From: Pagrus major
Lineage: Eukaryota > Chordata > Actinopteri > Spariformes > Sparidae
NCBI RefSeq assembly: GCF_040436345.1
Contig: NC_133216.1
Location: 17,274,110 to 17,338,109 of the forward strand
Direction: 5' to 3'
Length of the DNA: 64,000 nt
Shown here piece after piece: positions 1 to 64,000 of the stretch; position 1 is the stretch's first letter, and each line of letters starts with the position of its first letter. Below the pieces are notes generated by a model, which ran no database searches, had not been told where the DNA came from, and saw nothing but the letters and a program-made list of their open reading frames with translations. The translations under genes and the position numbers were made by a program.

Positions 1-639
1 GACCAACTCTCACTCAGTAATTTTTAACTTGCATCGGAAACCTCAAACTTTAACAACAGTTAACAACTTCAACCAAATCATTCAACTGTGAAATCATCAA
101 TCAGAGAGAGACTGACGAGTGGGCGACACAATGACACACTAGAGGAAGCGCAACACAAATGACCCACTAAACTTTTCTCTGAATCAAACTGTAAAGTCAT
201 TGTGACAATTCACACAACCTCTTTCAGCTGATGTAATACTAAGAAATAAACTCTTTAGTTTGTTACCTTAGCTCTGCTTCTCTTGGTAACACCAACAAAA
301 TAAATCCAGCAGCCATCTCTCCTCTCTGTGGCCCTTGACATGCGGACCCTGGCTGCTGCCATGGCAACCGTAACCAGCCAGACAACCCTGAAATCAACAA
401 CAACAACACCACGCAAGATCCGTGTGTAATCATGTTTGCTGCACCACAAGGTGGCAACCTCCTGGTGGACGGACAGACCCTGAGTCATGCATCTATCTGC
501 ATCATGGCAACAAAGACTGAATACGAGAGTCTGTTTGAGACCGACTTTATAAATGAATTACCAACGACTCGCCAGCAATGAATGACAACAATATTCCTCA
601 CCATCATAACACTTTCATCAAATTAAGCTCAGTAAGTCC

Positions 640-830
640 ATCAATGTAAAATTAACAAATCTGACGACTGATTGGTTAATTCAGGGCATTTATAATCAAA
701 AATGCCAAATATTCTCTAGTTTCAGCTTCGTAATATGAGGATTTGATGCCTTTTTATATTTCACATCATTGTCAGTTAAATATCTTTGAGTTTTCAAATA
801 TCAGTCAAACAAAATGAGTATTTTAGATAT
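640..830 (+). repeat. Dispersed 'gctgcaac' family repeat, partial copy
   Basis: This segment aligns by eye with the larger copies at 3600-3895 and 8061-8346. Shared stretches include the aaaaatgccaaa block, a ttccag/tttcagctt block, 'atgaggattt', and a later 'gagttttca' block. The family is common in spiny-rayed fish genomes and behaves like a non-autonomous DNA element. This copy is worn and lacks clear ends. Confidence 0.55.
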
Positions 831-1446
831 CATACAATCGGGCTCAGACATTTTTAAGACTAAAAGATAAGACAGATAAGTTTATTCTCATCAGGCCTAC
901 ATGAAGTACTCAAAAGAAACCGTCTAATATTGGTTACACGAAGATGTTCTTTCATATTAAGGCGCCGCAAGTTAAAAATGTTAGGAGCCATTGCTTTTGC
1001 TGATGATAATGATGATGAAGAAGGAGACTTTGACTGTGGTGAGGAGGACATCTGGCCAGGAGAGGAATAGTGCCAGGGTGTCAGTGATTCCTAGGATTAA
1101 CCAGGTCACTGGTTTTACGTCCCTTAAAACCTCTGGTAGTGACTGTTGTCTTGATGTGGCTGCTCTGCCATGTGCTGCCAGTATGTCCTGTTACAACTCT
1201 GCAACCTTCATATCAGACATGTTTAGGTCACAGGTCAATGGCTGCAGCTATTCATCACTATCAATTCTGGGTTAAGCTAATGACCATCTGGGCCAGGAAA
1301 TGCCTATAAAAAGTTCTAGATGATACCAACACTAAACATATTAAGTTTTTTTTTTTTAATCACATAAAACAAATAAAAGCAGCAAATCCTAACAACTGAG
1401 AAGCTGTAACCAGAGAGCATGTGGCAAGAGATGCTGATCACTGTCC

Positions 1447-1491
1447 TGTTAATTGACTAATCAATTAAACAACTATTTGTTTCAGCTCTTA
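1447..1491 (-). repeat. Short inverted fragment of the 'gctgcaac' repeat
   Basis: Read on the minus strand, this piece gives 'agagctgaaacaaatag' followed by alternating attgattagtcaatt words. That is the typical start of the dispersed family seen at 8061. Only about 45 bases are preserved. Confidence 0.45.
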
Positions 1492-2987
1492 AATGAAGCA
1501 CCCACTGCTCCATGTGAGCTTGACATGACTTTCAGCTCAGGTCATCATCCAGAAGAATAGCCAGAAAAATTAACATGCAATCAGCACAGCAGTTCATCCA
1601 CACAGCAGCACAACCTCATACAGCAGTGAGGCACCATCGCCTGCGTTTTCCTTGTGAAATGACACAGGCAGAGACAATTCAAGGTCCCACATGTGACACA
1701 CACTCACAGACAGGCTGCAGCAGTGACTTGTGGTGCTCTGCAAGTTGTGTAACGTTAACTTCACCGGCTGACAGTCCACGTCTCTGTTCAGTCTCCCTCT
1801 GCCGACAACACTCCGCTGCGAGCCGCCAATACTTCCCTTTTATCTGACAGTATACTCACCAGCTTACACGTCTCTGATCGTGTATTATTAGCGTAACCTT
1901 CCCTCTCACTGTGCATGCACCATCATGACTTTTTCTACGACAGCCAGCTTCCGCTTCCCGGTCGAGCAGGGACACTCGATCTAATGTTCCGCGACGGGGG
2001 GGGGGAGGGGAAGACGCTTCACGGTGTTACCACCGACCGTCGGCCGCTTCATCCGCCTCACATCTCTTAAAGTTATTTTTTTTAAACACAGAACCAGGCA
2101 ACACATATTTCTTAAAGCTTGTGAGACATATATCTCTTAAATAAATGTACCCGATGTGTACGACTCCCCCTGTGTTCGTGTGAGCAGTGTGCAGCTCCAC
2201 TGAAGGTGACCTTCAGTTCATTCCTATGACATGCTGTTACCGAACATGTGCGTCAATACGAGTTAGCATAACACAAGCTGCCGCATTTTCTTACACAAAC
2301 AAACAATGTGCGACACAGCAGGGTTATGTTTTGCCTTAAAAACACCCGTTTAAAGAGCCTATGCTGGCCTTTAGTGCATGACACGCCGGCAGTGACAAGG
2401 AGCGTCTGCTTGCTAGTTAGCCGGTTAGCCTGTGAGCTAGCTAACTAGCTGCATACTCAATGAGGAGGCTAATGTTAGCATACCGGCTGTTTGGGTTAGC
2501 CTCTTTGGTTGTTGCAGTGTCAGGCTGGACTACATGCTAACAGCTATGACCCATGGATGTAAAAATGAACGTGATCATGTGCAGGCTGCTAGCTTGCTAA
2601 TTAGCATGAATGAGACTATCCTCATAAATAACAGACAGCTAATTAGCAGATCATGCTAGGTGGACCCTCTAAACTTGGAAGAGGCTACCAAGGAGATGGC
2701 AGAGGAGGAGGAGGAGGGGTACACCCTCTCAGACCAGTACCTTAGGTCTGAGGTAGTCGCATAACAAAAGCATGGAGGTAAATGTCACCAGGATGCTTTG
2801 CAAAGACACACAGACAGCCAAAACATTTAACCAACACAGTGAAAACAGTTATTGCACATGGATGCAGGCTATATGAGGCTGTCCTGGTGCTGCATGTATA
2901 CACGATAGGTGTGATCAGTGTATTTATAATGTATGATAGGCGTAATAACAGCAGTTATGAGCCAGTCAGTCTGCTGCAGAGCCTCAC

Positions 2988-3123
2988 CACAACCGCAGGA
3001 ATCCTTCAGACTCGTCTTGCTGGTTTCTTTGCTGTCCTGGGCTCCATCCCCGGCTTCATCCGCAAGATCAACCGGATTACAGTTAGGCACCGACGCCGGG
3101 ATGTCATCTGTCTTGCTCACCAT
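2988..3123 (-). CDS. cluh: First coding exon, probably CLUH (clustered mitochondria protein), partial
   Basis: This exon starts at an ATG at 3123 in a good context (gaccATGG). It reads 45 codons plus one base (MVSKTDDIPASV..., ending ...KDSCGC) and stops at a clean donor (G|gtgagg) at 2987. Upstream on the minus strand there is a strong acceptor, a T-rich tract ending in acag at 3184, so the ATG lies in an exon with about 60 bases of 5' UTR. The peptide is acidic and low in hydrophobics, as expected for a disordered N-terminus. CLUH is a cytosolic RNA-binding protein that supports mRNAs for mitochondrial proteins. The name rests on a remembered resemblance to fish CLUH N-termini and on CLUH lying next to CCDC92B in human 17p13.3. 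No CLUH core domain is inside the window, so the exon is more certain than the name. Confidence 0.5.
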
Positions 3124-3450
3124 GGTCGGCAGTCAGTGTGGCAACACCAAATCCCCCAGCAGCGTTGCTTGAATATGTGAAGTCTGTAAAAGAAATAGAA
3201 AAAAAATCTGCTTCTCCGGCTAACGCAGGCTAGCTGGCTACATGCGAAGGGTACAAGCTTACAAAAACAAGTCTACCGAGGAAGGACAGTGCTGTACATA
3301 GTGGGGATCACACGTGGTTCTCTCCTCCCCTCCTCTTGACCTCTTTGCCTTTGCGTTGCACTTCCCCACCCACTATGCGTGGCGCTACGGAAAGCCACAT
3401 GCGACAGTTTTTTACAAACGCCCCTTTTAATCATTTCCGTGGACAGTAGA
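3124..3450 (-). promoter_or_regulatory. 5' UTR exon part and probable promoter of the cluh-like gene
   Basis: Bases 3124-3183 are the untranslated part of the coding exon, bounded by the acceptor 'ttttacag'. The untranslated first exon and promoter should lie just to the right, roughly 3200-3450, where CpG dinucleotides are denser than in the surrounding DNA. I see no TATA box placed convincingly. The transcription start is inferred. Confidence 0.35.
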
Positions 3451-3599
3451 TTTTCATTCTGCACTAGAGGATACAATGTGAGCAATGTCTGAGAGCAAAG
3501 ACAAAGTGTCATCATACTGTTACTGTCATAAACACCACAAACAAACACTGACTGACTTGATATCTGACAGTTTGACCCAGATGTCATCAGCTCCTGTCA

Positions 3600-3895
3600 G
3601 TTGTTTCAGTCAGTTTTCAAGCAAAAATGTCAAACATCTGCTGGTTCCAGCTCTTTAAATGTGAGGATTTGCAGCTTTTCCTTGTAATTAATGAAGAGTA
3701 TCTGGGTTTTGGACTGTTGGTTGGACAAAAGAAGCAATTTGAAGACATCACTGTGGCCTCTTTGGAGAGCTTAAAGTGTTTCCACTTTTGGGAAATTGTG
3801 ATGACCTTTTGTCACATTTTATAGACTAAACAAATGAATTGTTTAATCATGAAAATAATCTGGTTAATCGATAATAAAAATAGTTAGCCATGGTC
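3600..3895 (+). repeat. Dispersed 'gctgcaac' family repeat, long copy
   Basis: This copy contains the diagnostic order of blocks: 'ttttcaagcaaaaatg', 'ctggttccagctctt', 'atgtgaggatttgcagctttt', 'tgggttttggactgttgg' and 'gggaaattgtgatg', ending in 'aatcgataataaaaatag'. It is the best preserved interior in the window. The 65-codon open frame inside it is a by-product of the repeat, not a gene. Confidence 0.7.
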
Positions 3896-6153
3896 AGATT
3901 AACCTGCCAGGAGGCTCGAGAGCCCCTATTAAACCCTCTGTTCCCTCTGTGTAGTTTTACTATGCTGCAATACTAACTAGCCCAAACACATCAGGTCAGG
4001 AATATACAACATTTTGACATGATTATTTTGTTATGAATAAACTATAATAGATACATATTCTGTCTTGTATATTGTAAACGTTGTATATTCAAGGTGCTTA
4101 TTGTTTCCTGATCATCTCTGAAGACACTTTTAACTTATCTGTCTCACCTTTTGGGGACAGTCAGAGCCAGCACCAAAATATTTTAACCATAACCTCATGA
4201 GAGTAAAATCCATGCCTCTGATAGGATAGTAAAGGTGCCATGACACTCTGCTAGACACATTTCATATTAAATAAGAGTTAGCTGATTAAGTATTTGCTCA
4301 AAGATACAAGCCTTCAATAAAATTACTTTTCACAGTCGTATGTATTTAATGGTAACTTCAGTGCTGCAAAATGTGTGAGCACCTTCACCTCAGTATCAAA
4401 ACACACACATCTGTTTGTCTACATGCTCGTGCCATAAAGCAAACTGGGATTTCAGCCTGTCAAAGGGCGCACGTCAACACTGTCCCTTTAAAAATGTTTT
4501 CGTTGTTATATTAAGTAAAAACGCTTGTTTTAAGCCCTTGTGTCTTGGTCAAGTACAGAAGAATCCATGTCTCTAATTTTCATAATAAAATAAATAAATA
4601 TATATTTTGAAGGGACAACTTTATTAGGAGTCTTTATGGAGATATAGTCTCTGTCTCTTACCAGAAAATACTGTTTTCTCAAGGATCCAAAGCATTTTAC
4701 TTCACATTTCTAAATGACCTGAATAATATTTTATTGTTTACACTGATCTGCTGTAGTTAATTAATGTCAGAGAAAATCTCATTTAAATACATTTTAGTGC
4801 CATATTTTTACAGCTTTAACGATGAATTACTCCCATATCATATTATGTTTTTGTCTTATAATAATGATTTTTTGATATTTAAGACTCCAACCAGACCAAC
4901 TTTAGCTATTAAAATAACAAACATTGCTTTATTTGGTTGTTGTTGATGTGTGTGTGCTGTTTTATGCATCTATTAGGCAACCTACGAGTGCAATTATTGT
5001 ATAAATGCAGATTTTTCTGAAAATACAATCAAAAAGTTATCCACAAAAAAAACAGAAAAATGATCCAGCGCCATCATTTAATCACCTGCAAATTTATTCA
5101 CTCTTTCTTTTAAATCAGGTTTTCAGGTAAACGTTCAGGCAACAATAAGGAGCAGGCAGCAGACTAGACAATCCTTCATTTTATTCCAATTATGTGTACA
5201 GTAGATCACTATAGGAAGCTAACACAGTATATGCGGTAATCAGTCAGTAGCTTATGCTCACCCGAGGACCAAACCATACAACGAGCCAGAGCAACGTCTC
5301 TCTGTTGAGTACCACACAGCGTTATTGCTAGAGACCAAGTAACATGTCAAACAAGACGCTTTATGGCGCCACACACAGTCCACTGAAAGATGCAAAATAA
5401 ACTTATACGACCTCAACCAAGGACGAGACCTGGAGACGACGCTGCTGCTGACACTTCCTGTCATTATTATTATTATGAGGATCGGGGTTATTTCTGTATA
5501 TAGGCGTTTAATAAAGATGGAAGACATTCCCTGTGGGTGTGAGTAAATGATCTGCTTTCTTGTTTCGTTTTGAGTGATGCGAGATGCTCTGAAAAGTAGA
5601 AAAAGCAAATCAGGCTGTGAAGATCTACTAGCTGAAATATTCATGAAAAGACATCTTCGTTAAGGCATCACACCATCCGTCTTCATGTTAATTTTACTGG
5701 TGGGCCTCTTTGGTCTCATTAGCATTTTTCCCTCAAAGCAGGCAAACCGTATTTTGATTATTTGTCCAGGTTGTTACATAACACCAAAGCATACATCATC
5801 TAAAATGACAGTTGATGCTGAAATGTATGTGGGGTGTTAAGTCGATTATGAAAGGTGGATGGAGAGTTTAATCTACCTGCCGCTTCATTTGGATGACATG
5901 TGGAGCGATGAGGACATGAAAGTCTAACAGTCTAAGTTCAGGATTCCTGTTGGGAAACAAAAATAGCTCTCAACAAGACAGCTTTGTACTTTTATGCCCC
6001 ACTGTCTCGTAAAACTTGAGGAAGAATAGTGCACTGAGTCATGCTAATGGCTTACCAGCAGAGAGGTGAATGAAAACTCTTGTCACATTTGGATTTCTAC
6101 TCAAAAAGGAGACAGGTTCAGTTCATTTTCATCCAGACAGTCTCATGTGGCAT

Positions 6154-6617
6154 AATAAAGGAGACCTTTTATGCTTGTTTCCCTCTCCTTCAGTGTGTAA
6201 CATAGGTTCTTGTGCATGTTAAAGTTAAAAAGCCTGAAGTCTGCACCAACGGAAGCTCCTCTCTCCCACAGAAAACACTGCTCCTGAAACGCCTCGTCAG
6301 TAGTCCCGCATTTAATTCTGTGACTTCTTGACATCACACTAAGTCACCATGTCACACATTTGCATAATGTATGCTATATTCACGGTAGAAGTGAAGCTAA
6401 CTGGAAGCTGAAAACACAACAGAGTTGACCGGCGATACGGTAAGCGGTGCTGGCTCAGGCGTGTGTGAGCTGACCAATCAGAGCAGACTGGGTATTCAAG
6501 AGGCGGGCCTTAAAGAGACAGGAGCTAAAACAAACAAAAAAAGCGTATAAACCTATTCTAGTAGTAACCCCAAATAAAATTATGAACCTGAAAATGAGCA
6601 TAATATGTCTCCTTTAA
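6154..6617 (+). mobile_element. Non-autonomous DNA element (MITE) with TTAA-type end
   Basis: The left end reads taaaggagaccttttatgc. The right end, read on the other strand, starts ttaaaggagacatattatgc, so the ends are inverted repeats of about 20 bases. The element is about 460 bases and has no transposase frame. The right end carries TTAA and the left end ATAA, consistent with a decayed TTAA target duplication of piggyBac type. Confidence 0.7.
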
Positions 6618-7342
6618 CGTTGCTTCACATGCAGCGTGTCCTCACTTGAATATGCCTCCTATAATAAGCATTTAAGATTCAGTGACAATCAACAGAAATA
6701 AAAACAATCCATCAGACATTTCAATTAAGCAAACATACTGGGCTCAATAATTACAAAATAGAAAGTCAAACAATCATAAAATCTATTTTAACACTTCGAG
6801 TGCCCTTAAACCAGCTGACGTGACCGACTAATAATATATAAATATATCGATATATTGCTTCATTGAGGATATACTGCGAAAAAACTAAACTAAACTGTGA
6901 GAAAAGCCTCACAGCGGCCGATCACAATTAAATTCAGTCCTACAGGAAGGCTCATTTCAAAGACTGCAGTTACTGCTGCTCAGTTACATCATGGCTCAAG
7001 TACACCGTGAATCCAAAATAACTGAGGTGACACATTACATACAGTAATATACCCCAAACCCAAAGAGTCTAATAAAAGAGTTTCAGAAACAAAAGAACAA
7101 TACCTTAAGTTTCCACACTGCATTTCTTACGTCCACGCCTCCTCTATTATAAGGCAGTAATTACAGTGCAGGGAACTAAATAAACAACGATGAAGCAATA
7201 ACATAAGAAGTGTGTCCTACATTAAAGTATAGTCAATTAAAGTGAGATTTTATCTTTCTTTTACTGCTTTTTTTGTTTCAAGATGCCATTTGCTCCCTGT
7301 TACGCTAGGGGCCACCATGTGCATGTGTTTTGATAACAGAGG

Positions 7343-7347
7343 ACACA

Positions 7348-7383
<36 letters not shown>
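7343..7383. repeat. CA microsatellite
   Basis: About 20 near-perfect CA dinucleotide units, interrupted once by a T. Confidence 0.95.
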
Positions 7384-7389
<6 letters not shown>

Positions 7390-8060
7390 TGCTGAGCCTG
7401 TCTTCCTGTCATTTACAGTACACAGTCACTGTCTTGGTGTCATTTCGTCACAGCTGCTTTGGGAATTTCTGTAAAAGTGGAAAAGGATGACGCTTCAGTT
7501 CAAGACACGCCAAAACCTCCGGTCGTGTTCTCGTCCGTCCAGTTTTCCTGAGGTGAAAAGAAACCCCAACAACCCCAAACACAAATCATTTGAAGTAGAA
7601 GTAGTTTTGTGTGTGTGTGTTTTGTACACAAACCACACCTGAGTGAAACACAACGTCCAACGAACTTATCATCACCTTAACATGACTTGTTTATACTGAG
7701 CAGAGGCAGAGAAGCACACGTGAGCCTCATTGTGTATTTTTAGTAAAACATACACACTGAATGTTGAAAGTTTGAACATAGCCAACACTGCTGCTGTCCG
7801 ACCATCGATAAATCAACACGTGAGTTTTTGTCTTTGAAGAGATGATTTTCCTTTAACAGCTGCTTTATTAACTACTTATTATGTTTAACGTATTCTACAA
7901 TTATGAAAAATGTGTGTTTGTTGTTAGCAATAATGAGAGGTGAAGAATTAGGTTCAATTGAGTTAGGTATTTATATATTTTGATACTCTATGTGTATGTA
8001 TTCTATGTCATATGTCTCTTTTAAAAGTATTTTTATTTTTACAGTAAACATGATCTGAAA

Positions 8061-8346
8061 TAGAGCTGCAACGATTAATTGTTCACTGTTAAATTAGTTC
8101 TGATAATCGATTCATCAGTTTGTCTAATCTAGATCTAAAGTAAATCTAAATGATCTGATTCCAGCTTTTTTAATGTGAATATTTTCTGTTTTTTTTGTTT
8201 TGTTTTGTTTTTCGCTGCCCTACGACAGTAAACTAACTGACAGTTTGGGCTTTGGGAAACACGGATCGACACTTTTCACCACTTTCCAACAATGAATGGA
8301 TTAATTGAGAATATAACGATAAAAATAATCATTAGTTGCAGGCCTA
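8061..8346 (+). repeat. Dispersed 'gctgcaac' family repeat with both ends
   Basis: The left end is 'agagctgcaacgattaat'. The right end is 'aataatcattagttgcaggcct', which read backwards gives a matching 'aggcctgcaactaatgatt'. The element is therefore bounded by short imperfect inverted repeats. The interior is a diverged version of the blocks in the 3600-3895 copy. It is likely a non-autonomous DNA transposon. Confidence 0.7.
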
Positions 8347-9352
8347 GTCTGACTTTAAGCATATCAATTAATTGTTAATACATACGTGTGTAGTTTAATA
8401 AGTTGTGATCTATTTTTTAAAGTTTGTTTTTAGTCACTTGAACCCATAGTTAGCTAACTGAATTGTTGAATTGTTGCTACATTTACCTGCACTGAATACG
8501 TTGCACACTGGTTTGAGACAAATACAACTGTTGGCAGGTCTTGTGTTTCTCCTTCTGTCACTGAGGTCAGGACTTTATGTTAGAGTTTAGACAGTTGTTG
8601 CCCAGATAACCAGTTGAGGTTATGGGTTCTGGTAAAGGGACTGTGATATCTTGTCCTAATAAATTATTTTTATGGACATCTTCCATAAAATTAGATATGA
8701 ATATTGTCTGTGTCAAACGTATAAAGTGTGCATTTCTTTTGCAGCAGCAGTCAGCATTTAAATTTCAGACAAGAAATAAAATTATTGTAAGTTATCTGTT
8801 CCTGTTTTTGTCGACGTGACTAGAAAACACTTCCTACCAGTTTATATTTTTTCACATGGCGGACTCACGCAGACGTGCACACACCTTCAGATATTTGCAG
8901 CTGTGCCTCAGTCAGGGCCACACAAACGTTTGGTCACGTGGTTGATTTATGATCAGCCTTGAAGGGTCACAGTTGGTCGGGCCACACAACATTGCTCCTG
9001 GTGCAGCCTAAAAATGGCTGCTACCATGTTCAAACTCACCGTCAACATAAAGCCAAACAGGGGCTGCTTTGAAATAAGGCCCCACAGTATACTGAGCATG
9101 TGACACCAGTGTAAACAGATAATTCATCTAACTTCATTTAGACTGACTTAAAGTGACACTGAGTTTTGCTTTGCAAGTTATTTAAGGTTATATCAAAGTC
9201 CATATTAAAAAAGTGTCTACGATAAGTGTGATATAATTCAATAGATAAAACCAGTCTCAGTATCAATTCAGTCAAGGTGCAGAACAACAGTTAACAGCAT
9301 TAACAGTCTGACAGAAGATAATCATTTTTAAAAGCACAGGTCACAGTAGTCG

Positions 9353-12300
9353 CTAATCTGCCTTCGTCTCAGCAGCAGGGGGCGCTGCAGCTGAGGACAC
9401 CAGTCTGGCAGCTTCTTCCTGGGGCTCCACTGGCCCTTCTCCACCTCCATCCTCCTCATCCTCCTTCTCCAGGCCCAGTGGAGGCTGTCTTTGTGTGTGC
9501 CTGGAGCGAGCTCGGTGCCTTCGAGGGTGGAGGAAGAGCGCGGGGTCCGGCATGGCTGTGGGCTCTGCAGGGCCCATCACTTTCTCTATGGGCACACACT
9601 CCCGGGCACGCTCCACTCTTGAAGACGCCCGAGCACTCTTACGCTTGGGTTTAACCACAGGAGAGGAAGGGGAGGCTCCCGACGGCATCTGTGGAGAGTT
9701 CAGCTCGGCACCGCACTGAGGCCCCTGACTGTTGGCTCTGGCGAGGAGTCCCTGCCTCTGCTGCATCCTCTGGTGGTGCAGTTTCTGCCTGGCAGCATGC
9801 AGCTGGAAGGAGAGGTATGCTGCTGCCTCGGTTTGTTTCTGCAGCTCCGTGTTGAGGATGGTGGAGCAGTGGCTGCGGCGCTTCAGCTCCTCCAGGAAGT
9901 GGCGCTCCTTTTCCTTGAGATTGGCTCGGAGGGCTCCCACCAAAGCCCCTTTGTGACCCAGCTCCTTACGAAGCTCTCCTAAGGTGCAATCGCGCTCGGC
10001 CAGGCGGTTTTCCAAGCGCCGGCAGCTGGCCTCCAGGAGCTCCTCTTCCTCCTGCAACTCTGACACAGAGATGGACCAGAAGTGCTCGTGTTAATTATGA
10101 ACATACGTGAGTAATCTGAATGCTTTTTCCACAACCTACAAAAGTGTCAAACAAAATCAGCACACTTATTAACAATACACAGCATACACACACAGTTCAA
10201 TACATGCTGTACACTATAGAGGCAGTGCAGTTTATCTAAAGCAGCTCTAATCCTCGGCACATATGATCATAGAGGCACAACTGAGATTGTGCAGATCATA
10301 TTCAGGCTGCAATCCACTCAGTTAAATATAGACTGAAAGAAGTCGGAGTGTCTGGAAAATCACCAGATGAGGATTATCTGTGAGCTGTATGGAGTATGGT
10401 GGGCTTAGAGATGGAGATTACGCACATATTGGAAGGGTAATCAATTGTCAGGCTGCACTAGAGCTGGGCAATATATCATTATTCGTTCTTCATCATTGAG
10501 TGTCATCATGTTTTAGGACTTGTTCTGAAGATAGCTGTATGACAAGTACTTCCAAGTTGGACTTTACATTACAGTTCATGTAATTTTACATACCTGAACA
10601 AATATCTCAATATGCATGAATTCAAGGGCTTTATTGTCATGTGCAGATTTAAACAAGGTATCAATGCAATGATATTGTTAGTTTACTATGTCTCTACCTA
10701 ATTAATATTTACAAAAAAACAAATGAACATGTTAATATCTATTGATCAGTGGTGGGAATCTATAGGCACCTTTGATTTGATTTATTTCTGATATATATAT
10801 AATATAAAAGAACTGGGTTTAAATCTGCCAATCACTGACTTTTCTGCACTGAGACACAATCTGTCAAGAGAGAATCGCGGTGCATGAAGAATTTATGCAC
10901 AAAAATAATTGTATCACCATCACAATTTCCCAGAGTCAAACGCGATGTGTGAACAGTCAAAAACCCAAATATACACCTCACATTTACATTGATATGAAAC
11001 AGAAAAAACATTCATTACATGATAAATTACTTGAACGATGAATCGATCAACAGCATTTGAGAGTTAAATGGAGTGGAAGAAGGGAGATAAAAGCCAGCAC
11101 AGATCACTTTATGGTGTTTTGAGTTTAACCCTCGTTAGTGCCACTTAGATCAACGTGCACCACAGATACATGACAGCATGTACTTAAAGCTAGTTGTTGC
11201 AATCTGATATATTCTCACATCAAAATAGCCCGCTGACTGAATTCTGTAATATCTGCTCGTGCTGATTCAGGCATTGTTCCCAAGACACAAAACACGACGT
11301 GGGGCCTCCTCTCGACATGAACTTCACCCTCTCCGCCAAGGTCAGGTTTAACGGAGTATGCTGCTGCTCTTTGTTGGTTTTTTGCTTCTGTAGACAACAA
11401 TTGTGCTCTTTCATTCCACTAAAATTCCCCAGAGGAGACGTGGAGGAGGTGTGGATGAAAAGCCAGTGCAGCAACCTCAGGGCTGACTGAGCTGCAGCCT
11501 GCCAGAGGAGAGGGAGATTACATCCACAGAGGCCGGCGCTGATGCCTCCGCCCATAGAAATAGGTCAGGTTTCTGGGTAGGAGAATCCAAAAAGGCGATG
11601 GGAGGCTCGGTGAGTGCGGGAGGTGAAGCTATAAAGCCTGGAATCCATATTAGGCTTAAATGTAAGAGGGTGCTTCATACATTGATAAAAGCTCCGGGTT
11701 TGATGTTGGATCCACGACATCTTGATTGCTTTATGAGCTTCCTCTCTAATCACTCGTCTTTTTTACATTATTTTCAGTCTGCATAACTTCTCTTTCATCA
11801 TACTAAGTCCTTTTTCATCTCAGAGTTTTCTTCGTCTCATATCCCTTTCTTCAATCCTCAGTCTTCCAGGATTGATCCTCCGACGACCGATCAGTCTCAG
11901 GTTTTCTGTCGCCCATCACCACACCCAGCTGAGCTCATATGCTAACTATAGACTACCTAATGTGATCTTCATATCGCTCCATACCCCTCTCCCCTCCTCC
12001 ATGTCTGCAGCTGACTGCACTCCGCCGCCTTGTCTTTTCCCTTAATCGCCCTCCTCGCTACCTCTCATTACATCTCTCCTTCCACCTCTTCCTCTCTCTC
12101 TTTTTTCCCAGCTCTACGTCTCTCTTGTTCTCAGCAAAGTCTGTAAGTTGACACCCCCACTGGGACGACGAGGGAAAAACGAGAGCAGGGAAAGAAAATG
12201 AGGATGGATCAATTTGTCAGGGTGGGAGGAGAACAGAGGGTTGGGCTGTATCGATGGATCGGGGGATAACCTGTCTTGGAAAAGGAGATGAGGGCTAATA

Positions 12301-15300
12301 GCTGAGTAATGCAGCCAAGCACGACTCCCCCCTTTTCTCTCTACAAGCACACACACACACATATTCACACTCTCACACAGCCTTTTGACTTCTCTTTCCC
12401 CGGTCTGTCTCTAATTCGCTGTGACAAAATGGTGCCTATCTCTGCATCCCTGCATCCAGACACCACAAACGGTCCTGCTCATGTCAGTTGTGAGCCAAAT
12501 ATGTTGAGGCGTGCTGTCTGTGCAGTATCTTCACAGTGAGCGTGTGGCCCCCCCCATACAGCTGTGACCAATTTTTGTCACGCAGGGAAATCGCACATAT
12601 GTGTAACAGAACTAATAGACACATATAGGAAAACACAGATGCACTTGAAAACTGCCTGATTTGGTTTGTGTTTGGTCCTGGAGGATGAGAAGAGGGAGGA
12701 AGGTGGCTGACTGGGATCTTTACCCTGGGGGATGGGAGCCGGACACAGATTGTCTGCTGGACCATGAGCCATCAAGGGGCCGCTCTTGTCTCCTGGGTGC
12801 CTCAGCCAGTTGTTTGAATCAGGATCCTTTGTCCACTGGGAGATTCAGCATCCCCTCTTCTTTTTGTTTCTGTGTCTCTGTCTCTCCTCTCGTCTGTGTG
12901 AATGCTGTTCTGCCTCTTCTGTTTCCTTCCAGGTCTCCATGGTTGAGAGGAGGTGGTGTTGTTTATTATTAAGATTAAATAAAATCGGTAACTACACTAC
13001 TGACATGCTGAATTCATAGAAGAGCTGTTTTATTGGACTGCATTAGACTGTACAGGTGTACATAATAAATCATCACATAATGAAGAGGCCTTTGATTGAC
13101 TGTCTGTATTTTTGTCTCCAAAATGTTCAAACATTGTGATTTTTTGCTGATTTCTTCTGTATACACGATGTTGCGTGTGCATCTTGGGAGATGACTCCCT
13201 CCTCTGTTGCTTTTCATGAGGTTTCTTCCTTTTTCTCCTCATTAAAAGGCTTTTCTGGGGTGTTTTTCCTCATCTGACTCGAGGGTCTAAGGACAGAGGC
13301 TGTTGTACGCTGTAGATTTTGTAAAGTCCCTTGAGGCAAACTGTGATTTGTGCTCCTGGGCTATATAAATAAAATTGACTTGACAGACGGGGAGCTGATT
13401 CATGATGGAGGTGGGTGAGGAAGAAAAACAGATGCATGAAGGAAGATGGAAGTTTTTTTACAAACCTATTTGGCTTCTGCCAGGAGGATTCACCTTCAGC
13501 TCACTTGTCAACTCTGAAAACCACAAGAGAAAGACAAAAACACAGAGGAGTTAAAGAGACAGTAATATAGACATAAACCCCACATGAAATCACATTGTTA
13601 GAGCTTCGATTTAGATACTCTATGGCGCTGAAATGTCTTATTAAGGCTGTAAGCTGACATTTTCTGTTTGCTGCTGCTGGAGAACATAACAGATGCTCGG
13701 TGCAGTTTTCTAGCACATTTTCAGTGGGCTCATACATAATTTATGAAGCTAAATCTGAAACTTTACATCAAAGACTGTGTGTCAGGGACTCGGCCAATAA
13801 TGTTGCATTACTTGTCACAGTCTGGAGGAAAGAATACGTCCTTTACTGTAACCTCGGTAAGACATATTAGCATTTCTAGCACTCCTCACTGAAATCAATA
13901 TTCACTTAAATAAAAACTACAGGCTGTGCAATCAAGTGGGAATGCAATCTAAACAAATAGGAAATGCTTTTCATTAAGAAACGTAAGCAGAGCCGCATTA
14001 ATCAAAACATCTGATGTGGCTGAATAACACTTTACACAGTGTTGTGGCACATTTCAGGCATTTTCACAGTTTTTTTACAGTTTCACACTAAAACATTCTG
14101 CAGACTGATGAATTACAAGATGATATATTTAGGTTTTATACAGAGAACTGCTCGACACAGATGTTCTCATGTGATTTCTTATAACAAATATATAAAGCTG
14201 GTTGACTTTCTACACTAAATGGACTTGCATTTCTACAGCACTAATTCAGTCTACTGACCGCTCAAAGCACTTTACGACACTTGTCACATTTACACACACA
14301 TTCATACACTGAGGGCAGAGGCTGCCATGCAAAGTGCCAACTGCTCATCAGGAGCAATTTGGAGTTCAGTGTCTTGCTCAAGTATACTTTGACATGCAGC
14401 CCGGGATTCAAACCAGCTACCTTCCAATAACTGGACAACCTGCAACTGCAGCTGCCGACTTTCTGCTTGTGCAGTTTGTGTTTCTTCTGGATATTGATTA
14501 GGGATGGGACGATAAAAGATTCGTATTTTCATTATCAGGATAATCTTGAATCGAGATAATCGTGAAAATCCTCAGATTAAAGGTGCCATACGTCTGACTT
14601 GGTGTCCTCTAGAGTGCATACAGATGGGGGGCAGCATATCACCAGCATAACTGCTAACTGGTAACTTTATACGCTGTCAGCCAGTTAGCTCAGTTAGCCG
14701 TGCAGCTAGCAGTCTGGACTGGGAGCTCAAAGCTTAGCATGCTAACTTCAGTAGATATCTCTGCAACATAATACACACACGTCTTTGATATGATGTCAAA
14801 ACTGTTATTTCTTCACATTCTGTTGATAATTGTAGTTTCTTTTTGAGTGTTTTAAGCTAAATGTCTTACATATTGCACCTTTAATGACTTCAAAAATCTC
14901 CTATAATGGTCTCCTGATTTATTTTGAATTGTCTAAGCCTGTCACCATGGCTGAAATATATCTTGCACATTGCATCCTCCAAAAAAACAAGTTAAATGTA
15001 ATTTGTAAAAAAATACGACAGATTCAAGCTAAAAAGCATCCAGGATAACCGTGAGATATGTTCATACTTGCATATGTCTTGCAATAGTGGACGCCTTAGA
15101 ATCATTTTATCTCGTCCCATTAAAACAGAGACAGACGTTGTGCACTCAGCAGCTTGTCTATCTGAAATTTATTGGACAGTTTGATCACAAACTTGATTGT
15201 GTGACTTTTTTGCTACTTTACTGGAGGAGGTAATAATAGAGCCCAGTGAAGTGAACATTATTAGGATTATCCGAACATTACGTGACACAATATCTGGCAT

Positions 15301-15979
15301 TTTTAGGCACTGGGTGGATTATATCTCGACTAATGGTTGATGTTTTTGAGGAGATAATGTATCAGACTGGTTATTAGCAGTGTTGGATTTTTTCCCTGAT
15401 ATAAAAATATTTCAGCTTAAGCATCTCTGACAGGGTTGCCTGGGTCAGACTGCTGCTTGTGTCTGGCCTGTCAGTCATCTTGATGGTAATTCAGAAAGGC
15501 CTGACTGCAGATAAAACTCCACTTTCAGCTTTCAGCACACGCTCGAACACTGAAATATATGTGTGTGTGTGTGTGTGTGTGTGCGTTTGTTTGTGTGTGT
15601 GGTAGAGATTTGCCCTATTTCCCTTTGCCAGAAATATGGGCCTGCTCAGTCAACCATGGTGATCGTAAACTAGTTTAATTCTAAAAATAGAGAAAGACAA
15701 CATTTTTAATCTTTAACTCTCACTTACGTAGATGTTCACTTAAAAATACAAAATACTTTAAAATATTGTGGGATTTTTTTGCATTTTGTAATCAAAAGGA
15801 GATCAATGTGGAGCAGCACATGTGTTATTCCTGGCCTTTCTTCTCCTCTTGCTCTCCCTGTCACACCCTTTCTCCTTCCTCTGCAGTCAGCATAACACAC
15901 CCACCCATGCAGCTGGCATGGAGAGAGAAAGACAGAAAGGATGAGAAGGGTAGGAAGAAAGACAGTAGGGAAGGAAGGA

Positions 15980-16010
<31 letters not shown>

Positions 16011-18849
16011 GGACCCTTAACAAGCAGTTCCAGACAGTCTGATTAGTTGTTAATTATTGCACTGACTGCCAACGGTGGGAGACCCTGAGTCCTGTTCTCT
16101 AGTCATTATCCTCATTCACAACTGCCAGAAGCACTTTTCAAGTTAATCTAACAGCAGGGAGTCAGCTCAAGGAGCTATTTCTTAAAACAACAGTCAAACA
16201 ATGAAAACGAGGCGCTCAGCACATTTCCAGAATGTGTAATGTTTGTAGGTCAGGCTTATCTCCTCCAGCCTCACTGAGCATTCAAGGTTTTTGTTTCATA
16301 GCTCGACCTTGGATGCTGCACAGATATCTTAAAGGACACACGCCAAATTGATTGCCATGACACGTTATAAACACATTATAAGAAAAAGCCATTTCAAAAA
16401 GACAAAAATTGATTTAGCTCGTAGTTCAAGGAGACGGAGACGTGATCGGCTTTATGCTGATGAAACAGAGAGTTTAGAACAATAAAACAGAGGTCAGCAG
16501 TAAAAAGGCAGCGCTAATGTGCACGGTAACATCGTCAGCTCAACCTTGCAGTACCCTTCCAGGCTGCACATCAGTGAGCTGGCAGCAAACGCCTCTCTCA
16601 CACCTGCAAACCGCATTAGCCAATCAGCACCCAGCCTCAGAGCCATCCTCCAGACTCCTCATCACCTCAAATTATATCTGTAAAGCTCTTTGAAACCAAG
16701 CCAAAAACTGAGAGGATGACTTCAAGTTATACATGCTGGCAACATGTATAAACATGGTCAGCTGCCAAGTTGTGACTAGAAGAAGGATTTCAAGGAGTTT
16801 ACAGTGGATATTTACAGAAACAACAATTAGTTTATTACTGAATCTAAAACTATTTTTCCTTCTGTTCCAGTGAGTGTGACACGTTTTGACCTTCAAGGTC
16901 TTCCACAAGGAAACATCCATGTGAACAAGAAGCAGACTTTACTGTATATACAGACTAAAAATAACAGCTCCAAATGCAAGTAGAATTATAATAACTGTTT
17001 TAAGAGTTTGCAATTTTCGATGCGATGCAATACGATACGATACAAAACGGTACAATACAATACGATACCAAATAAGAGGAGAGCACAGTATCATAATAAA
17101 TAAATAAATAGTGTGAACAGCCAGACTGTTGTGGAGGACTCTGACAAACATCTACAGAAAATTGCAGTGCTTGAAACCAAAATCCACCATTTAGAGGTGA
17201 ATGTCGAAGTGAATGTACTGTGCGGGAATGACACCACTTTACCTCTGACCCAAAGGAGTCGACAACAAGACAAAGCTAACATGTACAGTATGATCAGCAC
17301 CTACAAGACCTCAAACAAACAGGAGAGCCGCCTGTCAGGCAATAAATCTGCAAGTAGCAGGAGTCTGGCCAGAGCCCAGCACTCTGAGACCCTGCACTAC
17401 CATCCACGCAGAGCGCCTCATCATCCTCTGCGTTAGTAGGACACATGCAAGGGTCAGTGCTCAGCTTCAGTCGCTTCAGCTTCAGTCAGACCACAAACCA
17501 AGCCAAATGTGTAATCATAGACTTAATTTCACCATCCACATTAAGACAATTATAAAATCACCCTGCTATCACCTTATGTCTCATCAGGATTTAGACTCCA
17601 GGAGTTTATCTGCAGTAGGCTTGACGAATGTAACATTGTCTTTACAGAGTCGATCAGACAGCAGCTGGTTCAAAACGCTGCTGCTGGAGTCTTCACTAAG
17701 ACCAAGACAGAGGATCACATCAGTCCAGTTCTCAGATCTTTACACTGACTTCCTGTTTGTCCAAGAATTGATTTTATGATTCTACTGTTTGTTTACAAAG
17801 CACTGAATGATTTAAGGCCGGAAACATTTCTGATCTGCTGCGACTTTATGAACCATCCAGAGCTTTCAAATCGTCCTGGACAGGTCAGCTTACTGTCCCT
17901 ACAGTCAAAACTAAACACGGAGATGTAACATTCAGTTTTTGAGCTCTACATATCTGGAACAAACTCCCAGAGAACTTGAAGTCTGCTCCAGTTCTCAGCT
18001 CTCAGCCCATTTAAATAAAGGCTTCTTGGATTGTATTTTACTCTTATAAATGTGATCTAAATGTGTCTTTTCAGTTTGCCTGAACCTTGCCTTGCATACT
18101 GCAAATCTGCGATGGGTACGTAATGGCTATTTGATCTGACTTTGCCGTTAAAAAGACATTTGCCTGCAGAACCCTTTAACTGATTTTCACTCATCGCACC
18201 ATAAGAAGCTTTAAAGATGTTCAGCAGAGAGAGATGTGTGTTTTTAGTGAGTGTGGTGTAATAATGTCCCACAGAAACCTCTGAGGGATGTGGAAATGAA
18301 AGGCTGTATTATAGGCAGATACAAACTAGGGAGCAGATTAATGACTCCTGCAGCTGCAGGATGCTGAGGAAGGAATATGTTTGTTTGTTGCCACTGAGAA
18401 AATGCAGAGAAGTTCTCTGGAGACGTCTCCATTGATTACATCTCTTCTATAATGAAAACTATTGTCTTTCTGAAGGTTTGACCGCACATTGTCCTGTTTT
18501 TCTTGGAGCTGACATAAATATAACTTTAACTCAGTGTGGACAAAATAATAAACACTCTGTAACAGCAGTATTTGGGCCTCCCTTTGCGTTCACAGTGGGA
18601 GACCCCGGGAGACAGAGAGGAGGAGAGGACGAGCAAACAATAAGAAATACACACAGTCTCTTTGTTGGTCTCTCTCTCTCTCTGTCTCACAACACCACAC
18701 ACACACAAACACACACACACAACACACTGTAACCACCAATCACAGCCTAACTGACCAGATGTGATCTTGCAACAGAACTACACAGTGATGGAGGGAGTCA
18801 TTTTCTACACAACTGGTCATATTGGCTCTGAGCCATCCCACCCTGTCTG

Positions 18850-18919
<70 letters not shown>

Positions 18920-20258
18920 CCCTTCCCCCCTGCTCTCCTCTCATGAATTTGTTAACCACAATCCCATTCATATGGATTACTGAAGCTATACAATCTATGG
19001 ATTAACCTTCATGTACACTGTGTTCTTTGTGTATTTTATTTGTGTGTATGCATGTATGTTTTTCTGTGTGTGTATGTACTTTTTATTCTGTTTTTATTTT
19101 CAGTCACATGAGGAAACTCTCCTCCATTGTGTGGACACAAATCTGCCCCATACAAGGTTAAATATTAATTATGGGGTAAAGGCTTGACTTTAAGGTTTTA
19201 GGTTAAAATAATGACCAGGTTTAGGTTTGAGTGACTGTTCAGCTTAGATCTGTAATCATATTAGTAAAGGATAAGGGAAAGCCTCCAGGGAATTAATGAA
19301 ATCAAAAAGAAACCCTGCACAACATGCGAGTGCACTTGCTTGCTTGATTAAATGGATGGCATATCCATTAGGCCTGAAACAGGAAATGATGCAAGCTACA
19401 GGAATCGTAGCATGACATCACCATGTAGTCACTGTCTGGCTTTGATTGATGGTGCAGACGCACACATTAGAGGAACAATGAGGCCTGTATGCACATGAGG
19501 ATTTCTTAACTGCAGATTGTAACACAAAAGCAGATCATTTGCAGTCCATCAAATCAATCTGAAATTATTGAAAACAAGGCTCTGCCTCGATAGAGTCGTA
19601 AAAACATCTGTGTGCAGGCTTGATGGGTTATCACAGAGTTAAAACGCCTCACTGAACTGTCTTCTTTCCAATAACACATCACGTCTTTAATTAAAAACCT
19701 CTGTAAGTCTTCTCTCTGAGGGTAGGGGGGTGAATGAGAGGGGTCCTCGCTGATTAATAAAGACCTGAGAAGCACACAACACTAGGAGGGCATCAAACAA
19801 AGAAATCCTTCAGTTAAACGTGAGCTCATTATTGGAGCTGAAATGGTTTGTTAATTATCGACACACGATTTCTAACTATTTCACGGTTTTGGCTGCTAAA
19901 ATGTGATGTTTTTTCTGCTTTTCTTTTTCATACTTTCATCCCTGCAGCTCTTATTAAAATATAGATCTCTACAGGGAATCTCTTAACTCTTCTTTAGTGT
20001 TAGTGATATACATACAGAATTAGCCTTTATTATAAGAAGATGGTGACTGAATAGGTCAGGAAGTGGCCTCCTAAATGTGAATTTCAGGGTCACCCAGTAA
20101 GAACAGGAGCCAGCGTGTCCCTCACCTGAGCATCGTTTCTGCAGGGAGAGGATCTCCAGGTGGAGGCCGTGGAGTAAGGTGAGGTGCTCCTGCCTGAGGA
20201 ACACCACGCTCCTCTCCACGCTCGCGACCTGCCGAGACAGGCTGCTCTCATCAGCCAT
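9353..20258 (-). CDS. ccdc92b: Coiled-coil domain-containing protein 92B
   Basis: There are two coding exons: 20126-20258 (ATG at 20258; 44 codons plus one base; donor G|gtgagg) and 9353-10059 (acceptor gtgtcag; stop TAG at 9353-9355). They join in frame (...QKRCS-ELQEEEE...) into 279 residues. Exon 1 has the family's N-terminal block (VVFLRQEHLTLLHGLHLEI). Exon 2 starts with a heptad-rich coiled coil of about 100 residues (NRLAERDCTLGELRKEL..., HFLEELKRRSH, AYLSFQLHAARQKL). A basic, Ser/Pro-rich linker follows, then the conserved MPDPALFL motif and an acidic, alanine-rich tail. CCDC92 is known at centrosomes and cilia. Little is known of the 92B paralogue, so its function here is unproven. 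The size is near the family norm. The coding intron is 10 kb and repeat-rich. Confidence 0.88.
13202..13385 (+). mobile_element. LINE-type 3' tail
   Basis: The sequence has the hallmark end of fish L2/Maui-like LINE copies: a 'gtttttcctc' block, then 'aaagtcccttgaggcaaactg', then 'ggctatataaataaaattga'. A related tail is found near 46540-46598. Only the untranslated 3' end is present. Confidence 0.6.
14212..14440 (+). repeat. Common teleost dispersed repeat
   Basis: The segment contains the block order 'accgctcaaagcactttac', 'acacattcatacactgagggcagaggctgccatgca', 'ctcatcaggagcaatttggag' and 'gacatgcagcccgggattcaaacc'. I recognise this as a frequent repeat in spiny-rayed fish. The end resembles a tRNA-derived B-box-like stretch, but no cloverleaf can be drawn, so it is not called a tRNA. 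Confidence 0.6.
14500..15120 (+). mobile_element. DNA element with inverted ends, interrupted by a second MITE
   Basis: The left end reads 'atgggacgataaaagattc'. The right end, read backwards, is 'atgggacgagataaaatgattc'. The matching ends bound about 620 bases, of which the 308 bases at 14577-14884 are a separate TTAA element. Removing it leaves a host element of about 310 bases. There is no transposase frame. The end sequence is of the hAT-like kind common in fish, though the superfamily is an inference. Confidence 0.65.
14577..14884 (+). mobile_element. TTAA-flanked MITE nested in another element
   Basis: It begins ttaaaggtgccatacgtctga and ends tcttacatattgcacctttaa. The two ends are inverted copies of each other over about 20 bases and both carry TTAA, the target duplication typical of piggyBac-like elements. 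The length is 308 bases and it has no coding capacity. Confidence 0.75.
15561..15600. repeat. TG microsatellite
   Basis: An uninterrupted TG run to about 15583, followed by interrupted TG/TTTG units to 15600. Confidence 0.9.
15968..15990. repeat. GGAA microsatellite
   Basis: About five tandem ggaa units within a longer purine-rich tract (15940-16015). Confidence 0.85.
17018..17069. repeat. GATAC-rich pentamer tract
   Basis: Imperfect tandem units of gatac/aatac/aaaac over about 50 bases. Confidence 0.75.
17641..18050 (+). mobile_element. Dead LINE, reverse-transcriptase C-terminal end
   Basis: Translated piecemeal on the plus strand, this gives the familiar C-terminal block of fish L2/Maui-type LINE ORF2: ...LLRLYEPSRAF..., then SWTGQLTVPTVKTKHGD, then a stop, then HIWNKLPENLKSAPVLSS. 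Several frameshifts and stops break it, so it is a fossil 3' fragment and not active. The 107-codon open frame just upstream (17113-17436) may belong to the same insertion or to chance. Confidence 0.75.
18850..18916. repeat. Long CA microsatellite
   Basis: About 33 uninterrupted CA units, the longest simple repeat in the window. Confidence 0.97.
19838..19925 (+). repeat. Fragment of the 'gctgcaac' repeat family
   Basis: It starts 'ggagctgaaatggtttgttaattatcg' and keeps the 'ttctaactatttcacg' and 'tgctttt' blocks of the family. It is truncated at the 3' end. Confidence 0.45.
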
Positions 20259-20265
20259 GGCTGAG

Positions 20266-20267
20266 TC

Positions 20268-20300
<33 letters not shown>
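20266..20300 (-). promoter_or_regulatory. 3' splice site of the ccdc92b start exon, made of a CT microsatellite
   Basis: On the plus strand this is 15 AG units (20271-20300) followed, on the minus strand, by ccag and then the start exon (first base 20266). The minus strand therefore reads a pure CT tract ending in an AG, eight bases before the ATG at 20258. This implies an untranslated exon further right, in the CpG-rich area near 20.7-21.2 kb. Confidence 0.65.
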
Positions 20301-20306
<6 letters not shown>

Positions 20307-20699
20307 GGAGGGAATCAGATCAGAAGGATGGGGCTGGTTTTTATTGTTTACTCCTCCAGCATGAGACTAGTCTCCAACTTTATATCACACTGTAGCACTG
20401 AACTCCAGCTGCTTAAATGTCACTTTCTGACAGTGTGGATATTGCTTGTGTCAGCCCTGCAGAGAGGGAAGTGCAGGTTCTGTATCGAGGTCATGTGGGA
20501 GCTATAAATAAGGTATTGATGACCAGAGAAATCAACAAGAAATGGATGAAAGCATACCCCTCCTGTCAGGGGTGCAGCAAGATCAATAACTCGGCTGTTT
20601 TCATTTGAGAACAAGTCGATGCAAATGCCTCTGCTTACCTTTAAATTGATGTTAAGTGCCAAAATCTAATAGATACGCTTCGTTATAAAAACGTCCATG

Positions 20700-21200
20700 C
20701 TGTCCTCCAGCGCTGGTCCAAATCCTGTGGGCTGCCGCATCCACCCGAGCGCATCGTATCTGAAGCGGTGAAGCGCTTTTCCAGCTGCATGTGACGCCGT
20801 TTGATTCGAGGCTGGATCGCTGCGTAAAAATGCGACACGGCACCGCGCTCCTCCGGCAAAACCGCTCCTTGCTGCTACATCCGAGCATCACCAGGAGGAG
20901 GATGTTGTCAGATCGCTCAGTATGAAAGCCCCGGAGGAGAGTGCGCAGTCCATTTTTTTTTTTTTTTTTTTTTTACTACATGCGCACCTCTCTCTCTCCT
21001 CCTCCTCCTCATCCACCGAACTGAGACATCGAGCTGCTGTGTGACGGCTGAAAACAAGCCACCGTGAGCAAAAACACGCGAGAAAAAAATCGTACGACGG
21101 AGTCAGCGGCGCAGCTGATTGGAGGGGAGCAGCCCAGATCAGCTGCACGTCGACTCTGGAGAGGATCGATACAGAGCGCGTGGGAGCACAAAGGAAACAC
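20700..21200 (-). promoter_or_regulatory. Probable promoter and untranslated first exon of ccdc92b
   Basis: CpG density is clearly higher here than in the flanking DNA (for example around 20730-20900 and 21060-21180). The area lies just upstream of the start exon. A run of 22 Ts (20953-20974 on plus) sits inside it. The exact start site and the donor of the untranslated exon cannot be fixed from sequence alone. Confidence 0.4.
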
Positions 21201-21739
21201 ACACAGCTGTGATCACAAAACAAGTAAACAAGTAAACTAATAAACAACATCAAATGTGACTGAGAGGGAAACACTTTCAAATCCACCTGCTTCAATTTAA
21301 GTGGGACTTCCGCACCACGGACAGAGACAGGCCCAGGGTCATGAGGTGGCTCTCAACCTGCGGCCCGCGGACCTCGAGGGGGGACGTCATGAGGTCCACT
21401 GTTGTTCAATTCCAAGTTACTTTCAAAATGCAATATATTATATTACCATCGTATCACATGAAGTTATAATAACACAGTTTGGCCACTATGACAAATTCAA
21501 AGCCTGGGGGTTTAAAGTCTGCTACCACTGGTGTTGGAAAATGAGCTAAACTGTAATTTCTTTCAGTGGGACGTGTCCCAGTTGATGCATCACTTTTTAG
21601 CGTCCCTTTGAAACAGTTAACATTATCATCTGTGCTGCTTGCAGTTAATCTGTTTGTAGCATTTCTTCTGAATGCTGCACGTGTTGTCAAAGTGATGAGG
21701 ATGTTTTCTTAATTTGCTTGTGTTTTTGTCTCTCGTCTA

Positions 21740-22250
21740 TAGGGCTTCTCATGCTGCATATTCTAAGCCAAGAGCTATCCTTAGCCCGAGGCTAGAGTTA
21801 AGAATTGAGTCTGGGATAATTTAGCCCCTTTTCACACAGATTGTTAACCCTGGCTTAACCTAAACCCCATGCTGTACAAGTCACCCTGTACTTCTAATAG
21901 CCCTGGATTAAATGTCCGTTGAAATACAGAGCTAATGTTTCCATGCTAGAATGTTGTGTTACTACTCTGTTTACTTTAGCCCTGTTTCACACTGGCACCT
22001 TTTAACCCTGTGTTTAGTAGAATTTTAGATGATAACCTACAAACTCAGGGTTAACACTTCTCTAGAGAAGGGCCACCCAGCGCTAGGCTAAAGTTGGGGT
22101 TAACCCACTTTGGAACGGGCCAGGATTGTGCCAGTGTAAACGCTTTCTCAGCCTGAGAAGGTTCTGGGCTCTGGGCTATGCACAGTGGGAAAAGCCTATA
22201 TTTGTGTTTTCTTAAATTGATGTGCGTGGACATCTCAGGGCCACATTGAA
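21740..22250. repeat. Probable dispersed repeat with inverted ends
   Basis: The phrase 'cctgtttcacactggcacc' near 21985 has an inverted partner 'gtgccagtgtaaacg' near 22128. The words 'gttaaccc' and 'gggttaac' recur inverted across the segment. This looks like a degraded palindromic DNA element, but clean ends and a target duplication were not found. Confidence 0.4.
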
Positions 22251-22284
22251 AAGATTAAATTAGTGGTTAAACAATCCTGCTGGC

Positions 22285-22555
22285 TGCACAGGTAAGGAGT
22301 AAAAATATGTATCCGTGTACCAAAAGTAGTGATAAGTAGATCCTTTGGCTCTGATGCCGCCTGCAATCTTCAACGGGACAACTAGTAACTAAAGATATCA
22401 AAAAGAAATGTAATGATGTATAAGTACTAATATTTGCCTTCAAAATGTAGTGAAGTTGAAGTATAAAGTAGTGTAATAGTAGTAATATAAAAGTACCTCA
22501 AAGCTGTACTTAGCAAATGTAGTATTCATAAGTATTATTGTGACTAAACCTTGAC
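22285..22555. repeat. 'Aagtactt' type teleost repeat
   Basis: Words such as 'gtagtgaagttgaagtataaagtag', 'aaaagtacctcaaagctgtactta' and 'gcaaatgtagt' belong to a very common fish repeat built of agtac/gtact motifs. A second, shorter copy lies at 62185-62305. Confidence 0.55.
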
Positions 22556-25500
22556 CTACTTGACACGAGTACTTTAGCAATGACAGTAACGACAGCTGTC
22601 AGACAAATGTACTGGATTAAAAACTGAAAACGCAACGTTTAATCTTTTGATCTTTATTTTGTACATTAAACAAATATTGTTATCATATAAACATATAAAT
22701 TGGTGTCTCAATTACAAAACAATCTGTCAAAACATGTAAAAATAAAACTGTCATATTTACGTTTTAAGACAAAATTATGTGGAACATGACAAGTTTGATG
22801 TTCTGAGAAAACATGATTTTGCTCTCTCAACCTCAGCTGGTCTCGGTGGCTTCAGTATTCCATGTTTTTGCCTTAATGGAGGGTTTATAAGTCAAGCTGC
22901 ACAGTGTCAATAGTCTTTCCTGCTGTTATGAATTAATGTTTTTAATAATTACCGGTGGACAATATTTCACCAATCACCAGAACAAAAACAGAAATCTATA
23001 AATGAACAAAAAAGGCAAGTGTGTGGAGAGCAGAACGGTAGCTTGTTTTTGGCTAAAGGCTCCTCGGCGTCATTACGACATTGTTACGAGGAGGCATCTC
23101 GATGTTTTATCACGATTCGTAAAAGCACACAGCAACATAATGAACAAATCTGGTACCATTACATTACAATATAATTCCAATAACAGCCTTATACAACACA
23201 TTCACAAATATAAACCTGGTTGTTAGAAAGAACTTCAATTGTCACCAGTTTGTCTTCACTACGACCACAAAGTTAAGCTGCCCTACAAATCTGAAGAATT
23301 GAAAAAATACCCAACAGCAAATAATGCACATTCACATTCGTAATACGAATTCAAAAAGGGAGTTTATCTTGATCTTTCAAAAAGGCATCTGGGAATCAGC
23401 CACAACGATAATAATCCAAACTTTAATGCCTTCCCCCAGACAGTGCCCTTTCTTTAGTGCAGTGATGTCTTGACTTCAATGAGGACAAGAGTCAAATTTG
23501 TGGACTGTGGTTAAGTGCTAACAGCAGATTATAAGTTGAGAATTTGTGTCTGATGTTTCCCTCCAACTCCAACCAAGTAGAGTGTGTTCATGTCTGTTCA
23601 CTTAATATGTGGCTGTGTTTGTAATATGCTTGGACAGTCTTGTTTTAGGGCTTGAACATGAACACTTTCAAGCTGAAATGACTACAAGCTTGCCATTATA
23701 GACACTGGGTGATGGAAATATTAGTTGGGGAAACAAACAAAAGAAATAAAGAACCAAAGCGGCACAATGTGACATAACAACATGACTTCAACGATCATAT
23801 CATCTTCACTATAATCAACTGTTTCACAACAGGGAAATTCATTGAACATTGTGTTCATTTCATCTTTAATCGACAACTTCGTTTTAGCACAAATAAATTA
23901 CAAATATACACAATTTAACGCCCCAAAGAATGAATATACACAAAAAAAAGCAACAAGAAAAAACATGAATGGCATCAGATATTTCCATGCCATATGAGGA
24001 CTGTAATGCTATGATGTGAGCAGTTAGAGTAGGCAGCCTCGTAGCAGCCTTGTGTAATAACAGTCTGTTGTATTTACAGATCTCAGACCTGGTTGTTCCA
24101 GCACCGACCTCAGGGATTAACTCTGTATCCATCCGTGCTTATTGGCGACTTCAAATCAAACGCACAGAGCTATAAAAGACATCTCTGGTGTTATTGTCTG
24201 TATTGAGATCACTGAGGTAATGTTGAGGAGTACGCTGCCCTCTAAAGGCCACAAGAACAACAACAACTTCTGCCTGTCTGAAAGCTTCTACCGCGGACTA
24301 CTATACAACAAGGACAATTAAAGGAATACAAAAAAGCCATGAAAACAATCATGGCACTGCAGCAATATCTGCTATCGTTGAGCTCGTTTTGTTTTCCTGA
24401 CATTGTACAGGTTTCAAGTGCGCTCACAAATACAGCAGCCAGCTGAGCTACTGGAAGTTGATGTCATTGGTGATGGCTGATGGGACTTCAGAAATTGATT
24501 GAGTCAGAATCTACTTGATTTTTTGTTGCTCAAAGATCTACTAACACAACACCCTGGTTGGTGGACAGTACAGTACAAGCAGTTTAAAGGATTAGGGTTA
24601 CATAATCATACTGAATGATATGTCTGATTTACCGCTGATTTACTCATGCTTTCTCCTACATGTTTTAATACAATTTGGCCAAGCATAAAATGGCAACAGA
24701 AAAGTAAAATCTGTTCCATTTTAATGCCACAAATTATTTAGCATTTATTCATCACTATATTACCATATTCTCTCCATCAGTCCAGTTACTGGATATCCTT
24801 CCTCTATAATCTTTAAATATAGTTTTTTCCTTTATTTTTTTCTTCTCTAATAACAAAATAACCTGCCAAACACTGACAGCAAAGCTTGTGTTAGAGAGAG
24901 GTAAAGAATTGTTACAAGCTTTCTGAGGTAGCAGGCGGTTTTTAGTTGAGGAGATTTGGTAGGGAAAAAAAAGATATATTCACCTCTGCAGCGCTAGCGT
25001 TTAACGACAAGAGGGTTTGGACTCTAATCTCATTTAATTGGGGAAATAAACGTTATTTAAAAAACCCCACAACAGTATAGTTTGTATATAATATATCTGA
25101 ACAAAAAGTTATTCTTCTGATATAATATTTTGTACTTATTTTGTATGTTTTCATAGAAATATACAGGAGTGTTGTTGGTGGGTGTGTCTTCACTTACCAT
25201 AAGCTACATTTTATAACAGATTTAACAGACTGTGGGACAATAAGGCGTTTGGTGTCATTTTACAAGGCCTTGTGTTGCTCATATGAAGAACCCTCCATCT
25301 ACCATTAGTGAGGCACTAATGGTACTTAAGGATGAGTGCACCCCACACGTACAGAAGCCTAAACACTACATCTATATGTAGCTTTAAGCATACCAGCTGT
25401 GTGTGATGTGTTTTGAAGTGAAGCCGTTTGATTACAGCTTGTATACATTTACCTGTCTGTACAGTATGAGAGAAAGAAAGATCCCTCCATCTCCGAGCTT

Positions 25501-25615
25501 TGAGTATGTTACATTCAAGCAAAATGGTACCAAATCTCAGCCACAGGGTGTTAACATACAGTAATGAGTGTGTTTATGAGTATAATCCTTCTTGTGTACC
25601 CTCCTCCCCTCCTCT

Positions 25616-28600
25616 CTACATCTCTTTCTCTTTCTTGGTCTCCCGGGTGCTGCTCTTCAAAAAGTCGCTCCTGAGTAGCCGATAAAACAGGACGATATTC
25701 ATGGCCGTCATGATGGCCATACCCACGCTGCCCAGCGTGTAGGCCAGGAGGGGCACCTTGTCCCTGTTGAGCACGAGCCAGCGGGTCATCCAGGCCAGCG
25801 TGTTGATGCGGAATACCACGTATGTGCCCAGGTTGATCATGCTGTTGACCCGGTACAGCGTGCCTTTGGCGATGCTGGCCATACGCAGCATCTGCCTGAG
25901 GTGGAGGAACACGGAGTTTATCTCCACCAACAGGGCCACCACGGCAAAGCCCACATAGTGGCAAGACAGCACGGAGAGGCCGAAACAGGTGATCACCTAC
26001 AGAGGGAGACAGTGAGAGAGAAGGCAAGAAAGTTACAATGGATGTAGTGTGCAGCATGGTTAACACATAATGAAGATTGAGCTTAGTACAGAGATTGGTT
26101 AAGTCACCACCAATACCACAATAAAATTAGAGATGCACTGATTTTTCTGCCAAACATCAATATCAGCCGATATTCTGCTGACTGTTATCGTCCTATCAGT
26201 AATAAGATAATATTCCCTGATGGCAGCAGCCAGTGTTTAGCTGTTGTGTCACATCATTTTGTGCTGGCAGATTCATGAGTTACTGGCTTGTGACATCCCT
26301 GCCAATCTTACTTACAATCTTACATTATACTTACACCATGATATAAGTATTAGAGATGCACAGTTTATCTGGAAAAAGGACAAATTATCGGCCCATATTA
26401 GGAAATTTATATCATCAGCTGATTATCAGTATCGAGGAAATTATAGTCGATAAACGTCGCTGATAATACAAAGCCAAATTACTTTCATAAATTGAAAACC
26501 AATGAAATTATTGGTTATCTTATTGGTATCGGCCTTGAAAAGGAGGTAATCATTGGTTATCAGTGTCATCTGTCAAATGTGAAAAAAGGTTTTATTAAAG
26601 GTTGTTTAATACATTTGTAAAATGGAATCTGTGCTTTTTGAAAGAGTTAAATTATTTCTTTATTAAATTAAGATTAGTTTGTTTCCCAAACACAAAAGGG
26701 AAACAATAACAACACCAAGAATTTCACAATCATCCCTAAATAAAATGTTGGGACACTCTGATGTGCTGTTTTTAAGCTGACAAATATGAATTAATATTTT
26801 GCAACAGTTTAAGCATGAAGACATGCCTATCTTCAGATATGTTTTTAAAGACCATGGTACTTCCCAATTTGACAAAAGGACAAATGATAGTAAATATCAG
26901 CTGACACAATAGTATGCACCCCTAAAAATTCACTTTAAAATCTAATTTAAATTCAGTTAAAGCAGTTGCCAAACAAAATCCTAAAAGGAAATCATGAATA
27001 ATTTATTAGATCATATTCATCTCCACTCCCTTTCAGTGCTGATGTTTGACCGCTTTTTTTGTTACGTCTGGCAGCATGTTACTTAATGACCATGTGGAAG
27101 GTCACCGCTCCCATGATACATTTCTGCTGAGTAGTGCTTATGAAAGCCTGTTTGATAACGAACAGAAAACCTCCACAAGATGGCAGCAACATCACTCACA
27201 ACCTGTCTGACAAACAGCAGCTCCAGGAAACTGCCTGCTTACATGACACTGAAGTGTCAGGGGAAAGCATTACATACAGTATCTGATATGTTGTGACAGA
27301 AGCAAATGCTGCTGTCCAACACATTCACTGCAGCTGTGTTGCAGGTGTAAAATTTGGATGACAGAAATGTTTTTATACCAAAACAGGCTGTTCAGCCAGC
27401 TCTCCACATGAGCTGGCACCCACCCACACCACCACATTCACCAGCTTCATTCACACTCAGAGCACACTCAAAAGTGTAGCAGGAGGACAAACTGTGTTCA
27501 GACACACTGTACTTTTGTTACCACAAAAGCTGCCATGTTTATAATTCAAGAGTGCACGGTGGCAGCGAAGGGCAGATAGTGAGAGAGCAGTCCAGTCTTT
27601 GGTTAGTTAGTACAGGTCATGGGATACACTGTGGAGTGAGAGAATGGCATTTCCCATCAGTCGGGTCTCAGTTAGAGAAGCATCTTGTGTTTGTGTCGTG
27701 TGAGGTCACAGGATGCCTTCTCTAATGCAGCAAACAAACAGTCATGCGGCGTGCTGTCGTGGATTAGGCAACCGGGCATGTGGAAAGTCAGCAGCACACT
27801 AACTGGTCATTATGTTATGTATCCATTGTAATGGATGTGTCCTTGACAAAATAAAGGTTCAACGTTCAAAGGGTGTTCTTCACTAGATGTAATCAAAATG
27901 GTTTGGGGTGGCATGGATCCAACACATGCTCCATGTCACAGCAGATGAATGTCTGGCCATTCACTTTCAACATTTCCTGTCATGGACTAAAGGGAAGCTT
28001 TGACATTAATGGGAATCTGGCAATTTGTTGTTGACATCTTCATCACGACCTCTGGCCACGTTGACAAAAAAATATTAGTTCACTGTAGACTCCATAGCCG
28101 CAAAATGAAAACAGTGATTTGAGTTTCTGACTCACACACACACACACACCCCGACTAATCAGCTCAAATCAAAGCCTTCACCTGTAGTCACATTATAATG
28201 ACAGTGTTACCAAACAATGTCGGTGGACAACCCCAATGACGACAGTGAAAGCACCGTATTTAGCAACACAAACAGACCGACTCACCAAAGTCAGCGTGTC
28301 TAGGCAGCAGTTATGTCAACAGGACACAGGGCTTTTCAGTACGAAACAAAGTGACACGCTTACAGATATGTGAGATGACACCACAGTGTTTGTTGGCCGT
28401 TGACATTGTCCTATGTCATTCTAGTCAATATATTTATGAATTGGATTGGTAAGCAAATGTCATCACATGTTTGGTTTTCACCTCAAGGGTCACAGAAAAT
28501 GGCAAAAATATCAGAATCAGAATTGCTTTTCCAAAAACATTTTGTTTGGGACAAAAAATAAAATACCGTCATGTTGAAGAACAGTTATGCTCTGTTCTCA

Positions 28601-31600
28601 AATTATCGAAGCTGTGATAGATGTGATATGACACAGCTGAAGTACAACTCCAAACAACATAAGACAAGGAGGATGGAGGATATATATTCTTATAATTTGC
28701 AAAATGCGTTACATTTCACATCAGGCTAAATTTACCAACTCACTGGAAAAAGTAACCATGAATATATACAACATACACCGTATCAACTACGAGACATATG
28801 TAATTCTTTACACGCAAACACTGAATATCAATCCAACAGAGACGAGAGCAGACAGATATATGGTGGAGAACATGTACTTGCACTCGCTGTCCTCAGTTTA
28901 CAGCCACATCAAGTAGAAAAACGAACACGTGAAGCTGTGGTGTGCGTGTCATAAAACACTCATCCATGTCGGTTTAAAGCAAAGCAAGAGCAAAGATGCC
29001 AACAACTCTTACGACCCTTATTTGTTACCCTGAATTCAAAAACAAGACCATACACTCTGATTAACCTGTGTAAGTACCCACATACACACTCATGCAAACA
29101 CAAACACACACACCAAGGCCAGCTTCAACCACATCAACCAGGGGTCTTTAGAGAGGCTAATCTGCAGTCTAATCTGATCTGGGAAGATAAAACACAACAG
29201 AACATGGGGCTGGGAAGGTCAAAACATACCCTTATACAACACTACGCTGAAGACAAGTTGAGTAACAAAGGCCGAGTGTTATTTCATCATGTTGTAAACT
29301 AGGAATCATATCAAACACCATTACACTGAGACATTACATGGACATACTTCTTGGTATTTCTTTTATAATCAGGATACCTCAGGTTTCCTTCCTCCTGCAC
29401 GTGTGTCTAGTTTTATGGTGGTAGTCTTCTCTTTTATGGCGCTCTGACATGCTCTGGCAGCCAATGACAGTCACTTCTTACCTGATCTTTCTATAGACAC
29501 TGATAAGCACACGGCTCACAGAGCCACAACAATGCTATATAACATGCAATAAAGTTGGAGCCATATGTCAGGAACACCTTCACTAATACTTCACCTTTCA
29601 AAGCTCCCAACAGTAAAAGTAGGTTGGACAACATGGACAAAAGAGCCACAATGTGTGCAGCCTCCCAGGCCAGAGAGGTGATGACCGTGACCCACTGATC
29701 TCACCATATCAGGTCATCATCAGGTGACAATGACCCCATGGGGCTCAACAGCCAACCAGATACCAGCAGCTGGCCAAAACCTATCCTCATTGCTCTCTCT
29801 GTGAGCATAGATGGGGCCTCTGTTACTCATTCATTAAGGACAGGGGGCCAACACCCACACACCCTTTACAGTTGTCAGCACCCTGAGCTGAGAGGGAATC
29901 ACAGTAATCCCCCCCAACAGACCCTGGATCTATCAGATGATCACAATGACGCAGCAATAGCTGGATTTGTCTCAATAAGCTCTGCTGAAGCTTGGCTTTC
30001 ACATACAGCAGCGCACTACAGTCCGAGTAGAAACTGTAAAAAACAGACATTAACACGTGTGAGACATCTTTCACATCACACATGGATGAGCAGGATTTAA
30101 TACAGATGCAGAGATGTTACTACTGGAAATACATTCAATCTGATCTTGGTTAATTCCAATACCAAATAAAATTTTAGGTTTGGGCAATATATCAATATTA
30201 TATTGTTATCGGGATATAAAACTTTTTACTGTCTCAGATTTTGGATATAGTTTTATCGTGAATTGTTCTCTTTTCCTGGTTTTACAGGCTGCATTACAAG
30301 AAAATTATGAAGTCTTCTTTACGAGACTATTCTTCTTGTTCCAATCCTTGCTTTCACCCAGGTTTTTTAAAATTATTATTATTAGCGGTGTCACTAAAGA
30401 TATTTGGTGCAAAATATTGTGAGTATGAAATATCGAGATAGGCCATTATACCTCGAAAATAGTCTCTTATAGCCTGTAATCAATAAGTTCAACATCCTAC
30501 ATTCATGAGCATTCATGGTATGGGGACTGAGGTGGGTGGGACAAACGAGTGTTACGAGTATTTAACCTTTGGACTGCACTGATGTACATTAACCTACTGT
30601 TATGGGCACCTGCATAAAATCCGAGCAAAGGGCTGAAAAACAAGACGGTGTGGGTGTTTGTTCTCTGCATTTTCTCCCTGTGGGCTCAATTAGACATTCT
30701 CTCCACCCTGGTGAGGGACTTTCACGTCCCACGTTCAGGGGGGAGACGCTGGGTGAAAAATGGAAAGCGTGTACAGTAAACAGTGGTAAAAACAAAACAA
30801 AACAAAGGAACAACCACTCTCACCACAGGTCAACCAAAAAGTAGAGCAAACTTCTCACGATAAATAAGTTTGTATCAAGATGGCAGATATTGATTAACGT
30901 TTGTGCTATTGACTTAAGCTACTAAGGCAATCATTATTCAGAAGGCAAGCTGACAGGAGCCCAGGTGAAGATGGAGCTGATAAAAATGATTGTAAAGAAA
31001 GATAACACTTGAGATTCAAAATGGCTGCTTACAATGTCATGGTAACAGCCAAACATGCATCTTCTGTGCCTTTTGTAATCTATGTGTGAAGGCTGTAGTA
31101 GTACAAGGACAAAGGCTATAAAAACTGTATTTAATGTATGTGCATGTGCATTGTATGAGTGGCTGAAATGTTATCTATGTTTTCTATGCATCAAAATGAC
31201 TTCTGCTTTTTCATTTGTTGAAAAACTTGCTTCTATGTGGCATTGCTCTACTGTCTCTTTTCCATCTGAACATAAAATCAAAAATCTAAGGGGAAATTGG
31301 TCATGAGATCCGAAGAGCTAATCAGTGAACAGCGTAGTAAAGTTGAAATATGTCTATCCAGGCTGCACATACCCGACAAGCACAACACAGTTCATAGACG
31401 TTTGCATATTTTTTTTTGTGTTTCTGACAAACATACAACTTCTGTGTATTGCAGGAGTATAATTCCAGTTTTAAATGAGCTCTTAGCAATGTGTACATGT
31501 CGGCTAACGTGCTGCACCCATGAACCACAATATGGACGGAGTACAGGCCAAGAATAGTTCTCTAATAGACCGTATTAGTACAGGGCTGGAGATGGTCTGA

Positions 31601-34600
31601 ATGTTTATCATTATAAAATTCATAGTGTTATCTCCCTCCCTCTGCCAGCAGGATTTTCAGGAGTCTGCAGTCAACGCGGAGGGTCATAAGCCTGATGTGA
31701 TTGCACCTGTTACCCCTCCCTGCTTTTAGTCTCCTTCCTTCACCTCAGGGCTCAACAGTGGCAGGTTTTAGTTTGATTGACATTTGACTTCAACATCCAC
31801 ACACACATTTCCCACACATCCGTACACTTCTTACACTGCTGATGCAGTAGACGTTCACATGCCATGCTTATAGTTTTGTAAATTAAACTTGGCTTGTCTC
31901 TTCTTCTTGTCACACATTTTTGTTAGGATACTCAGAGCAAACACAAAGGTAATTAAAGATTTCCGTGTCAAACCAGTTTCCCTGCCTCCAGCTAAGAAAC
32001 CTGCTAGCTGGCTCACTCAGAGGAGAATTTCAAGTTCTGTACCCGCACAGCACGTTTGTTACGATAGACAACCTGTGAGCTGAATGATAATGAAACCATG
32101 TGACCAAAAAAAGACAAAGGGTGGCAAGGGAGGTCATTAACCTCACAGCTTGACAGTCTATACCGGTTTGTGTGTGTGTATTGGAGTTTTTCTCGTAATA
32201 TAAAAACACATACATAAGCAACCTCCTTTATAAAAACATGCTGTCTCTCTTGGGTCTCAGAGCAGCGGGGGTCAAAGTTGTCAGGGTGACAAGGAGATGT
32301 GCTGGGTGGTGGGTTTAATATCAACAGGTGTGAAACAGGAGCGCTTCAGAAGCCAGCAACCCCTCTAACCACAAACACACCTGTTTGAGAAAGCTTTTTC
32401 AATAACTGCACACAAGCGAGACACAGATGCTCATACCAGCACACACACCCATACTAGGTGAGGAATAAATGTATTCCGAACATGTTACCACTAAGAAAAA
32501 AAACAACAATGTCAGCAGCAGCTTTTCTGAAGTAATTGAAGCATTAGAAAAAGCAAACCACAAACATTTAAGATATGTCTCCATCAGCAATCTGACATAT
32601 GGAAAATACCGTCTGTCAGCCCATTCCACCAAAGTATTCAGGTCTTAACCAGTGCTTGAAGTGGAATAAAGAGGTGCGACTACCGTGAACCTGCAGCCTG
32701 CAAATGCAGCCACCCCTGTTTAATCTGGTTTGATTTAATTAAAGAAGTATACGAATACATATAAAAAGTATAGTTTAAGTTAATTATACTACTTTACTTA
32801 AACATAATTATGTCTTAGCATCACTTAATCGTTGCAAAAGTTAAACCATTTTCTTAATAAAAGTGCTGAAAATTGTTATTTTGGTCCGTAAACTACTGTT
32901 AAAATTGAACTGTTTACAAGGACGACAGTGTAGTGCGTACACTGTTGCTTCACCAATTGTAGAAAGATATGGCATCTAGGAAAAGTTTGTCCAAGACTGG
33001 ACACTAAGTCAGTGTAATTTAATTGTTTTTTTAAATTTTATTTTATCCATTTAACCCTACCTCAGAGCTTTCTCCATCTAACAGTAATAATGTATCTAAG
33101 AAATAATGAATTCTCACGTTTTTCCATGAGAGTTAGGCCTTCTAAGTGTGATGAGCCATAACCACAACACACCATGAATGTTTACTAGGAATTTACAAAA
33201 AGATGAACAAACTGAGTTGAACTTCCGTTCAGTTTCCTAAAGAATCCATTATTGGATGGGCATGGCTTCCTTAATACAGGTCATAAAGAGATGGGAAATG
33301 ACGGAGTGACGCTGATGGAGAGGAAACTAACAGGAAGAGAGGTGTTAGCCATCTGGTCATAGGCAGACCAACAGTGGGGTGATGAGCAGGTGGGAGGACC
33401 AAACAAAAGCTTCAGGTCTCTTGGAGAAAATGGTGTAGCCTGAAACATGACACCATAATGATCACATACACACACAGTTCAAAGTTTAAAAGACACACAC
33501 ACACACAACTGGGGGATGGTGGTCACAACCATCATCATGCGACATTCGTTAACAGTCAGCTGACAGCAGCACAGCCAGGCACTTCAGCGCCTCGCTGACA
33601 CAAACATCTGCTCAGTCATTCGCCGGACGTGCTCTAAACCAATTAGTTAGGGCAAATATGATCGGTTGTGTTGTGTGGGTATTCATTTTTAGACGTATGT
33701 GTGCTTCGTCAAATACAGGCTGAAAGGCTGAGTCCTCACATGAGACATCAGGGTGTAGCTCTATGACTATTAGAAGGTGTGTTTGGGTGAATTCGTGGTC
33801 GCTCGAGGTATTCAGGCACTGGGTGTGAAGGGAGGAGCAGTGGTTTGAGTTGCACCAGAGTGTACTGTACGTCTCAGCCATTACCTCAATTCTCAGAGTG
33901 CCCAAGGAAAGATAAAAGCCAATGATGGCTTTCCCAATGCATCTTAACTCTCATTAGGATCAGGAAGCACCAGAAAGCTCTTGAAATCTGACAATATTCC
34001 TGATTGTTCACTAGCTGCAACACTTTCAGCAGTGTGATCTGATAATGCAATGTTTTACTTGTTTATCTATGACTGCAGAGAAAAGCTGAAAAAAATACAC
34101 ATTTCTTAATACATTTTAAAAAGCCGTCTTCATATTGCAGCATAATTTTGCTTCGAAATTTGAGTATTAAATACACATTCTTATAACAATAGTTTGGCAT
34201 TTTGGGAGAAACACTGTGCGGCAAATAGGAAACCTTAGGAAAAGGTAGGAGATAGGTTTGCCATTTTCAGTGTGTAGGTTGCCAGCTTGGAGGTTGTTGC
34301 CTCACGTACAGTCTGTAAATTTGAAGTAGGTAATACACATATAGCAGAAGGGAGGAGAAGGAGTCTGAAATAGTTGGCCAATGGCAGACCTATACATCCA
34401 ATGAGTCAGACTAGGGGAGATGTGAGAAACAAACAAAAGAAACCCCTTTGCAATTACTGGAGACATCTCAGGTTTGCTGTGGAAACATCTCAATAAAGGC
34501 ACTGAAATGGTTTACTCCATTTACTACAAATGTTCAATGTGAGGTTGTTCCTACGCTGTACTCTCACATGCCTGCACACCCACCCACGCTGCTTTTGGAA

Positions 34601-37600
34601 TCATACGCAAGTACTCTGGTATTCCCACAGCAGCTGGATCTCAGCCAGGTTCGTTCTCCAGCTTTTTCATGCTTTGGTACGAGGCCTTTAGGTGTGTCAC
34701 TCAGGACAAACAAATGCACACCTCCTACTTTGCCCCACCTTGCATTTCAGCACTGACAAGTAGCTTATGAAGTGTCAACTCCCTACGCTTTTTAAACCTG
34801 CTGATGGACGGATGCCTCTACAAACAGCATTCCTGGTTGTTACACAAACCGCGGGCAAATGCCTCCTCCTTTTTGAGCACGCTCTACTTTTCCAGCCACC
34901 AGCCTCTTTGGAAAGCATTGCACGTGTGTGTGTGTTGTGCGTGTGTAACACAACTGCTCTTTTCTGCTGTTTAGCTTCCAGCTAAAGAAAGTATAATATA
35001 AAGCTTCTTCACACTAGCCTGGATCTCTTCAGGATGGATAGCACCTGCACCTGTACAGCTTGACTCCACTTCACACTGATAACTTGAATTGCCCAATCAA
35101 GCCTTGATAGGCACCGTGATGTCCGTTTTGCCACACGTGTTCTCACTTTTTTACCATCCAAAAAAGATCTAAGATCCACCAGCGCTAATAGCTTTCTCTT
35201 CTGTCTTTATGGTCATAACGTATTAAGTTATTCCAAGAACTATTTCCCAATACTTTGTAGATTGACTGACGTGCATTGCGCAAGCTTTCTCGCTCTCAGA
35301 TGCACATGGTAATGGACAAATTCAGACATGCTACTCTATTATCTCAAATTATACTTAAATGCTGTGTAATTACATCATGTCAGCTAATATCTACCTGACT
35401 TATGGAGACAAATCATACACACAAGTTGTGAAAGAAGCTTCTAATAGACCACAGTGATGGCTTTTCAGTGCCACACAGAAGCATTTCTATGGATGATAAA
35501 GAGACAAGAAGCTGCATTGTTTGCTGCCTTTGCATTAGATGAGTTTGAACTGTTTCTGACACAAAAGCAACGGTCAAGGAAATTCCTCAATTTCAGACCG
35601 TCATGCCATAAGGGAAAACACAAAAACAAGATATACCATTACTAGATTGCGGAGGCTCTCATTGGTTCGTAGCCATGTGAGGGGGTGGTACAAGCTGCAG
35701 AGAGTAGGTGGATGAGGGGGGGATGGGGGAGATGTTTGGCAGTCATACAAGGATAGGGGGGGTTGCGAACAAGGCAGTGTGTGTGATATATGGAGTGGAG
35801 CTGCAGCCCAGAAATGTTTTGAGGGGGTGCACACATTTGCAGAAGCCCTCTCAGGAAGTGTGTCTCTCTCTAAGGAGCCTGAGGTTCATGTGGAGACCAG
35901 ATGTCTGTCCTCTTGGATATACACAGAATGGGGGGGGGGCCTCCTGGATTCCCCGCCAAAAAGATGAGACTGCTGAGACACATCACAATCTTTACCGACC
36001 AAATTTTCTATTTTGTGATATGCATCTCTCTTTGCCATCTGATTGGCCCTCTTTACCCTCAGGATGTGGCGTGGCATTGTTGTATTGTTCAAGGCCTTCT
36101 CGCTCGGTATGCCCCTTCAAAAATTTCAGCAAAAGCAACTGCGCTTCCAGCAGCTCATGGTGTGCAAACATGATGTTGACACTGGAGATTTTAAAACCTC
36201 GCACCATGTGGTTTGTTACACCAAATTGTGGTTTAAAAAAGGAGGCGTGGCAGAGCCCACAGATTTCAGATGGCTGGAAATACATCTGTGGGATGGCTAG
36301 CAAAAACAAAAACATGCCATACATTTTAAATCAACTGCTGCTGTAAACTAGGAAGGGGCTGACAACACAAGGGTATATTACAAATCATTCACCACACTTC
36401 TACTTGACATTAACCCTCTCGACATGCTTCTTAATATTCTTGTCAATGCAAGATCAACCAATGGAGGAAGTACATCCATAGGAAAATGATCAGCTGAGCT
36501 ATGGATATGTGGGTATAAACAGCCTCAGCAACAATGGAGACTTCAAACCATATGAGGCTTGCAGAATTACAACCACTCTGTATTTGCCTGGACTGCTGTC
36601 ACATTAGGCTGCTTGTCCGTGGGCCTTAGACATACAGCAGAGAGCGGAAGGAGAAGCTGAAGCAAAGAAAAGAGAACTCATAGATTGAAGGAAAGAAACA
36701 GATCAGGATAATCAGGTTCTGCAGTGTTGAAGATGTAGAAATACACGGCAGACGTGGCATTCCAGTGACATGTGGTGACCAACAACCAGATACATTATTT
36801 TCCTGCTTCCAAAAGTGACATTCCCTGTTGGTTCTGTGTGACAGCTTCACGCTCCTCCCACAAATATCTATTTTCATGCCTTGTAAACTGATACCAGCTC
36901 CATTCATATCTGACATGGTACAAGACGAACCCTTCAAGAGGGAAAAAAGTAAATATGATTTCCAGGTTATAAGGAAACAAACAGACGCATGTACTGTTGA
37001 TTCACTACATCTGACAATCAGCTGGACTCCTTGTATATATACACTGTACACTATTCACCAGCAAAAGGAGGCGTGTGTAGAAGAACCATGTTTCTAACAA
37101 TAATTCAAACTCTTATGTTTAGCATTAACATGCAGACTTCATGACTCACTTAACATCGTCTTTAGCTGGCATGGTAGCAGCTTCACACTGTGGCTTTAGC
37201 TGCTGCACAATATAAGGGAAAATCATTTTAACCATAAAAATGAAGATATCCTCAGTGAGAACAGCTAGACGGCTTTAGAAAACAATAAGAACGTTATTGG
37301 AGATGCCCCACCAAACTGACCAAACTAGATTTGAATCTCACTTAAAATCTGTAAATGATCGGAGTATGTTTACACAAGTTCGTCATCCAGGTGGAGCAAG
37401 CTTGAGCAAATCTGTGGGGAGGAAAAACAGAAAATTCTCACGTCCTCTGTGACCTTATGTAAGCTGCTGTTTAGGGCCATCTGAGTAGTCTACAAGTTAT
37501 CTCTTGTTTGTGCATTTGTGATTGCCAAATGTTACGTTCACTATTTTTCATGAAATATAAAAATGATTTAAAAAAACTATTATTACTCTAGCAAAGGTGG

Positions 37601-40600
37601 TTAAAGTTGTGCTACACCCAGTATGTCATCAAACCTGAGGAAATATGACTGATGATGAACACGAGGGCTGATTATCGCAAATTTGGAAATACCATAAGGC
37701 AATTGGGAAATGAATTACTTTCCCAGGGAGTTACACAATCTTCATTTTCTTAATTTGTATGTGTAGGAGCAGCTTGTGAAGTATTCCCTCACACTGATTG
37801 GAGTATAAATGATGATGAAATGTTACGACTAATCCATATAAGTAGCATATGGATAGAATATTTAAGAGCCTACATGTGTAGATATAAAGCAGACAAGCAA
37901 AGGCAGATGTGATTGGAAACAGCACGGATCCTCAAATGGCTGATTAACCTGTGCTGCCCTGATTTGCTTAAGGAGTGTCGACTTTGGCCTTCTCTACGAA
38001 GATAATTGAATTCTGCCTGATGAGAAAGGGATGATCGACATTTATGGAAGGAAACGGTAAATATGCTGCAAAACTGCAAACCCATGTGAGGGGACAAAAA
38101 TGAGATGAGCAAAACTAATTCACCGGGGTTTTCCAATGTGTGTTATTGATGAACATCTCAAAAGAGAACATCGGATACTGTTAATCACATGCTTTCGTTC
38201 TTCATGGAAAAAAAAAAATCCTCCTGCCTCTGCTTGGCATCCTTCTCTTCTGGCTCATATTTTTTAACTACAAGCTCAGTATTTCCAAGACCAATGGGCA
38301 ATCGAGGCTGAAACAGACCCACTATGCGGACGAGGGTTTTTGAGAAGAAAGGCAAACAATCCTTGGTTTACATTTACCATACGTACTGCAGTATGCAGCT
38401 CAAACAATGGCAAAATCAACACATTTTACTAAACACTATGCTAAACAGGCTCCATACTGATGATTACCTGTGAAAAAGCCCTACATGTTATGTTTCTTAG
38501 ACAATTTATACAGGAGGTACATGTATATTTAATCTCCTCAGAGGAAGGCACCCTATTTATGGCAGAACTATCAGGATTTCCTGTTTTCCAAAGGAAACAC
38601 GAGGTTATGGCAGGATCTCATCAACTGTGAGTGACTGAGGTTGGGCCATTCTCAGACAGAAATAAGAAGCTGTAATCTCCACTTCAGTCAATAAGAAGGG
38701 GGGAAAAAAAACTTTCCGTGGAATGTCTGACTTTATTATTCCTCCCGGACCGCGACAACCAGCATCAACAAAACCCTGTTACACCTCGTGATGTTTTACT
38801 ATGTTTTGAACGAAAGGAATCCCTCGCAGAATATCAAAGAAATGAAGACACCAAGAACAAATAATTACACGTGCATCCCAGCTAACACTAAAGGAGTAGG
38901 TATGGGTCAAAACAGAGGATAAGAGCTGAGGAGAAAAGTGAGATGTGAGAATAAAAAACACACATAGGTTTGACAGTACAACATGTGTTAGGGAAGTGAC
39001 ATACAAAGTAGATATAAACTCTGATTTCAACTTTCTGAATCCTGAAGCTTGGAGCCGTCATGCTGATGTCATCTTAAGGCTCAATCATGTAAATAACAAC
39101 CTTAGATATGAAGTGTTTTTATATAAGTCCATAAACAAATCTCATTCCACCCTTTTACAATAAAACAGCGTTCAGTCAAATGGTCCACAAAGTCATTTGC
39201 CTGGGTTGTTTCATGGCTTACATCTCCTAGCATATGTTTTTATCATTAATTGTTGTCAGTGCAAATTTCCACTCACACCTCCCACTATATGTTCCGACCA
39301 GATTTTTCCAGTCCTCTTAACCACCTTGTTTGCTCAGTCAGACGTAAATGCTTTACATAGAGCATGGTATCTATAATGTGAGTCCAGAGAATGTCAATTA
39401 AACTCGTGCTGGGCTTTTTTGATATCTTTCTTTCTTCATATACACAGTAATGTTAGCACTTACTGACATGTAGATGCACTGTACTAAATAATCAATGTCA
39501 CATTTTAATATCAATCTGCATCAAAGGGGTTTGTCTCTTCAACCACATCCCTTCCTCAACATATTTAGTTTGTGTACAGGAAGAGCTAGATTGTACATTA
39601 GCATTGTAAGACACAGGGATGATGGGCAGGAGTGAAAGATGAATCCGTGGGCTGCCAATATGAGGAGGGGATTAACTCGAGATCAACCTCCTGCTCCTGA
39701 TTGTATGACCAGCTGGACCTGCTCAGTTCAATGCTACACCCACTGGGAAAACACCTTGGACTTCAGATGACCAGTGCTTACATTTGCAAATCAAGACCTG
39801 ACTTCTTCCTCTTGCTTTTCAGCCCTTCATGAAACTCTAACACAACTATTTAATTTATAATCGTTTCATTAAAACAACAAGAAAAAAGCAGAGCAAAAAT
39901 TACAGAAGGGAATGAATGAATGACGGTCTTGATTATGGTACAAAATGAAAAACAAAGTGATTAAAGAGAAAGAGAGTAAGCTCGCTGAGAGACACAGAAA
40001 GTCATGTGAATGAAGTAGTCTGTCCCTCCCACACTCTAGTGACAATCTGAGGCCAGCTGGTCCAGCTAAAGCATCCATTCACTAGGCTTCCAGGGAGAGG
40101 AAGGAAAAGAAAAACAAGACTTTCAGAAATCTGAATCTGAAGTCCTTTGACACCAACAACTGGGTTGTGCTGGAGCTGGTTCCCACAACTAATCCTAAAT
40201 GACTCTTAGGCAATTTTCAAGCCAAAATCAGCATGTATATGCAGGTTTTTTGAACATGGGGAAACCTGCTAACAATAGATGATTGACTCCTTTCCCACTG
40301 CCAGTAGATGAGTTTGCCTTTGTGTTTTTTTCGCCTGGTATTTCACGTTCAACGTCACACGTGTAGAAAGGCTAGTTAACATGTTACTGTGGTTTCGTTC
40401 GTTTTTTTTTCATCTTTAACATCAATTTCCGTCAAACTCAACATTGCACTGAACAATGTTGGAGCTCTGCTTGAACAGAGACCGGTGGAAAACTACTGAC
40501 GCACCAACGACTGGAACTTCATCACGCGTCATAGCTTTCTTCCGGAAAAAGGGGAGAAAATAAGGGTGTCCTCATTCGATCACTGCTGATCAAAAATGGA

Positions 40601-43600
40601 GCCTAATAAATACCTGTGACTACTGCATTTGATCCAGATTGTACCCTTTCCCAATCATACAGACCTTGAGTATAGCACTCTGCAACCACTGTGCTTCATG
40701 GAAATAGTGATTATCTTCACCAACCAAAAAAAAAGAAAGAAGGAAATCTTGGAAGTTTTCACTATTCTCTAACTTTGTATTATTTTCTTACACTAAAATG
40801 TCTGTTACGCCGTATGTTTGTTATGCCCACGTCTTTTCACAGAGCCATTAGACTACCAGAACCAGTAGAAATGTGGGCGAATTGATACAAACGTTTGCTA
40901 GTTTCCTGGCACAGTCTTGGCTTCCATGTTGCTATGAAGGGCTTAGTTTGTGTAGTTGAGACACATACTGAAAGGGGGTTTCGATTGACGCTTCAGAGCT
41001 GTTTTGTTGCTAAATGTACAGAAAAAATATGTATCAGAGTACACTTGAGATGCCAAGATGTTACTCTTAAAAAGGGAGTGAAGCTATATGACTGTGACTG
41101 TTTGTTTCTATTTATAAACACTGTATATCTGTCCATTTATATCCTCAATGTGGCAAGTTTAAGCATGGTTTTCTTTGATAAACTCTCTAAATAGATCATG
41201 TGATGTACTTTGTCAAATCATGTTACGCTACGCTGTCACGTCCTCACTGACCTGACTTCTAAATTATGCAGAGAAATGTTTTCACATACTTTTAACACCA
41301 TAACAAACACATAAATGATGGCTGCTGTATAGTACAGATCCACCCCGATCCTGCCACTTCCAATAAAAAATTAAATTAACAGCTCCTGTTAGGCGAGTGA
41401 TACACTTGAATGACAAGACGAGAGCTTGGCAACAGAAAGCAGTACACAACATCAGCACCGTCTTGGATGTAGGTCAGAAAGAGAAAACATAAAATCAGGA
41501 TGTAGTTCTATATTGCCACTTCAGGTCATTTCCCTATTTATTTTCCATAGGGTTTAAAAGCAGGAACCTGCTCTTCCCTCAGGAAACATCTCCCATCAGG
41601 CCGGCGTGCTGAGGGTCAGTATGTCAGGAAGATGACTCGCTCTGATGGGAATCAGCTAGAAACAGTTGTTTTTTTTAAAGTGGAAAGGCAGAGACGATGG
41701 AAGGCGGGTGGAGTTCAACTTTCTCAAGGCATGACAGAAGGTTGAATGCTTGGCGGGGGGTGGGGGGACTGGTCACACTGGATTGATTGTCTCTTTGTTC
41801 CTCCCTCACTTGTTCTTTGTGGCTAGACAAGAAAGACGATTATTTTGTCTTGCCCATGTCTGTGCTTCTGACAGGTGCGTTGGGGTTGTTGTTCATGATT
41901 TGTTTGTGCGGTTACTACTGTATATTGAATTCCCGGGTGCGGTAGATACATGTAGATGCAAAGGTTAGATATTCTATTGTCTGTTACGGTTAAGATGAAA
42001 CATCTGTGGCCACAATATCAGGTTTATTTCCAGCTGTAACAGTAATGATTGAAAGACCTACCACCAAGTGATGAAAAAGAAGCTCCCAGGACTGACTCAG
42101 CTTCTGGTTGAACACCATGTCACAGAAATCATAGATGAAGTAACCTGTGTGGATAAGACAGCATTCAGCCAATGTTAATGTCATGTTCGTTAATTCATTA
42201 ATTAGCCCAAACTTAACAGATTGTTTTAGACAATAGAAGCCTTGAGCGTATCAAGTGTGTCGGGGGGGACCCTGCTTCCATGACGACAGCAACCAAGATG
42301 TGTCTTGGAGAGGGGCTATTCATATCCACCAACTCCACCCCTTCCCCTCCACTAGCTGTATCCATGGTGACCGCTATTCAGAATGCTGGAAAAATAATGA
42401 AGTGTTGAGGATGGGGACGGACGAAGGGGTGTGAGGGAGCCCAGGGCTTTAGTGAGGCGGGAATTAACCTCATTATGTTATAAATTTGACACCGGGACCC
42501 TCATGTTGATGTGGTGAAATGTTTGGGTTCGTATCACCATAAACAAATGTACTAGCTACCAGCTGCAAAGATTGCTATCAAGCATTTGATTGGTTTATTG
42601 GTGTTATCTGGTCTCCATGGCAGTTCATGTTGTTTCATAAGAGCACTGACAATGGATGGTGGAAACATAGTGGCTTTTGTGGTCTTTTCAACAGCTTTTG
42701 TTTTCACCAGAGGTCAAGTTTGGGTCAAGTTTTGCCATAAACAGCCAATTTGAGCGCGTGACTCGTTAAATAAGAGCGCCAATTAACTGACATCTCTTAT
42801 CTTGCCTTTGTGTTTTTATAATGGCTGCTTCCGTACGGACACATCTGTATTCAAAACACAGAAGTGGAACAAAGAAGGAATGGATGCTCTGCAATATGTG
42901 ATGCCTGGCTCTGTACAGCTAATGTACACACAGAGAACAAAAGGAGTCAGATAATGCTCGACTTTCCATTCAGGATCCTCAGGAGTGAGATCCATTGGTA
43001 TGTTTACATGAGGGGGGAATTCCTTTCTTAAACAAGTTAGTCAAACAAGCGGGTTTCAGGCGGCCAACATCACGTCTCTGTTGGAATGACCCAGTTAAGC
43101 ATGAAAAATCTGATTAAGACACCTGGCTTAGTCTGACACTGGCCAAGTCACAGCGACATGTAAACATCTTACTAGTGAGGCTTTTTGTTTTTGTGGTCTG
43201 TGTAAACTTGACTTGCTTTGCAAAATGGGTACTTCTTTAAGCTTTATCAATCAAATGTGCCCACTGAGAGATACAGGGCTTCAGACTCACTTTTCACACG
43301 GTTGCACTGGTGCGCCAAACTTTTTCATTTAGGTGCACGAGCACATCATTTTGGGGCACCTAATAATACATTTTTAATTTAATTTCTTTGTGTAAACACA
43401 TTGCGTAAATGGTTGTAAACAGCAATTAGGTGAAAATAAATTAAATTGCAAGCCACAAGAAATTGTGATAACCTGAATCGTTTGATACGTTTGAAACTGC
43501 CACATTTCAGGCGCATCACTGCGACCAATGAAGATGTTAAGTCACCTATGACAGACTTTTAGGCGCATGTGTGACCAAAATTGTTGCAACCTGGAGCCCT

Positions 43601-45118
43601 TTAATGTATTTTGTGCGTGAAGTGCCACAGGTAGAAACGTGGAAAACTAACTTCAGAGTATTAAAGGCACATGAATGCAGTATTACACATAAATCTTTAC
43701 CCTCAGTTGGGTTTCTCTGAAAGACATTTTTCTAGAAACTGGACAAGGTCTTCATTCAACAACTGGAGAATCATTTATGGCACGTTACTGCGAGGGCTGA
43801 ACGCACAAATATGGTGCACAAAACTCCTCACTACACTTCCTGAGGCCTCAGAATCACACCACATTTCTGGCGGGAGGGTTCGGGGGAAGCGCTCGCATAA
43901 ATCAACTGCCTTTTTTGCGCACTTGCTGTCTTGGTGATGTCACATGACTGTACAGGGTTACGCCCCGTGCCAGGGACTGATAATAATGCCCCCCATTGAT
44001 CTTCACACACTGACAGTACTCCTTGCTTTGCCAGATTCCAGGGCTGACTTCCTGAAAGAATGTAAGACATCCTGGGAATCCTCGGGGAGCCCTTGCAACC
44101 CGGCACAGATCCAATAAAAGTGTGGATTTAAGAGGGCTCACGTGCCACTAGTTGCTCTGTAATACTTTAGAGATTAATGAGAAACAGTAAAAACAGGGCG
44201 AGTTGCTATTTTAAGAATGTGGGGTAGGATGTGCACTTGGGTTTGGGAAATTTTAATGAAATTGAGCAAAATCTAATTTGCGTAAGCCTCTAATTTGGTT
44301 AACAGAGAGTAGATGGTAAAATTCAGCAGCCTACATTGATATCAGGACATATCTACAGGACAAGTTGACAGGTCAAGCCATAAAGTTTAACAGTATCAGA
44401 GTCAAATGAGTGGGAGAGTACACACATCGTAAAACACAACGGCTGTAATGTCCATCTCCAATACATTCATAGAGAACACAATGAGAACGTTTCAATATGA
44501 AATCAATCGACCCTGGAAAATACAATAATATGATAAAGTGTGAACTGAATCGTAGAAACAATGAACAAATGCTGGAGCATTTAAAACATATAAACAGCGC
44601 TGAGCATTCAGGCACTGATGTGAAAAAAGGCTCAGTTTACAGTGTCAGAGCAACAGTTGCACGATTTATTGACATATTATTTTTAAAAAGTTTTTCATTC
44701 AACTCATTAAACTTCAGAACATTTTTTAAGTCGAGGCTGGTTGAAATAAATCTTTTACGAGATCTACACAAACACTTGACTGTGCTGTCACCATGCAGGA
44801 AAATGAGACTAGCTGGGATGGACCATGCCACTTCCCCTTACAGTGGGAGCACCTAAGGGTGCGCTCCCTCTCTCGCAGTCCTCCCCTCCACACCAGCACC
44901 ACCACCACCTGCCCATTCCCAAAAAGACTCAGTTTGTAATTCACCACTGTAGAAGTGCTTACAGGCTACTCACCGATAGAAAATGACACCAAAGCATGAG
45001 AAAACACAGAGTGAGTTTCTATCAGATCTTCGGCCATCTGTGGGTGAAGGAAGAAGCTGACAAGATAAAAAAAAAAAAAAAGAAGTTCAGAAAAAAAGTG
45101 TTTTACAGTTTGTGGAAG

Positions 45119-45160
<42 letters not shown>

Positions 45161-45687
45161 CAGTAAACTTTACACGTATACAGTTAGCCTGTGTGATGAA
45201 AGAAGAAGCTATTTAAATGTATTCCCAATAACATAATGTATACTGGTAGAGGATCTTGCCAAGCAGCAGGGCAAAAACAATGACTGGTCAACAATGAATC
45301 AGATAAAGACAAACTACAAAAATTCAGTCAAATAGGATGCAATTGAAATAAACATGTATTTTTAAGCCAATTTAAATAAAAACGCGCCAAAAGTCAGAAT
45401 CCATGAACGAAACCATCCTGGCTCTCTGAACACATCTCAACCAATAATTTCAAATCACATGCAGATTTAAGAACAACTAAATAAAACTGTACATGTCGTT
45501 GAACTTACCAAAGCACTGCCCATACCGCAGTGATAAAGCTGTGCACGAAGGATGTGGCGATATTCCTCCACTTCCATGCATTCCTGCAGGCAGATTCAGG
45601 CATGGGGAGGTTTCCCACCCCGGCGTTGACAAGTCTGAAAAACCCGACGGAGCTCCCAGTCGTTAAAATCACTGAACTCAACTCCAT
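25616..45687 (-). CDS. tlcd2: TLC domain-containing protein 2
   Basis: Four coding exons join in frame into 241 residues: 45509-45687 (ATG at 45687), 44974-45056, 42062-42144 and 25616-25996 (stop at 25616-25618). It is a multipass TLC-domain membrane protein. TLCD1 and TLCD2 are known to limit incorporation of long-chain polyunsaturated fatty acids into membrane phospholipids. Visible landmarks are PMPESACRNAWKWRN after the first hydrophobic segment, GYFIYDFCDMVFN, SWELLFHHLVV with the conserved His pair at 112-113, CHYVGFAVVALLVEINSVFLHLRQ, and a lysine-rich tail (RETKKEKEM). The HYVGF and NQKLSQSW blocks fit TLCD2 better than TLCD1. The 45687 ATG was chosen over an in-frame one 14 codons upstream because it matches the family start. 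Intron 3 is 16 kb. Confidence 0.92.
26131..26540 (+). repeat. Dispersed repeat, two partial units beginning 'agagatgcac'
   Basis: The phrase 'ttagagatgcac' occurs near 26128 and again near 26351. Each is followed by gata/tatcagc-type words typical of a fish element whose left end is 'agggatgcaccgat'. The two units appear to be adjacent worn copies. Confidence 0.5.
30178..30455 (+). repeat. Dispersed 'gggcaatatatc' repeat
   Basis: It starts 'ttgggcaatatatcaatatta', contains 'cagattttggatatagttttatcgtg' and 'ctggttttacaggctgcatt', and ends with 'gaaatatcgagatagg'. This is a frequent teleost repeat rich in 'atcgatatcg' words. A fragment of its start also occurs near 10452-10480. Confidence 0.6.
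42145..44973 (-). other. Intron 2 of tlcd2
   Basis: No coding exon is seen. It contains one dispersed repeat with short inverted ends (43277-43600). Small open frames around 44370-44950 overlap on both strands and lack any recognisable domain. Confidence 0.6.
43277..43600. repeat. Dispersed repeat with short inverted ends
   Basis: The left end is 'agggcttcagact'. The right end, read backwards, is 'aaagggctccaggttg'. Interior words such as 'gcactggtgcgcc', 'aggtgcacgagcac' and 'aggcgcatgtgtgacc' are typical of a fish DNA element. It has no coding capacity. Confidence 0.55.
45067..45081 (-). promoter_or_regulatory. T15 polypyrimidine tract at the tlcd2 exon 2 acceptor
   Basis: On the minus strand a run of 15 Ts is followed by atcttgtcag and then exon 2 at 45056. 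A second acceptor-like sequence (cacccacag) lies 19 bases further in. Confidence 0.75.
45121..45160. repeat. AATC microsatellite
   Basis: Ten perfect tandem aatc units in intron 1 of tlcd2, about 65 bases upstream of the exon 2 acceptor. Confidence 0.97.
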
Positions 45688-46170
45688 CGCTGAAATATCT
45701 GTTTGGCAGATGAAGACTTCACAGAGCACAAGTGTCCACGATGCTGATTATAAAAGCAGAGGAGCAGACGGATGTGTGCCACTTGTTCCCGACGACCGAC
45801 ACAATCAGGTTAAAATCCCGGTGCGCTCCCAATCATCTGCGGCTTCTCGGCACTCAGAGAGGCTTGTGTAGAGGGTTATTGTCCAGAGAGAGGAGGCGTG
45901 CACGGGTCTATCAATTAATCTCCACTAGCAACGATGATATGTTTGATATTTCTGTCATAAAAACTGAAGAAAAAAAAAATGTCCAGAGACAGCTCTGTGG
46001 CCACACGTGCAGCCGGGAGCAGTGGATGTGTGAGATGAGGTGTGAAGCCTCGTTCGCAGTTGTGAAACAGTCCTGTTGTAAAAACCTTGCTTGTGTAACT
46101 TTTTGACATCAACAGAAACCAAAAACAGCGTCTCCCCGCCCTACTACGAAGGGGCGCGGCCAAGAGCACG
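45688..46170 (-). promoter_or_regulatory. 5' UTR and probable promoter of tlcd2
   Basis: This segment lies directly upstream of the tlcd2 start codon and has more CpG than its surroundings, notably near 45780-45850 and 46130-46165. Short open frames run across it on both strands but none matches a known protein. The start site was not resolved. Confidence 0.4.
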
Positions 46171-46539
46171 TTTCATGTGTTGTGTTGCCTTCAAGTGCTG
46201 TCGGAAATACTTCACTCAGACGCGTTAGTATCATATTACTACCATACATTATGCTTTAAAATGTGTAAACATGAACAGAATTTTTTTTAAAAAGAAATTA
46301 TACACAACATGTTGATTGTAATCTACCAAAGTTTGACTTGACGGGGAGAAAGCAAATGTTTTTCAAAGATTTATTTTATTTCCAGATGTGAGCTGCTCTG
46401 TGTTGCATTGTGGGACAGCAACTTCCAACCACACTGACATTTTATTAGTTCATGTAATAGAGTGACTTTTGTGTGCAAACGCTAAGGCTGAGAGATTTTC
46501 TACATTTGAATCAAAATTTTTGCCACATTGTCCTTAAAA

Positions 46540-46598
46540 ACTACTTGGGGCAAAGTGTAATTTATGATTCTGGGCTATGTAAATAAAACTGACTTGGC
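46540..46598 (+). mobile_element. LINE-type 3' tail fragment
   Basis: The words 'ggggcaaagtgtaatttatg' and 'ctgggctatgtaaataaaactgac' match the tail at 13310-13385. Only the last 60 bases or so remain, directly abutting the MITE at 46601. Confidence 0.5.
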
Positions 46599-46600
46599 TG

Positions 46601-46850
46601 TATAGACCCTTTTCACGGCAAACATTTTGACTTGTCAAAGCAGGAAAAGCAGGTGGATTTTCTAACATTAATGACGGCTGCATTCCATTTAGGTGAGCTC
46701 ATTCCCGGGCTCTGGTTTTGGGCATGCTCACTCACTGACATGGCTTACTGGGTCACTTAGAAAAATAAAGCCATTGTTAACTTTATTGGTCACACCTGTG
46801 CTTTTCCTACTTTGACAAGTCAAAATGTCTGCTGCGAAAATGGTTTATAG
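46601..46850 (+). mobile_element. MITE with about 50-base inverted ends
   Basis: The left arm (46601-46655) contains 'aacattttgacttgtcaaag' followed by caggaaaagcaggtg. The right arm (46793-46850) carries the same sequence inverted: cacctgtgcttttcctactttgacaag, then tcaaaatgtctgctgcg. The arms enclose about 137 bases. There is no open frame of note. The long arms mean a single-stranded copy would fold into a strong hairpin. Confidence 0.75.
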
Positions 46851-48311
46851 CTACTGTGTATTTGCACAACATTTAACTTTTGAGGGTTTTGTCGAAAAAC
46901 TAAATTATATTACTCAAAGCAAGGTAATAAAAAGCATTGTTCTGGTGTTGATAATGAACTTCAGGTATTGTACTGGAACTTTTACCCCCCAAAATGTCAA
47001 AAGATGCTTCTGAGATAATTAATTATGGTAAAAAAAAAAAAAAAAGATGGACTGGAGATTGACTGTTTTTTGGCGCCAGTAGCCATTGCCTGCAGATGAA
47101 GAAGAACTGACTATTTACTACTACTACTATTTGATTTATTGAAGAAAACAACATCCAACCTACATGGTCTTTTGAATACTCATTTTTTCAAAGCGAGTCC
47201 TCCCTGACCAAGAAACGTACAAATTACGAAGAGCACTCGAAGGCAACACTGCTTCTATCGCATCTCATTGGTTCACAAACCACCGTGGATTTATGGGAAT
47301 AGTAGTTTATATGACATGTAAATAACGACTATGTAACACATGGCATGGCACTTTGACTTGACACAGCATTCATTGTGCGCTAGTGTTTGATATTGTAACT
47401 GGACTTTGAAACGAGATGAATATTTTACTTTTCTCTCGTCGTTTCATTCAGTGGAAACGAAAGAAAACGGCGCTGCTCTCATTCAAGCTCATTCATGGCC
47501 GTGAACATGAATGACTGCTGTAATATTTGGTGACACAGCGACATCATCTGGTTAAAGGCCATTGTTTAAAACAGCACCCTGCCTCCCTTCAGTGTGGGCC
47601 GGTCATTGGTATTGTATGTAAAACTGAGTGAGTGTTGTGGCATTTCTTTTCCTCATGCTGCCCCAGGCATATTAATATCAATATGTGCAATATTCCTTTT
47701 AATTATTTCTCAATATGCAATATATATGTATATGCTACCTTTTCTATTTGTTTTATTGTAGTTTACTTATTTTCCTTAATGTATCTTATTCTTATTTTTA
47801 TCTTCTTTGGCACAGATGTCAGCATTTGCTCCTTTAACGCTTTTTATTATAAGTATAATAAAGTAGAGTGTGTTTTTGTTTTTCATTCTTATGTTCTTAA
47901 TGTTTGTAATTCTGACTTTTCTCTGGCAAAAGATTTCCTTCAGAATTAATAAAGCTAATTATATCCTACCTTAAAACACCCGTAGAAACATTTTCGGGCC
48001 ATTATTATTACTGAGTGAGCAATCAAATAAATGGATGACCACACAAAAACACTTATTTAGAGTTCATGTCATGTCTAATGAATAAGGGTCAGTGGCACAT
48101 TGCTTGCATCTCTGTACAATCAATATCTGACTTCCTTTTATTTGATCCATGGAAAGTTTTTTTTCTTCTTCCTCTTTTCAAACATTTCATTGTTAGACAT
48201 TGGAAAACCTCTTCTGTTTGCCTGGCTGTTAAATCAGCCTTTGTCTAAACCAGTTAAAGAAAATGTTACTGTTATGCCAAAAACCAGCTAACTTGAAAAC
48301 TTGATGTGATA

Positions 48312-48577
48312 ATTAACAAACTAAATTAACAATCTCTTGGCTTTCATGACTGAAAAAACTGAATAAACAAACTGACCTTAAAGGACAACACAATTTCATA
48401 CTGTTTACCAATTTTCTAGCTTCAAACTGTGTTCTAGGGACCGTATTTTCCTCTGAGAAAAGCTTGTATATTCAGTTATGAACATTTTTTGAGTTTGTAT
48501 TATTACCTTATTAATATTGTAAATATTACAATTCTGAGTCTGAATTTCTTCTCCAAAAATAAGGAGTGCCCCTTTAA
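48312..48577 (-). mobile_element. TTAA-type MITE, inverted and truncated copy upstream of aifm4
   Basis: Its minus strand starts ttaaaggggcactcc and continues with the same blocks as the copy at 49346-49681: 'gtaataatacaaactc', 'cataactgaata', 'agtttgaagctag', and 'aaattg/aaatt' with tgtcctttaag. The far end is missing or diverged. Its orientation is opposite to the downstream copy. Confidence 0.65.
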
Positions 48578-48837
48578 AGTCAGTTTTATTTATTCGTTTT
48601 ATCCAATCATGAATCGAAAAGAGTTTATTAAATTTGCTTCAGCAAAAAAATAAATACATGAAAAAAAAAAAGCTGTCAGGATGCGTTCCCCCTGTTTTAA
48701 ATGGTCAAATTTAATGATATCAGCCTGAAAATCACAGGACTTATCTGTTGTGGGGAAAGAAGTCAGCAGTATGAATTTGAAAGATGTGTGAGCCTCCTTT
48801 CATATTTCATAACCTCCATCCTGCCTCTGCAGCACCG

Positions 48838-49046
48838 CCAATGCGCGCGGCGGATCTGTTCACGGATACTTCCGGTTACGGTTGACCGTGTGGGAGGAGC
48901 TAGCGGGGGAGCACGCGACGACGCCTGGCTGTCACGCGGGCAGTCCCCCCTGGCTGGCTTGTTTGTCTCTGTGGAGGACACCGCTGAAGACCAGGCTGAG
49001 AAGACTGGTGCTTCACTTGTGACTACTTCTAGCTGGAAGAAAACAG
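48838..49046 (+). promoter_or_regulatory. Promoter and untranslated first exon of aifm4
   Basis: A CpG-rich block starts at a CCAAT-like word (gccaatgcgcgcgg, about 48837) and runs to a consensus donor (aaacag|gtgagc) at 49046/49047. The next exon begins at 50331 after ttgcag and carries the ATG two bases in. The reading frame is open through this exon and joins the aifm4 frame, but no ATG is present between 48704 and 49046. I therefore treat it as 5' UTR. Confidence 0.55.
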
Positions 49047-49345
49047 GTGAGCACGGCCAGAGCTTTGACGTTTATACTAATGCACGCCGCTGGTTTTAGA
49101 GAGGCTTGAGTTAAAGCTGAATTTAAAAACCTTTCACATCACTGAACGCAGTCTGTCAGCTTCACTGTCATGTCCCAGCGGCATGGATGGATTTCTGTTC
49201 TGTTAACTGAAGACAAAAGTAGTCATATTTTATGCTGAGTCATAGTGTAGGCAGACAGTGCACGGAGAACAGGCATGCTTTTTTATTTGCATCGTTGGTC
49301 CTTGTCTTACATTTGCATTAATATTCTTTACTTTGGGTTTTGTTC

Positions 49346-49681
49346 TTAAAGGGGCACCGTGTAGTTTTGGAGAAGAAAACCAAATATTGACAATATTAAT
49401 GAGGTAATAATACAAACTCTGAAATATTCATTTTTTTCCATAACTGAATAAACAAGCTGTTCTCAGAGCAAAATAACAGTTTGAAGCTAGACAGGTGGCA
49501 GGGTCCGCCAAATATAAACAAAGTAAAACAGTGTGAAATTGGGTTGTCCTTTAAAGTCAGTCTGTGTATTCACTCATGAAAACAAAGAGAGTTTGTTTAT
49601 TTGGTTTGTTTAGGCATAAAAAAAAAATCAGTCTCTTCTCATTAAATTTCTTCCCCAAAACTACATAGAGCACCTTTTTAA
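49346..49681 (+). mobile_element. TTAA-flanked MITE in the first intron of aifm4
   Basis: It begins ttaaaggggcaccgtgtag and ends 'ctacatagagcacctttttaa'. The ends are inverted copies of each other, including 'tagttttgg.gaag' on both sides, and both carry TTAA. The length is 336 bases with no coding capacity. It is the more complete of the two copies flanking the aifm4 first exon. Confidence 0.8.
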
Positions 49682-50332
49682 GCTGAGAGAGTTGAAAAAC
49701 ATAGACTCGAGTTTCCTTATCTTTGTATGGCTTAGGTGCCGCACCCAGGCTGTTTTGGGCACCGCCTAAGCCAAATGAATGTAAAAATCAATGTGGAGAG
49801 CATCAAAACTTACTACATGGATTTAACCAGATCTAACGGTAGTTCTTAGTCCCCAGAGGACTTCTTTAGCAAGTTTTATGACTAAGCTTTTTCTGTGTTG
49901 TTCATTTATCTGCTCTAGCTTTTCCAGTTTTTTGTACACAGATATAATAATGGTCTAAAATGATGTGAAATTGCATATTTTTTTTGCCAAGAAAGGTCAT
50001 ATTTGTGTGGGGGAGGACCCTACAACCCCAAGTCTTCATAAACCGAGGGCAAGATTTTAGCATAAGTGTATTTATTGGCCAAAAAGGCTCAAAAACAGGT
50101 ACATGTGTTATGTACAAATGTAATCAAAAAGTCTAAGGAAGCTTACAGTACAATTACATAATGCGTATACACAGAAGTAATCAATGGTTAGATTGACCCT
50201 GATGTTTAACATCAATGATAACGTTAAATTCCTTACTGCTCGTATCCCGTGTGTCCGTTGCAGATCCTGTTTGTCAAGTCATTTAATCTAACAATAGTCA
50301 TGTTTTCTTAACATGGCTTATATCTTGCAGAG

Positions 50333-53300
50333 ATGAATCCGTGCCAAGAACCAGGTGAACAGCAGGAGGAGGTGACTCAGATGGTATGTGAGGAGGCCGA
50401 CCTGAAAGATGGACAGTAAGTCACAACTCTTCGTCGTACCAGATAAAATATGTGATTTTTTTTTTTTTTTACGATCAAAGCTTTTCTGACCTCATCTGTA
50501 TTTGGTAGCTTTTCATCACTTGTCTTCTTCCTCGCTTTGTGTTTAGGATGAGGGAAGTAGCCGTGGAGGAGCAGAAGGTGTTGCTTGTCCGTACCAAGGG
50601 TCAGTACAGTGCTGTTGGAAGCCGGTGCACTCATTACAACGCTCCTCTAGTAAACGGTAAACCCTCTTTTACTTTCAGCTCCCCAATCTCCATACAGCAA
50701 TATCTGAATGAAGAGCTTTTTGAAATGTTTTGCATTAAAGTTGAGTCTTGTTAAGTGCCTGTTCTCTGATAATCCAGGAGCGCTGGTTGGTGAGAGAGTG
50801 AGATGTCCCTTCCATGGTGCTAGTTTTAACGTCAAAACTGGAGATATTGAAGAGTATCCAGGTCTGGACTGTCTGCCTAGTTATAAGGTAAAACATGTCT
50901 ATAGAGATCAACATTTAATGGCAATTGACATCTCTTCTCTAGGAATAACTCCAGTTTCAAATGTTGTCACATCTTAGATGGTTTAATTGCACATTATTTC
51001 CATGTAATTGGTACAAAAAATACCACTTTGTCCAAATTATAGATTTAGGCTTGAATGCTAGATTAAGCTTGGTCTTTTTACACAAACACATGAAGTCATG
51101 TTGAGGAGAAGTTGTAAATTCACCACCTGCAGACGGAGTACATGGTGAGAAAGAGGCAATGAAAGTGTACATTTGGACTTATCTGTTGCCAGATGTTGCT
51201 GTTGTTCAGGTACTTCCTCAATCTTTCAAAGCATTTCCTATGCTGCAGATCGTTGTCCAGAACATGATTTTGACCTCCACTGTGTTATGATCAGTCTTTA
51301 AACTTGCATTCTGTACCTTAACTTTTCTCTCATTTTTTTCAAAATACAGGTCAAAGTTGAGGATGGCAAGGTGTATGTTACCATTAACAAAAGTGTAAGT
51401 AATGGCAAGTTAAACAGATCAGAATGATAAATGATAAAATACATAATATTAAACAGTCCTTTGTTTGTTTGTTTCCCTCAGACTCTGAAATTGACAAAGC
51501 GGGTGAAAGAGATGTGCAGCGTGGTAACAGACATCAAACACACTATCGTGCTGATAGGAGGAGGTAAGGACTAGATGTAATAAATACACCTGAAAGTTGA
51601 AGCCTCAGGTTATTAGTCCTATTTTATTTTCTTCTAATAATTATTAGAATAATTTCTCTCTAATAATTATTTTTGGTGCACACAAATCCTGCTAGTGGGA
51701 TTAAAACAAGAGAATAAGTTCTAGTAAATATGGTGGTGTAGAGCTTCCATGTTAGTTTAAGCTCCATCTCTGAATTTATCCTCGACACACTATTAAAGTT
51801 GTGATGATACCAGAATTTTAAACTTGGCTTTAAAACTTTAAACAATACTCCTCAACACAACCTGCAAACAGATACAGGAAAAAGTTATTGAACACGTTTG
51901 TAAGGTTGTAATGTTAATATCTGGGTTGAGTCTGATTGTACATTTGTTTTATTATAGCTTCTATTATAGTACTTTTGATTCTTATCAAATGCAGATATCG
52001 TATCATTTTAAGCACGAGGTATCTAAAAAGAATTGAAGTATTGATACTTCTGACAACCTTCCACTGAATAAGAGTTTTGTGATTTCAGGCCCTGCCGCCC
52101 TGGTTTGTGCTGAAACGCTGCGGCAGCAGTGCTACCAAGGTCGAATCATCATGGTAACCAAAGACAGCCTGCCTCCATTTGATAAGCCCAAACTGAGTAA
52201 GGTGAGAACTCAATTAGAGTGGAGTGGTAGCCTGTATTCATGTGTATTTGTTGCTGTTGCTGACCATCCTGCCTTGTTGAGTAAGTAGATTATTCTGTCA
52301 GTGTTTATAGAAGTAAGTTTTTAGTAAAGGGCGTTTCCTCTTTCAGGCTTTGAATGTAGACAGTAGCAGCATTGTCCTCCGGTCAAGTGACTTTTATCAG
52401 AAGTATGGGATCGAGGTGTGGACACAGAAGGAGGTGAGAAGCAAAAGGACTATTTGTTATGTGTTTAAAAAAAACTGTTATTCTTTTTGGTCGTGTTAAG
52501 AGCTGTGTTTTGTGTTGCAGGTGGTGTCTGTAAATCCAGCTGATAAGGTGGTAAAGTTGAACGATGGCACTTTGCAGCATTACGACCAGCTTCTCATCTC
52601 AACTGGCTGCAGGTCAGAGTCATCATCTTGCTGCTTGATAAGGTTTCCATGTGACAACAGCGATATATATTAACAGTCCTTATTTTGTTCATAGAGCGCG
52701 GCCACTCAACTGTCCTGGCTACGACCTGACGGGAGTGAAGTTACTGCAGAGATATGAAGACGCAAAAGAGATTCACAGCTCCGGGCTGGGCCAGAAAGTT
52801 GTCGTAATCGGAGCCTCCTTCATAGGTTATCAGATTCAGTTTCTCTCAACATAGCTGAATGAAACTTGGATTGATCATCTTTACAAAAATAAGCATGTAG
52901 GTGTTATTTGTGATGCTCCGTTTGGAAGGTGTCTTTACCTCATTCACAGCCACCTCTATGCTAAAACATTGAACAGAGTAAGATAAAGCTACTTAAGAAA
53001 CTATATTATTAAATAATAACTTATTTATTTTTTTCATTAACACAATAGGTATGGAGGTGGCATCCTACTTATCAGACAAAGCGGCCAGCGTCAGCGTGGT
53101 TGGCTCCACCAGATACCCGTATGAGCGATCTCTGGGGCCAGAGATCGGCAAAATGAGTACGCAAGTAAGAAACAACCATGTTTGAGTCGCCTGACACTAG
53201 CTTTTATTAAATGAAACAATCTTTAAAACATGTTCCTCCTTTTAAGATGTTGGAGGAACAAAACGTGAAGTTCTACATGAATGATCAAGTCACAGAGATC

Positions 53301-56100
53301 AAAGGAGAGAACGGCAAGGTAACTCTGCTTTTACCCTGTTAGCATTGGCCCTTTTAACAGCACACATTTGACTGGTATGAAAAGCACAGTTGTTACTGAT
53401 AACATTAACCATGGCTCTGTTATCCTCTTGTAGATCCCTAAATTAATGTTTTTTTGTTTTCAGGTAAAAGGAGTGCTGCTGAAGAGTGGTACAGTCCTGG
53501 AAGCTGATGTTGTGATTGCCGGAATTGGTAATTTTATCATCCTACTACAACTATTCTACTATTAATGTTTTGTTCAAGTTGCAAACACTGCTCTGCCTTA
53601 CAAGTAATGGCTTCATAAACTTTGAATTCAGATCTCTTCTGTGCAGTTCTGCAAAAATCCAACAATAACATCTCTGTTTTTTTCAGGAGTAATCCCAAAT
53701 TCAGATTTCTTGGCAGGAAGCAAGTTGGGCGTGGATTCAAGGAAAGCTGTGATTGTTGACAAGGTAACGCACAGTCAGTAGAGGCCTACGCCCGGATTAA
53801 AGTCCCTGTGATATTGACATAGCTACTGATGAAGCATAAATGTGGCTTTACAGTAGGGATTTACAGTGTCAATGAAAAGAGCTGGCATGTGACTGAGGGC
53901 CGCACAGAAAAATCCATTAAATCTATGTAGGATTTGCAATTAATTTCGTAATGATATGTAACATTAAATTCCTTGAGCGCCAAATTCACGTTATGCAATA
54001 TATACCTGCATATAAGGAACACCACTGTGTCTGTCCCCTTCGGTCTGACGATGTAGGAGTTGATCAGTTTTTCCTGAAACCTCCTTTTCTCCTCAACCAA
54101 ACACTGGTTTTCTTTGGTGGCTTTTCCACCTCACCTCAACATCAAACTGCTGAGTCATCCACCAAAATAAAGCACTAGCATTGTGTTCATTCCCAACCTG
54201 TGGACACTTGTTAGAGTGGCATAGTTTGATGCAGTAGTGTATAAAATGTAAGCCATTTAAAGTGAAAGTATTGAATTGGAATGATTAAAGGGGCTCTATG
54301 TAATGTAATGTAATGATGTGAGAGTAATGAGACCTACCCCGTCTCTCGGTTGTCTATACAAGCCTGTGGACAGTTTGTTCAAGTTGATTAATGCTTCACC
54401 TGCTGCACCTTCTCGAGTGCCTCATCTCAGTGTCTCTCTCCGCTCTGCAAATAGAGATCAACAATAGTTAACGTTAGTTTATACATGGAGTCCGCTAACA
54501 CAGAAGTTCCCACAGAGCCCCTTTAATATATAATGCATGCATTTTATGTGTTGTTCAGGGGGCGCACAAATTGCTTCTTAGGGCTGCCATCGGCCCAAGA
54601 TATTGTGTACTATCTGAATCCCTCTTTATGTACATGTCGGTAAGTGTATTGTTGAAGCTCTTCCTCTAAATCTTTTCTGACAGTTCATGAGGACCAATAT
54701 ACCAGATATTTTTAGCGCTGGAGATGTTGCCTCCTTTCCTCTGACCATTCGTGGGGACCAAAGGGTCAACATCGGTCACTGGCAAATGTCACAATCTCAC
54801 GGTGAGAGACTGAAGGATTCAAAGAAACACAGCTTTATATGGTGCTTGTTGGTTGCATGAGTTCTGTTAAGATATTTGTGGGTTTAACCTTATTATGCTT
54901 GTTTTTTTTCTTTACCTTAGGAAGAGTAGCTGCCTTAAACATGCTGAACAAACCAACCAAAATTGAGTCTGTTCCTTTCTTCTGGACCGTGCTGCTTGGA
55001 AAGAGTATCAGATACACAGGTGGAGTATTTAATGAGAAAATGTCACTCTCACATCAGAATACATACAGATTTACTCATTTCCCCCTTTCATTTCCTCTTT
55101 CTAGGCTATGGGGAAGGATACACAGAAATCATATTCAAAGGCAACGTGGAGGAAAGAAAATTCCTGGCGTTCTACATAAAGTGAGCAGCTGTGAAATAAG
55201 TGCTGATACAGCTGAATATGAATTTATGCCATTTGTGCTGAATTTCTTTCATTTCTTCTTCGTTAACAGAGACGAGGCTGTGGTGGCTGCGGCCAGCCTA
55301 ATGTTTGACCCGGCCGTGTCTCGTGTTGCAGAGCTGATGGCAACTGGCCAGATCATAACAAAGGCACAGGCTCAGTGAGTGTCATGCTGCATTCACACAA
55401 ATTGGACCACGATGTTTTACATACTGCACGCACATTCAGTACTTGAAATAATGTCCAAATCCTTATTACCGGCCATAACTATTTAACCTGCAACTTGCTA
55501 TTTCACCAACTTCTGAGAGAAATGTCTGGCTCTTTAGCTGCTAAACGCTGCATTGTGTCCACCAGCTGTAGTTGCTAACTTTGTCTGTCTGACTTTTTGT
55601 GAAGGCAGGTAGTGCACAGTCAATTTCTAGAGAATTTGATGGCACATTTTGGCCAAAAATGAGGCTTAAGAGTAAATCAAAACAGTAAAAGCAAAAATGG
55701 AGGCTGTAAAAACCAAAACAATGAGCTGAAAGATGCTAAAACACTTTGTAGAACTGAGGCTAACAGCGGTGGTGATAATTCTCTATAGGTCATTCATGAC
55801 AAGCGACGCCTTAAATTTTACACAGTCATTTGATCCACTGTTAAATAAAATATTATATTTGTATTAATATTATACTGTAACTCCATTGGTACAGACATGA
55901 CAGCGAGTTGTGAGATTTTGAAATATACCTGCATTAAAAACGTTATGTAAACGTGAAACAGGGATGGAAAATAATACTTCCTGTTCTACGTAAACGTCAC
56001 GTCTCGAATCCCAAAGTGAGATTCTCATTTTGTTGAATATTTTGTTTTTTCACTTTATTATCTGTTCAGAGCTGATGACCTGAGCTGGCTGCAGATGTAA
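50333..56100 (+). CDS. aifm4: AIFM4/AIFM3-like Rieske and FAD/NAD oxidoreductase
   Basis: Eighteen coding exons join in frame into 536 residues: 50333-50415, 50547-50656, 50778-50887, 51350-51394, 51482-51563, 52089-52201, 52347-52433, 52521-52612, 52695-52825, 53049-53164, 53247-53318, 53464-53527, 53687-53763, 54684-54801, 54921-55019, 55105-55180, 55270-55374, 56070-56100. All introns are GT-AG. An N-terminal Rieske domain has both [2Fe-2S] ligand pairs (C55-T-H57 and C74-P-F-H77). The FAD fold has GGGPAA at 142-147, the NAD fold GASFIG at 280-285, and the second FAD motif is FSAGDVASFP near 404. A C-terminal domain ends DDLSWLQM. AIFM3 is linked to mitochondria and apoptosis, and its redox partner is not settled. 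The protein lacks the longer N-terminus (MGGCFSK type) of AIFM3, so I favour the fish paralogue aifm4. The family is certain; the paralogue name is less so. Confidence 0.9.
54285..54526 (+). mobile_element. TTAA-flanked MITE in an aifm4 intron
   Basis: It begins ttaaaggggctctatgtaatg and ends gttcccacagagcccctttaa. The ends are inverted over about 14 bases and both carry TTAA. It is 242 bases long and sits in the intron between the coding exons ending at 53763 and starting at 54684. Its ends share ttaaaggggc with the copy at 49346. Confidence 0.8.
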
Positions 56101-56554
56101 CCGGAGGCTGCTGCATCCAGGAGAAACACCTCTCAGTGACGAAGGATGTCTCCTTGTCTCGTTATTGTTCCTCTCTCCATCGATTATAGCCAAATTGGAT
56201 TTCTCCATTTTCTGCCTCAGGGCCTCTGAAAGCCAATCAGACCTCTGCTCTTTCTCACAGCTCTGTTACCATAGCAGCAAACAAAGCTTTATTGAATTTG
56301 CACTCTGATCTCTGTGTAACGAGCATCGTCTGGATACGACTGAGATGACTTGAAGCAGTTTCACAACATAAATCTATCCAAACATTTTTGTGAGCTTGAA
56401 ACTTGAAAAGATTCCATAAATATTCAGTTTAATAGTTTGTAGAAGTATAGTTTTAGTACTGTAATTATAGTAAAGAAATAGTATTTTTCATACTATTTTA
56501 TCCACTTGAAACATTTTGAGAACAAACACTCCACTTGACTTTGTTGCAATATAT

Positions 56555-57015
56555 TTAAATGCACAGTATGTCATTTCTGCCACTAGGGGTCTCTCAATCA
56601 AAACAGTTAAAACAAAAGACTAGTTTGATGATGTCATGACGTAGTGTGGGATCATGGGAGTTGTTGTCTTCATTGTTAAACAACCACCATTGCTGATGAA
56701 AATATATGAGACATGACTCGGGCAGAAATGTTCATGGACGAGGTGATGTATCGAAGTTTTATCCATGTTACGTTTAGTCAGGTTCGCCGACCTCCTTCCT
56801 CGCTCTCTGACGTGTAACCTGATGTTTCCTGGAAGTTATAGCGACAGGTGATCAAATAAAATGCACCATTACCCTGAGCAAATAGATTTCTCTGGGTTTA
56901 AACATTGTTGGAAACAGCTTGGATAATGTACACAACTCAACAAAATATACAACAGCGGTCTGGTCTTTTTATTAACCTTTTAATGTGGAAATGTCACATA
57001 TGATATCTGTAATGA
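56555..57015 (+). mobile_element. Dispersed DNA-type repeat in the aifm4 3' region
   Basis: It starts 'ttaaatgcacagtatgtcatttctgccactag' (first bases near 56555). It contains 'gtgtgggatcatgggagttgttgt' and 'catgttacgtttagtcaggttcg', and ends near 'ggaaatgtcacatatgat', which mirrors the left end imperfectly. I recognise the block order as a common spiny-rayed fish repeat. Confidence 0.6.
56855..56860 (+). terminator. Candidate poly(A) signal of aifm4
   Basis: An AATAAA word (context atcaaataaaatgcacc) lies 755 bases after the aifm4 stop. I saw no AATAAA on the plus strand between the stop and this point. It lies inside the repeat at 56555-57015. Confidence 0.4.
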
Positions 57016-58165
57016 GTTACAGAGTAAAATACAAAGGTCGGTTGTACATGGTGATGAGAGCGTTGTTTCATATTCCATTAACTTTTATTGCTGATAGCTC
57101 TGTTTGTTCACAGTAATGCTTTAATCGATCATAAATGTTTCCTGCAGAGATGTATGTTATTGTTTAGGCTTTATCTTATAACGGAGATAAAACTGCTTTT
57201 TTTAGTCTCATTTTGAAATTCAAATCCAGATAAAGAGAAAAACAATTAAATGTGGTAATGTGTGGTACATAACTAATGATCAGGTCTTAAAATAAATGTT
57301 GGGCAGCTTCAATAACCACTGATTATTCATACATCATATGTACTGTCATCAGCCTGTGGGGTGCAGTATGGGGATGTGATTTCTGACAAGGATTTTTTTT
57401 TGTTTCACTGACTAGATTGTTTCTCAATCTTTGCTACGTCATGTTTGTTTTAGGTTTTGACAGTCGGACAGTTGCTTTTCTAATTGCTGTGTAACAAAAC
57501 ACAATGTAATAATCTCCAGGACAAGTAAAACTTTTCTTATCAAACATATCAGAGAGTGATCATTATGTCTGTGGATTTCTATTTCCAGTCTTTCATTTGT
57601 TTCGTGCTTTAATAACGCATTCTATATTTTATGAACCGCCCACTTCCTGCAACCAGGGCAGTCCACTCTCTATAGTCTTTACTTACTCATAATTACTAGT
57701 TGGAAATATTTAAGTGCATTTAATAACTATACTTGCTTGTCAGTACAAGTTGCTCTTTCATGCTGTACAATGTCAGCAGAATACAGGGAAGCACAGACAC
57801 TGGTGAGACTCTTTTTCTTGTATATTTGCACTTTGTTTACTTGGACATTAATCAAGTAGGTCAAGGTTGAAGCACAGAACGTTTGAACAACTATTACTTA
57901 TTAAATGATCTTATTTTATTTACTACACAAGGTTTGATTTTAGTATGAGGACGCTAGTAAACCGTGATGATATTCACAAATCACAAGACAATTGTCCTCA
58001 ACTACATCACAAGAGGTTGGTGATGATTAGCACATCAAATGATTTGTTTCTAATGTACAGTTATGGACTTAAATCAAATAATCAAAGTCTAAAAACATGT
58101 TACAGTTGTATTTACATGGTTATACTCAGTCTTTGAAATATTTCCCTCAGGATTCAGCTGCATCT

Positions 58166-61100
58166 CTATTTGTTTATTTTGGAGCACTGTTTCACCGATG
58201 TTCCCAGTTTGTCAGCCAGCAGGAACGGGTTGAGGTGACAGTACTGAAGGGAAAAGAATAAGAAAAGTCACTTTGATGTGGGACTGAAATTAATCTTTGG
58301 TTGCTATCAAAGCTCACACTGTGCAGCTACTACAAAGAGTTATTCTTTCTGTAAAACTTGAGAAATTCTCAAATATATAAGTACTTTACAGATTTTAAGA
58401 TTAAGAAACCTGTGTTTAACCTGATTCTTGTGTGCAAAATGTGGGTCAACTTCACTTCTGAATGCAGTAAGTAGTTAATCTTTCAAAATAAAAGCATTTT
58501 AGCCATGGTAAAGGCAGACCATTAGCTACCTGTGGTGTTGACTCTGAGCTGGGCTTATCCGGTTTATCGGATATCTGGATATCAAAATCTGGAGAAAAGC
58601 GGGAACTCTGGAGGATTGCTGCCATCTCTCCATTTACCTCTACGGCCACACCTTTCTGCATAGCACAAAAGAAAACCGACAACAGAGCAGATTAGTTTTT
58701 AGATGTGAATGTGGAGTTTTTTTCCCTATGAAATCAAAAACACAAACATGCTTTTGCCACAGGCTATCAAAAGCCCTTGTGTCAACAGCAATAGATAAAG
58801 CACTTCAGCACTGGACTGATGTGAGTTTTATCCTACCTTGAAACAGTGGGAAGAATCAAAGTCCAGCTGGTCTGGGAAATCAGCCAGAGTTCCTTTATAG
58901 GTCACAGTTGCCTTAGACACGACTGGACTTTTGGGCAGCTTAAACATCCGGTAGGTGGACGAAGCATAGTTGATGTCACCTGCAAAACAAAGAGCAGGCT
59001 TAGCTGTGGAATAAAAATCTTCACACGTCATCAAAAGTCAGTGCCGTCTTTGTGGTACCTGCTTTTGCTTTGAGCTCATTGTTATAGACCACAATGTGGC
59101 TCGATGAGACGAGGTAAGGCGTGCTGAATCCTACGCTGTGGGCCAACGAAATCAGATCCTCCCAGAACAGAGAGCCGCCCATTCCTTCACCTAAGCCCCA
59201 GCACAAAAAGATCAGACAAAGGGGATATTTAATGTTACTGATGCAGGGATTCTGTGCTGTATTTATGCTTTTTACATTGAATTTTTAGACCACAATACAA
59301 AGTGATTTTACCCCACAGGCGTGGATCTTTCTTCATGTGATCAGGAATGACTTTGCTGGCATACATGTCACTAAAGTAGAGTTCACCTCCCTCCTGTGTA
59401 GAATGAGAGCATGAAGACACTATAAGACACTTAAATCTGAAAAATTTACTTTACTTTAAAACATTTAGGAAACCAATTACCTCAAAATTACCAAGTAAAG
59501 TAGACTAATACATTGTTTCCACCGTTATTTCCTGTTAACCTATACTTTGGCCGACACAAGCTGATAATGAAAACCCCCAACACGGGCCCATTTGTTCTCA
59601 GGGGGCACGTTTCTGGTGAAATTATGTAAATGCAAGATTTAAGGTACTACAATTTAATAAAAAATTAAACAAGTATGAAATTTGGCAGAGAGTATCCTGA
59701 AATTAACAGGGAAGTCGCAAAATAACATTCTGGTAGCTTGCTGCCATTCTATTTTAAAATATCACCCAAAACATCCCCAAAAATACAAGACAATTACTGT
59801 CCGCTTGACAAATTCTCATCAAAAATTATTATTTTCCAGCACTTTATGATGACTATCACTGCCTCACTTGTACATAGAAAACTTCCCAAGTTAATAAGCT
59901 TTCATTTGAATCCAAGATGAACTTTCTACGTGGAAAATTGCACTTGCGGTGGCATCACTTCTCCAGAAACATGAACCAAACCAAAAGGCGAGGTGTGCCT
60001 CAGCGCCCCCTGACACCAAACAGCCCTGAGTTGGGGCTGATCATTAACGGCCCAAGGTACGGGCTAACAGGAAGTAATCGTTTTTTAAAAAAGGACTCGA
60101 CCTTTAAACATACATTACTGTACATCTTTCTTTTTAATGTAGCCGTTATAAATTCTTCAGACTAACCTTCAGGACATTGTAAGCTTGCTGCAGCACGGCT
60201 CTTTTATCAGCACACAAACAGATTACACAGTTGGATCTGGAAATATTGGAGGGAAAACAGTTTATCAACTAATCAAAGCTGTCTTATTAGTAACAGACCA
60301 TAAACAAGTACAAGGTCCAGAGTTAATTCATTTATCATTCTACAGCAAAGGGTTGATCAATGACTTTCATTCATGTGCACGCTTTGAACCTACAGCACAA
60401 CATCGATGGAGTCACTCTGTATGCCGGCCTCACTCAGCTTCTCCATGTACCCCAGGACAAAAGACACGTTGGGCTCCTTGTAGCCGAACGTCTTCTGATG
60501 ATACTCGATGTATTGACGAGACGTTTTGACCTGAGGAAATGTGAGTTAAATCAGTAGAAAGCACAGAAGTCAAGTGCCAGACGATGTGTGGACAAACAAG
60601 CACATGCAATCACCAGCTCCTCTGTCATATCGATCCCCGTCACGTGTCCGCTCTCTCCAACCAGTTTACTGAAGGCGTAGGAGTCTCTGCCGGAGCCGCT
60701 GCCGAGGTCCAGGGCCCTGCAGCCCTCGAGCTTCGCTGGAAAGGGGAGGCCACAGCCGAAGAATCTGAGGAAAGATACTGTTTAATACAACAGCAGCAGG
60801 GTTTTCCCTACCATCAATATGGAGAGCATCAAAATTAACTAAATGACTTTTCAAGGATGATGGCTGTAGTAAGTCTTCAGTGGACTTTTTGAGTGCTGTT
60901 TATTTATTATCTGCTTTTCCAGCTGCCCGTAGAAAGATTTGGTGATGATATTGGATAATTAATTTATCTTGGGGAAGTTCCTGTGTTTTTTAATATCACA
61001 ATATATATCACAAAAAAACAAAATCATCACAATATTAGTTTTCTGTCAGTGTTATGCGGCAATACCCTGGATAATGCATGCTTTTTCAGCAGTATGCATG

Positions 61101-61760
61101 TTTTCTGATGTGTCTACAGAGAAGTTTATTTAGCCATTTGTCGATGAAACTGTGTCAGGATCATGAAGGGATTTTTAAAACTACTTTTGTTGTTGCTGAT
61201 GAATCAAGTGGCACTGCCACAAAACAGTTCACTGCTGTCGTTCCCACGCTTGAGACTAAATATTTGCAGACTCCAGTGATGACGTGCATGAGACACTTGT
61301 GTACAGTAACCGCTGTAGATGTCTGTGATGCAGTAAAAGCAAAAGTGAGAGTGAAGACTGCAAACCGTACTTGTTGGTTACCTCCGGATGAACCAGGCTG
61401 AGTGCATCTCTGACACTTCTTGGCAGCGGGCGGCAGGGCACACTGCAGGCACTAGTCTGCACGTCACCAGTGGACTCCAGGAGGCTGCCATAGTACTTCT
61501 GCACACATGATGGACAATATATGTGGTCAACAACTGTCCTAACACGCGCTTTAACATTTAACTACACTGCTTTAAAGTCAGTATCTTCAACTTCAAGAAC
61601 TTTTGAATGACACACGACTGAGCAGCTATTATGCAACATGTCAGAAAAGCTTCAGAAGAAACAACTTCTGCACAAACTCCGGATAGAAATCAAGCTGATC
61701 AGTGTTTCATTCAAAATAAAGTACCTTCACATTTTCCCGCACGTCGTCACAAGTCGCCAT
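58166..61760 (-). CDS. as3mt: Arsenite methyltransferase
   Basis: Ten exons join in frame into 360 residues (human AS3MT has 375): 61725-61760 (ATG at 61760), 61371-61498, 60614-60764, 60394-60530, 60167-60236, 59312-59393, 59059-59190, 58837-58979, 58530-58655, 58166-58243. The enzyme transfers methyl groups from S-adenosylmethionine to arsenite, giving mono- and dimethyl arsenicals, in the cytosol. The SAM motif LDLGSGSGRD is at 73-82 and VTGIDM follows. Conserved cysteines are present at 30, 59 and 154 (SNCV), matching human 32, 61 and 156. The fourth, human Cys206 in LWGECLGG, is Gly204 here (LWGEGMGG). The C-terminus ends QCSKINK without the Cys-rich tail of mammals. The gene has no stop or frameshift, so it looks intact but possibly changed in catalysis. 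It is convergent with aifm4 and divergent from prpf8. Confidence 0.95.
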
Positions 61761-62184
61761 TACGTCCGACAGCGTTACACAAACACACACAAGTGTCTCC
61801 AAACTGCTTTCTACATGAATGATAAACTACAGTTAAGACAGACCTGCCCCTCTGACATCAACACCCACTCTATTCTTCCGGTCAGTTATTTCAGAATAAA
61901 AGTGGCATTACAAAATAAAATTAGAAATCCACAACAAATATAAACAAAAGCAAATATTTAAGCAAAAAAACGTGTAAAACTTGCATTTCATTTTACAAGC
62001 CTGTGTTGTGTACTCAAATTAAGATTTGTTAGAATATCCCCCATTTAAATATATGTATAATTTACCTGTACTTGTATGTGTAATAATTAAACACATTTTT
62101 ACATTTACATTTTACATCAGATACCTTAAGACTTTAACTTACTTACTCACATACAACCTTTGGGTAATTTTTAAAACTCTGAAC

Positions 62185-62305
62185 TACTTTTTGTAGAAGC
62201 AGAAAATAACATGGAAATACTCCAGTAAAGTACAAATACATTGAATACATTGTACTTCACTACAGCTTTTGAGTAAATGTAAGCTACTTCAATGTGTCCT
62301 CCACC
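62185..62305. repeat. Second copy of the 'agtac' type teleost repeat
   Basis: Words 'aaatactccagtaaagtacaaatac', 'attgtacttcactaca' and 'gagtaaatgtaagctacttc' end in 'cctccacccc', as is usual for this repeat. It is related to 22285-22555. Confidence 0.55.
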
Positions 62306-62351
62306 CCAGCTAATGGATATTTATGGAGATAAAAAAATATAATCCTAAACC

Positions 62352-62392
62352 TATTTATTTATTTATTTATTTAGTTAGTTAGTTAGTTAGTT
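62352..62392. repeat. Compound ATTT/TTAG microsatellite
   Basis: About five attt units run directly into about five ttag units. Confidence 0.9.
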
Positions 62393-62397
62393 ATCAT

Positions 62398-62586
62398 CAC
62401 TGAGCATGTTTTATAGGGTGTCCAAGTTACAATAGATCCAGGCGCCAAGGGAGTGTGTTGAAAAACATTTTTTCCCCTTTAGTTATTTATTTGTTTATTA
62501 TGCACTTGAATCTATATGTCTTTATTTACATGTGTATCTTTATATTTGCTTGCATATTATTGCACCCTATAAAACATACTACAGTG
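62398..62586. repeat. Short element with 23-base inverted ends
   Basis: The left arm is 'cactgagcatgttttatagggtg' (62398-62420) and the right arm 'caccctataaaacatactac' plus agtg (62563-62586), an inverted match with few changes. The 142 bases between them have no open frame. It may be a MITE or a transcribed hairpin. It is bracketed by tetranucleotide repeats on both sides. Confidence 0.6.
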
Positions 62587-62629
62587 TAAATAGCTGTATA
62601 CTGAAGTCATCATTATTAATACATAAATG

Positions 62630-62631
62630 AA

Positions 62632-62666
<35 letters not shown>

Positions 62667-62667
62667 A
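62630..62667. repeat. AAAT microsatellite
   Basis: About nine tandem aaat units. Confidence 0.95.
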
Positions 62668-62749
62668 GTTTATTTATTAAGTATAGTGAAATCCTTTGTG
62701 TTTGCTGTTTCTACCCTGTATGCTGCACCCCGATACTACAGGGGGCAGT

Positions 62750-63079
62750 AATGTGCCGGAAATGACAACATCCGGGTATTTGCAGAATTGCGCTTGACCA
62801 ACGCTTGCGTATCTTTGAGCGTAGGGCCCTCTCTGTTCAGTGGTAAGAAATACTCGTTTCCGGCGTAGCTGCTGTCCGTGATTTCCACTGAACTACGCTC
62901 ATCGTGTGGCCGCCGTCGTTCATCGTGCGTGATGCAGTTTTATGAAGACAAATCAACACAACAGTGAAACGGAAAAAGGACGATACATCCCTGAAAGAGC
63001 AATGTTGTGGTAGCCCACTGTGTATGGAACAAGGCTATCTTCAACGTTAAGAAGTTGCCCCGGGAGTAAAGGTAGCAAG
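62750..63079 (+). promoter_or_regulatory. Promoter and probable untranslated first exon of prpf8
   Basis: ETS-type words (gccggaaatg near 62756, tttccggcg near 62857) and raised CpG content are typical of a housekeeping promoter without TATA. A plausible donor (caag|gtgcgt) is at 63079/63080. The acceptor before the coding exon is ttgttgttag at 63714, with the ATG at 63727. The start site is inferred. Confidence 0.4.
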
Positions 63080-63714
63080 GTGCGTGGATTTGCAAGCATT
63101 TTCGTTTTTGTTACTTAACATTCAGTCGTTAGCTGGTATGCTAGTTTTAGCATTTTGCTAGCTTACCGCTTCACCCACGTTTGGCCTAATCTACAACTAT
63201 GTCTAACTCGACATAAGGTTATGCAAACTTGTCGTGAAATTTGTGGTGAAGAGTCGATTGATTGTACTTTAAAATGAGAAGTCCACTGAATGAGTAATAC
63301 GTGAGGTTTGCTGTTGTTTTAAGATGTGCGTAACCGGACAGTTTGTGCCGCAAGAGAAGCCATGTTGGTAAGCTAGCAAGCTAACCGCTAGCTGACTGTC
63401 TGTATGGAGATTTCATTGCCAAGTTAATGTGTAACAGTTGTGTGTCCTATTAAGCCAAGGAATAGCTACGTGTTTCTGTCAAATTAAACAACAGTCGTTT
63501 CAATTTAATCCATTGCGGTTTAACTTTGCTTGGTTTGTAGAGTAGGTAAGATTTCGGCGAATAACCTACGAAATGTTGGAGCAAGCCAGATAACTCGGTG
63601 TGCTCATGTAACGGAGAGTTGCCCTTAAATTGAGTTGGCTCATTAAAACAAAACTCGTACAACACATGCAGTGTCAGTGTTAATATGCAGTCTTTGTTTG
63701 ATGTTTGTTGTTAG
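63080..63714 (+). other. Probable intron in the prpf8 5' UTR
   Basis: No coding content is seen on either strand. A run of gctag/gttag words at 63135-63175 and 63370-63390 resembles sequence near 2400-2660. The stretch ends at a T-rich tract and ttag just before the coding exon. Confidence 0.4.
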
Positions 63715-63726
63715 TAGTGAGGCGCC

Positions 63727-64000
63727 ATGGCAGCTACCTTCCCCTACAGAGGGGTCCCTGCAGGGATGCCACCAGGTGTACCCCCTCCTACGCCAGTCCC
63801 AGACTACATGTCCGAGGAAAAACTGCAAGAGAAAGGTATGTTGACATTCACTCAATGTAGTACATTCATTGTGTGATTTTTAAAGCTTGAAACGACATAA
63901 TTAATTTTCTCATTTATTTGAAATGTTTTCCAACATTACAGCAAGAAAATGGCAGCAGTTGCAGGCAAAGCGCTACTCAGAAAAGAGAAAGTTTGGCTTT
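63727..64000 (+). CDS. prpf8: Pre-mRNA-processing-splicing factor 8, N-terminus (partial)
   Basis: Two coding exons are visible: 63727-63835 (ATG in gcgccATGG context, 36 codons plus one base) and 63942 to the window end. They join in frame (...[15 protein letters not shown]...). PRPF8 is the large core protein of the U5 snRNP that cradles the spliceosome's catalytic RNA centre in the nucleus. The block [20 protein letters not shown] and the following KRYSEKRKFGF are nearly identical to vertebrate PRPF8. Only the proline-rich start (FPYRGVPAGMPPGVPPPTPV) differs, as it does among vertebrates. About 55 of more than 2300 residues are in the window. The gene runs off the right edge. Its closeness to tlcd2 agrees with human 17p13.3. 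Confidence 0.96.

Follow-up and report, generated by a model that had tools for sequence, protein, structure and literature searches.

The closest described relatives of the gene reported here are the arsenite methyltransferases, i.e. AS3MT of vertebrates and ArsM of algae and bacteria, in which four cysteines (numbered 32, 61, 156 and 206 in the human enzyme) serve as family markers. Among the mutants described for human AS3MT, C156S and C206S methylate neither iAs nor MMA; C32S and C61S retain activity on MMA; and the same source places the C-terminal cysteines at positions 360, 368, 369 and 375 (PMC3877260). The mouse mutants C157S and C207S are likewise described as arsenic-methylation-dead (PMC9013690), and Cys250 of the human enzyme has been reported as essential (PMC4211708). 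Among bacterial enzymes with a reduced set of cysteines, the ArsM of Bacillus sp. CX-1 is reported to require Cys145 and Cys195 (PMC6950371).

An AS3MT-like gene (hereafter, the window gene) lies at 58166..61760 on the minus strand of the window, that is, the whole stretch of 64,000 nucleotides from contig C2 of Pagrus major that was analyzed. It has 10 coding exons, from 61760-61725 (first) to 58243-58166 (last), and encodes 360 amino acids. Each of its nine introns begins with GT and ends with AG, and nothing interrupts the frame before the terminal stop. The initial annotation is right in this respect: the gene is intact, and simple decay does not seem to be at work. The protein is homologous over most of its length to characterized arsenite methyltransferases, as its PDB matches indicate: 8xt7 (human AS3MT, E 1.8e-91, residues 36-324), 5evj (1.9e-73, 5-319) and 4fr0 (2e-62, 5-320). 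Identity with human AS3MT is 50.2% over 279 common columns. Pfam PF13847 is matched at 104.9 bits against a cut-off of 27, as in a SAM-binding methyltransferase, whereas NCBIfam PRK11873 reaches 146.7 bits against a curated cut-off of 263; the best PRK11873 matches in the five genomes with bacterial relatives of the window-gene type (182-194 bits) are likewise below 263. The main features are the following (positions of the SAM-binding motif and of the cysteine codons were counted from the exon table):

57915..57920, minus strand: candidate polyadenylation signal AATAAA, 3' of the stop, noted by eye from the pattern alone
59059..59190, minus strand: exon 7, which completes GEGMGGSLFWEDL...; 132 long, equal to exon 7 of the copy on contig C1 described below
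59183..59185, minus strand: GGA (TCC on the plus strand), Gly204 in the spliced gene, replaces human Cys206
60167..60236, minus strand: exon 5 in the rebuilt exon table, encodes SNCVICLCADK
60212..60214, minus strand: TGT, Cys159, replaces human Val161, a residue of the SAM shell of the published human model
60218..60220, minus strand: TGT, Cys157, replaces human Asn159, which is Asn in 84/84 relatives
60227..60229, minus strand: TGT, Cys154, retained equivalent of human Cys156
60683..60709, minus strand: SAM-binding motif DLGSGSGRD, retained
60752..60754, minus strand: TGT, Cys59, retained equivalent of human Cys61
61445..61447, minus strand: TGC, Cys30, retained equivalent of human Cys32
63727..63834, plus strand: first 36 codons of prpf8 (PDB match PRP8, E 2.9e-05), head to head with the window gene and running off the window

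On the 3' side of the window gene, a scan for bacterial promoters and terminators, whose models are ill-suited to a fish gene, gave nothing beyond shuffles, and a tRNA scan of the whole window gave none.

The protein has cysteines at residues 4, 30, 34, 59, 70, 154, 157, 159, 291, 337 and 355, and residues 200-207 read LWGEGMGG. The observation from which this work started, namely a GGA codon for Gly204 together with Cys30, Cys59 and Cys154 in place, is thus reproduced in the rebuilt spliced gene and its 360-residue product, and the missing cysteine is indeed the equivalent of Cys206: the aligned column is Cys in all 84 relatives and Gly in the window gene, which retains the equivalents of Cys32, Cys61 and Cys156. 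The sequence comes from a single assembly, so that an error of sequencing or assembly, or a rare allele, has to be considered at this codon. This is highly improbable: GGA differs at two bases from both cysteine codons, TGT and TGC, and hence a single base error does not explain it; furthermore, the remainder of the exon is clean and the same protein carries other active-site changes. Since the codon lies entirely within exon 7, Gly204 is not the product of a splice choice either. An alternative exon 7 bearing the cysteine, a possibility raised by the initial annotation, was not found within the window, where the exon-7 peptide of the C1 copy matched only 59191-59057 (E 8.6e-12; next best, 0.38). 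Across the window gene span, the three minus-strand frames contain the pattern GE[C/U/stop/G][L/I/M] a single time. A past selenocysteine codon was also considered, given that a single step separates GGA from TGA; nothing was seen in its support.

The assembly of Pagrus major (786 Mb, 25 contigs) was then searched for other copies, scoring the best candidates only in a first look. With the window protein as query, two loci were retrieved: (i) the window itself on C2 (nine exon hits); and (ii) C1:27.217-27.221 Mb (seven exon hits). The protein encoded by the latter retrieved C1, C2 and one match on C13 at E 4.99; no third as3mt copy appeared among the best candidates scored with either protein. 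The C1 copy (C1:27,216,422-27,222,421; 11 exons, 378 aa) has the four cysteines, at 40, 69, 164 and 214, within a protein that reads LWGECIGGAL and SNCVVNLSPDK. Besides, it ends in a Cys-rich tail (GGCC...ACCK) encoded at C1:27222314-27222421, which the last exon of the window gene (58166-58243) does not have. Its neighbors are a CNNM gene, a frame with WBP-1-like sequence under the Pfam cut-off and a DNA-polymerase palm domain, surroundings which we take to match the CNNM2 and WBP1L side of the human AS3MT neighborhood. In consequence, the C1 copy is likely the AS3MT orthologue, and it is near certain that the window gene is a second as3mt copy and not the only one of this fish. In the C1 copy, the intron that follows exon 3 contains what is presumably a Tc1-type transposon remnant (locus L009, ~1680-2870).

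This finding modifies the frame in which the codon was first read. The initial annotation treated the window gene as "the" as3mt, which implied that the only arsenite methyltransferase of the fish had lost an arsenic-binding cysteine. The GGA codon itself speaks for such a reading, which is nonetheless virtually untenable, and refuted for this assembly, by the four-cysteine as3mt on another contig; this copy, with LWGECIGG, is precisely the second, cysteine-keeping gene that the annotation had proposed to look for. As a result, the change in the window gene need not alter the arsenic methylation of the fish: the initial observation is confirmed, while its interpretation is supported only in part.

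The neighborhood of the window gene is a different one. On the side away from prpf8 there are exons for TLC and Rieske domains. The TLC-domain frames (PF03798), at 25619-25996 and 41993-42250 on the minus strand, are far apart and perhaps belong to one TLCD-type gene or to two. The Rieske-domain frames (PF00355) are at 50509-50974 on the plus strand; after them come frames that resemble AIF on visual inspection, of which the one tested (52037-52285) had no Pfam match, and an AIFM3/AIFM4-like gene possibly adjoins the window gene. Given these surroundings and the relationships described below, the window gene does not behave as a one-to-one orthologue of human AS3MT, for which a shared neighborhood and the closest relationship would be expected. 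A duplicated block in common with the CNNM side of C1 was also considered and rejected, as none of the nine CNNM matches in the genome is on C2; a simple whole-genome-duplication block thus gains no support, though a block of this kind is possible. In passing, four CNNM-like exon hits were noted at C12:25801360-25804014 (minus strand). A large CNNM exon (C12:25832525-25833889) lies ~28 kb away, and the four hits may be either subsequent exons of the same gene or part of a separate one.

The window gene is a fast-evolving AS3MT paralogue, 52% identical to the C1 copy. Over the 279 shared columns, identity amounts to 52.3% between the window and C1 proteins, 50.2% between the window protein and human AS3MT, and 64.5% between the C1 protein and human AS3MT. 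The two fish genes agree in the lengths of exons 2-7 but not in those of exons 8-10 (143/126/78 in the window gene versus 140/123/108 in the C1 copy). Two trees were built: (i) a first one with 30 of the 80 bacterial ArsM sequences and the two algal ones; and (ii) a second one with 22 other bacterial rows, without algae and with the three trait residues masked. In the first, the C1 copy is sister to human AS3MT (98/84); the window gene falls outside this pair, on an end branch (1.63) three to four times as long as those of C1 and human (0.42 and 0.53, respectively). The second also joins C1 with human (97/80). A forced grouping of the window gene with C1 is not rejected by either tree (p-AU 0.119 and 0.146, respectively). 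The best reading of these trees is that the duplication predates the fish-tetrapod split; a duplication in the fish line followed by fast evolution is possible. A second AS3MT lineage is not known from mammals. Among titles and the beginnings of abstracts, mostly from outside the subscription journals, no paper on a fish or teleost AS3MT paralogue was found.

The replacement of Cys206 is not the only change in the active site; N159C and V161C, on which the initial annotation is silent, accompany it. The window protein was compared with 84 relatives (the C1 copy, human 8xt7, CrArsM 5evj, CmArsM 4fr0 and 80 bacterial ArsM loci), picked by similarity and conserved motifs, so that the sets lean towards canonical enzymes; the window paralogue is represented by one sequence from one fish species. 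Where human AS3MT reads SNCVINLVPDK, the window protein reads SNCVICLCADK, with a CVICLC stretch that starts at Cys154. The Asn of SNCVxNL, which is uniform in the sets examined (no published criterion was seen for it), is thereby replaced by Cys157. At the column of Val161, a residue within the 5 A SAM shell of the published human AS3MT model (PMC3790734 Table 5), Cys occurs in just one of the 84 relatives. A wider set of 142 rows was obtained by adding 58 of 60 further loci (two, L116 and L117, gave no match), all 58 being counted although five repeat earlier genes (L108-L112) and four (L113, L114, L115 and L156) are doubtful as ArsM or in their alignment; in this set Cys occupies the Cys206 column in 141/142 rows, the remaining one being a gap, and Asn occupies the Asn159 column in 139/142. 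One of the doubtful rows, the divergent bacterial ArsM-like L113 (G003:C84:4942-5430), reads SECSFSLLPNK; its residue is Cys in both the 154 and the 204 column, and Ser in the Asn159 column. A scan of viral contigs gave nine pattern matches and no relatives.

The window gene keeps 46 of the 55 columns that are invariant in the others. Of the nine columns at which it departs, two belong to a gapped loop in which C1 is likewise divergent; counted in this manner, C1 shows 4 departures among 57 columns. In the SAM shell, the window protein differs from human AS3MT at 7 of 28 residues (C206G, V161C, R57K, Y58F, Y59F, Q107L and I136M), and C1 at 2 of 28. Other conserved residues are altered too, i.e. 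C85S and R229Y. By contrast, the loss of Cys250 says nothing special, since that column is Ile in the window gene and Phe in C1. The loop 152-162 has three substitutions and holds two of the four cysteine gains, a concentration with a hypergeometric value of 0.0014 for a loop that was chosen post hoc.

Such a list can be read in two ways. The intact frame, the SAM motif, the conservation of most invariant columns and a dN far below a saturated dS together suggest that selection has maintained the window gene for an altered activity, and a retained paralogue with changed activity is, in our judgment, the probable reading. Its main rival, which we consider unlikely, is relaxed selection: a redundant duplicate, still open, would be losing its function, and both the glycine and the extra cysteines would be drift. 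The long end branch in both trees fits such a loss, as do the 9 departures at 55 invariant columns against 4 at 57 in C1, and the intact C1 copy would make the window gene dispensable. Moreover, alanine mutants at two of the altered positions of human AS3MT, those of Q107L and I136M, are reported to retain 22% and 15% of Vmax, respectively (PMC3790734). Together with R229Y and C85S, these two substitutions fit a general loosening as well as they fit a rebuilt site. Nevertheless, the 10 exons have no stop, frameshift or broken splice site even though the split appears to be old in the trees, 46 of the 55 invariant columns are kept and the SAM motif is intact. Besides, dN is 0.47 and dS is 2.55, a saturated value, both as given by NG86 alone among three methods. 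Relaxed or shifted selection had been deemed plausible in the initial annotation; its relaxed form survives as a rival, weakened by the conserved columns and by the low dN against a saturated dS. Overall, the sequence comparisons favor, with moderate confidence, a divergent AS3MT paralogue retained by selection, with a rebuilt metalloid-binding active site.

If the gene is indeed retained with a changed activity, its protein would still bind SAM, while the Cys156/Cys206 dithiol pair would be unusable and the protein would be a poor or inactive classical arsenite methylase. By their spacing, Cys145 and Cys195 of the Bacillus sp. CX-1 enzyme would correspond to that pair; the residue lost here is thus kept even by a reduced enzyme, from which we infer that the window protein is no efficient classical arsenite methylase. 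Arsenite methylation in Pagrus major would then be carried out by the C1 copy. The clustering of Cys154, Cys157 and Cys159 suggests, as a hypothesis, that the thiols have been relocated: the soft-metal ligands would most likely now be in the CVICLC loop, perhaps with the addition of Cys59, and the loop would hold a thiophilic substrate (an arsenical, another metalloid or a thiol) beside the SAM methyl group. That clustering presumably resembles the three-cysteine site of the ArsR-type As(III) sensors, which have an unrelated fold. A relocated-thiol site of this type is, for now, a tentative proposal. Equally tentative is its evolutionary extension, in which an AS3MT lineage older than the fish-tetrapod split would have moved its thiols from Cys156/Cys206 to a compact CxxCxC loop near the SAM methyl and come to act on a new substrate, for instance an arsenical in methylated or organic form or some other thiophilic element.

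The loop admits another explanation, which we regard as doubtful, namely that the window protein still methylates arsenic because the CVICLC loop and Cys59 form a substitute three-thiol site that compensates for the loss of Cys206. The two new cysteines lie three and five residues past Cys154, the second of them at the place of Val161, which the human model puts no more than 5 A from SAM (PMC3790734 Table 5), and an ArsM with a single conserved cysteine and two proposed histidine ligands is reported to methylate arsenite (PMC8649762). By analogy with that enzyme, TtArsM, the window protein may have some residual arsenic activity. Against such a compensation, Asn159 is uniform (84/84) and its loss may cost activity, and Bacillus sp. 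CX-1 ArsM requires the cysteines that seem to be its 156/206 pair (PMC6950371). Returning to the retained paralogue of changed activity, the suggestion in the initial annotation of another substrate or role appears plausible; that of reduced or changed methylation would apply to the window protein, a probably poor methylase, but need not extend to the fish, whose C1 copy is intact. If retained, a vertebrate paralogue that alters two otherwise uniform active-site positions would constitute a natural experiment on the thiols needed for arsenic methylation, and it might help to understand why the arsenic chemistry of fish is unusual.

In general terms, the window gene can be compared with three groups of known systems: (i) vertebrate AS3MT (human 8xt7 and the C1 copy), with which it shares homology along its length, the SAM motif and the equivalents of Cys32, Cys61 and Cys156, but from which it differs by Cys206->Gly, Asn159->Cys, Val161->Cys and Cys85->Ser, by the lack of a Cys-rich tail and, with respect to the C1 copy, by its contig and neighbors; (ii) algal and bacterial ArsM (CrArsM 5evj, CmArsM 4fr0 and the 80 bacterial loci), which belong to the same family by sequence and share three of the four cysteines with the window gene but, unlike it, carry Cys in the Cys206 column and Asn in the Asn159 column in 82/82; and (iii) reduced-cysteine ArsMs, i.e. 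those of Bacillus sp. CX-1 (two conserved cysteines) and Thermus (TtArsM, one), which, like the window gene, have fewer classical cysteines. Within this last group, the Bacillus enzyme, unlike the window gene, depends on Cys145 and Cys195 (PMC6950371), and TtArsM is a distant enzyme with proposed histidine ligands (PMC8649762).
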